64,000 bases of DNA, taken from assembly GCA_963931865.1 (NCBI GenBank), contig OZ007507.1, positions 8,739,847-8,803,846 of the forward strand, read 5' to 3'. Position 1 is the first letter of the stretch. Each line of letters begins with the position of its first letter. This DNA comes from Axinella damicornis. Its lineage: Eukaryota > Porifera > Demospongiae > Axinellida > Axinellidae. The position numbers were made by a program, and so were the translations under genes. A model generated the notes under the pieces. The model worked only from the letters and a program-made list of their open reading frames with translations, had not been told where the DNA came from and did not search any database. Shown here piece by piece: positions 1 to 64,000 of the stretch.

Positions 1-23
1 GCATATACATAACTATGGAAATG

Positions 24-1003
24 TTACTCAGGGTCCGAACATGCTGCAGAGTCTGTTTTCGCCTTCTTTGCGTTCGGTTTTGGAAGCAGCTGTTTTCGGA
101 CACCCTTTGACTTTTGAGTTGTCTTTCTCTGGGCAGCTTTATACTTCTCAACCCAACAACTGGCGAATGAGAAGCCACGGATCTTAACCCACTGATTGAC
201 AACCATCTGGAGAATCACAGCCCCACTCTCTTCCTCCCAATCAGCTCTGAGGATTGACCACAAGAATTGGACATCCTCATTCTCAATGATGGCGTGGGTA
301 ACATGGTCGCCAAGATTCGGTGCCTGGTGTGTGTGGAGATGCCTACGCAGTTCACATTCCATAGCCAGGAAGACCTCAAAAGTGGTGTTATTAACACGAG
401 TGAGCCCTCCACGATCTATTAGATCCACCCAATCTTGTGATCCACTGGTTTCTTCATCGCCATCATCAAGTAAGTCCAAAATGCAAAGTTGAAGGTCTTC
501 CTTCAGTGGGTGGGCTGACTTTGAAAGTTTTTGCTTTAATGCTCTTGGCACATATCCGGCAGCATAGCGGAGAGCATTCGTCTCCTCATATGTGAGTTTT
601 GGATGAACTGTGATTTCTGCACATTCATCTAGTGGATGCGACAGCTTGATCAGTTCCTTGAACACATGATGTCCAACATACTGGCAGAACATGTGAGATA
701 CTTCCAAGTTACCAGTCTTTTTTAGGAAGGCAAGCCACTCGGCAAGGTAGGTTTTAGAGGTTCGCATTTGGTGGTACAACTACCACATTCGCTCCCTCCT
801 TTTTTTCTCAGTTGAGAGTCGAATACAGCTGCTGAGAGAGGTAGTCAGCTGCTTCTCAAAAGATGCCACTTCATCATGATGGTGTGGGATCCACTTGGAT
901 ATACCTTCAGCTATCTTGCGAGCCTGTAATGCAGGAGAAGATGGTATGCTGAAGGAATCATCTGCAAGCAGTGCATTCACTCCTTTGGCGAGAAGGCCAT
1001 ACG
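24..1003 (-). pseudogene. Unrecognised ORF (possibly transposon-derived) with one in-frame stop
   Basis: One minus-strand reading frame runs from a likely splice acceptor near 1003 to a stop near 24, about 325 codons, broken by one TAG at 780-782. The frame continues unchanged across it: the upstream half ends in a basic stretch (KKRRERMW) and the downstream half resumes with LYHQMRTSK. The downstream half contains LRYAAGYVPRALKQKL and a Lys-rich C-terminus. I do not recognise the family; similar W..YH..RTS and LRY.AGYV segments occur in multicopy invertebrate ORFs, from memory only. It lies antisense, upstream of the first visible PSMC4 exon, and so probably inside a PSMC4 intron. It could be an inactivated transposon gene, a host pseudogene, or a gene with a sequencing error at the stop. 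Confidence 0.45.
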
Positions 1004-9145
<8,142 letters not shown>

Positions 9146-10208
9146 TCACATCGTACAAGTATTTATGCTCAAAGGTCTATAAAGACTAGTGTCGATACAT
9201 CATCATTACGATTGTGCTGTTGTCAATTGACCAACTGATCATTGTTTATGAGTGAATTAAACCTCATTACGGAAATATTATTAATAATAGCATAAAATCT
9301 GAGGAACCCCTGGCAATTCAGCCTCATTCCAAGACCAGTAGTCATCCAGTCGGCTTTCCCAGACCACCCTGCCTCTAGACTTTGCATTACAGACCATCCC
9401 TGAAAAGTGGAAAGAGGGTGTGATGTTCTGCATGCAGCTGAGCTGTCATGGAACTCTTTGAGCGCGATCGGCCACGGTATTTATACGCCTGTCAAAACTT
9501 CCGCTCAGCGCGAACGGCGTATTTATACGTCTACCGCGATTTCGCGAGTTAACCATGCAGGGTTACGGTCTAGGGTCCAGAGTAATGTGGGACATGCAGG
9601 TACATGTAAGCTGGACGCCCGGGCAGAAACACTTTAATGCTGTATACAACTTAGAAGAGTTACTAAGCATACTGCGCAGCACACCCCCGCTTGCAGCAGC
9701 TGCCCTACAGTACAAATCGGAGCTGAAAGACCGCCTCTCTTCAAGCCTGTAGTGCGGCCTATCCTCCCTCCCCGAGAGGTCTAGCCACACTGAGCAGTCC
9801 TCGAGCACTGTACATGCTTCAGTATCGGCGCTGAACGATGCAACTGTAGCTGGACGTCAGATCGACTGCGATCTGTACAATGGACGAGGCTATTGCCACC
9901 GACCACTCGGTGGTAATTAAAGCACCGAAATATCTGTCCACCGATCGGTGGCAATAAGAAATACCTATTGGCACCGATCGGTGGTACTAGGATACCGCAT
10001 GGATAATATAGTTCACGTACTATTCATCCATGGACACCGCAACCGCTGTGGGCCGAATGAAACTAAGTCGTTCTATCGCGCGCCAGAAGGGACCTAAGCT
10101 TAAGTGGTTTTATCGCTCGTTACACGAACCTAAGTGGTTTTCTCGCCCGCTAAAAACGAGGTGTTAAGTGATTTTATTGCGCTAAAAGTGGTTTTCTATC
10201 TATCGCGC
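9146..10208. other. Intergenic region between PSMC4 and the CpG array, with caccgatcggtg palindromes
   Basis: No recognisable gene. Three copies of a palindromic word related to ccaccgatcggtgg occur near 9897-9912, 9940-9956 and 9973-9987. Two copies of cggtatttatacg/cgtatttatacg lie near 9475-9520, and repeats of aagtggtttt.tcgc fill 10097-10200. A short plus-strand frame (about 9600-9752) was not recognised. Confidence 0.4.
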
Positions 10209-10610
10209 GCTAAATCAAGGTCAAGTGCGAACGCAAACGTTCGGTCTGCGAACGCGAACGTTAACTTGTTCGCGAAACGTTCGGCCTACGAACGCAGCGA
10301 TAACGGTCTGCGAATGCAGCGTTCGCACATTATGTCTGCGAACGCAAACGTTCGGCCTGCGAACGCAGCCTTCGCAAACGTTCGGTCTTCGAACGCAGCG
10401 TTCACAAACGTTCGGTCTGCGAATGCAGCGTTCGCGAAAGTTAACTTGTTCGCGAACGTTCGGTCTGCGTTCGCGAAACGTTCGGTCTGCGAACGCAGCG
10501 TTAACAAACGTTCGGTTTGCGAATGCAGCGTTCGCGAACGCTACATTCTGTCTGCGTTCGCAAACGTTCGGTCTGCGTTGCAAACGTTCGCGGTCTGCGT
10601 TCGCAAAGGA
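10209..10610. repeat. Left CpG-dense tandem array (terminal arm)
   Basis: About 400 bp of degenerate units made of gttcgcgaacgttcggtctgcgaacgcag words, with several CpG per unit and occasional ttaacttgttcgcg inserts. The density of CG and the alternating inverted words (gaacg/cgttc) set it apart from the surrounding AT-rich sequence. Confidence 0.85.
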
Positions 10611-10730
10611 TCCCGTAAAGTACAGTGTAAACTCCGCATTGAACGTATAAATAGAACAATCATTATTCATGTTAATAGTGACATTCTACTCGTACTGTAC
10701 TAGCGTACTACTACTACACATAAACAATGA

Positions 10731-13700
10731 CTAAAGAATGACTTCGAAGTACTCAGTAGCCCCGTCAAGTTCAGGGAGGGACTTTGGTGTCCGAAGCGTG
10801 GCGGCATCCAGGATGACGTCGAAGTGAACTGATCCTGGGTGAGCAAGTTCAATGTGAGGCAATTTGTCTGTAGCCACAGAACTCTTCCTTGGTGTGTATC
10901 GGTGCCAATGATACCTCTCTTGCTGCTCTCTCTTGGTGAGGAGATAAATACACATGTCATAGTAGTCTGCAGCAGCCTGCAGTTCTACTTGGGTTCCCCA
11001 CACAAACGGTTTCTTCATACTCTCCAGGTGTTCACTAAGTGTACGTCCCAAGAGTAAAGGCTTGTAGCGATCAGAATGAGCTCGGATGAATTCCACCAGA
11101 ATTTTCCTTATCTCTAGATGCCTGTCTTGAGAACGATACAAGCAAAATGACAGACTTCTGAACAGACAGTTTCCGTCTGGTAGCATTTTCTTCACTTCCC
11201 TACCAGTACAGCTCAAAATGTGTGCCATGTCTTCTGATTTTGGTTTCTTGGAGGGGTTCAATGCTTCGGGTGGGATCGGCTCATCGGGAAAGTCTCCAAT
11301 TTTCATGTATCCTGAGCTAGTTAATAATTCCTGTAGTGGTGCAATACATGAATTATGATGTATATGGAAATGCTGTAGTAAATGCAATTATACATCTGTG
11401 CATATCTTACTTTCAGCACTTCTTCATTGGATCTTCCAAGCATTTGGTATCTTGGTAGTGCCACGTTGTGCTCTAATGGAGGTAAGCTTGCATTGAATGC
11501 TTGCATGTGAAAATGTAGTCATTTATAAACAAACATACTGTGGAAGGGGGCTGCTAATTCATTGAGGGTGTTGATTGTTTCTTGAACTTCTGAATGGGTG
11601 GGTGGAGGTTGTTTGTCTACGCTGGAAGAAGTATTGTAGCCTTTACACCGTCTATGGACACAGCTCTGTTTTAGTCGGTTGTGTCCACCAAACTTCTTCT
11701 TGTCCAAACAATATCGGCACTGACCACAGTCTGCACTCTTGCATGCCATGCAGTGACCACATCTTCTTTTTTTGGTCCCTGAGTAGCATGGTAAATTGAA
11801 GTACAAGTCGTGTTAGTAGATTTGGTACAGGGATAGCTGTGTATACATGTATAATGTACCTGGTTTGAGTTGACCTTGTGTCAGTGTGGTGGTGCTGCTG
11901 TGGTGGAGATCAGTGATATCCTGTGCAAAAAGGAACACTGGTCTGTAAACTAAGTTTCTACCTACAATACTAGTTGGCAAAGAAGGGTACCTTGGTGCTT
12001 TCACGTTTGGTGGTCCCTTGCTGGTGCTCAGGTATAGGAACAGTGTTTCCTGTAGGAGGATTGAGTGCCAAATGCATGAGAAGGGAGTAAGGGGAAGGCT
12101 GGGGGGCTATAAATGGGGTGATTCAATACCTGTGCCTCTGTTTGTGGTAGTTTTTTTGCCTTTAGGCCGACCCACACTAGGTCTTGTTGCTGCATTGAGG
12201 GGATCATCCTTTAGCCTTTGTCGTTTGGGTGGTATTGGGCATTCTTTGTTGCTCTTCCGCTTCAGCTTCTTGTATCGGTGTGTTAGCTGGTTTGCACGTA
12301 CCATCATCTTAGCTTTCCTCCGATATTCTGCCACCTCCTCCTTCATTAAGTTCTTGAGAATAGGAAGCTCGCGATCGTCTGCATGCTTGGTTGAAGATGT
12401 TAGAAGTTCTGAATGTATACTGTGTACTTTGCTCTGCACATTTTCCAAGGCGGTGATGTCATCAACCATGAAGACAGCTGCACTGCACTTGGCAAGTTCA
12501 TCCCTCAATTGCTTTTGTAGGCGTAGTAGTCGGGATCCAGGTGTCTGATGGAGTGGTATTGGAATTGAAGTACATGTATATGGAACTGAGTTGTCCTCTT
12601 CTGTAAGAGGTAAATCTGAATGCTCATCCTGCAGTATGTCACTGTCAAGTGTCATGAATGGGCCTTCCGTGAGGGAGTGAGGCAGGTCTTCCCATCTCCA
12701 CCTGAAGTTCTGGAATATACTGAACATGTGCTTGCAGGGGATTCTGCTCTGTGTAAAGTAAGGGCATGAGCAGTTTCCCTCCTGGATTTGTACTTTGTAC
12801 GTTCCTCTCTTCGACTTCACACTATACACCCCATTCGCAGCATCCTCTTCTGTGATGGAAGGGAGCTCGATTGCCCTACCTTTCTCAATGTTGAGTAAGC
12901 AAGCACTTATGACTGAACTTGGTCGGTTTATCAGGAATTGAGGCAAGACATTTCTTGGCTGTCGGTAAGCTGATGTCTGTCTGGCTGTTAGAACAGTGTA
13001 TTCTCTGTCTTGATCCGGAAAGACACACTGGAGGAGAATCTTTGTAAGAGAAAACACTGACTTGTCATGACGAAGGGTGAGATAATGATTTTTGAAAACA
13101 TTGTTGAAAGATTCGGTGAAATTGTTGGTGTCAACACTGTTGTGGAAATGTTGTCGATGTAAGTGAGACCATAGCTGTGGTAAAGAAAGAGTATACTATT
13201 ATTGCTGATATATTTATTACTTTATGAGATGTGATACGCTTACTGGTTTGCAACTGAGCCATTCATTCTGTAGATAGGCCTGCAGCAGAGCGTTGTCTGT
13301 GTACCAGTGGGCGCCTGTGATCTTAGACAGTGCTTGATCATATTCACCCTCTGCAGATGGAGAAGATGTGATTGTAAGTGAATGATTGAAATGCTGTCTC
13401 CACCTACTAACTAACCACTCTTGGCGTAAACAAGCTCCTTGATTGCTGCTTTCACTATACTTCTCACTTCAGGTGGAACACTGTGCTGCGAGCAATTAAC
13501 CCAACGCTCAACAGCTTGGAAAGTGTGGAAGTCACAGATCAGCCTGATGCAGTCTGGATGTACCTCACCAACAGCCCCTGGGGGGTAGGAAAAGAAGCAG
13601 TCATTGCTTATCCTGTAAAGTATGCATTCACATAAAGGTTTGTACCTAGCTCTTGGGCACTTTTGTCAGTCATGAAAAACCGAGGAGACCATCCTGGATT

Positions 13701-15762
13701 CCATTCTTTTAGCTTCTGTAAGCCCTCCTGTATTAATTCTTCGGTCTCATATTGAGGAATAATAGTCCCAACCACTCTGCCAATTCCAAGTGCAGTTTTC
13801 ACAACCAGGAAAAAGCAAGGGAATCCATACCGTAGTGTTTTGTATGTTGCATCCATGCATGTGATGGTGTTCCCATATTGCTGCAACCAGTTGCTTTGCT
13901 GCTTCGTTTGAAGGACTAAGAGAAACGATTGGTCTGCATCTGGAATGATAAGCCCCTCAGACTCAGCTTCATGCAGATTTTTTACTGCCTGGTGTATCTG
14001 CTTCAGAATGTCTGGATTTCTAAAGTGAATTGCATGCAAGAATACTCAATTAAGTGACAAAATCTCCAGGAAATTCCACAAAACTTGCCTGTCAGTTTGT
14101 GCTTGGCCGTGAGGTTGTGTTCCACTCCTTTAGTAATGAAGCACAAGGCATTGTTTTAGAGAGCAAGTTCGCCTCCTTCAACCCTCATGTATCCCTAATT
14201 AATACCTACATGTACCTACTTGAATAGAGATCATTTCCTGTGTCCCAGAAAATTCCCCCCATCACCTACTTAAAAAGTACCCACTTCAATTACCTCCATC
14301 AACTACTTCAAAGAGCACCCACTCACCATAAATAGTTGTCACAACTGAGGTTTTTAGGTTATGTGATTATGTACCACATATTAAGTGCTACATAAACAGA
14401 GGCAGGGTTAGTGGCTGGGTACAGTACATGAGTGCCAATTTACAATATCTGTAATACCCATACAGACTGATCCTGGATTTTAGCTTTACCTTTTGTTGCA
14501 TTTGTCATACTGACGAAAGAAATATTTCAAGCCATTCTTGGCCTGTTCATCCTGTAGAAGCTGAAGTACAGCCTCCTGGTCAAAAAGGGAATTACGCTCT
14601 CGTGTGATTGCTTTCTTGACCATCACCCTGACATCCTCAGCTGTTGGGTAGTATGCCCGATTGTACTCAGACGGCTTGCTGGTTATGACACCTGTGTTCA
14701 GGTGTTTGGTTACCAACTCTTTTTCTACCCAGGTTTTGAGCGACAGCCTAAGTGCCCTTTGATTGAGAAAGGACTCTTGAACAAACTCGGCAACTTTCTC
14801 CTCTATCTCTGGAAGAGGCTTCATAGTAAGCTGGTCCGTGACCGAAGATGGATTGTGAGCTGGTAGGTGAGCACTCATCATTGGAACCTGAATTTCCAAA
14901 ACTTGCATTCCATTGCTCACATTCAAGAGTCGAACCTGCACACTTGCTTTACATCCAAATCGCCTAGTTCCAAGTGATGAGCGGTTTTTCTTCCCGAGAC
15001 AAAGCGACTTGAAGCGACCCGTACCACCACGCAGGCAGCTGTAAGCGTGTGACCATGCAGAAGTGAATGTGAAGAGCTTTCCTTCCATCTGTATCACTCC
15101 TGTCTCCCTTGACTGAGTGTTGCTTTGTTTTCCAGAGCGTATCGTGTATTCACACCCTGTCTGGAGAGTGAATCGTTTGAACCAATCTGCCCAGTTGTGG
15201 TCAGTGTAAGGGACCATGTACCCTGTTACATATGGCTCGTTGAATTCTGCAGGTCTTGAGGAGTAACACTGCGTGTGGAGACCTTGCAGTTCCTGGCAGC
15301 AGTGTGGGAGTTCTGACCATGGTATGGTGACTTTGTCTATGTGGAATGCATTTTCACCTTCATGATGCATTTCCTGTCGACACTTTGTAACGCTGTTCCC
15401 GTTTTGTTCACATTCACAGCAAGAAGTTGCTCTAACTGCCTTATGATGTTGTATAAGCCGACAGTACTCTGCCCCTCTCTTGCTCTTGTAGCAGGAGATG
15501 CAGCGACCCAGTACATGTGTATCTGTTGCAAAGTGTGGAGGATCATTGCATTATTGAACTGCAAAAGCCACCGTCCACACACGTAGCTAATCATGGAACC
15601 ATTATGTATACCATGCCAGGTTGTCTATCGTGTGTACCCACCTTTTCCTGATTTCTGCTTGATGTGTGGTTTTCCAAAGTGACTCTCTCCTGGCAGATCA
15701 TCAGACCCTTGTTTTGTAGACTCATTCTCTGGATGGTTCTCCTTGTTCGCCAGCGCTGCCAT
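10731..15762 (-). CDS. Mutator-like transposase with SWIM, CXXC zinc finger and OTU protease domains
   Basis: Exons supported by splice sites and motifs, 5' to 3': 15642-15762 (starts MAALANKEN), about 15545-14490, 14019-13646, 13577-13416, 13350-13244, 13174-12130, probably 11920-11860, then 11778-11539, 11499-11411 and 11330-10731 (stop). Order of domains: a Cys-rich N-terminal segment (CISCYKS..CCEC) and a GCM/FAR1-like region (TDHNWADWFKRF, GCKASVQV); MULE DDE core with Asp in CMDATYKT, Asp in FMTDKSAQE, the CDFHTFQAVERW motif and Glu in TNNFTESFNN; SWIM finger (CSCPYFTQSRIPCKH); CXXC finger with KFGG (RRCGHCMACKSADCGQC, then KFGGHNRLKQSC); OTU protease with DGNCLFRSL (Cys codon 11166-11168) and HFDVI (His codon 10824-10826). 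Phase around 12130-11920 and the 5' acceptor near 15550 are unresolved. Probably intact or nearly so. Confidence 0.8.
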
Positions 15763-15836
15763 GGTCATGTACCCGCGATGTACGCGCGAATAATTTGGAC
15801 ATACGCATGCGTATTTTACTGTACCGTAAGTTGTAT

Positions 15837-16030
15837 TTATGCGTTCAATGCGGAGTTTACACTGTACTTTACGGGATCCGTTCGCAAACGTTCGGTCTGC
15901 GAACGCAGCGTTCGCGAACGTTCGGTCTGCGAACGCAGCGTTCGCGAACGTTAACTTGTTCGCGAACGTTCGGTCTGCAAACGTGAACGTTCGGTCTGTG
16001 AACGCCAAACGTTCGGTCTGCGAATGCAGC
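15837..16030. repeat. Right CpG-dense arm, inner part
   Basis: Begins with the inverse of the inner left arm (gttcaatgcggagtttacac) and continues into gaacgcagcgttcgcgaacg units. It stops at gaatgcagcg directly before a T-rich run that marks the LINE 3' tail. Confidence 0.8.
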
Positions 16031-18687
16031 GTTTTTTTGTTTTTTTTCTTCTATGAAACTTGTTGGATAATACAACAAGGATACACAAATAGCTGCGCTA
16101 ATAAGTAGTGTACCCTACTACAAGGTAAACAATGAAAGATTATATTTAAAGGAGGTAAATGAAGGGGAGGAAATAACAATAATCTGGTAACGTATTCCAA
16201 TTTGAAATAGAGTTAGGTATAAAGGAATGCAAATATGAATTAGTATGTGCAAATGGTTAATATAATAAATGTGAACGAGGATTGTGGGATAAAGCGCTGC
16301 TAGGTACAAAACACCAGGGGGAAAGTACAACAGCCCGTGGACTATCTTACACACATAGCACAGCCTTGTGTGCAGTCTACGCTGTGCAAGCGAAGGTAGA
16401 TCATTGCATGTCCAAAAGCTCATGGTAGCCAGCATCCCAGTTTTTAGTGCAAATTCTACTCGCAAATTGCTGGGTTTTCTCAAGCATGGCTGGCTATGTC
16501 TTTCTGCAAGTAAGGAGACCACACTGGAGCAGCATATTAGATATGGCTGTACCATCTAGCGGCAGGGATACATATAACTGATGTAAAGTTGCCACATCTG
16601 AGTGCCCGTAAAAATGCCTATACACAAGACCCAGAATACGTCTCGCCTTGTATATTGTCAATGTGAGTTGTCCAGGAGAGATCAGATGTTATTAGCAAAC
16701 CAAGATATTTAAAAGTGGGTGTTACTTCCAGTGGGGATCCATATAGAGAAATGGAGGGGTTCGGGTTTATATGTCACTTTTTCCTCAAGACTAACATAAA
16801 TTTACTTTGGCGACGTTAAACGTCAAGTAGTTAGCTGAGGCATAAGTTTCTAGAGCGTCGACATCAGGTATAGTGAGATGGGGCGGTATAGAAGAATGTC
16901 GTCTGCATAGAGAACAATCTTTGAACCATCAGATAGGCTGACATAATGCTATATCATCAATATATATGAGGAACAACAAGGGACCAAGGATGGAACCTTG
17001 GGGTACACCTGACACAACACTCATGGGCAGGGAGGATGCACCGTTCACCACTACACACTGCTTGCGGTCCGCCAGGTAATTATGTATCCACTGGACAATG
17101 TGAGGGTTAATTCCACGTTGACAAAGCTTAGTACGTAAGTAATGACTGATGAGGGACAGAGTCAAAGGCTTTGCAAAAGTCAAAAAAATACTGCTCCTAT
17201 TTCCTTTCCATCCTCGATCTGCTGGAACCAATCGTGTGTGGTGGACAACAATCCAGAGACCGAGGATTTGGCAGCTTGGAATCCCCATTGGCAGTTAGTC
17301 AGTGGACAGTGCTCTCTAAGATGGTCCGAGATTAAACAATGGAAATGCTTTTCAAGGATCCTACTGAGGATTGGATATTGGCCTGAAGTCATTTGGGCCT
17401 TTAGCACCCTGTTTCTTCGGGATGGGTACGACATTAGCGCATTTCCACGCAGTAGGTGGCTGACCCAGTTGAATAGAGAGATTGAAAAGCTTGGTGATGG
17501 AGGGAGCTATCGCATAGCAGTATATTTCAACATGTGAGCAGAGATACCATCTTTGCCACTGGCCTTGGCAGTCTTGAGAGACTGCAACATATCCATTTGT
17601 TTCTAGCCTGGCGAAATCTGGCATAGTCCTGATGTGTCCCACTTCTTTTTGCTCTTTTGAACAAGGTATTTCTTCAACGCATTGATCGGGTAATGCCTTT
17701 ACTCAGCCATGGGAGATTTCGGCGTCTTGGCGGAAGAACTCTTCTTGGCCTCCATTATCTCAAGGAACTTTCCCTGCCAGTTCAGCCACGAAGAATTGCA
17801 TGATGTCATCACTGAAGAGTTCATCCCAATTTGTATCTCTTATCCGCTGTTGAGCTAGAGTAAAGTTGGCACGCGAGTAGTGCCAGACAGTCCTGGTACG
17901 TGGTTGAGATCTCCCAGACCTGACCGTAGGTTTCAGGTCCAGTGTAATATGAATCCCAGAGTGGTCAGAGTTTGCAAGAGGAGGGATAACTGTACAATCC
18001 TGGACATTTTGAGGAGATGACACAAGTGCGAGATCAATCAAGGAGGTATGACCAGAGGGGGAAATGTGTTACAACCTGGGATAAACCAAATAACTACAAA
18101 GTTTTGGGTACAAATGATGAGAAGGAATAGCAAAATCTACATTAAAATCACCTACACACACAAAGTTACAAAACTGAGAAATGTTTAAAGCACCCAGTGA
18201 CTGAAAAAAGTATCAAAAATAGATGAGGCTGAACTGGGTGGGCGATAAAAAGTACATATACAAACTTTACAATTGGATAGCCTAATGGATACAGGAAGAA
18301 ATTCTAAATCGGGTGACAAGTCAGGAATAACATTTGCCACAAAGTTTTCACTTGTATACATGACAATCCCACCTCCATGGCGATTCAGTCTGTCAAGGCG
18401 ATGCACATTCATAGCCCGGAATGGCAATCTCATTGTCCTCGATGACATCACATAGCTATGTTTCGACGATGCAAACAATGTCAGGATTATATTACTGGAT
18501 ACTACAAACACACAGAGCTCATCCAATTTAGGCATGAGACTACGGGCATTGAAATACATAATAGACATAGTCCTCTTGGCACCGGCCTTGGACTGCACAC
18601 AAAAGCCTGTGCTCAGGTGCACAGAGGTTTCCACGGGTGGACAGGTACGATTACAGTTTATGGGGCTATTTACAGCAATGAACTTAG
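16031..18687 (-). mobile_element. Non-LTR retrotransposon (APE-type LINE), frameshifted
   Basis: On the minus strand the segments appear in normal LINE order. Endonuclease motifs come first: NARSLMPKLDEL, GGGIVMYTS and FYRPPSS at 18634-18185, then SDHSGIHITLDL near 17990-17940. The reverse transcriptase follows: VVPIPKK..NDFRPIS near 17430-17370, FLTFAKPL, then SGVPQGSILGPLLFLIYIDD near 17020-16940. A C-terminal region (LPSLAQRRLHTRLCYV) lies near 16400. Several frameshifts break the frame, so it is inactive. A poly-T run at 16031-16047 is the poly(A) tail seen from the plus strand. The 5' edge near 18680 abuts the rest of the CpG array; a short agcg word occurs at both junctions. The subfamily (CR1/L2/jockey-like) is not resolved. 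Confidence 0.85.
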
Positions 18688-18955
18688 CGTTCGCGAACGC
18701 TACATTCTGTCTGCGAACGCAGCGTTCGCGAACGTTAACTTGTTCGCGAACGCAGCGTTAACAAGCGTTCGGTCTGCTACATTCTGTCTGCGAACGCTGC
18801 GTTCACGAAAGCTCGGTTTACGAACGCAGCGCTCCCAAACGTTCGGTCTTCGTTCGGTCTTCAAACGCTGCGTTCGCGAACGTTCGGTCTGCGAATGCAG
18901 CGTTCGCGAACGTTAACTTCTGTCTGCGAACGCTGCGTTTGCGGTATGCGGCTGC
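18688..18955. repeat. Right CpG-dense arm, outer part (separated by the LINE)
   Basis: Continues the array exactly where 16030 stops: gaatgcagcg joined to ttcgcgaacgctacattctg reproduces the uninterrupted word in the left arm at 10523-10550. Degenerates after about 18940. Confidence 0.8.
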
Positions 18956-18979
18956 AAAAGCTGCGTACGCGAGGCCACT

Positions 18980-19600
18980 CCAAGTTGGTTGTGTGTCCCT
19001 GACCGGTGACTTTGCCCTGTGCGAGTCTTGTAGGCAGGGTAGTGTGTCCCTGACTGGCGACTTTGCCCTGTGCGTGTCTTGTAGGCAGGTTAGTATGTGT
19101 GTGTGTCCCTCTGTAGGCAGGGTAGTGTGTCCCTGACCAGCGACTTTGCCCCCTGTGCGAGTCTTGTAGGCAGGGTAGTGACCGGCAACTTTGCCCTGTG
19201 CAAGTCTTGTAGGCCAAGGCAGGGTATTATGTGTGTGTGTCCGACGAGTTTATTTATTTATTTATTTTGTTTATTTTTTTTGATGCAATTGATACATAAT
19301 AGCAATATAAAAGCTAATACAAGACTTAGTATGTACCACTTTGCCCCCCTGTGCGAGTCTTGTAGGCAGGGTAGTGCGTCCCTGCATGACCGGCGACTTT
19401 GCCCTGCAGTCTTGTAGGCAGGGTAGTGTGTCCCTGACCGGCGACTTTGCCCTGTGCGAGTATTGTAGGCATGGGTAGTGTGTCCCTGACTGGCGACTTG
19501 GGGATGCCCTGTATGAGTCTTGTATACAGGCAGGGATTCCAGGGAATTAAGTTTGTGTATGGTCCGGACCAGCGACTTTGTCCTGCATGTGCAACTATTA
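18980..19600. repeat. Degenerate ~50-bp satellite
   Basis: Roughly ten units of gtgtgtccctgac.ggcgactttgccctgtgcgagtcttgtaggcagggta, with deletions. Units are interrupted at 19240-19335 by a tttatttattt-rich segment that looks like the tail of a minus-strand retroelement. Confidence 0.85.
19242..19336 (-). mobile_element. Short retroelement 3' tail inserted in the satellite
   Basis: Starts with repeated ttta units and a T run (an A-rich tail when read on the minus strand), followed by about 60 bp of unrelated AT-rich sequence before the satellite resumes. Too short to classify. Confidence 0.4.
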
Positions 19601-20444
19601 TATGGCATGGTGTGGTGCATTTTGTGTGTGTGTTATGGTGCATTATTACTTACCCTTTAAATTTCTGTAGCGAACCAGAAGACCATGCACAATCAATAAG
19701 TACCCGGGATTGAAGAACTGAATGAAAGAGGTTGAAAAGACAGAAGATGAAGGGAAGCATGATGCACCAGAGCAGCCTTAATTCATAGCCATGAACCATC
19801 GTCTGTGGTACACTGTAGTCGTTAAAATTTTGTATAATTATACTGGGAGTAGGAGCAGGACGGGGTGGTCGTACATACTTTGGCGTAAAATGGCAAATAT
19901 TGCCTTTGTGCATAAAGGGAAAATTTTACGCCATTCATGCCTTTGTGCATAAAGGGAAAATTTTACGCCATGGCTGTCGTTATGTACATAACGACAGCAT
20001 TTTACGCCATGGGGTTTGGCGTAAAATCCCCTTGTGAAATGGCATGACCACTTATACAATGTTGAGTATACATAAAGGGAAAATTTTACGCCAATGAACT
20101 AAACGAACGGGGTTACCCCTGATAGACCTAATGGACAGGGCTCACCCCATCCAGGGTCATGGTATCAACGGCATAAAATTGTCCCTTTATGTGCCTTAAG
20201 TTGCTTATAAGTAAAGGGAGAATTTTACGCCAATAAACTAAATGAACAGGGTTACCCCTGATAGACCTAATTGACAGGGCTCACCCCATCCAGGATCTCA
20301 TGGTACTACAAGTATAATTATGCTAAAAATGATTGGGTTAGCCCAATGATGTAAAATTGTCCCTTTATGTGACATAAGTTGCTTACACATAAAGGGAAAA
20401 TTTTACACCAATGAACTAAACGAATGGGGTTACCTTTGACGGAC

Positions 20445-21035
20445 CTAATTGACAGGGCTCACCCTATCCAGGCTCATATGGTGGAAGAATAATTGCAGGG
20501 ATGGGGGAAAATCTTTAATCATAAATCTGATCGGTGAGATATGGCGGTCAACATTGGTACAATTTCAAGTTACGATGATTGATATAACGTAAGCTTCATA
20601 AAATGGGTTCATTTGAAGGATAGCATAACGTATAATTATATAAGTATATGAAAAAAGTAGTTAGTCACATAGTCTGACGTCCTTGTCCGGAAACAGAACC
20701 TCGGCTGTCTCATTATCATCATCAAACTTCAAACGAATGGGCCTGGTTACCCCTGACGGACCTTATTGACAGTGCTCACCCTATCCAGGCTCATGGTGGA
20801 AAGTTAATTGCAGGGATGGGGGGGAAAAAATCTGATCGATGAGATTTGGCGGTCAACATTGGTCACAAATGACAATTTCAAATTACGACGATGATGTATA
20901 GGCTTCATGATTATGGGTTCATTTGAAGGATAGCATAACGTATATATAAGTATATGAAAAAAATACTTATAGAGTCTGACGTCCTTGTCTGGAAACAAAA
21001 CCTCGGCTGTCTCATTGTCGTCCTGAAACTTGACA
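20445..21035. repeat. Tandem duplication of ~290 bp inside the foldback element
   Basis: Segments at about 20445-20735 and 20745-21035 align closely: ctcaccctatccaggctcat, ttgcagggatggggg, ggcggtcaacattgg, gggttcatttgaaggatagc, then the same coding tail (gtctgacgtccttgtc.ggaaaca). This gives a second, partial copy of the Tudor-like exon at 20660-20740. Confidence 0.75.
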
Positions 21036-21244
21036 ACCCACCTCAAGTTGAACGAGTCCAACCATCCCCGGTACCACTTCCCATCGTCATACAAAACTTC
21101 AACATTCTTACGTGTGTCTGGATTCTTGGATTTTGGTACACTTTTTGCTATATACACGCTCTTTTCCCTTTCGGGGGGAGGGCTGGATCTGTATTCTCTG
21201 CTCTCAGTATGGGGCTGATTTACTGAGCTGTCTGTCAGTGGCAT
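20804..21244 (-). CDS. Tudor/Agenet-like ORF carried in the foldback element
   Basis: A 146-codon frame starting MPLTDSSVNQ. The central part (KNVEVLYDDGKWYRGWLD, VVKFQDDNETAEVLFPDKDVRL) has the strand pattern of a Tudor/Agenet-type reader domain: V.VLYDDG.WY.G, then a VKF.DD turn and a FPD.DVRL end. After DVRL the frame runs into AT-rich sequence of low coding quality, so the domain may end at a splice donor or be truncated. A second half copy (FDDDNETAEVLFPDKDVRL) lies at 20660-20740. No partner domain is visible; the likeliest reading is a gene fragment captured by the transposon. Confidence 0.55.
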   Translation of the reverse strand: MPLTDSSVNQPHTESREYRSSPPPEREKSVYIAKSVPKSKNPDTRKNVEVLYDDGKWYRGWLDSFNLRWVVKFQDDNETAEVLFPDKDVRLYKYFFHILIYTLCYPSNEPIIMKPIHHRRNLKLSFVTNVDRQISSIRFFPPHPCN

Positions 21245-22137
21245 TTCTAGGCTAGGCTAGGGAAGTTAGCAGGGCCCCAAACGCTGTACGTCGTCATGTA
21301 CATAGTGAACCTTGGCGTAAAATTCGCATAAAGGCATACATGGTATAACTCTTCCTTCCCTTGCGCCAAAGTCTCTACATGATACCACCATGCACACATA
21401 ATCCCGATCAGTTTATTATTATTTTTGAAATTCCACATGACCTGCGGATGGGTTAACCCTATCAATTAAGTCCGTCAGACCCTGTTGGACTAGCCCTCTC
21501 CACCTGTATAGTACCATTAACCTGGATGGGGTGAACCCTGTCTGTCAGGGGTAACCCCGTTCGTTAGTTCATTGGCGTAAAATTTTCCCTTTATGTATAA
21601 GCAACTTATGCTACATAAAGGGACAATTTTACGCCGTTGGACTAACCCTCAATTATTTTTTGCATCACAGAACCATAAACCTGGATGAGGTGAGCCCTGT
21701 CAATTAGGTCCATTAGGGGTAACCCCATTCATTTAGAACATTGGCGTAAAATTTTCCCTTTATGTATAAGCAACTTATGCCACATAAAGGGACAATTTTA
21801 CGCCGTTGGTACCATGAACCTGGATGGGGTGAGCCCTCAGGTCAATTAGGTCCAATAGGGGTAACCCCATTTGTTTAGTTCATTGGCGTAAAATTCTCCC
21901 TTTATGTATATGCAACATTGTATAAAGTGGTCACGCCATTTCACAAGGGGATTTTACGCCAAACCCCATGGCGTAAAATGCTGTCGTTATGTACATAACG
22001 ACAGCCATGGCGTAAAATTTTCCCTTTATGCACAAAGGCATGAATGGCGTAAAATTTTCCCTTTATGCACAAAGGCAATATTTGCCATTTTACGCCAAAG
22101 TCTACATGACCGGACGGGGTTCTTCTATCGTAAATTG

Positions 22138-22443
22138 TTACATGTAGTACAGAAGAAATCCACATCCTTTAGTATTGGCAGTACCAGCGCTAGCTGCAGT
22201 ACCCTTGGTGTATGAGATGAAGTCATGGCTTTGAGTGATGTCATGCACCAAAACGTTTTCTATGCATGTACTCGGATTGCTTGCCTGCCTAACTTCAGGA
22301 AGAAACAAGTCGGTGTGTGACAATGGCAGTTGGTGTGGCATTTTTGTAGCATTTTTCAGTTTGCTACAGCTGTCCGATCGACTCCGTGCAGCCCTCCCCG
22401 CGGCTTCGTGTTCCACCGGTACCCCATGCATTTCAGTATCAAC
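22138..22443 (-). other. Possible short ORF beside the foldback element, unrecognised
   Basis: A minus-strand frame of up to 206 codons starts upstream at 22758. Its last hundred residues (from about MHGVPVEHEAAG to KGCGFLLYYM) look more protein-like than the Cys/Phe-rich start. I recognise no domain. It may be chance. Confidence 0.2.
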
Positions 22444-22933
22444 AGCTGGTGCGCAGTCTCTGAACATGCAGAAGGTCCATTGCATGCATGCCAAATTCGC
22501 GAATAATAAATTCATCACGTGAAAATAAAACGGATACCGTGCATGGCACCGTTGAATGCAAATCAGAAAAACGGACGCTGTAACTACGTGTACGTGTCCT
22601 ATGTTGTGCTGGACCAGTGTGCAGCATGCATAGGTAGCTATATCCTTACAAATGCCTACATAGTCCTTGAATGATGAGAGGAACGAGAAACTCTGGAGCA
22701 TTAACCAAACAGCCATGCATTGAACATAGTACGTAACTGTGAAAAAACTGCTTTCCATTTGCTCTTTCCTACACCGAGATAATTATAGCGCTCTAAAAAA
22801 GTTGAAAAAGTTGCGCTTTTTCTCAGGCGCGTTCGAACCTTCAATATAAGGCACTTCCGCTACGTACGTTAGCGGGACCACTGAAAAGACAGCCTCCCAT
22901 TTCCTTTTACGGGAGACAGATCGACATACATAA

Positions 22934-23088
22934 TTACTGTTATTTTCCGTTCCGTTGGAACGTTCTGCGCTCCGCGCCGCGTTCGGTGTTCCGCGATCCG
23001 TACTGTACAGTACGGATCGCGGAACACCGAACGCGGCGCGGAGCGCGGAACGGACGGACATGTTCCAACGGAACGGAAAATAACAGTA
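22934..23088. mobile_element. GC-rich near-perfect palindrome, 155 bp (MITE)
   Basis: Symmetric about gtactgtacagtac near 23011. Arms run from tactgttattttccgttcc through gcgccgcgttcggtgttccg, with one short length difference between arms (near 22960 versus 23055). A transcript or single strand would form a hairpin of more than 65 bp. Confidence 0.75.
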
Positions 23089-23531
23089 TACGTTGTACAG
23101 TGCCATATAGCGCCGCGCGAGACTACGACTAGTGTGGGACACACTCACGCTCGCCCAATTATATTGCATGCAGCAGATTGACAGTTTAATATCAAATTAA
23201 TGGGAGACAAATTGACACAACCAGTGTGAGCCCTTGCTCGCAAATCTGCTCTCACTTGATTGGTTGTCATTGACACCTTCTGTGGTAAAATAATATTATA
23301 ATGTTCAGATGTTCAGCAGCAACATGTTCGCAGCTATACTGATTGGTTGGCAATCTCCCCATGCACCACCTCTATCATCTCATTCCCAACACCATACAAC
23401 CCCTGCCATCATTTTCATTGTCACATCACACCATTTCCCCAACTTTAATGCCAACCAGAAGTGTGCAACTGTAGCTACACATTAAACAAGAGTACTAATC
23501 TGACATTGACATGAGAGCTATAGGAGGTAGT

Positions 23532-26500
23532 TCAGGGATCATCTTGTATAGAGGAGAACAGGCCCAAGGACCTGACTACTCCAGCACCACCATAGAGCAC
23601 ACAGACCATGGGGAAGTTAAGGCGTACCAGCTGGCGAGCAAACTGTGTGTGGTGTTTGCATGAGATTTCTACCAATGAAAGGTAATGGACTATACAATGA
23701 AAGGTAATGGACTATACTATCCAGAAACATTGTACCCTATAGCTTGAGTGCCCTTACCACAGGACCACTCTCTCCCTTGTTTGCAACCACAACAATTACC
23801 CTCCCTCGAAGGGATGTGAGGGAGGAGGAGGAGGAGGAGGGGACAAGGGAGCCATCTGGTTGGAAGGCATGCATGTGTGGCAAGCTGATGGAGTGAGGAA
23901 TATGCCCAAGGCGAAACCTCGGAAAGGTTAAGGAACAAACAAGTGTGAGACCCGGCCATACAATAATAACCAATGACCTAGGACATGCTAGCAGTGATGG
24001 AGTTCCATATGAAGGATACTCATCCTGTGGGCGTATATCCACCACCACTGCCTTCTGCCGAGCCCGTCTCCCTCCTCTCCCAGCCCTTCCCTTCACCAGT
24101 AGTGGGGCAGAGAGGAGAGGGGCAGAAAGGGGAGAGGTTGAGCGGCCACTGCCCCTATAGCCTATGGCATGGGACTCCAAGTGGCAAAGGACGATGAGGT
24201 CATGTACAGAGATTTGGAGAGAGGACTCGGACTTCAATGAGGCCAGTGTGAGGGAACCACGCCGCTGCAGACACAGATGAACTGATCGTAATCAAACACT
24301 AAAATAATGGTTGCATGCACGGGGGGGCCACCGTTCACCTTTTTGCCGACGCAATCCCCCTTTTTGCCTTGACCTGTGAACGAACAACCAACCATGACGT
24401 CATAATGACGTGTGTGTAGTATATGGAGGTATACGGTCCAAGTAATAAGATATACGGAGTGCACGAGTAATGGACACGTGCAATGAAGGTTGACGAGCGC
24501 GCTGACGATCCGAGGCCGTGGAAGAAGCGCGTCCTCCTACCAAAAAGCTCTGCAGTTGTTGGGCAGATCTCTCATTACTGAGCGTATATCACGTCAGAAA
24601 ACACTTGGCTGGGTCAAATCACTTGAAGGTACAAGCAGCGAGTGGGCGTCCACCAAGAGGACGCCTGTGGTGCAGCGCGCCCGGGTGCAGAGCTGAAGTG
24701 GATGTAGCGAGAGGGCCTAGGAGGGGGATGGGAGGCGGTTTTGACGGCATAAAAGGCTAGAATCCCTGCAAGTACCAAATTGCCACTCCGAGTACTTTTT
24801 GCCTGAGGGGAGAAACAACCAACCAACTAAACTGGCATTGCGTCTGGCAATTTGGTAACTGTGGCCCCGTGGTTGCATGACTATGCACCTACCGCCTCTG
24901 GTGGGATGGAGGGGGGCTGTGAGGAGGTGGGCTCATGGAGTCGGACGCAGGCACTGGGGGGAGTGGACTGCAGGACCAACACAGCTTCCTGGATACACAT
25001 CTGGATATCAATGTCTGTGAAGGTGTATGGAATATGAGAGAGAGAGGATGTGAGGGTGTACATGCGTAGAAGTGTGAGGGTGTAAAAGTGTCAGGATGTT
25101 TGATAGCATGTGAGGGTGTGTAATGGTGTGACGATGTGTGACGTACAGTGTATTGTATTGCTTTTACATCATGATCGATATCAGCGGGCTGGTTTTCAGT
25201 AACACCCTGTGGTGTGTATACTAAAGGTGTGAGGGTATGTTGACAGTCAAGATGTGAGGTGAAGGATGCAATATGGAAGGCTGTACAGAGCAATCTGTAT
25301 GTACTTACTATAATACAAGTAGCTTTGCTCGCTCAGCTACTTCCCCCTTCGTTCGGCTACGTGAGTAATCCAGTGCCGGACAGCTCTCTGTGCAGAGCTG
25401 CTGCTCCCCGATTGCATCCACTTCAGCTGCTGCTCCCCGCGTGATTGCATCGATTCGCTTCAAGTGCGGCTCCCCGTTTGCATCCATGCTTGCCGTTTGT
25501 GTCTGCTTCAGCTGCTGCTTTCAATTGCGTCCGCTTCAGCTGCTGCTCCTTGATTGCGTCCACTTCAACTGCTGCTCCTTGATTACGTCCAATTCAACTG
25601 CTGCTCCCCGATTGTGTCCGCTTCGATCCGCTTCAACTGCGGCTCCCCGTTTGCATCCACTTCAGCTGCTGCTCGCCGCTTGCGTCCACTTCAGCTGCTG
25701 CTCTCAATCACGTCCGCTTCAGCTGCTGCTCCCTGATTGCGTCCACTTCAACTGCTACTCCCCGATTACGTCCGATTCAACTGTTGCTCCCCAATTGCGT
25801 CCGCTTCAGCTGCTGCTCCCCGATTGCAACTGCTGCTCCCCGACTACGTCTGCTTCGGCTGCTGCTCCCCGCCAGCTGTTCTGGAAGATTCCAGCCCATG
25901 TCCAATGTTCTCGATCATTCATCGCAGAGTTCGAGGTTCAGTAAATTGAAGTACGAAGGTTGCACGTCACTAGTCTAGTCCCGCCCCACGAACATCCCAC
26001 TTCCGATACACACAGACAAACACATGTTAATTATTGATACATGTACAAATCGTATATGCGTACTTATCAATACAATGTCATGTGGGTACTTATACATGCT
26101 GTGTATTACTATTATGTTCGCACTATTATATCAGTATGCAACCTGTACGTGTGTGTACTATTACCGTAGTCTCATATTACTGTAGTCTCAAAAATTCGTC
26201 CATTGGCAATGAACTTTAGTGGCTGCTCAAAGAGGGGGGGTGGGCATATTTTTGTGACAGACAGTACAAAAACCAGCACCACCAAGTCAGCACTCTCTGA
26301 GTGGTACGTATGGTTTAACTCTGTGACCAAGTCCTGAATGTCGCTCTTGAAAAATAGGCCCACCTATTCAAAAGTAGGCCCACCCAAGTACATAGCACGA
26401 CAGCTCAACAAATATGTGAGTGCCATACTGCAACAGTCATTCTAGCAAGGCTTTACTACTACTGCTCCCAGAGTTTCTTAGTGAGCAGGAACAATCTCTT

Positions 26501-27951
26501 CGTGTGAGCAGCTGCAGGAACAGCAAACAAGACACAGCAGGAGTGCTTGAATGACATGGAGGCGCAGACCATCTTTGAGACTTGCCAATTGCCCATAGTG
26601 CATAGTCTCGTGCCCAGCCGGAAACGTGTACGGAATATCCGTCTGGTGACTTTCAGCAACATTCTCGGTCTTTATTGAATATTCATAGCTCAGCTAACCG
26701 CCTGAAACCGGACAGAACCGGAAGTCCTACGCGTGAAATGATATACGTAATTGCAAGAGAAATTTGAATTTTCTACAACTTCTCGTTCCTAATAAAGACA
26801 AAATTGAATTCTCTACGATTTCATTGGCAGTCTGAAATTCCTGCCTAAAAAGTATGAATTTTTAATGAAGACCGAGGCTTCTGCGCAAAGTCGCCAGACC
26901 CTCTTTCCCGCGAGGGGTGGGGTCTGGGCACGAGACTAATAGTGCATGGCCACCCTATAGCTCCCCTATTAGCTCCAACAGGAAAGAGGTGGGACTTAAA
27001 AGAAATGTAGGTTGTACTAATTCCAATGAATTTCACTTTGTGGTATGCCACTGCATAATCAGCTGTGTACTGAGTTCATGACATGAACTGTGAGCACTAC
27101 TTGGGTAAAATTAACCCTTTGCAACAACTTGTCAAAAGGGGAATGGGCGTATTTTTGAGAGACTATGGTACTATATCAGTGTGCAACCTGTATGTGCGTG
27201 TACTATACCACACACACACACACACACACACACACTGTACTATACCAGTGTGAGGTGGTATCTCCACAGACGTGCAGCTGTGTGTCTGAGTGTGTGAGGT
27301 ACAGTAGTCTCACCTGGCATGTCTGAGAATGTAAGGATGCACTCATTGAAGCCAAAAGTGAGCAGATCCTGCTTGAGCTGCTGCAGGATTGCCACACCCA
27401 CACAGAGGGGGAAGGAGGCATCTCCCAACAGTAGCGTGTCCCACAGATGGTAGATCTTGTTTAGGGGAAGGATATCTGCATGCACAAGGACCACCATCAC
27501 CAAACATACATAATTTATAATTATGCGGGCTGTATAGAAATACGCTTACGTGTGAACATGGTCAGGAACCATGGAATTGCATACAGCTGCATATATGAAC
27601 AGATGCACACACCGGTGAGACTATGTCCAGCCAACATGCCAATGATGTAATGCGGCTGCCTACCTCTGGTGCAAATACGATGCTGTCAAGGTGGTTGTAG
27701 AGTTCCGGCTCATGGAAAGCAATCATCTGGTTGAAAATGGCTAGGTATTCTGTGTGTGCGTATCAACATACCTTCATATTCTTATACCAGGTATGTATGC
27801 AGTACTACCGCACTCCACAGTGTGTGGTTACGGTACAGTAAGGTGTGTCATGTGTACCTTGCATGATAGGTGAGTTGTCTCTGAGGAAGAAGTTGTGGAG
27901 ATACTTTGAGATGAATGAACTCAGACAGGAGAATGCCAGTGCTGCATGTCA

Positions 27952-28043
<92 letters not shown>

Positions 28044-28059
28044 GTGTGTATGTGTGTGT

Positions 28060-28109
<50 letters not shown>

Positions 28110-31100
28110 TTGATTATAGACATGCACACATTAACCAAATTTAAAGTTGATCACCTTCATTGCTGAAGTTCAGAGCCAGGAAGGGTGCACAGAGAGAATC
28201 CAATCCTAACAGAGAACATACAAAAAAGAGTATAATATGTCACAAGATAGTCACATGACCTGTAGGGGGAAAGCTAGGGCACCTTGCCAGTAGACAAGGT
28301 GGTGGTGTGAGATGACCCAGGATGTGAGAATGCGCTTGAACTTTCGGTGACCCTGAGAGGATGCCAGTAGGTGGGCATACTGGTGGCAGCGTGGGATATC
28401 CACTGCGATCTGCCGATCTGTGTGGTGGTCCGACTCCTTGTCAATGGCAGCATATTGTGCACAAATGTCACCCTGTGTGTGTGTGTGCGTGTACATTAAC
28501 ACAATAGTATAATACATGCATTCACTTCAAGGAGTACGGCCCACACACCCTCATGAGATGGGTAGACATTGTACTGCCCCTCACCACCTCTTCCTCACCT
28601 TCACTCCGAGGAGAGCTGCCCACACCTCTCCCCTCATGAGAGGGCAGATATCAGTGAGAGCTTCAGAGATGATGAGGTCTCGGGAGTAGGGGTAGCTCTC
28701 CAGCAGACGAGAGAAGATCACCACACGGTGGAACTGAAGGAAGAGGAACATTATAGCAGCAGTCGCATGTTTGAGCTGAAGTTTGCCATCACAGAGAAGC
28801 AATCAGTGGTCTCAGGTGTCCTTGCCTTGGTGCAGACAATATTGACACAGCATTACCCATGCAGGAATTTCAAGTCAACCCTTCTTTGGACAGATGGAAC
28901 TGAGTTTTGCGAGTTACTAGCTGGTTTGGTACTTTCGCGATGGTTTTTTTTGTGATGCTACTATAGGAGTCTTGTTGGACATGAAAACACTCGAAGACGA
29001 CTGCTTACAATGTGGCATTATAATTATGCCAATACAAAAGATTTCTCAAAATCTCTTTCTAGTTGGCCGTATCCCTATACTTATCATAATTCCAACACAG
29101 TCCTAGATGGCTATTCCCATACAGAATGTATGGCAGGGCCGGTTCTAGATGCACGCGTGTTTCCGGTACCTATACCTAAAGTATGTACTTCCTGCTGGAC
29201 CAATATCCACGTCGATACTACAGTGCGTGCCGTACATGATCGCTACTAACCTGGGTTATTGTGCCAGTGCTGTGTCTCAGAGCCGTCGCTTGCAAGTGAC
29301 ATCACATGCATTACGAGTATTGGTCCGACAGGAAGTATAGGGCAATGGGTTAGGGAATATTAGGGCCAGGGCCGGTTCTAGATGCGCGCGCATTTCCGGT
29401 ACCTATACCTAAAGTATATACATGTACTTCCTGCCGGACCAATATCCACGTCGTACATGGACAGCTACAGCTAGGTATCGATATCAAGCTTTGCGGTTTG
29501 CAGAAGTTAGTATGGTGTATTCTTGTTGTGCACACAACTGTACTACGAGAGATGTCAAGGATCGGAGTCGAGGGAAGCAGGGATAACGTTGTAAAGGATT
29601 CCCGTGAAGGAACGGAAGCGGCTGCTGTGGTTGAAAGCTATCAACAGGAAACACTATAAACCAAAGTCGCACTGTGGTATAGTGGTTATGTTGTTTTATA
29701 CACATTGTAGATGATGCTTAGTATGTAATACTATGTAATCTTGTGGTTATCGTTATACCCATTGTAGATTTGGATTAGTTATGGGTTATGTAAGCTTGTG
29801 GTCGGACCTCCTTAGCCTGCCCCAGCGCAGGCGAGGCAGCCTTTTGCTTTGTGTAAGCTTTTTGTTATTTTGTGAATGGTGCTTTGTTAGGATTTAGTAT
29901 ATAGCTACGTTGCTGTGCATTTTTGGTTGTTCCGCATCTTGAGTTAACAATATTCTGGTCAACGAAGCTCGGCGTCTATTACACGCACACAGCTATTTGC
30001 AGCTAGCACTTTGTAGGAGGTGAGTACACTACGTACGTACATGTTGTGGCTAGGTTCCAGCTGTCACATATCATGAACAAGGCTTTCTAATTATGGCGCC
30101 CTGTGCTTGATATCTGGCTGGCTGCCCTCCTGCTTCCCAACTTGTAGACAGACGCCTAAATGTAGACTGCTAGTATTATGACTGTAGTATACAAATACTT
30201 ATTTCTATTATAGGTCGAAAGAGTGATGATCCGCTGTCACCTGCGTATGTTCCAAGTATATTCTCTTTCACTCCATCCCCAAAGAAAAGAAGAGCTGAGC
30301 AAGGTTTAGAGAGGTACGAGGCAGCGAAATGGAGACAAGAAGAGAAGTACAAGATTGAAACAGATGCGTTGTTAGGACTTGCCGTCCAGGCAGATGATGT
30401 TGTATACCCACCTAACACAGTTTGTGTTGCTACTCAGACTGATCTCACAAAGGTGGATCTGACTGCTTTGGAAGACGACTATCAGAGAAAGACCGATGAA
30501 CTTGCAGAGCCATGTCTTACCAAGGGATACCCAAGCCAAGAGGACTTACAGAGCAGTGAGAAACTCCTTCGTTTCTATACTGGTCTCAGCAGTTTCACGG
30601 TAGTTATGGCATTGTTTACATTAGTATCTGTTACCATCCCTGAGGGAAGAGCAACCTCATTCTCGTGCTGATGAAGCTGCGGCTAAATGCTAGCAATTAT
30701 GATCTTGGCTTCCGATTTGGGATTAGTGAGTCTACTGTGAGTTGAGCTTTTGCAAGGTGGATAGAAGCCATGGATATCCGACTGTCGACATCCAATGGCA
30801 TCATTGACTGTTTTGAACAGTTTATTGAGAAGCCTTCCAACCTTCTTGGCAAGTCTTGTACATGGTTACAGTATAAGCATTATAACACAGCTAAGTACTT
30901 GATAAGCATCACACCCCAAGGCATAATTAGATTGATTGGGGAGGAAGAGCTTCCGACAAGTACATGCATAGTTGAGAACTCAGGATACCTGAGGAAGCTA
31001 CTCGATCCCTGGTGATGTTGTCCTTGCAGATAGGGGGTTTGATGTTGCGGACTCTGTGGCATTATATGGAGCCACTCTTGATATCCCAGCATTTACTAGA

Positions 31101-34100
31101 GGCTGTGAACAGTTACCTCCTGCTGATGTTGAAGCCACTCGAAAAATAGCTAACGTAAGAATTCGTGTGGAATGAATCATTGGTGCTGTACGCCAACGTT
31201 TCCAGATCCTCTCCGCCACGGAGTCTTACAGAAGGAATTATAGTATCACAAAAAGACCAGTGGAGGATTGGTTCTACTAGACTCAGTGGTTAGAGTTTGT
31301 TGTGCTCTTAACAATGTACTTGAAGGCGGAGTCACACTGATAACTGGCAGCTGTATGGTCCATTTCAAACGGGATGCCTGAGTATACGAATGAGTTCAAC
31401 CTCGACTTCCGGAAGTATTGAGATGTAAGTCAGCCCTCTTCAGGAGCCCAAAACGTGGTCAGGACCGGCTAGTCTCTCTCTCGCTGACACAAAACTATCA
31501 CAGATTTGCTGTAGCGCACGTGACTTACTGTACATAATACAGATTTCTCGCATGACCTACAGTACTAATATTACCTGCAGCACAAAATACAGGTTTTTAT
31601 CAACTGTGATTGGGTACCAGGCTTTCCCATCAAGTGCTGTACATTATTGAAACGTAGGTGTATGATAAGTATAATTATCTAAGCTGTTTATTTATAGTAC
31701 GATAAAATCAGTATCACCATAGTACCAAGCTATACCGGAAACATATCACTCGTTTGTCGCCTTCGGCACTCATAGCAATACTATGGCAACAAACTCGTGA
31801 TATTTTCCGGTATAGCTTTGTACTACGGTGATACTTACATAATCAGTGGCGATTCTAGGGGGGGGGGGGGGGGGGGGGGGGGGGCCTGTTTCAATCCCGC
31901 GTAGGAAATTTAAAGTACGCGTGCGGGCTTGTAGTTGTATGCGCACGCGCAAAAGAGTTCCAATTGATGCTTCTACACGTGGCAGGCTGGCAGCCCTGGC
32001 AGGCATAAGTAAAGTTCTCATGAGCATTCTTAACTACTTCAAAGCGCCCGATCTCCAGGCTGACGATGATCCCAGCACAGATTCAAGTCCAGCTGCAGGT
32101 GAATCACAGTCTGGTGAAATGAGTAGTTTGAAGGACTTTGCAAAGGCTGGAAATAGAAGACTAGATTTTGGATTTTGAATCACTCAGTTATAAATGTCAT
32201 CTATTTGTAGTACATTGGATATATATCGATTGTACATTCATTTTGTGGTTGTAGTCAGGAGCGCATAATGAGGTAGCGAGCGCTCACTACCTCATTATGC
32301 ACTCCTGATTTTGTGGTTGTACATTTGTCATTAAATTTTGTCATTGAAATGGTCTCAGATTACATCTCAGACACACTCACATTAAATTTTTCCCGGACCC
32401 CCTACAATGCTGGAAGCAAAGCTCCCAGCACCTAGTGAACCGAGGTATGTATTGGGCCCCTGTTGATTTTCCTAGAATCGCCACTGTACATATATTATAA
32501 TCATTATGACTGATGCTTATTCAGAATTATAAACTTGTAAGTAATTGTAGCCTTAAGGTAGTACTCTACCTGGTACTCCACGCCTTTCTCCTTAATGGCT
32601 AAGGGAAGCTTTGCTGACTCATGGGGCCGTCTACTGCTGGGTGGACAGCCTTCTCTATGGACATTTGGGGAGAAGAAAAAGGAGGGGGTAGGTTGGAGAA
32701 GAGAAGGGAGCGAGTAGTGAAAGAAGAGGAGGGGGGAGGAGAAGGGGAGGAGGAGGGGGAGGAGGAGGAGGAAGGGAAGCAGGAGGGGGAGGAGGAGGGG
32801 GAAGAAGGGGAGGAGGAGGGGGAAGAAGGGGAGGAGGAGGGGGAAGAAGGGGGAAGAAGGGGAGGAGGAGGAGGAAGAAGGGGAGGAGGAGGGGGAAGAA
32901 GGGGGAAGAAGGGGAGGAGGAGGGGGAAGAAGGGGAGGAGGAGGGGGAAGAAGGGGAGGAGGAGGGGGAAGAAGGGGAGGAGGAGGGGGGAGGAGGGAGG
33001 ACAAGGAGGGGGAGGAGGGAGGAAACACATGAACACATGAAGTGCAACGTGTAAGTGAGTCGTACTCCGTGTCCTCCATGAGTGGGTAGTAGTCCTGAGT
33101 GCTCATCCCTTCAAGCCTCTGCAAGAGCAACCAGCAATGAGAGTCAGCAGTACATGCACTACCAGAGTGTCTCCAGTGTGGCACCACTGTTGCTCACCTT
33201 CCTTAGCTGGTCAAGGGAGAGGGTCAAGACGGTGGTATCGTAGAGTGTGACCCGGTCCCGAGACAGGCCGTACATCTCCCCCTCGTGAATCATCAGACTG
33301 ATTGAGCGAGTGTGTATGGTGTAACACATATACGTGCATGTCAGCTAGACATGATCATGCAACAACCATGATCTACAATCAGCAAGGGCATATAAGGGCA
33401 TGACGGAAGCTCTGTTTGGTAGCATAGTTTTTGGCAATTTATCTTCTGTCTCGCTTTAAAGCGGTTAGTACCGCTTTTTGGTGAACTGAACTGCTCGTTT
33501 TTGGACAGCTATACAGCGTATCAGGAAAACCTTCCGTCATGCCCTGCAGCTTGTGGCAGTACACCTCCATCGCCAGAATCAAGTTGCTCACGCCCTTCGT
33601 ACTAGAGATTTTGGCTAGACATTATACTTCCAATACATTTTGCACAGCGCGTGCACGAGTATCCCGTAACCTTAACCTTCCATGCTAAAGAAAGCAGTAG
33701 GCATGCTGAATTGAGGACCCTAGAATGAGCTACTCTCTGACTAGGGAGCAAGGCCACAGGTATTAAATTTAAAGTCCGATTTTGGTTGGAACGCTGAGGC
33801 TACAGTCCAATGTGGGAATGAGGTCACAGCTCAATCTCAAACAGGGGCTACAGTCAGATCACAGTACATTAATTTTTTTCTTGTTCACTCACCATGGCAG
33901 GCTGCAGACAGGGGGTCGTGACTGGATAACACCACTCCTTTTCATCTCAACCTCGGGGTCACCTCCAGCCATACTCCAGAGATAGTAGACCTCCTGCAGT
34001 GGCCATTCCATGAGGTGGTCCTCAGAGAGAGGGGAAGATATTCCTCCGAGATGTTGTTGGGGAGAGGGAGGGACCAGGGGGGAGCAGCGCAGCACAGAGA

Positions 34101-34425
34101 GGAAGGGGCTTGGGAGAAAATGGTAGCCATTCTGGAAAAAAGGGGAATTCACAATTGACTCAGAGGTATTTATCGCAAGAACTATATTATACCCTCAAGA
34201 ATGCACACACCTACCATCGGTTGTCTTGTAGTTAGCTTCATGATGAGTGGGTGGCACAACAGTGCGTCAACAGAGGGCCTACATGTATGTGAAAGCTAGA
34301 CTTTGAACACTGCTTAATAAAGGCTACCATCTTAGTCAACGAGCATGCGTACCGTTTCGATGGGAGGGGGGAGAGACATGCCTCAAAGAAGGATCTCAAA
34401 TCGGGGTCCATTGGCTGTAAATGAG

Positions 34426-34484
<59 letters not shown>

Positions 34485-37400
34485 GTGTGTGTGTGTGTGC
34501 GTGCGTGCGTGCGTGAGTGTGTGCGTGTGGAGGTTGGAGGAATAATTATAGGACACAGTTAGCACTACTTTGAATGTCTCACTTTGTCTACAGTGTTGTG
34601 TGCCTCCAGCAGAGCCGTGAGAGGGTGAACCAGCTTGCCTGCAGCATGACATGAGAGGAAATAGACGCCAACGTTGGAACCTAGTGGTCACTGTTTATGT
34701 ATTAGTTAGACACTCGTACCAGGTTTCCTCGAGGATTTGAATCCCGAGGGTGACGTCATAAATACCAAGGTGAAAAGGCTGAGGTATTTATGACGTCACC
34801 CGAGGGATTCAAATCCTTGAATCCTGGAACGGGTTTGAAAAGCATGAAGAGAAACTGCAAACATACAGGATACCTATGGACAAGTGATGAAACCCAGTAC
34901 ATTTTCATACTAAATGAATTGCTGTCCTCAAGTGGATGCATTTGTTGAAGTTGTTCAAGTGTGTCTGCAGACAATATATACACAATTTGGACCTCAGGGA
35001 CATGGACACTGTCAGCAGCTATAGGAGCATCAATATCAGCATCGCAGATAGCAGCAGCATCATCAGTATCCGCTAGCTGAGTAATCCTGCCTTGTGCATA
35101 TAGCTGAAGGGGTGCATGTTCGACTATTTGAACTAAGTTCCACCGTTCACAAAAGATTGCAAGACTACTGCTCAAACGGGGCATAAAGATGTAATGTAGT
35201 GCAAACAAATGATGTTCATCAAGTGGGTTGAGAATGCCTGTATCTTCCATGTGATAGAACAGACGACAGTACACGTACACCTGGGTGACTGATTACAAAC
35301 ATCATACCAAAGCCGCTTGATTCGCTGATTGTGAACTAAAGATCCAGTGAGCACTGGGTTACAGTCAATTCCTCTCTTCTCAAGCAAGAATTGTGCGACA
35401 CTGACATTTTCTCCACCCTTGTCCATTCTTAGGATTCCAAACTTGGCAACAGCTTCATTATAACAACCAAGGACAGTGCTGCCCTTGTTGTTGTTTGAGC
35501 ACTTCAGGTACACAATCAGACGAGAAAAACCATCAATACTCGATCGACCGAGCGTGGTCCTCATGTGACATGCGTGTTAATTTGGAAGGAGCCTAGCTTG
35601 CGCGACCAGCGAGTTGCAAGTGGTTGCAACGCGGCTACCAGGAGTGCGGTTGCCCCTCAAAATCAGAACAAAGTAAAGCTTGAAGATGTGGCAACTTCTG
35701 TGAGTTAAATGCGTATACGGATGTAAGGTCACGGCAATTGCATACCTCATTCAAGCAGTGAAGTGCACGTGATACTTCCACCAGCTGAGAACGGTCCTTC
35801 CTGCTAGTGAAAGCGACTGTTCACTACAAGTTCAGCGACTGTTCGCTGCAAGTTCAGCAACAGAAGGAAAGCAGAATACAAACAACAAAATCATTGTGCA
35901 GAGCACCAACACTAGTGTAATCGAGTGCTCGAATATTGGGTGTGACTGCGATGTTTCAACGCATGATGCAATTGGGTTTTACTGTTGTTGTGCGACAACT
36001 TTCTGAGATCTGACTGGCACTGTCAACTTTCTGGCAGCGGAAGTAACAGTTTGAACTTGCACAAGTTGCCAGGCCATTTCTCCAATGGCCTGGGAACGAG
36101 GCTAGGTGTGTACTGGAGTAACATTGTAAGGGGTGGCAAAATTAAAGTGGTTACACGGGAACACTTACGCTGGTAATTCTCCATGAGGAGGATGATTCTC
36201 TTGAAGAGAGTGCTGACAGCATTCCTCACAAACAGGTCAGGGTAGACAGGGCTCCCCTGGAGAGATCAGTCGATACAAAGCCATTCAGCCATTGCAGCTG
36301 TCATCTGCAGCAGCTTAGTTGAAGCTGCTGACCACTTACCATGAAGAGCTCCAGTAAGATCATACCAAGCGACCACACATCAACCTGAAAGAGAAGGGAA
36401 CATATGATAGGTTAATACGCCAAACTGGAATGGGAGGGACACTAGGGTGAACAATTAATGCTATTGTGATGAATACTACTCTTCTATAGGACAACATGCA
36501 GACCACAAGTCTTTGCATTTTAGTAGCTGTAGGTACTAATACCCACTGTACTAACAGCCTGTGTTCACTGACTATTTACATAACTGTCAAATTTCCTCCA
36601 TTATGTCCAGCGCAATTATACTACAATCGGTAATAATATTGCATAACAGATTATAGGCCAATTGGCGTCACTCGTGCATATGCTGTGCATGTGACAGTGG
36701 TAGACGCCAATTGGCGTCATGGCCACGGAAAAGCTTTACTAGCCTTTTCCCAGCCCCACATGCGGACTGTGGAAGTGGGCCTGGCAAAATTCCCATATGT
36801 GCTGAGGCCAGCAGCCTTGAATTCGGGTAGGCAAATCACATTCGAATTACTGTGCAGTAATTACATTCTTTACCGCATGAAAAGTGTAGCCGTTAGATAA
36901 AACCGCTGTTCTAGCCTTCAAGACTCACCTCTAGATCTGGTACAATGTAGCTCCTAATTGGCAAGGACTTATAGCCATCACCTACAGCTACTGCTGCGTG
37001 AATTCGAATGCATCCAAGTAAGGAATGTAATCGCTTACACAATTATGCTGACTGATCATGAGCACAAACAGAAATTTTGCCAAGTGTCACCAGGCCCTCT
37101 TCCGCGTTCCGTGTGTGGGCCTGGGAATGAGGCTAAAGCTTTACTACAGCCACAAACAATTAGGTACAGATGTTGTATCCGGTCTGTTGTTAAGTAGGGG
37201 CCCTCCCAGTTTGATCTTGATCACGCGAAGTCCTCAAAGGCAGCCTCGTTCCCAGGCTCCCTCTGCCTGTGCAGTGACAAATAAAAATCGTGTGTGCAGG
37301 GGGGAGCCTGGGAACGAGGCTACTCAAAGGACAGAGCATAGTAAACGGAAGCCAAGATGGTCGTTGATTAAATGCCTCGATCCTGAAATCGACTTATTGA

Positions 37401-39251
37401 CCACATTTTCATCTGAACGCTTGGAAGCAGCAGCACAACACTAACTGCGGAGGTGCAGCGGCCCTTAGGCTTCGTAAATATCAAGACAGTTCTAGGCCTA
37501 CCCCATTTTCTGTTCTTCAGTTTGGGTTTACAACAATACATGGACGTGGAAGAGCAGCAAAAAACGGGCAAGGCCTGGTATATTATCCATCACATTCATG
37601 CTGTCAGGTAGATATTGGGGGGGGGGGGTTAAACACTGGCCGATCGTCATCCAGTCGGCTAGGTTCGAACACACCGCGGCTGGTCGTGACTCCAGATGCT
37701 CTACACAGCTCCGTCTTGATCCAGGACCTGCTGAAACAACTACAGGCCCCACCCCCTTACATCCACCTCGCGTCCACCTAGCATCACTCAAGTGATGAAT
37801 GGTACTAGCCTACACGTCTTTGGCCACTCTTCCGCATCTGCATTGTCAACACAAACCCAACAACAAGTGGGGAGATACTGAAGTGATAGCAATTACCTCA
37901 ATGATTCAACTAGCACCTCCTTGAGAGCCTCCATATCACCTTTACTTAGCACTTAGGAATCCTCATGCAAGCTGTAGCCCATAATGTCTGTCTGTACGCA
38001 ACTGACTCCCTTCCCCTTTTGGGAGGTACTGAGACTTAAATTGATACACTCCAGCAACACTGACTGACCTTTGGACTACTGGGTGAGATGGAGCCAGGTC
38101 CAGCCACAATGATCTCTGGGGCCATGTACCGTGGCGAGCTGGGGTTGTGAGAAAACAATTAATGCATTCCTCAGTGCAGCAAGAGTGGATATGGCCTGAC
38201 AGGATCCCCTATATCCCAACCTTCATAATAATAACTTCAAAGAGAGTTAATTAAACATACCCAATAGGAAAGTTGACTTCCCTGCCGTGGTCTGTCATGT
38301 AGTACATGGCATAATTGTGTAATTTCACTGTACCCTGGAGAGGAAAATTAGTGTGTGTGTGCTGATGGTGCTCCTGTTCATATACATGCGCCAGAGGTTT
38401 ATGTAAATCATACGTACTTGATGGGTGACCAACACGTTTTCAGAGGCAAGGCCCCGGTGTGTGATGCCTCTTGTGTTAAGGTAGGCTAGTGCCTGGAGCA
38501 GCTGGCTGGCCAGGCAGGCAAGGGCGTGAGGGCTGTGGACAGGAGAACGTGGTATGCATTAGTCTCATTCCCAGACCCTGTGAGCACCAGGAGGTAAGGG
38601 TTACCGGAATATTGTTGACATGAAACAATACTTGGTGGAATGCTGACCTTGAAAATTTTCCAGATTTGATGTGGTTGTTCAGACAGTCATCATGGTACTC
38701 AGACACCACAATCAGCCTCTCTACGTGGCCAGAGCAAAGATATACATGTTCTAATCCAAGGCTAGTGTTCAAAGCTTCTTAAGGGAATGATACGCAGGGA
38801 AACTGGAGGGGATTTCCGGACGGTAGGCTAAATCTGGACACGGCATTATATGGCTGGTATACATGCACACTCTACCTTTCCCCCACAGTATAAACGTTGC
38901 AGAGCTAGAGCACAATATAGCAAAAAAAATTCTGGCGGGGACTAAATGGAATTCCCTACTGCCCTAGCTGCATGCCCTAGGTCCTCTCTATAGGCCAACA
39001 TGGTGCACCCCAATACTCTCACAGACGACTTGGGTGCTATTACACACGCGCTGACCGTTCCTGGACTTGATGAGATCGAGGTATGCGCAGAGTGCGGGGT
39101 GGGAGAGTGCTGTGAGCGTCCGGAACCTGCCCAGGATGTTGATGGAATTGGCGGTAAGTGGGAGACCCTTATTGTCGCAGTCGTCCGCACCATGCTGTCG
39201 TACACAGAACGTGTAGGCGCCCAAGAGCGAAGACCCTAGTGAGGAGCTCAT
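23532..39251 (-). CDS. TBCK: TBC domain-containing protein kinase-like protein (TBCK), complete
   Basis: TBCK is a pseudokinase-TBC-rhodanese protein linked in animals to mTOR signalling and to the Rab5-effector FERRY complex. Exons (5' to 3'): 39251-39056, 38720-38648, 38532-38418, 38334-38261, 38138-38069, 36384-36340, 36256-36169, 34638-34583, 34414-34353, 34278-34215, 34131-33893, 33297-33198, 33118-about 33050, 32636-32580, 28733-28599, 28472-28283, 28205-28155, 27941-27858, 27749-27664, 27586-27550, 27475-27314, 25014-24893, 24264-24020, 23917-23758, 23642-23532. Start is ATG at 39251. Kinase part: [27 protein letters not shown] where HRD would be, [26 protein letters not shown] part: arginine finger in [12 protein letters not shown], glutamine finger in [23 protein letters not shown]. 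Rhodanese part: [25 protein letters not shown], with no Cys in the active-site loop. One exon boundary (near 33050) is uncertain. Large introns hold transposon remnants. Confidence 0.93.
25320..25990 (+). repeat. Dispersed repeat with minisatellite core, copy 1
   Basis: Core of degenerate units (gcttcagctgctgctccccgattgcgtcc, 25390-25870) between conserved edges: ccggacagctctctgtgcagagctg at the left, and ctgttctggaagattccagcc plus gaggttcagtaaattgaagtacgaaggttgcac at the right. The same edges flank a shorter core at 54130-54575. It sits in a TBCK intron. Confidence 0.8.
26865..26945. repeat. Member of the tctcgttcccagaccc family
   Basis: Contains cgccagaccctctttcccgcgaggggtggggtctgggcacgagacta, an imperfect hairpin related to those at 39276-39340, 39581-39625 and 40116-40163. 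Lies in the TBCK intron. Confidence 0.5.
27951..28107. repeat. (TG)n followed by (G)n microsatellite
   Basis: About 120 bp of TG dinucleotides with rare interruptions, then a run of about 34 G. It fills most of the 213-bp TBCK intron between the exons at 28205-28155 and 27941-27858, starting about 10 bases from the downstream exon's acceptor. Confidence 0.95.
29133..29465. repeat. Direct repeat pair in TBCK intron
   Basis: gggccggttctagatgc.cgcg.tttccggtacctatacctaaagtat...acttcctgc.ggaccaatatccacgtcg occurs at about 29137-29215 and again at about 29370-29453. It lies immediately before the THAP-like remnant. Confidence 0.75.
29512..31290 (+). pseudogene. THAP + DDE (THAP-associated) transposase remnant in a TBCK intron
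   Basis: Plus-strand pieces in order: a THAP-like start ([14 protein letters not shown] near 29515, then [19 protein letters not shown] coding near 29630-29670), a linker exon from about 30213 ([24 protein letters not shown] to [12 protein letters not shown]), and a DDE-type region. The last includes a [13 protein letters not shown] helix-turn-helix near 30715, [18 protein letters not shown] near 31020-31060 and [16 protein letters not shown] near 31155-31205. Several frameshifts and stops break it. Gene order and motifs match THAP-carrying transposases of the kind seen at 60490-61126, but on the opposite orientation to the host gene. It is non-functional. Confidence 0.65.
31711..31834. mobile_element. 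Palindromic MITE, 124 bp
   Basis: Arms gtatcaccatagtaccaagctataccgg and the inverse ccggtatagctttgtactacggtgatac, continuing through cactcgtttgtcgcc / ggcaacaaactcgtg to a short centre. It ends ten bases before the next element. Confidence 0.75.
31844..32486. mobile_element. Non-autonomous hAT-like element, 643 bp
   Basis: Perfect 16-bp inverted ends, cagtggcgattctagg and cctagaatcgccactg. Flanking octamers tacataat and tacatata agree at six of eight positions, which would fit a decayed 8-bp duplication. Inside are a run of about 26 G, a plus-strand frame to 32178 ([19 protein letters not shown] to GNRRLDFGF) and the hairpin at 32258-32309. No transposase is present. Confidence 0.7.
32258..32309. 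repeat. Hairpin aggagcgcataatgaggt
   Basis: caggagcgcataatgaggtag and ctacctcattatgcactcctg flank a short centre. A related hairpin, with aggagcgcatgatgaggt and its inverse, occurs at about 62809-62857. Confidence 0.7.
32655..33025. repeat. Purine-strand GGA/GAA minisatellite
   Basis: About 370 bp of almost pure purine on the plus strand (ggaggaggagggggaagaagg units). It lies in the short TBCK intron between exons 33118-33050 and 32636-32580, so the TBCK transcript carries the pyrimidine strand. Confidence 0.95.
34434..34530. repeat. (GA)n(TG)n microsatellite
   Basis: gagaga run followed by gtgtgt and gtgcgtgcgt units, in a TBCK intron about 20 bp upstream of the exon 34414-34353 acceptor. 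Confidence 0.9.
34715..34834. mobile_element. Palindromic MITE, 120 bp
   Basis: Arms contain accaggtttcctcgaggatttgaatcc, gggtgacgtcataaatacc and their inverses (ggtatttatgacgtcaccc, ggattcaaatcc), with a centre near 34772. It abuts the 3' end of the integrase remnant. Confidence 0.75.
34840..35564 (-). pseudogene. Integrase-core (DDE) ORF remnant, frameshifted
   Basis: The minus-strand upstream frame carries [45 protein letters not shown] and [15 protein letters not shown]. The downstream frame continues with [26 protein letters not shown] and [16 protein letters not shown]. These are the D..D..E-type integrase core motifs seen in multicopy metazoan ORFs: the second acidic pair is in DKGGENV and the Glu region in [12 protein letters not shown]. 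The two frames overlap at 35172-35280, so a frameshift separates them, and the N-terminal part with the first Asp is missing or truncated at DGFSR. It lies in a TBCK intron on the same strand as TBCK. Confidence 0.7.
37236..37325. repeat. Hairpin of the cctcgttcccaggc family
   Basis: agcctcgttcccaggctccct and ggggagcctgggaacgaggct flank a 45-bp centre. Related single arms are at 6745-6775, 36090-36115, 37088-37132, 43085-43135 and 56385-56402. Confidence 0.65.
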
Positions 39252-39580
39252 GATAGATCGTGATCATCCGAGCTTAACCTCGTTCCCAGGCCCCTTTTCG
39301 ATTTTTCGAATGTATGGGGCCTGGGAACGAGGCTATAGATTAGAGCTCGGAGGGGAATTCCCTTGTGGGCGTGGCTTGCACATGCACACGTGGTTCTCTG
39401 ACATCGTTGAAGCTGGTCGGGTCCTAGCCTTACTACCTTAGCTAGCAAAGTAGATGGGAAAGGGGGTCAAGACGAAGTCTGGAGAGGTGGTTACACTGAA
39501 GGCCAGGTGAGAGATTTGTAACAGAGAGAGAGAAATACCATTCTTGGCAGAAGAGGGTCAATTATGGCCAGGGCTAGGGC

Positions 39581-40163
39581 TAGTCTCGTTCCCAGACCCC
39601 CCTCGGAAAAATCGAGAAAGGGTCTGGTAACACGTATGGCAATGCCGCGTCCAAGAGGAATTCAATCAGTTACACAATCACGTGTGAATGTTTACACTCG
39701 AGGTGATAATTGGAGTTGTGCGCCAGTAAATAGCTGTATGTACAGTACTAAGTCTGGCTTGAACATGTCAGACACTGTACCAAGCCGTTCTGCGCTACTA
39801 CCCCGAGAGCGGAGAGCTGCACAGTACAAAAGTCGAATTACGACGGGAAGCTAACGGTATTAACGAAAGCTTTTCCCGTAGCCGACTGGTAGGCACACAA
39901 ATACAGCTTCTATTGCCCCTCAATGCTTCGGTATCAATGTTCCATACCTTATTCTCCCTCGGGAAACTTCGACGGCCTTGTCAACTGAACGCCATGATGG
40001 TCGCTGTATACCGATGAGTTTGCACATCCGCGATTGAACGTGACGTACATAATTTCTGCAATCTGATTGGCGCGAGTATATAGCCCGCGCGGACATGACG
40101 ATGTATACACGTGTTGCCAGACCCTTTCTCGATTTTTCCGAGGGGGGTCTGGGAACGAGACTA
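39581..40163. mobile_element. Non-autonomous element with ~50-bp inverted termini
   Basis: The left end is tagtctcgttcccagaccc, then a ctcggaaaaatcgag hairpin, then gggtctggtaacacgta. The right end is the inverse, tacacgtgttgccagaccc through gggtctgggaacgagacta. The unique interior is about 480 bp with no recognised gene. Confidence 0.75.
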
Positions 40164-40343
40164 GGCTAGGGCAGGTAGTCCGTATAAGTCAGTTGATCCC
40201 CTGTCTAGTCAATACAGCCTAGGTGATGAGACATATGAGGTGATTGAATGTCCATAGCGTATAGGATATCCACTATAAATTATGTAATGTGAACATTACA
40301 TAATTTATGTAATGTGAACATTACATAATTTATGTAATGTGAA

Positions 40344-41100
40344 CATTCTTATCAGAGAACGCGGTAGCGTTCTCTATTTAGGGATGGCCAAGGAAATTTC
40401 GATTTTACCATACTGATGCACCAGCAGGATAACGGCCAACGAAGATACAACCCCTCAAACCAAGCATGCAGACAGAAAGATACTGCCTAGCAGTTCACAA
40501 AAACACTTACAAACGTACCCTAGAGTACGCGGGAGTCGATGAACAAGTCACGGAGAAAAGTCCGATTTCGTCATCTTCTTCTTCTTCTTTCTTTCTTTCT
40601 TTCTCATACAAGACTGCGTAACGATAGCTTACCAACTTGAGCTAATTTACGCACATGACAACACCGCTATCGCCGTAGCACTGGCCATGACCACTTTTGT
40701 CTGTAAACTGGCAAGACCAGCAGTTATAGCTAGCTACGATCCGATGGCATTCTAGCACGACGCCATTTTGAGGCAATGAGGTAACGCGTTCGCCAATTGC
40801 GCATGCGCAATCCAAATGCAAGCGCATTTCGTGTTCTTTTTGCTTTGTGATGGCTGCATTTGGTACACTAACAGAATCCTTGTTAATCCGTCGTCTGGTG
40901 GTTCCTACCGCTATGAGGAATTTCTAACAACCTGTTCTTGTCAAGATCTCTCGTGACTCTGCCATCATGGAGGCGTTGCTTTGTTTTCATGACGTACAGT
41001 GCAGAACGTCTGACCAACACTGTGAGGCTAGAGTTTTGAACGTACTTGGAGCCACTGCAAGCACATGACCTACATGACTGCCATCGAGCTCTTTGATCTG
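40344..41100 (+). repeat. Interspersed ~750-bp repeat, copy C (plus orientation)
   Basis: Aligns with the reverse complement of 2764-3476 along its whole length and with 4434-4712 over its first part. The edges carry taatgtgaacattct on both sides (about 40333-40347 and 41289-41303), a possible target-site or flanking repeat; if so the element extends to about 41288. Confidence 0.75.
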
Positions 41101-41995
41101 ATGAAGGGTGAGCCCCACCCCCATGTCCGCCCCGCAAAGACAACACTAAACATTCATGACAACAAAATAATGGTTAATGGCATTTCTCCTTGTTTCTTAG
41201 CTTTTTCGAGAGGTGGAATAATTCCGAATGTGACAGGCCATCACTAAATCCTGTTTAATTTTTCAGAGAAAATTTTTGCCTCTAGTATAATGTGAACATT
41301 CTCACTTGTAGTCTAGCGGGCTAGCCCCTCAAATTTTCCCCAACACGGATTGACTCACCCGACCATACGGGGAAAAGGACAGCCTAGGAACTTTGGACCA
41401 CTTTACTTGAACTTGTGATCTTTCAGTAACTTATAAGGAGTGACTGAAGTCGCCTGCGCTTGCTGCTGTGCAGCACAGCAACCAAACAGACAGAAGACTG
41501 ACTGCAGCTGTGACATAAAGACACGTGACTTCAGCTTATAATATTGCATGCTTTTGTACCAAAGTGGTGCAAAATAAGTAAAGTGATCCAAAGTTTCTAG
41601 GCCTTCCTTCTCCGCATGCGCTTCTAGTGTGCTGAAGAATAGCGGAGGCTAGCTTGTAAGACTAGCTCACTTGTACGAGTGAGCTGATCAATCTACCTGT
41701 TATTATTCAAGGACGTCACCCAAATGAGCACCACAGTCACAGCTGTTTTAACCCCGTATATATACTGAGGAAGGCCGCTATGCATTCTTCTGTATAGTTT
41801 ATCACAAACTGAACCGTCAACAGCTGAAGCAGTGCAGTCAACATTGAAATCAGCAGTGAAAATCGGCGTAGTACACGTACATTGTAAATGGTCAAATTTC
41901 ACAACGGAGTGGTTGGCCTGCTGTCACAACCCCCCCTCCCCTGTTATTTCTCGGCTACAGATTGTGTGAAAGGTTGCATATGTCTTTTTGTGCAG

Positions 41996-44900
41996 CTTTG
42001 AGGTTGGGGAGTGTCAGGAGGCGTTCTACACTGGTGGGCAAGTGCAGTGCTCAGAGGATGGCCGGCACATGTTTTGCACGTGTGGCTCTGCAGTGAAGGT
42101 CGTGCAGGTGGAGTCTGGCAGGGTGGAGTACACCATTGAGGAGGTGCATGGTTGACTGTAGTGTTTGGGCATGAATATGCTGAAAACTGACCTGTTTTGT
42201 AATGGCATGGACTTCCATATCCTGTCCCTGACTGAGTTTTGTTTGCCCACCATCAGGAGGAGGATGCCGTGGCCTGCTTTGTGACCAGCTGGAACAGTGA
42301 GGTGCTATATACATGTATACCACCAGAATTGCCAAGTCAAGATTTTTTTTAACAGGAAGTCATAGAGAACATCCCTCGATCTTGTGCATGGGCATTTGAA
42401 ACAGCTGTGGTGTACTGTAAAAACAATTAGCAGCTGTGCTGTGGCTATAAGCACCCTATGGTACAGGTCATGGCTTCTAGGCTGTGTATAAACTCTCTGG
42501 TAATCACAATTTTACAATTAGGAGCATGCAGCTGCTACTATATACTTCACCACTGATTGTCTAGCCTCGTACCCAGTCCCACGCCAAGCTTTCCGTCGCT
42601 TGCAGTACGGTAAAGCGGGGAGGGCCTGGTACATTTCCTCACGTGAGTGACGTCAAGGGTAGAAAGGGGTAGAAAGACCGGAAGTTTAATGTCGGCGTAG
42701 TGGGTCTCAGAACAGCAAGAAGAGCGACGGTACCAGGTAACATACCACACGTATCTAGCTATAGTGGGGGGCAACTGTCATACTCCTCGAGCGTTGAAAG
42801 TGTAGAATAACACGCAAAACGTAGTGTCTTTGTTCTGAAAATTTTGCCATTTTTCAATTACGTCATGCTCACGTGAGGAAATGTACCAGGCCCTCCCCGC
42901 TTTACCGTACTGTAAGCGACGGTGATAGGTATACGAACTAAAGAAACAGTGCTCCGTAGTGATGTCTTGTTCATAGCTACATGTAACAGTATAGTATGTG
43001 TTGAGGTGCTAGGCTCCTCCAGTTCAGCAGTAATGAGCTTGTCAACGTCATACTGTGAAGCACTGCCGTGGTAGGGTTCCGCCGTAGCCTCGTTCCCAGG
43101 CCCGAGAGACGGAGGAGAAAAAAGGGCCTGGTTTCCACTGTTTGTGCATGCACTTAATTATCTGTAACCACAACACGTAGTTATAAGGGGGAGGGTGCAT
43201 ATGACGTATTCGTAGTCACATGGTCGAGCGTGTGACGATATATCTACGATTTTGCATTGTATTAGCTGGCCTATATATATATACATGTACACCAATGTTT
43301 ACATAATATTATGTGGATAACACGTCTCTTACAGTGGCTGGTGGTGGGTTGGAGGTCATTGCTGCTGAAACAGTATGATTGGAGGAAGGGCAAGTGCACC
43401 AGAACATGGAAGGTGTGTCTGCAGGGTTAGTGGCTTCATGCATTCACATGCATCAGGTCACTGTTTCTGTTCCTCACAGGGACATCTTGGTCCGGTGGTG
43501 TCTATGGCCTGCGATCCCACATCCACTCTGCTTGCCACTGGTTGGTTGCACACCACCTCCTCCATCCACACACATCATTATACTTCTGTACTCCCGCGCA
43601 CACGCACACGCACATATATACACACATGCACACACACACATACACACACGCACACACACACATACACACACGCACACACACATACCCATAGGCTCCAGTG
43701 ATGGTACTATCAAAGTGTGGGACTGCGAGAAACAGTACTGCACACACAACCTGCATGGATCTAAGGGCATCGTGACACTCCTTTGCTTCCACCCTTCCTC
43801 CCGCAAGCTTACTCTGTTCAGCAGCTCAGTGGACTGTGCTGTACGTGTGTGGGACCTCCTGACCAGCAGGTATAGGTCACCTAGAATGAGTTACATATAA
43901 CTATGTACCGTATGTATGTATATACTAATCCCCTTCCTCTCCCTCCTCCTCGTACAGATGTGTCCGTGTGCTGGAAGGCCATGTGAGTGCTGTGACCTCT
44001 CTGGGATTTGCCGAGGATGGTGAAACACTGCTTAGGTATGATTCTGTGAGGAATTCTTACTGTAATGGTGCAGCCCTTGGAACAATCGAGGCTATCTCAT
44101 GTCCAGTTTTGCCATCAGAATCCGTTGGAGAGATTTTTTTGTATTAGCATATATTGCTAATACAAAAAAATCTCTCCAAATCTCAGAAACGATACACTTA
44201 TAAGCCTTTATAACCACATACCGTTCATCTTCGAGTGTTTTCATGACCAACAAGACTCCTCGCGTCGCGAAAAACCGGCGCGAAAGTACCACACCAGGTA
44301 CTCGCAAAACGGGCAAATTGTTTTTCTTTCTTCTTCTTCTTTCTTCTTTCAGACGGGCTATCTCAACGTCGACTCAATCTCTCATGATGGTTTTCGCACG
44401 AAACAGCAGCATTTCACACCGAGTAGTGCACCTGGCCATCGCTTTTTCGCAACCTCCAAGTTTTCACCAGGCGGCTGCAGCTGCCCACTCAATAGCTATG
44501 GCTTCTTTATAGTCACGCCATTTTCTCGTTTGTACGCATGCGCGATCACTTAGCAACAAACGTAATTATTACTCAAGATCGCTGAATTAGAAGTGTCTTG
44601 CGCCGTTGTGTTGACATAATATTAATTTTCGTACTTCATAAAACCGAGGTAAATTCTAACTCTGTGCGTATAATTTATGTATGTTACTACCTACTGTGTT
44701 CTGTGAGAGGGCTGAATGCCTGTCTAAAGACTCAACAATATATAAATCTTGCTACTTCTGGTATAGCTAATATTATGGTCTTCAGACAGGGATTACTGCC
44801 TTAGCATGCTTAGTATCCATCCAGAAAAGGGTTGACTTGGGTCTGATTCTTTAGCCAATGCTGGCAGTGTGAATACCGGAGTCAATATTGTTCATATACC

Positions 44901-47900
44901 AAAGCAAGAGCTCCTACTACTTGTGAGGACACCGACTTCTGCTCTGTGATGGCAAATTGCATGCACTGCTGCTAAAAAAAACAAGTAATAAAAAACATTT
45001 GAAAATGTAACAGGATGTAGGGATACCAGAACGGCAAAAAGTAAGGAAACAAGGTAGGGATGATCGCACAAAACAGTGAAGTATACAATCCCCCTACATA
45101 TCGTTTTTCATTATACACGTATATGGAAAAAGATCTCTGTAGGGGGGTTGTATACTTCACTGTTTTGTGCGATCATCCCTACCTTGTTTCCTTACTTTTT
45201 GCCGTTCTGGTATCCCTACATCCTGTTACATTTTCAAATGTTTTTTATTACTTGTACCATGTAAGACAGATGGGACTGTGTGTGGGAACCCCATGTACAT
45301 CCCACCTGAGCCCATGCGTACCATTTCCCACCTGTCCGTCTGGATACTTGTAGGTGAGACTGTGCGGCGATCCCATATGCAGCACAGATCCCACCTGTCC
45401 ATTCTATCACACTGTGCTGTGTAGAACCTACATGTAAATTCCCATGTACCACCTGAGCCCACCATATCCTACCTGTCCATCTGTCCCACTGTACCGTGTA
45501 GGACAATTGGACCAACCTGTGCCCACTTACATGTACAAATGTACCATATATCCCACCTATCTGTCATCTCCTGCTGTACTAGGGCCTGAACAAATGGGGA
45601 ATCCCCCCATTCGAATGTTTGGTAACTAACATTCGAACAACATTCGGTAGAATCAAGATATTACATAACGAAGATCTTGCGCGACCATATCGGCAATTCG
45701 GTCGGTGATTAGCTTCGCACGACTGGTGGGGCACTTCGATCGGGCGATAAAAGCATTCAGAGTTGGATCGTGTTTCAATTTCTTCGTTGCTGTGTATGTG
45801 GTTCAGGTGGTCGTGCAAGTTGATCGTCCCTCCATGGTAAGTATAACTTTTGTTGCACAACTTGCACTTCACTGTCTTGTGTCCTGTTATCACACGAGCA
45901 GAGCTACCTGCATCGCTATCGAGAACGCCACCAACAGCACAGCCTCAGTCTCCGCCATCTTGCAGCTAGCTTAAGGTAGCATTATACCTTCAGACTAGCT
46001 TGTACTCCATATGAGATATTGAATTGAAGCTTTCAAGTAATTAAAGATACACCTTTGGAGTTACCAGAAATGGTGAAGTATGCAGCAGTTTCAATAGCGA
46101 TCACATTTATATATTCTTACTCAATTCAAATTATTACATACACAAGTGGGAATATGACACCTGAACCACTACATCATTGCACACCATTTTACATTTGCCT
46201 AATCAGTAATCCCATCCAATTGCTATAAACCTCAAATATGGTGAGAGACATCTTAATTACATTAATTACCATAGTTGAGGCACAACTATTAATATTTTGC
46301 TTGACATACACTTTCAACTGTGCCATGATGTTACAGTAGAAAAGATAAAATACATTCAATGACTGGTATGTTGCATATATCATATAAGTACTTGCACAAA
46401 CTTCTGAATTACTTGAAAGGAATATGGACAGTTGGCATTTCTAGAAGCACAGAAGAATAATGGTTTTGAGAAAGGTTCGGAAAAGTGTAAAACCTACCAG
46501 CAACATACATATCACCTTCTCTTGTTTTCAGGGTTTCATCTCTGCCTTTTTTTGCTCGTCTTTTACGTTTTCTTTCTTGTTTACGAAACTCAGTACCTTT
46601 ATAAGCAGCATGATAAAGGCGAAGTTTGTCCTTGCGAACCAAAGCCTGCAGGGTATGATCCCTCTCTCCAAGGCCCATTGACTGCAGTAGGGCACAAACA
46701 GACTTGGCTCCATCATTGAATGATGCAAAGGCAAGGGCAACAGCTGTCTCTACTGTGTGTCTTCCGGCAAATCTCTCCTTGGGGCAACGCTGCCAGATAA
46801 CATGGTGCAGTGACTCATTTGCATTTTGCGTTTGGCCCTTTACACATCTCTCAAGCAACTCGCGGTCTGACAATCTTGTGAAGATCGGTTTCAGTTCCTC
46901 AAAAATTGCTGGAGGAATGGTACCATGATGTGTGTATGATTTACGATCCCTCTGCCATCCGCACCAGCTGTCTGCACCTTTCGGACAGTATTTATGCATC
47001 GGCTTGCGGTCACTTGATCCCCTGTGGTAGAGAATAGCATAGACAGCTTTTTGCATCGCATCAACACTCCCACCATTTTCTCTGATTGATTTACCGTAAT
47101 AGCCTTGCAGTTTGTCAATGAATTTGTCTGTAAGACGGCCTCGACCACCAATTGTTTTCCCATCCTTCAACCTCCTTTTGCCCCAAGTCTTCTTTAGTTT
47201 CCTAAGTGCAGTACCTAAGCGTTTTTGTACATGACCAATGCAATCACTCTTCGTTATCGTAATATCACCATATGGTTTACTATCAACGACAGCCGAATAG
47301 GCTTTACTATCACCATCACCAATAAGAGTAGTATACTGTAAGTTGTATAGGGACATTGACCGACTCCAAAGTTCAACTGCACCAGCAGCTTCAATCGCAT
47401 TAGCAGATCCATCAAAATCAAACAAGCATTTGCCGTCAACTAGGTGACTCTGTTTCCACATTTGGTACTCCTCTGACTGAGGATCAAGACGAGCATGCCT
47501 CATGCAACTCACACAGAATCGACTCTTCACAGTATAATCAAGCACTTTGCCAGTTTCTGCAGATATTACGGCAACAAGACCATACAAGGATGAATGGCCG
47601 CGCCTGTGCCATGAGCCATCACAGGATACTTCTATATCTATTGCTGTCTGTACGTCTACACCATGCTCTCTGACTACTGACTTGAGCTCTTCTGCTGCCC
47701 GTTGCATACTCTGCTTTGCGATATCCACAGCTGCTACATGGAGAGCTTTTGCATGGTTGCTATAAGTATTTGAGGTCATTGGTTTTGGCATGTTCAAAAC
47801 AGCGCATAATGTCTCAAGATCTGTTAGACCACGCCCAATAAGATGCATACCTGTGACTATTCTTCGATTTATGTCATAAAATCGGACGATCTTCCGGGAT

Positions 47901-50900
47901 GTTTGCATGTTCGTGGAGTGGTTGCACTGCATGCACTGAAACACCATGATGGATGCAAGGCCATATTTGCAAGAGGCCTCACACAAGATAAGATTTTGCG
48001 TATGACATCCGGGGCATTCAAGACATGATACTGCAGTGCCAAGGTGAGACACATCAATTAGCCGGTAACCTATAGGAACTTCAAGTCCATCTTCAAAGTC
48101 GATCGTCTCTAAACTATCGTCACAAACACCATGTCCATCAACTGACCCCGAACTCTCATTTGATCTTTCACTACTCCCATTCGAGCTCTCAAGCTCATCT
48201 GTGGGGTGTGCGTTGATTAGAAATAGGTTCAAAATAATTTTGCCGCTTCGAACATTCGGGATTCGAACGAACGTTTGAATGTTGGTACATTCGTTCAGGC
48301 CCTATGCTGTACCATGTTGGACGTACAAGTGGGCCCCGGACGGTTCATGGAAATCCCATGTCCATGTGTTACACTGTATCTGCTCGATTTGATGAGTCCG
48401 TTCAGTAGGTAGGATTTACAAATTCCAATGGGCCAACTATCATTGCAGCAAAGATTTGTTGGTCATTTTAGACACCGACTCAAAAGCCCTACGCTGGGAG
48501 TCTGTGAAAGACTGGACGTACTCAATGGAAAATGCTGTTTGGAACTAGGGTGCCTAGGTCTGAGTCTGGGTCATTGAAGAGATGATCTGTGATTTTGCCC
48601 TGAGGCTCATCATCTCACTCTCCCATGACGGGTATCTCAGGGAGGAAAATATCTGCCTCGTCCTCCGTGATGATGAATGTAGAGCTGAGCTAGGGCCTGC
48701 GAAAGCCCGCCACCACTGATAACACTCTTGATAGGCCTCAAAGTAGTAGGCCTCGAAGCGGATAGCAGTGTATACGTCCTCTGCAGGTGCTGTAGATCCC
48801 TACTGAGCTTGAGCATACGCTGACTATAAGAGCTAGCTCGGTGTGCAGGAAAATAGTGATCTGGCTCTGATGGAAGATGCAAAGACCCTCCACGGCCTCA
48901 ATTGCACCTACATTGTACCACGTGTGTGCATATACCATTCCGGAAGGGAGGCATTCTCAGGTAGTTTAATTATGCAGCTGGGCTCAGCCTTGCTGATGTA
49001 TTTTGCAAGGTATACGTACTGCTCAAACCCATGCTTGCTCACACGCTGCGTATATCATTGCATTCTCTACACACGTACACAAAACGCACTCAGTCCTCAT
49101 CCAGTTCCTCGGTGAGCTGTGGAATCTTGAAAGGAAATCCATACTTGCAGTACAGCAAGTCTTCCCATGAAACATTGTCTGCCCATATCGCATCTGCATC
49201 TTGAGTACAATCTTGTGCAGGTACATCCCCACCCTGCACAGGTCCTCATTGTCACTTGTCAGTACGGGGAGGAAGGGGCACCTCAGAATTGTGCTCATAG
49301 TAATGGTGTTCTTCAGCTCATGTACCCGTACAATCTCTTATACCATGTTGAATATAACGTTGGTGAGTAATTTCGATCATTATATGGACTCCATTAGTGG
49401 GATCCCAAGTATGATACAGTAGGATTTGGTGGGATGAAGTGGGACGGTGGATCCCCATGGACAGTCCCAACTGTCCTACACGGTACAGTGGGATAGGATG
49501 GACCGGTGGGATATGTTGGGCACAAGTGGGATTCCCATGGACAGTCCCACTGTCTACATAATATGGTAAAGCGACAGTGGTATATGGTAGGCTCAGGTGG
49601 GGCAGTGGATTCCCATAGCCGTCCCACCTGTCCCATGGGGTACAGTGGGATTCCCACCTGTGTACAACGGATTATGATGATGACATCATGCACTCACAGA
49701 TGGGACAGATGGATGGTTAAATATACCCCATATCACTTGTGTATGACTGTCGTAGTTGGTACTCCCCCTCACCTCCTTCCTCTTACCTCCACCCCCCCCC
49801 CCCTCTACACACACATGTACATACATACGTTAGTGGTGGCCGTGACAATGTGGTGCATGTGTGGGACCTGGCTAGTGGTTCTCTGAGGAAGACACTTCCA
49901 GTCTTTGAGGCAAGTGTGCGGACCACCAGAGACTCTACCGCTGGTAAAACACATGGTTGTATATTATTATGCTCTGTGTGTGTGCGCAGGCGGTTGAGGG
50001 TCTGGTGGTTGTACCAAAGGATGATCTGAGGAAAGGGAAGGGACCGTGTTTTGTAACGGCTGGAGACAAAGGTAAAGATGGTGTTGTGTAGACTAGCAGT
50101 GACTGAATCAGATACGTGTTCTAGAGTGGCGTGACATATTAGTTATGACTGCTTGGCACTTACTCTCCAGGTATCATTCGGTTCTGGGATGCCACCACTG
50201 GTCAGACAGTGGCGGAGTGTTCTTCTACTGGTGTGAGTCCACCTGCGTACACTGGACTGCAGTACTGCAAGCAGCTGGGAGCTGTGGTGGCGGTGACGTA
50301 CGACCATAATATTATCCTCTACGACGTCAAGGAACAGAAGAGGTTGAAGCAGGTGCGGTGAGACATGGTTCATATAGGCATGGCATCCCCTGTAGTGCAG
50401 TAACTGATATGTGCTGTTCCCTTGCAGTTTGTCGGCCACATGGATGAGGTACTGGACCTGCAGTTAATGGGAGAGGGGGAGAGCCTTTTGGCGGTAGCTA
50501 CTAACAGTGAGCAGCTCAAGGTGTTCAACAGGGGGAGTCAGGACTGCCAGGTAATGAGGGGGTGTTCTCAGTGACCACCGTCTCTAACTCGGTCTTTTAG
50601 TATACAGCGATAGTGACATGCATACTGTGCTGAGTTGTACGTGGAGACATATAATACTGTACTCACTCTTTATTAAGCGTATGCACCTATACAGTGTACG
50701 TATCTCCACAGGAATGAACATCAAATCAAAAACGAGGAGCGTTTCATTTCGAACTAGACCCTTTTCCACTCTGTAGGATCGAAAATGGCAGGGTTTCTTG
50801 TTTTTCCAGATTAGGAAATAGTACGTTTCAGAAAATTGCAATATGTAATCATGACGCATAATAATATTATTAGAAAAATTGGAATAGCACATGTGTGAGC

Positions 50901-53900
50901 GCTGGCATATTGGCTGCTAAAATCACCGGTACAGCATTCTTTCCACAAATGGAAGGAAAAACTCTGCCAATTTGGGGACTTCGAGTGTGGAGCCACTCAA
51001 GTAGGAATCGCGGAGACCTCGAAAGCTAGTATAGAGCCCGTTGATTTTACAAGTAGCAACAGCGAGCACACGAAGGATCCACCATCTCCACCGTGCCAGA
51101 TAACATCGCCACCTTTCTACAGCTTCTGCTTGCGCTTTTGCACCCGTAATAGCACCAAATACAAGCCAGCCACCGAACAATTCGCATGAAATGAATAGAA
51201 CGGACACAAGGTGAATTTTGTAAGTTTGATGCAAAATTACCATTTCAGAATCATCAATTTTGACGCAGAATTAGAGTGGCCCAAATTTAGAGCGCTTATG
51301 ATAATAAGGAGTAGCTGAGAGGAGAGTTGAATCTGCTCCTAGCAATGAATATGTACCCATAAGTGAGCTGCACCTAATAACGAGTGACTATGGTACTCTG
51401 GTGGTTTCTGCTTGGCCCAGGTGCTGGCGGGGCACACAGGGATTGTCCTTTGTCTGGACAGCAGGGGTGACATCCTGGCCTCTAGCTCAAAGGATGCCTC
51501 CATTCGTGTGTGGAAACTGGACCCTGCCGCGCAGTGCTTCCAATGTCTTGCCATAGGAACAGGCCACACCCATGCAGTGGGAGCTGTGGCTCTCTCCAGG
51601 TGAGTATGTGTGCATAGTCAAGTATATAGCAGCTGCAGTCTAGTGCTGCCATGATATATTGCAATCTTATTTGTGACCCACAGGTAGTATAACATCATAT
51701 TGTAAATCTGTTGGCAGTTTGAGTTTAGTTGTGAAGAGGCTGACATATTATTGGCTTGTCAATGTAGGGATTTGCTCAGCTATATAAGACTGTGACATGC
51801 TGTATTTCCATGACCAAACGCCATGGCTATCATTTATTTCATCACCCGATTTACTGTGGCTACTATTCAAGGGCAGCCACTAATCAAAGGTGTATATTCA
51901 AACAAGTAAGTTTTCCTTCAGCCCCATGTGATACCATCATAATCATCCCGACAAAATGATAGGAAACTGTCATAGCTATTACTTTTGCGAAAGATTTCTC
52001 CGGTCACATGTCCCTCGCCCTACGTACCTCAGGAAATGCCAAACTTTCCTAGACAGCTCTTGGGGTACATGACCAACCATCTGTTCTCCTCACTTTATGA
52101 TCACAGCAAGACGGTCACGGTCGCTTCACTCTTCAAGCACTAGACAAGGCGCTTCACTCTTCAAGCACTAGACAAGGCGCTTCACTCTTCAAGCACTAGA
52201 CAAGGCGCTTCACTCTTCAAGCGCTAGACAAGGCGCTTCACTGGCCATATGGGCCATATGGCCATCCACACATCCTCACGTTCTATTCGAATACTAGAGT
52301 ATACATGTAGCTGCGGCTACTAAACAATGGCTTCGTTTATTTTGTTCAGCCCTTCTGGAGGTGTGGCTATTATTCGAGGGCGGACACTAATCAAGGGCGG
52401 TGGCGTTTGATCATGGAAGTACGGTATAGTATATAGTATTATATCGTGGCAACACTATACTGTGGTCACTGCTCAAGTTTTGAAGTTGTGCATTCCCTAT
52501 AGCAATGTGCACTTATGGATGTCGTTGTCTGTTTCCCAGAATGAGCGGTTCATTTGCAGTCAGTGGTAGCCAGGACTCCACCATCAAGATGTGGGACTTG
52601 AAGGCTACGGCGCAGTGGCGGGAGGTGCACACACATTCTGCATGCTCATGGTGTGGATTGAGTTGACCCCCCCCCCCCCCCCCATAACTACTGCAGGGTA
52701 ACCCTCCATTACAGCTGCCAGTCACATTCACATATCTGGCACATGACCAGGTATAGCCAACATGTGCCTACATGTAGCTGTAACGCTATTGTGATTTGCT
52801 GTGTCATGGTACATATACATGTAGCTGCTCCAATCAAGATCCATGCACCTGGCTGGCCAACAATGGTCCCCTCTCTCCTCAGGACATCAACTCACTGGAT
52901 GTGTCTCCCAATGATAAGCTGGTAGTGAGTGGCTCTCAGGACAAGACAGCGAAGGTGTATACCGCCTCAGCTCCTGCAATGAAGGGTTCCATAATTATAT
53001 GATTGTGACTCACTCTCACATACCATCAGGTTTGGAGGGTGTCAGACGGGTCTCTGGAGGGAGTGTTCCGAGGACACAGGAGGGGCGTGTGGAGTGCCCG
53101 GTTCTCCCCTGTGGACCAGGTGAGAGTGTGTGGACTGCTTCCTTGTAGTGTGGTGTGTGTTCACCTGTGTATCACTCCCATTGCCAGTGTGTTGCTACAG
53201 CCTCAGCTGATGGGACAGTGAAGTTGTGGGCAGTGAGGGACTTCAGCTGTGTCAAGACCTTTGAGGGGCACACTTCCTCGGTGCTGAAAGCCATATTCCT
53301 TCCCAGGGGCATGCAGATTGCATCTAGGTGTGACTCACATCTGTTACATGGTTGCAATTCCATGCCTTCCTCATAGGCAATGTTACAGTAACGAATTTAT
53401 GAGCGTCGCAAAGCGGCTCCTGTACTTGTACCATAGTTTGTGGGAGTTTGAAAGGCACCACCATAGTGGACCAATCCCATGTATATACACTAAGCAGTGC
53501 CAGGTTATTGCCAAGCACATTAGTGCGAGGCACTGAATGGGGGATCTACATGTATTTGTCACTATATATATATAAGTACGTACGTACGTATGTATGTATA
53601 TATCGGAACATGTCATGCTCAGGAATGTTGTTAGGAATGTTGCGGGTTTGCTGCGCTACGATTTCGTCCCCCCTTGAACAATTAAATGGTGTGTTAGTAC
53701 GTATATTATTGCATGACTGGGAGGTCAGCACGGGAGAATATTTGGCTCAAGGCTGGCAGTATTTGGTCCGACCACAGAGAGGGCCAATACAGAAGCCAAG
53801 AACCGAATATTCTGCAGTATTGCCCGACGTAAGGAGTAGACTATTGTATGACTCACTTGTCGTCCAGCTCTACCTTCTTCGAGTGACACACATGGTGGTA

Positions 53901-54587
53901 TTTTGTGGAATTGAAATGGTAGTGTCAACAAACATATGTCAGACCTTCTGAGGAGTCAGGCTTCAAAACGTGCAGGTCCACTCACACTCGTTGTATTCAT
54001 TGGTTAAGCGGAAAAACAACAGAGATATCTTGTGACTCCACCCAATCAGCAATTACGGTCACACGAAACAGCGTATTTGGTTCGGTGACATGAAACGTAT
54101 CCACTCAGATTGCAGCATTTGATAGTTATCAGTTAGTCGTATAATAAGCCTCGTTCGCCTATGTGAGTATTCCAGCGCTGGACAGCTCTGTGCAGAGCTG
54201 CCGATTGCGTCTGCTTCAGCTGCTGCTCCCCGATTGCATCAATCCGCTTCAAACTGCTGTTCCCGATTGCGTCTGCTTCAGCTGCTGCTCCCCGATTGCA
54301 TCAATCCGCTTCAAACTGCTGTTCCCCGATTGCGTCTGCTTCAGCTCTCTTCCCTGATTTCAACAGCTCCCCGATTGCGTCCATTTCGGCTGCTGCTCCC
54401 TGATGTGTCCACTTCGACTGCTGCTCCCCAATTGCATCCGCTTGTAGCCTCACCTGTTCTGGAAGATTCCAGCCCATGCCCAATGTTCTCGAACATTTTT
54501 GTGGAGTTTGAGGTTCAGTAAATTGAAGTACGAAGGTTGCACATCACTAGTCTAGTCCCGGCCACCCCATGAGCATCCCACTTCCGT

Positions 54588-54629
<42 letters not shown>

Positions 54630-57600
54630 AAGATCTTTATATGGTGATTAAAATTAATACCAATTTGCAGTGCATTATGGGGTTTAGTGCAGGAGGGCAA
54701 TATAGTTAATGGTCGAGGGTGAGATAATTAATGCATGAGCAAAGGCGAGTGAAATATCCACCCAAGACCGTTGACTATATTCCCCGAGTGCGCTATAACT
54801 ACCATATTGCGCAAAGCTGGTATCAATCTAAACTACTCACTGACCCTAAACAGCCGTTAAATTGGTCTTCGAAACTGAGCACTATGTATATAATGCTCAC
54901 TTAACTGTGCAGTAAGTGATTTAATGTTCAGTCAATGACGTGATCGATTCGGAGGCGTCTGATTTGTTGAGGGTTATGTGAGTAGCACTATGCGATATTG
55001 TATAATTATTTTTTTGCATATGTGTGTTCTCAATGCCCATGCAGTGGCAGTGATGGGCTGGTGAAGTTGTGGACCATCAGGACAAATGAGTGTGTGGTGA
55101 CACTGGACCGACACACGGAGAAGGTGAGCAAGATATGTATGTGTACTACACGGCTACCTTCACCTGCATGGTGTGAGGGTATGTGTTATGGTATCTCTAG
55201 TGGGAAATTCCCTAACTATGTAGCTGTTTAGTGCCATATACGTATATAGTTCACGCTTTATGGTTCAGGCTGTTGACAAAGAGTCATGATACCTCTGTAC
55301 CATGTGCATGACACTGCTAGCCGGATGTTCACATGTCCTCCCTCAGATATGGTCCCTGGTGTGCTCGTGCGATGGTGCGGTGCTGGTGTCAGGGGGTGCA
55401 GACTCCCTCATCTGCCAGTGGAAGGCAAGTTACACCCTCCAAACTTCTTGCATGGTAGCCTAGTGAGTTGTTATGGTGACCACACATGTTGCCATGGTAA
55501 CCAAATGCATGTAGGATGTGACGGAGAGAGTGGAGGGTGAGGAACAGGCAACTAGAGAGGAGCAGGTGCTCAGGTACATGTAGGCAGGGCAAGGCTTGGG
55601 GTGTGGATGGCTGTCACATTGTCTCCTCTCCCCTCCCAGAGAGCAGGAGTTATCTAACCTGCTCCAGCGAAAGGACTATACGCATGCTGTGGGCCTGGCC
55701 ATCATCCTGGACCAGCCTTTCCGAGTGCTTTCCATTCTCTCAGGTACGGCATGGACGTATAGAAATATTGCAGGTCCTCACGATACTTTTGCAGGGTATA
55801 CAGTAAGCAACGCACCCTTTATGGACTTAGTCGCTGCACCAAGTTTTTCTACACCAACTGCGCATCCGCTAATGGGTGAAGTTTGACAAAATTAGTGTGC
55901 ATTAACCCCTTGTCCATGTCCAAATCAACTCTAATTGAGCATGACAATGTACAAATCGAGTTGCTCCAGAAGTTTGCTGTGGTCAAGTACCGGAACAACT
56001 CGCCACCATGGTGGCCCAGGTTGTGATCAAGCTCTGAGGACTGCATGAAGGGGTGCCGCAGGGTCAGCTTCCTCTTCCATGGTGATGCATCACTCTACGG
56101 AGCGTCTGAAATCCCCTAACAGTCTTGCCTCGGAAGATCAGGGCAGAAACCCACAGTCTACCCCAACCAACTTGAACCACCTTAGCAATCATTGGAGCCT
56201 TCTCCCAGAGCTTCAGTTTGTCTGGCTGAAAGATAACTTCATCTCCTAAAACATGGTTACTACTTAGTGGACGCTTCTGGTTGCTGTGGTTGATCCTCAC
56301 CTCTCCCGGAATACACATGCCAGTCATGGGAGTGTACTCAGCTGAGTATTTCACCTGGCTGTTGTGTCATCGTCAACTCAGGGTAGCCTGGAAACGAGGC
56401 CAGTGACGCACATACCAGGCTGGAGCTACAGATTTCCTTTGATAGTATGACCAACTTCATGTGACAATATCTGTTGCCACTACGTAGCAGCAGTGCTGGT
56501 CCTTTTTGTTGTCTCCACCTTCTAGTAGCAGTGTTATCATACACCAGTGATGAAGGTATGTATGAGCATTTAGTCTGGAATGAATAACCTTTTACCTTTG
56601 ATGAGGGAAGGGAGACCACCATGATCATGCATGCAAGGATATTGCAAACCGGTTTAGCCTAATTGCATTTGAAAATTTCCGTGGGTCGCTAAAAGCTCTA
56701 CAAGGATGTCCGGCTTTGAAAAGTATGTCATGACTCAGCAGTTTGATTGCCTACACACAATTAATTGTGACATGACACATGTAGTCACTGTCAAAATTCT
56801 TTCTGCTCTGTCACAGATACATACAAGCTTATATATAAAATCAGTGGTTCCAAGAATGTTCTAGAAGGTCCAAGAAATGTCTGTGGTTATGTGAGTGCAT
56901 TAATGCATGTACATGTACAACTGCAATGTAAACCTACTACACAACTCTGAATAACACAACTCTGAATATTACACAACTCAGATAAGGATTATCTAACCAT
57001 GTTCTACACACACATAGCCTTGGAACGAGGCTACATATAAGACAGAGTCTGGATCCTGCAACAACAGATGATCGCTACAATGTGTGGCATGACTACTTCA
57101 TGCACAACACTTCAGTGCGGCTTTACCTTGCACCCCTATATTATGTACAAGCCGAACTGAGTGCCGACTACCTCCTGCAACTTGCAAGATAACCTACAGT
57201 AGCCCTGCCCCGTTCCCAGGCCCCACTCCAACATTTGTCACTTGCAAACGGCACGCCATATCATGTCGCCACACTTGCACACTGCTCTATGTGTACCTGA
57301 CTGAAGTAAAGGGCTAAAGGCGCTTCGTTTCACTGCATTTTCTACTTTTCATAATAACATTGGTTCCGTGACCCCAGAATCCCATCAAGAACAGGACACG
57401 TAGTGCATTTGGAAACTTACACATGCATGCTTCTAGATGACCGCTAGGAAACAGTCTTTTCCCATGATTTCTACACTTCACAGACACTGCATGTGGCTAT
57501 TGTTTTGGCTGTGCTATTTCCTAATATCTGGCCCCACCTCTTCAGCATCACAATATAGCAATATGCACGTTGCGCGTTGTTGTATATACATTGTACGGTA

Positions 57601-60600
57601 AGCGGTCACTCCTACACCTTGGATATGGCCATACATGAACACATTTATACACGTCACAATAGCACCTGTTCGATTGGCAGAGATGCACGTGGATTGTAGC
57701 TGCACTGTATCCTGTAGACGTTCCGCGTGGGTTACCGTATGGAGGGATGTTTTCGTAGGTGCAAAATTTTGTATAAATGGCCATAAGCCCCTCAGCAGAA
57801 ATTTTCGTTTAGAGTGTTTTCATCATGTGATAGAAATGATGTAAAAATCGTGCGTCCGCCATGTTGGTGTACAGCTGGTGCACAGACGTGAATATTCGAA
57901 TGGAGCGCTTAATTGTCTTCCTACGCTGATGGCCTAAGCGGCGAGGCTAAAATACGCTATCTGCAGAAGATTTCCGCTGTAAATGGTGTTGATCCATTCA
58001 CAGGATCCTTCAAAGAGCCAGTAGAAGCCGTTCCACCAGTGGATGCTAGCGACTTGGTGTCATACATGTACTTAGTCTTACAGACTAACTTTATCACCAT
58101 GAAGCAGTTTAATTAAAGCCCATGAATCTCTTGAAGCCTACAATCAGTTTGTGTGTGGCTGGGTCAAGGATGTTCATACATGCAGAGTTGCAGGCAAATT
58201 TGTCACAACTGGTCAAGTAAGTTTAGCTATAAATGTAGCCATTAGTTTTGCTATAATTATAGCTAGCTACTTTTATTCCTGCCATTACAGGTTCGACATT
58301 CTCAGCGTATGAATGAGACCCCATTAAGTTGCTGGATAATCACAGAAGCAACTGGAGAAGTATGCAGTGCCCATTGTAATTGTATGGCAGGTTTGGGGGA
58401 AACATGCACTCATGTTGCTGCGGTACTATTTCATTTAGAAGCTGCTGCTAGAATTCAAGGAAAACAAACCAGTACGCAACGTCAGTGTGAATGGATCATA
58501 CCATCATTTCATAAAAATGTCCAGTACCTTCTGATTTCACCTCTGCGAGAGCGAAGAAACGAAAACTCGATGATGCCATAGATACCGACAGCACAATCAA
58601 CCAAGATACTCCGAAGCAAACATCTTCAGTTACCCCATCCAATGAAGCTGATATTGATGCCTTTTATGCTGCTTTAAGTAAATGCGGCACAAAACCAGGT
58701 CTACTATCGCTTGTTCCTGAGTATTCATCTCGCTACATTCCTAAGCATTTGCTTGGTGCCTTACCACAACCACTTCCAATGCTTCACAAGCCAGCCTACA
58801 TGGAACTGGAATACCATGAGTTATTAAAAAGTATGTGAATCAGTGAAAGTAGAGGTGTCAGAAATGACACTTGCTATTGAGAAAGAAACCAGACTTCAAT
58901 CAAACTCTAAATTTTGGTTCAAGTATCGCGCTGGCAGAGTGACTGCGTCACGAATGAAGGCTGTGTGCCACACAGACCCGGCAAATCCCTCCCAAAAGCT
59001 ATCTGTTACCCTTAAATGTTTTGCTTCTCTAGCAAACAGACAGCTTGGGGGTGCAGGCATGAAAAATTAGCAAGAGACTGTTATGTGAAAAAGGTTAAGG
59101 AGGAACACACTGACCTGACAGTTCATGATTCAGGCCTGCTTATCAATCCAAATTGGCCATTCATTGGAGCCTCTCCAGATGGTGTAGTTTCCTGTGCATG
59201 CTGTGGAAAAGGTACTCTCGAAATTAAATGTCCTTACTGCCACAGAGTTGAGAGCTTAGCTTCTGCTGCTTCAGATGGCAAATTTTGCCTTCAAGCTTCA
59301 TCAGATGGAAAACATCATCATCTCACACACAGTCATTTTTACCAAGTACAAACACAGTTTTGATTACTGCGATTTTTGCGTCTGCACTTTTGCTGATGGT
59401 GATACTGGCCTTCACATTGAATGGATTCACAAAGATCCACTATTCTGGGATGTTTGTGTCACTAAAGTGGAGGTTTTTGTGAGAACATGCATGCTACCTG
59501 AATTGCTAGGAAAATGGTACACCAATTCTAGCAGAAAAATGCTATCCAACACCTCCAAGCCAACAGCTACCGTAGTGTCCCGCTAATACGCCCCCTTCGA
59601 AAATACGCCCTCCCCCTCTTTTTCGCCCAAGTTCCTGCACAGGGTAGTTTGACTCGTTATAACGCCCCCCTGGTGAGCGTCTTACACGTGCGCAACTTTG
59701 CAGATCGCATATCGTCTCTCAGATGCAGATACGATGCAGATCGAGTAGTCACCGTTGACGCCGACGGTACAAGTCATCTCGCTGCCACTCTTCCGCAAGA
59801 AATACCAGGAAATGTTCCGTGGTTCATGACCAACAGTATAATTTGCTGTTCTTGAGGATGCCGGGCTACAGCGAAGTCGTCGTGAATGTTTAATATGGCC
59901 CTCGAGTTGAAGTGGCAGCTCTTCTCGCCGATGTAGAGAGACCACGCGTGATGACCACGAACAGTACTGGCGATCGTTTGTACTTTTGTAACTGTGAACA
60001 TGAACCTTGGCAGTGTCATAAACGTAGCAAAATGTTTTGAGGGGGCGTATAATCGAGACTAATTGCGTACTCGAAAATACGCCCCCTCCCCTCTTTGGGC
60101 TGGATGTAGTGTACAAAATAGGGGGGCGTATTAACGGGACACTACGGTATGTATATCAGACTGTGAGAAACATTTTGTTACTGTGGAGGACCTGAGGAGG
60201 GAACAATGGTAGCATGTGATAATGAATGGTTCCACACAGAATGTCTGAAGATAATAACTGTGCCAAAGGGCAAATTGTATTGTCTGGACTGCCGCAAACT
60301 TCCTAAGTTTAAACGAAAAAGGGTACCAAAATCAGCTACAGAATCCAGAGCAGAATAGGCATGTCCTTATTCACTGCATCTATGATTTTTAAACTGTATT
60401 ATTCAAAGGGAACAACTGAACTGAGTCACAAATTTATGTTGCATAATGCACAACAAATACGAATGATGTGATTAATAAGGGGATAATTAATGTTCTCCAA
60501 CTCGTTTGGTTACAAAATCAACAGGCAATGTGCTTTGCAAAATAGAATACTTCTGTCGGACATTTCCAATGACACGTTCAACATGAATTCTTACATTTGC

Positions 60601-63600
60601 TATTGTCCTGGTGACAGCGATCCAGCTCCTCTCTTGTAGCCTCCATGCCAGCAGATGTTACATCTGTTTGTGTACCAAGCTCTGCAACAGGTTCCTCCAC
60701 ATGTTGCTCGCTTTGCGAAGTTGACGTAGCACCGAGTGTTAACAGAGTTTCTGCCTCTTCAACTCTGCTTGTATCACTAGCCGTTCATGCTATTCTCCTC
60801 TCCCACCTTTCAACAACTTGCTTGCTGGGCTCTGGTATCTTACAGTGGCCAAGATGTAGAGTAGGTAACCAGTCAGGGTTTGCAACATTGTACAAGGCTG
60901 CTGGTTTGCCGGATACAAAATGCCTCGAACAAATCCTATCATTCGCCAACCCTTTCTTGGTCAAGCGATCCCTGGATATGGCAGCCAGGAAACCGTTCCT
61001 TCGCTTCTTGGAGAGCTCATAATCCTGCAGACCTCTGTGGGTGATGATCTTCAGGATTCTGTAGAAAGATATGTCTTTATCACGACCAGAGCGCTTCGAG
61101 CATCCGATCACAACACACAACACCATTTTGACAGACTAGCGACTGTACACCAACATGGCGGATGGCATGATTTTCACGTGATCATGACGTCACATGAAAA
61201 CACTCTATTTTAATTGAATTGAATTGAATTGAATTGATATTACTGACTGACCCAGTGTGGGCATGCAGCATACAACAGCAACAATGGCAGTTACACGTAC
61301 AATGCACACGAACAACACACACAGAGTTAGAGGTTGTCAGAAGTGCAATGCACCTGCCGGCAGTCACGTCGGAGTGAGGGATGACATCCTGAGAGCAGCA
61401 AAAACTGAGATATGGAGACCTCAGACAGCGATATTTGACACACAACCACCACCCTGGAGCACATGTGACAGCTCCATTGGCCACTCTTCTCGGTCAGGGA
61501 GAGGGAAAAGGGAAAGGGTTCACACACAACACACAAAGAAAAAGCTGGCAAGTGAGCCTTTGTTGTATGCAGCAAGCAGACGGATGAGTCTTTGTTAACC
61601 TTCACTGAGTCAGAGAGGACCATATCGATAGCTTCAGAAATTTCACACTGCATCATGAAACCTTGTATGCAGGAGCTGCCACCTCCGTTGTCCAGAATTA
61701 AAACTCGAGTATTGCTGAGCAATCCTCAAGCCCCCTGTGCCCTGTGCGCGCCTGCGCATTGCCACACCCCCTAGCACTACGCGTACGTAACGTGTCGTCT
61801 ACTGTTTTCGGCTGAGGCAATGCACAATGGTGAGAGGGTACGTCTACAATGCTGATATCTGGGCCTTGATCTGTTGTTGGCGAAGAATTTCGAACAACGA
61901 TGAGAGGGTACGTCTACAATGCTGATATCTGGGCCTCAATCTGTTGTTGGCGAAGAATTTCGAATAGCCGCCTGGTTGGCGGCATACTCGCCGATCGTTG
62001 CTGCTCAGTGCTTTCCTTTGTCGCACTTCCCACGCTGAGTCTTGTTATCGTAGCAGGCTGGAAGGCCGTTCGAAGGCTAGAAATACCGTTATAAGACGCC
62101 ATCGCTTTCTCGCCGCCCCACGTGTTCAATTTCCCGTTCAAAATTTGACGTTAAAATTTCGACGGTTAACATTTTTGCAGTTTTTATTTTCGTATCTTGA
62201 GGCTTCATATGAAATATAGCACCATACGAAAATTTCCCGCTATACGGTATGTGTTCTATGAACACCTCTATGGGTACTTGAGACTGACAGGTATTGATGC
62301 ATTATAAGTAGCCCATGCAAGTACATGTTAGGCATGAGCTAATTGTTCGCACACAATTGTTAGCATAGTAGGGATTGACTTGCATTGTGCATAATTCACA
62401 AATAATTGGGAGATTGAATAATAATTGGGCGTGTAGTTTGAGCCACGCGATTGCAAGTGATGGCTGACTTGGTTGAGTCTGAGCGTTCTAGCTTTTCTGG
62501 CAGCTCCGAAATGGGAATGGAGCATATATATAGTCATCAACAATACGGTGCTCTTCAAGACAATATTGAAACTTCCCAACATAAGAAACATGATTGTATT
62601 GTTTGGAAGCCCTTCGGATGTCAAATTAGTCGAGAACAATAGGGTATTAATGTAAAAATCGTAGGCTTAGTTGTCAAGAATATTCTGAGATATAAATATG
62701 CCTCGACATATACGGTGCTCCCAGCAAAGAGAGCATTATTTTGGTTTCTGTGACAAACTTGTATTGAAACCAACATTATGTGTGTTCAAAATAAGTTGAA
62801 CCATAACAGGAGCGCATGATGAGGTCGCTCTCACCTCATATTTTGCGCTCCTGACCATAACCATTTTGTGACCAATCGCAAAAAAAAAAATACTTAAGTC
62901 ACATGACATTCCAACAGAGCTATGGCTTCACATGTCAAGTGAGTACGCAATGTACATTAGGGTCGCCATTTCTCTAAACCTGGGAGTTAAGACAAGTTTT
63001 AACTCCACTGTCCTGAGTGAGAAAGCAGAGCTGTTAGAACAGCTCTGGAGGGGCCTATCTATACTCTAGGGTCGGGTCAGCATTTCCACGAACCCTTGTG
63101 CTAACGTTTGACCCTTGGCTTTTCTGTTGATTTTATATGGGGATTTGTTTTTGAAATCCAGTCCAAAGGGGTTCTCAGTATATGCTGATTTGAGTGTGCT
63201 AAACCTCTTTGCTGGGAGCACTGTTCATCCCCTCATGTTATCTTGAGCCTTGAGGCCTTTGTGTGAGTTGTCGTTTTTACCTTTCCAGACCTGCTGGATG
63301 AAGGGGGAGAAGGAGGGAAGTTTTCCGAGACCATCCTGGCACTGAGGGACGACCAGTTATGTGAGTTGTTTGCCACCTTCACCTGTGCAGGTTTCAACCT
63401 GCCCACCTCACACTACAAGTCCAATGGCTAAGGTGGCGGGAAAGAAACAATACGTGTGACCGCTCAGTAATTGGAGGCATGGCTTGACCATTTCTGATTC
63501 ACCGCTCTCAAGTGTGCCAGCAGCAGCTATATTATGTATACAAACCATCAGGCCATCTTTCCTCTTTCAATGCTGTTGGGCATCCATTGACTGTGCTGCG

Positions 63601-64000
63601 GTGAGCACTACGTACGTTATGTGCATTTAGTCTCGTGACAAATCTTGGCGCAATGTGATACCATTTTTTAGATCTGTGTGTCTCAAAAATCAGTTAAACA
63701 ATGCTTCTCGCAGGCAGCTCTTCCACTGATTACAGTTGTACGGCGTCGAATGAACGCCTCATCGGGGATTCTCCCTTACAACTATACAAAACAGACAAAA
63801 TTGACCGTGCAATAGCATGCATTGTTAACTCTCTGTGGGAGTAATTGTGCAGCATACTTTCATAAACTGAGCGTTGCCCCCTCCAGACTGTACTGGGGCT
63901 GTCTTGTGTTCAAGGGAACTGAGAAACTTCTACTGAAATGTATGTTAATGCTGCAGGTGTGGTACTGAAGTTCCTGAATAGGTGGAACATGAATGCTAGG
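41996..64000 (+). CDS. TBL3: Transducin beta-like protein 3 / UTP13 (WD40), partial at the 3' edge
   Basis: UTP-B component of the nucleolar small-subunit processome, needed for 18S rRNA processing. Exons: 41996-42143, 42257-42301, 43335-43412, 43480-43540, 43692-43869, 43958-44035, 49834-49909, 49990-50071, 50171-50352, 50428-50550, 51421-51599, 52540-52624, 52697-52750, 52883-52954, 53030-53119, 53188-53327, 55045-55123, 55347-55424, 55515-55573, 55640-55743, 63289-63360, 63957 to window end. WD repeats read, for example, [84 protein letters not shown] and [12 protein letters not shown]. They are followed by the UTP13 C-terminal helical region ([39 protein letters not shown]). The order matches TBL3 throughout. 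The start exon is not found and the last exons lie beyond 64000. Two introns use GC donors (49910 and 55425). Confidence 0.92.
42593..42922. mobile_element. MITE with ~55-bp inverted termini, 330 bp
   Basis: Left arm ccgtcgcttgcagtacggta...cctcacgtgag is matched by right arm ctcacgtgagg...taccgtactgtaagcgacgg. Both include the palindrome cacgtg and gtaccaggccctccccgc words. Located in a TBL3 intron. Confidence 0.8.
43600..43690. repeat. (CA)n microsatellite
   Basis: cacacacatacacacacgca units that end directly at the acceptor of the TBL3 exon starting at 43692. Confidence 0.9.
44127..44177. repeat. Perfect 51-bp hairpin
   Basis: ggagagatttttttgtattagca and tgctaatacaaaaaaatctctcc flank tata. 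It lies in the large TBL3 intron. Confidence 0.85.
44981..45255. mobile_element. Near-perfect palindromic MITE, 275 bp
   Basis: Arms of about 110 bp: acaagtaataaaaaacattt...gaagtatacaatccccctaca and the exact inverse, around a centre of about 50 bp. The near-absence of mismatches suggests recent formation or insertion. A diverged relative is at 2440-2700. Confidence 0.9.
45260..45560. repeat. Minisatellite of cccacctg/ccatgta words
   Basis: Degenerate units such as cccatgtaccacctgagcccac and ctgtccatctgtcccactgtac. The inverse of the same unit makes up 49430-49690, on the other side of the transposon insertion at 45580-48304. Confidence 0.7.
45636..45970 (-). pseudogene. BED zinc finger, N-terminal piece of a hAT transposase
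   Basis: Minus-strand coding contains a BED-type finger, [27 protein letters not shown] (Cys-x2-Cys ... His-x4-His). After one frameshift it continues with a hAT-like segment, [21 protein letters not shown] candidate start (atggcggagactgag) is near 45963, in another frame. The sequence then runs straight into the left terminal repeat, so the catalytic and dimerisation regions are missing. Confidence 0.65.
46409..48232 (-). CDS. Mutator-like transposase domain protein
   Basis: An uninterrupted frame of about 607 codons. Visible parts: an N-terminal Cys finger ([17 protein letters not shown]), [16 protein letters not shown] (first catalytic Asp region), [31 protein letters not shown] (second Asp), [65 protein letters not shown] (Glu region) and a basic tail. 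These are the motifs of the metazoan Mutator-like transposase domain family. No upstream ATG is present: the frame stays open into the terminal repeat, and the first internal Met is about 90 codons in. Either an upstream exon is missing or translation starts internally. Lack of stops suggests recent activity. Confidence 0.8.
   Translation of the reverse strand: MNLFLINAHPTDELESSNGSSERSNESSGSVDGHGVCDDSLETIDFEDGLEVPIGYRLIDVSHLGTAVSCLECPGCHTQNLILCEASCKYGLASIMVFQCMQCNHSTNMQTSRKIVRFYDINRRIVTGMHLIGRGLTDLETLCAVLNMPKPMTSNTYSNHAKALHVAAVDIAKQSMQRAAEELKSVVREHGVDVQTAIDIEVSCDGSWHRRGHSSLYGLVAVISAETGKVLDYTVKSRFCVSCMRHARLDPQSEEYQMWKQSHLVDGKCLFDFDGSANAIEAAGAVELWSRSMSLYNLQYTTLIGDGDSKAYSAVVDSKPYGDITITKSDCIGHVQKRLGTALRKLKKTWGKRRLKDGKTIGGRGRLTDKFIDKLQGYYGKSIRENGGSVDAMQKAVYAILYHRGSSDRKPMHKYCPKGADSWCGWQRDRKSYTHHGTIPPAIFEELKPIFTRLSDRELLERCVKGQTQNANESLHHVIWQRCPKERFAGRHTVETAVALAFASFNDGAKSVCALLQSMGLGERDHTLQALVRKDKLRLYHAAYKGTEFRKQERKRKRRAKKGRDETLKTREGDMYVAGRFYTFPNLSQNHYSSVLLEMPTVHIPFK
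49430..49690. repeat. Minisatellite of cagtgggattcccatgg words
   Basis: Units such as gtgggattcccatggacagtcccac and gtacagtgggat repeat with many changes. It is the inverse of the sequence at 45260-45560. Confidence 0.7.
52124..52245. repeat. 28-bp tandem repeat, about four units
   Basis: gcttcactcttcaagc.ctagacaaggc repeats nearly exactly, in a TBL3 intron. Confidence 0.9.
54130..54575 (+). repeat. Dispersed repeat with minisatellite core, copy 2
   Basis: Same edges as 25320-25990 (gagtattccagcgctggacagctctgtgcagagctg at the left; ctgttctggaagattccagcccatg and gaggttcagtaaattgaagtacgaaggttgcac at the right). The core is shorter, with cttcagctgctgctccccgattgc units. It lies in a TBL3 intron. 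Confidence 0.8.
55744..57808. other. Start of the 7.5-kb TBL3 intron; possible retroelement debris
   Basis: Between TBL3 exons 55640-55743 and 63289-63360. A minus-strand frame at about 56064-56290 ([28 protein letters not shown]) vaguely resembles the C-terminal segment that follows the integrase in Gypsy-type retroelements, but this is weak. A cctggaaacgaggc arm lies at 56388-56402. Otherwise nothing recognised. Confidence 0.3.
57905..60358 (+). pseudogene. SWIM zinc finger, YqaJ-like nuclease and PHD finger gene, frameshifted and interrupted
   Basis: The first segment ([19 protein letters not shown], 57910-58110) continues after a frameshift as [18 protein letters not shown] to a donor near 58217. 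The next exon starts near 58292 with a SWIM finger ([13 protein letters not shown]). A linker follows, then the YqaJ-type nuclease region: [28 protein letters not shown] with the Asp, and TLEIKCPYC with the E-x-K pair, 58900-59245. A PHD-like finger ([26 protein letters not shown], then KLYCLDC) ends at the stop 60356-60358. At least three frameshifts are present, and a 578-bp element (59570-60147) is inserted between nuclease and PHD parts. In the parent transposon the product probably acted as an accessory nuclease; this copy is dead. Confidence 0.7.
59570..60147. mobile_element. TA-flanked MITE (Tc1/mariner-type size duplication), 578 bp
   Basis: Inverted ends ccgtagtgtcccgctaatacgcccc and the inverse ggggcgtattaacgggacactacgg, with TA on each outer side (59568-59569 and 60148-60149). 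Subterminal cgaaaatacgccc.cccc words recur on both sides. No transposase. It splits the YqaJ/PHD gene. Confidence 0.85.
60490..61126 (-). pseudogene. THAP transposase with catalytic core deleted
   Basis: The minus-strand start [24 protein letters not shown] opens a THAP finger (C-x4-C ... C-x2-H in ICSRHF, with AAISR and the [10 protein letters not shown] tail), 61126-60790. The frame then passes through an acidic linker ([16 protein letters not shown]). After a frame change it jumps to a transposase C-terminus, [21 protein letters not shown], ending near 60490. The DDE core that normally separates these two parts is absent, so the copy cannot catalyse transposition. Confidence 0.75.
61207..61240. 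repeat. (TTGAA)n microsatellite
   Basis: ttaattgaattgaattgaattgaattgat directly outside the transposon's right end. It could be the tail of a non-LTR element, but none is recognised nearby. Confidence 0.7.
61831..61966. repeat. 68-bp tandem duplication
   Basis: atgagagggtacgtctacaatgctgatatctgggcct(t/c)(g/a)atctgttgttggcgaagaatttcgaa is present twice head to tail with very few differences. On the minus strand each copy encodes [17 protein letters not shown]-like residues ending at a stop. Confidence 0.9.
61914..62102 (-). other. Possible short ORF, unrecognised
   Basis: A minus-strand frame starting near [15 protein letters not shown], with Thr/Ser-rich then Gln-rich residues ([19 protein letters not shown]). 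The stop lies inside the tandem duplication. It could be a small exon nested in the TBL3 intron or chance; no domain recognised. Confidence 0.2.
62809..62857. repeat. Hairpin aggagcgcatgatgaggt, second family member
   Basis: caggagcgcatgatgaggtcgc and gtgagg.cctcata.tttgcgctcctg-type arms, related to the hairpin at 32258-32309. Confidence 0.6.

Follow-up and report, generated by a model that had tools for sequence, protein, structure and literature searches.

Does a single gene of the sponge Axinella damicornis encode a transposase together with a reader of CpG and a ubiquitin-directed protease, and what would a transposon gain from them? A transposon has to land where it can be expressed and where it does little harm to its host, and some retroelements, such as chromoviruses, have integrases that carry chromatin readers. 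A reader sensitive to CpG methylation in a cut-and-paste transposase would, if real, tie transposon targeting directly and testably to DNA methylation. The question was raised by a 64,000-nt stretch of contig OZ007507.1 (hereafter the window, whose numbering is used throughout), in which an earlier note, made from the letters alone, had claimed a single minus-strand gene with Mutator-like (MULE), SWIM, CXXC and OTU domains.

Gene structure and domain content

Splicing by hand gave a minus-strand gene (15768-10731) of 11 exons with a predicted product of 1,289 aa. All ten introns are GT-AG with compatible phases, and no internal stop was present. The span given earlier, 10731-15762, was correct at its 3' end, whereas 15762 is the second in-frame ATG; we placed the start at 15768, in exon 1 (15642..15768). 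Exon 2 (14490..15522) encodes the N-terminal part of the transposase, a putative DNA-binding region whose counterpart is retained in deletion derivatives of a sister family, f2. The RNase H core, which includes CMDATYKT and FMTDKSAQE, is encoded by exon 3 (13646..14019), which is followed by exons 4 (13416..13577) and 5 (13244..13350) and by exon 6 (12130..13174), with TNNFTESFNN, the SWIM finger (about 12725-12799) and a basic linker. Exons 7 (11991..12049; 59 nt) and 8 (11860..11920; 61 nt) add up to 120 nt, so that joining exon 6 to exon 9 would also be possible in frame; a possible phase-0 to phase-1 exon was seen in family f3 at the position matching exon 8. Exon 9 (11539..11778) carries the zf-CXXC finger (about 11645-11778), in which KFGG is followed by LKQ, and is separated by exon 10 (11411..11472) from exon 11 (10731..11330), which carries the OTU protease domain (Pfam match at about 10908-11180) and the stop codon. 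The reading frame stays open across all junctions between the RNase H exon and the OTU exon, and the motifs on which the claim had been based (CMDATYKT, FMTDKSAQE, TNNFTESFNN, KFGG, DGNCLF and HFDV) were all found in the 1,289-aa translation.

Pfam profile matches were judged against the curated cut-offs, and families were listed down to E values up to 1. Matches above the cut-off were obtained on the spliced gene for each domain, i.e. ZSWIM1-3_RNaseH-like (PF21056, 6.6e-16) and MULE (PF10551, 2e-8) for the transposase core, SWIM (PF04434, 1.3e-6), zf-CXXC (2.8e-12, with KFGG) and OTU (1.8e-12; the window copy has both DGNC and HFDV); ZSWIM1-3_helical (2.1e-4) remained under its cut-off. The MULE-SWIM-CXXC-OTU gene is thus confirmed. 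Neither an integrase domain nor a Ulp1 family appeared among the Pfam matches of the protein at E up to 1, and FLYWCH, a domain of Phantom MULEs, was not among its matches either. Searched against PDB sequences, the CXXC finger matched DNMT1 (3.4e-10) and KDM2A (9.3e-10) and the OTU domain OTUD1 (2.3e-9) and OTUD5 (1.7e-7), and residues 1-990 gave no match. Rfam at gathering scores and ARAGORN detected nothing in the window.

Element ends, copies and related families

The whole gene is enclosed by terminal inverted repeats (TIRs) and a target-site duplication (TSD), a feature absent from the earlier note. The two TIR arms, 10605..10657 on the gene 3' side (plus strand) and 15830..15882 on the gene 5' side (minus strand), are 53 nt long and 94% complementary. 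From TIR to TIR the element spans 10608..15879 on the minus strand (5,272 bp), with the same end bases as in two further copies, C1 and C5. The 9-bp TSD GTTCGCAAA is an exact repeat, present at 10599..10607 and 15880..15888 (plus strand). Lying between 53-nt TIRs with an exact 9-bp TSD, the gene can be assigned to the transposon with its CXXC and OTU exons included, and a separate host transcript for these exons, judged from the enclosing TIRs, is very unlikely. The element presents the features by which MULEs are recognised, i.e. an RNase H domain, a SWIM finger, TIRs and a TSD within 8-11 bp.

The two further copies show 99.5% and 99.6% identity with the window copy outside gaps, and all their splice dinucleotides are intact; such near-identity suggests recent movement of this family. 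C5 has a 9-bp TSD with one extra base between the TSD and one TIR, and no TSD was seen at the ends of C1. Among 13 elements for which both flanks were available, six had identical 9-10 bp repeats (five directly at the TIR, C5 being offset by one base), four had repeats with 1-2 mismatches, two had none and one was uncallable (AT repeat). As the predicted gene of the window copy is free of stops and frameshifts, it could be used as a starting point for assays.

Genome-wide, an OTU match was located at most 2 kb after a CXXC match on the same strand in 18 of 68 cases, about 0.014 being expected, and no OTU within 2 kb of the 68 CXXC matches occurred in another order or strand. The domain order was recovered in f2, which keeps MULE-SWIM-CXXC-OTU at 27-33% identity to the window family. 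Families f4 and f5 carry broken OTU remnants after CXXC; their Pfam lists had suggested that OTU was missing, a view overturned by tblastn at three of four loci (L038, L041 and L042; not L036). Neither Pfam nor tblastn revealed a recognisable OTU in f3, which implies that this domain is not indispensable. The CXXC exon has a phase-1 start in f1, f2, f3 and f4, its position being identical in the first three and shifted by one residue in f4. KFGG and the following Lys-Gln, presumably the CpG-contacting residues of the finger, are retained in f1 and in nearly all f2 copies. Of the 24 OTU sequences in the alignment, 22 have conserved DGNC, even at about 30-40% identity, and 12 have an HFD/HYD motif; many of the remainder are truncated or no longer in frame at that point. 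Taken together, the domains, the TIRs and TSD around all exons, the near-identical copies and the divergent families support the reading of a predicted MULE transposase fused to CXXC and OTU.

In ten short f2 elements (2.2-2.6 kb, bounded by TIRs) and in one more at C13, the catalytic core and the SWIM finger are gone and the N-terminal, CXXC and OTU stretches remain. The OTU histidine is removed by frameshift in most short f2 derivatives, which rules out that they in general encode an active OTU. In the one f2 copy read, the splice phases just upstream of the CXXC exon could not be reconciled.

Searches of 5.8 billion proteins with the full-length protein and with the CXXC-OTU region returned no match; an exon-level OTU query returned 36, the window's own included. 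No relative was found in the databases of viral contigs and genome contigs.

CpG content at insertion sites and possible roles of CXXC and OTU

The window element is inserted in a CpG-dense minisatellite (left part 10230..10607, CpG o/e 2.29; right part 15880..16040, o/e 2.34). At 18 CXXC-MULE insertion sites, the first 100 bp of flank contained 7.8 CpG/100 bp (o/e 1.26), compared with 2.9 CpG/100 bp (o/e 0.58) at 201-1500 bp (paired Wilcoxon, n = 18: p = 5e-5 for density, p = 3e-5 for o/e). Five TIR elements without CXXC, with 9-10 bp duplications, showed 2.8 CpG/100 bp and no local CpG peak and differed from the CXXC-MULEs (density, p = 0.011; o/e, p = 0.047), although one of them has a doubtful palindromic duplication, two lie near CXXC-MULEs and autonomous MULE status was shown for none; with the four safer elements, p was 0.016 and 0.053, respectively. 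Control choice left out the CXXC-MULEs themselves, many C2-palindrome rows, alternative boundaries of the same element and a C12 row in the CpG-rich satellite, with a CXXC match inside (sides at 12.7 and 6.4 CpG per 100). Compared with 10 random windows, density at the CXXC-MULE sites differed at p = 0.0025 and o/e only at p = 0.07. C1 (o/e 0.49), C5 (0.60) and f2_C8a (0.50) are inserted in ordinary DNA, and the enrichment is missing at two of the three window-family copies. The enrichment, being correlative and set against few controls, is compatible with CpG-guided integration. DNMT1-like loci are present in the host and the window has a CpG o/e of 0.60, both of which are in keeping with methylation of the genome. 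Unmethylated CpG is bound by host CXXC proteins (PMC4509998). MULEs as a group have a tendency to insert into genes or close to them (PMC6446971), for which CXXC is not needed.

We lean, by a modest degree, towards an autonomous-looking Mutator-like element with a predicted single transposase, whose C-terminal CXXC would tether it to CpG-dense unmethylated DNA and whose OTU would remove ubiquitin. Underlying this reading are one unit bounded by TIRs and TSD, one predicted in-frame gene, several copies and a domain order common to divergent families. The N-terminal region and the SWIM finger would recognise the element ends, the RNase H (DDE) core would cut and join, and the CXXC finger, by binding unmethylated CpG, would bring the complex to its target, a step for which the 18 insertion sites offer correlative support. 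The OTU domain might then strip ubiquitin from the transposase or from local chromatin or repair proteins, so that the complex survives or repair takes a favourable course; the support for this step is the conservation of the catalytic motifs in sequence, and these substrates are candidates. It may also act at silencing complexes, as the earlier note had proposed.

Other explanations should be considered. The CXXC finger could serve self-recognition or licensing, binding CpGs of the element's own ends only if they are unmethylated, so that unsilenced copies alone move, CpG-rich sites being merely open chromatin, where MULEs would go in any case. CpG is indeed present in the TIR ends of f1, f2 and f3, the enrichment at insertion sites may have a cause other than CXXC, and all 11 f2 derivatives checked retain the N-terminal region along with CXXC. 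We nevertheless regard this as unlikely, since the five CXXC-less elements, albeit a small number, lack a local CpG peak and since CXXC domains read CpG with little flanking specificity, which is ill-suited to finding the element's own ends. It is improbable, too, that CXXC and OTU form a second product (by alternative start or splicing) acting as a regulator or repressor and not as part of the transposase. MURB is such an accessory protein of maize MuDR, and the 11 short f2-type elements keep the stretches that a trans-acting regulator might need; against this, one common frameshift affects eight of the ten OTU exons read in them, all window exons join in frame, and the public protein P0020 has the MULE linker (aa 805-932) and, further on, OTU (aa 1104-1203) in a single open frame, although without CXXC.

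The two domains might also be functionless passengers, i.e. host fragments captured as in Pack-MULEs. Acquisition of host gene fragments is known for MULEs (PMC6446971) and f3 does without OTU, but the order shared with so divergent a family as f2, the common start of the CXXC exon in f1, f2 and f3, the conservation of DGNC and the reading frame shared with the transposase make this very improbable. As to a chimeric assembly, or a neighbouring host gene misread as one gene, the three near-identical copies, which lie on separate contigs and share their ends, make such an artefact untenable; the exact TSD of the window copy and the one-base-offset TSD of C5 agree, and host-gene fusion or assembly artefact is ruled out by TIRs, TSDs and copies.

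Returning to the tethering model, the frequent location of the CXXC-MULE and its relatives at CpG-rich spots suggests that this transposon may choose its landing sites by reading the epigenome. A tentative extension, which we hold possible and short of probable, would be a class of eukaryotic DNA transposons with their own epigenome reader, counting at least four or five families in this one genome, in which CXXC would steer integration to unmethylated CpG-dense DNA and OTU would defend the complex or remodel ubiquitin marks at the landing site.

Comparison with known systems

Among Pfam models, the RNase H core matches best PF21056, that of the host proteins ZSWIM1/ZSWIM3, with which the element also shares the SWIM finger; TIRs, CXXC and OTU are, to our knowledge, missing from these host genes. 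Kaonashi and other Ulp1-bearing MULEs likewise combine a MULE transposase with a protease of ubiquitin-like modifiers, but theirs is Ulp1 and that of the window element OTU, and we know of no CXXC in them. A Ulp1-type (Kaonashi) reading of the window element was rejected on its Pfam matches. Hydra, lancelet and plants have Mutator elements with Ulp1 (PMC2836005). FLYWCH is found in only part of the Phantom MULEs (PMC6446971), so its absence from the window protein leaves membership of the Phantom clade possible.

The closest description is that of Hydra MuDR-6_HM (group 14), like the window element an animal-host MULE, with an OTU gene among its tabulated motifs; no zinc finger is tabulated for it and CXXC is absent from the main text of that paper (PMC6446971), the comparison being one of descriptions and not of sequences. 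The architecture had been put forward as possibly undescribed: this holds for CXXC and for its combination with OTU, whereas OTU in a MULE had already been tabulated for MuDR-6_HM, which narrows the novelty accordingly. CXXC is described for host DNMT1/TET and host CXXC proteins and for no transposase in the accessible text of two sources (PMC12460157, PMC4509998), and we found no CXXC-bearing transposase in the open-access literature searched.

Ginger1 likewise has an OTU or Ulp1 protease C-terminal in its transposase, one element bearing a PHD finger as well, but its DDE domain is of the Gypsy-integrase type and CXXC goes unmentioned in the text (PMC2836005); the window protein has no integrase match at E up to 1 and matches the MULE and ZSWIM RNase H models instead. 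Helitrons with OTU and/or VTD also encode a deubiquitinase-like domain, but in a rolling-circle RepHel protein and with no mention of CXXC in the accessible text; their authors suggest that VTD shields against proteasomal degradation and call transposon OTUs untested (PMC9741609). The deubiquitinase-like domain fused here would thus add to a pattern in which unrelated transposons have acquired ubiquitin-pathway proteases, i.e. OTU/Ulp1 in Ginger1, Ulp1 in MULEs and OTU/VTD in Helitrons (PMC2836005, PMC9741609).

Gene structure and copies of the element

The minus-strand gene was spliced by hand into eleven exons running from 15768 to 10731, all its introns being canonical GT-AG with compatible phases, and its 1,289-aa product contained no internal stop. 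Pfam assigned to this product, each above the curated cut-off, a ZSWIM1-3 RNase H-like domain (aa 418-520), a MULE domain (aa 440-532), a SWIM finger (aa 727-751), a zf-CXXC (aa 990-1034) and an OTU domain (aa 1141-1231). The earlier note, which had read one gene joining MULE, SWIM, CXXC and OTU, was thus borne out, and its coordinates agreed with the spliced model except for the start codon. The nearest PDB sequences were DNMT1 and KDM2A for the CXXC, and OTUD1 and OTUD5 for the OTU. The CXXC carries KFGG followed by KQ, residues that matter for CpG binding in CXXC fingers, and the OTU carries the DGNC and HFD motifs. Exons 7 and 8 are small and sum to 120 nt, so splicing of exon 6 to the CXXC exon would keep the reading frame whether the two are included or skipped; a possible phase-0 to phase-1 exon occurs at the matching position in a related family, f3. 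At the DNA level there is no doubt about this architecture, and a single mRNA is very likely; any role given to the OTU in the element is guessed from analogous systems.

Inverted repeats of 53 nt (94 % complementary) enclose the gene in a 5,272-bp element (10608-15879), flanked by the exact target duplication GTTCGCAAA. These terminal inverted repeats (TIR) were present as four pairs in the 226-Mb genome searched (120 contigs, window included; G000). Two further full-length copies, on contigs C1 and C5, form with the window element family f1; outside gaps they are 99.5 % and 99.6 % identical to it, respectively, with every splice dinucleotide intact. The C1 copy is damaged by a stop and a one-codon gap; in the C5 copy, 326 columns of exon 2 are deleted and an intron carries an insertion. 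The window copy is free of all of these. The window copy differs by 10 synonymous and 9 non-synonymous substitutions (stop included) from C1, and by 5 and 8 from C5, numbers too small to test selection firmly. At locus L011 (G000 C2:20938700-20948690), the fourth TIR pair stands in reversed orientation inside a palindrome longer than 8 kb, an inverted duplication with kinship to the window element. More degraded relatives of f1 were found at C3:15400761-15404481 and C9:7097574-7098674.

Domain co-occurrence and related families

Whole-genome profile searches, whose counts are lower bounds where sequences repeat, gave at least 68 CXXC, 46 OTU, 27 ZSWIM-RNase H and 51 MULE matches. Among the matches listed, 18 of the 68 CXXC were followed by an OTU on the same strand within 2 kb (about 0.014 expected), and no pair in any other order or strand arrangement was found at that distance; 13 of the 27 RNase H matches were followed by a CXXC on the same strand within 5 kb. 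All three domains were recognised together by Pfam only in the three f1 copies, among the matches listed. Twenty of the 68 listed CXXC matches, all partial and 17 of them containing a stop, cluster in 0.4 Mb (C7:9809704-10226536), a local array of CXXC fragments. OTU matches also lie within open frames of about 1,400-2,300 aa (L062-L064, L067, L069, L071), which may be large proteins of Helitrons or other transposons, and several transposon types may use OTU in this genome. A 630-aa open frame in the window (46409-48301, minus strand) matches the Mutator-like transposase model PF20700 (8.3e-79) without any CXXC match and belongs to a different Mutator lineage; inverted repeats lie around it, near 45253-45510 and 49449-49650.

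Family f2 shows the full MULE-SWIM-CXXC-OTU order on C9 by tblastn, with identities to the window gene (gaps and in-between stops included) of 27-28 % in the transposase, 31-33 % in SWIM and 32 % in CXXC-OTU, and lacks there the stretch bearing the first catalytic Asp. It also comprises non-autonomous derivatives (e.g. G000 C7:4193842-4196299), ten of them short and TIR-bounded (2.2-2.6 kb) and one on C13. All 11 keep N-terminal, CXXC and OTU sequence, although the OTU of C7b has an internal gap; the SWIM block is gone entirely and the DDE block for the most part, the C2 derivative being judged on 2,202 of 2,481 bases. The OTU exon was read in ten of the short elements: in eight, C13 included, a shared frameshift removes the OTU histidine; C8b has a different break and C8a is open through the histidine motif. 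Lacking a catalytic core, these derivatives could possibly encode repressor or decoy proteins.

The 5.4-kb f3 element, with TIR of about 70 bp, has MULE, SWIM and CXXC and no recognisable OTU. Identity in family f4 is 44-47 % over the long exons of the N-terminal and SWIM parts, and the RNase H core reaches 65-74 %. A broken OTU remnant follows the CXXC at L041, L042 and L038, three of the four f4 and f5 loci examined, and none does at L036; the f4 copies on C10, C7 and C8, which lay outside this check, had no OTU profile match in the genome search. Because the CXXC exon starts in phase 1 at an identical residue in f1, f2 and f3, and is shifted by one residue in f4 (one of two copies there has lost the AG), the CXXC was probably gained once.

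An exon-level search with the window OTU returned 36 public protein matches, its own included, several of the others being 57-84 % identical; some may come from other assemblies of the same species. The window OTU was aligned with 23 of these proteins, 13 others, fragments for the most part, being excluded by eye; of the 24 sequences, DGNC was kept in 22 and HFD/HYD in 12. One public protein, P0020, is a single open frame in which a MULE linker (aa 805-932, 72 %) is directly followed by OTU (aa 1104-1203, 61 %), without CXXC.

Insertion sites and CpG content

Among 13 elements with both flanks, six have identical 9-10 bp flanking repeats (at C5 an additional base separates the repeat from one TIR), four have repeats with 1-2 mismatches, one sits in an AT repeat and two (f1_C1, f2_C12) have no duplication. 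The window element is inserted in a minisatellite of CpG observed/expected ratio (o/e) 2.3, against a window average of 0.60. CpG-dense minisatellite blocks lie at 10230-10607 and 15880-16040 (o/e about 2.3 in both) and at 18686-18914; between two blocks, on the minus strand at about 16929-18068, is a LINE-like piece with reverse transcriptase and endonuclease matches below Pfam cut-offs.

Eighteen insertion sites of three CXXC families were compared (f1 3, f2 11, f3 4; six with one flank only). CpG reached 7.8 per 100 bp (o/e 1.26) within 100 bp of the sites, and 2.9 per 100 bp (o/e 0.58) at 201-1500 bp in the available flanking sequence. Near exceeded far for density in 15 sites and for o/e in 17 (exploratory paired Wilcoxon, n = 18, p = 5e-5 and 3e-5; minus the window copy, p = 1e-4 and 5e-5); no enrichment was seen at the f1 C1, f1 C5 and f2_C8a sites. 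Against background, p was about 1e-6 for 287 windows of 200 bp from the window, 4e-4 for 95 windows of 600 bp, and 0.0025 (density) and 0.07 (o/e) for ten random 300-bp windows.

The controls were five elements, chosen from a 279-kb scan, that have TIR and 9-10 bp duplications and enclose no CXXC match; they are few and, being short, probably non-autonomous. Their sites had 2.8 CpG per 100 bp, and the CXXC-MULE sites differed from them in density (p = 0.011) and o/e (p = 0.047). In one control the duplication is palindromic and falls inside a 37-bp tandem repeat; this may be no genuine insertion, and its exclusion gave p = 0.016 and 0.053. A CXXC-MULE is close to two of the controls, at about 0.3 and 1 kb. 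A control MITE family of short TIR elements, which begin TAGTCTCG and have exact 9-bp duplications, was found by the TIR/duplication scan at 39572-40172 in the window, G000 C13:4857535-4858277 and G000 C14:2821446-2822114. CpG-guided integration by CXXC-MULEs is a good hypothesis with this correlative support; the three unenriched sites, the exploratory nature of the analysis and the few, short controls count against it.

CpG methylation in the host is likely, since a CXXC match adjoins a DNA methylase match at two DNMT1-like loci, one on C4 (C4:20479785 and C4:20483627) and one on C9 (C9:5115584 and C9:5118776, the latter containing two stops). Apart from these, neighbouring single-frame DNA methylase matches occur at C14:9304815 and C14:9312301 (frames of 494 and 486 aa).

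Comparison with known transposons

PMC2836005 reports that Ginger1 carries OTU and Ulp1, that Ulp1 is present in Mutator elements and that Helitrons have OTU; its text does not mention CXXC. In PMC9741609, Helitrons with VTD and OTU deubiquitinase-like domains are described, OTU activity being untested there. The main text of a MULE survey (PMC6446971) contains no occurrence of CXXC, OTU or Ulp1, and no CXXC-bearing transposase was found by title or passage in the open-access literature searched. The suggestion of an undescribed architecture therefore holds for the CXXC and for the combination within that literature, and not for OTU in a MULE, as the survey lists an ovarian-tumour gene for Hydra MuDR-6_HM. 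This Hydra MULE resembles the window element in its listed OTU, and the survey's table gives no zinc finger for it; the MULE-SWIM-CXXC-OTU combination of the window element is real and has been described in print only in part.
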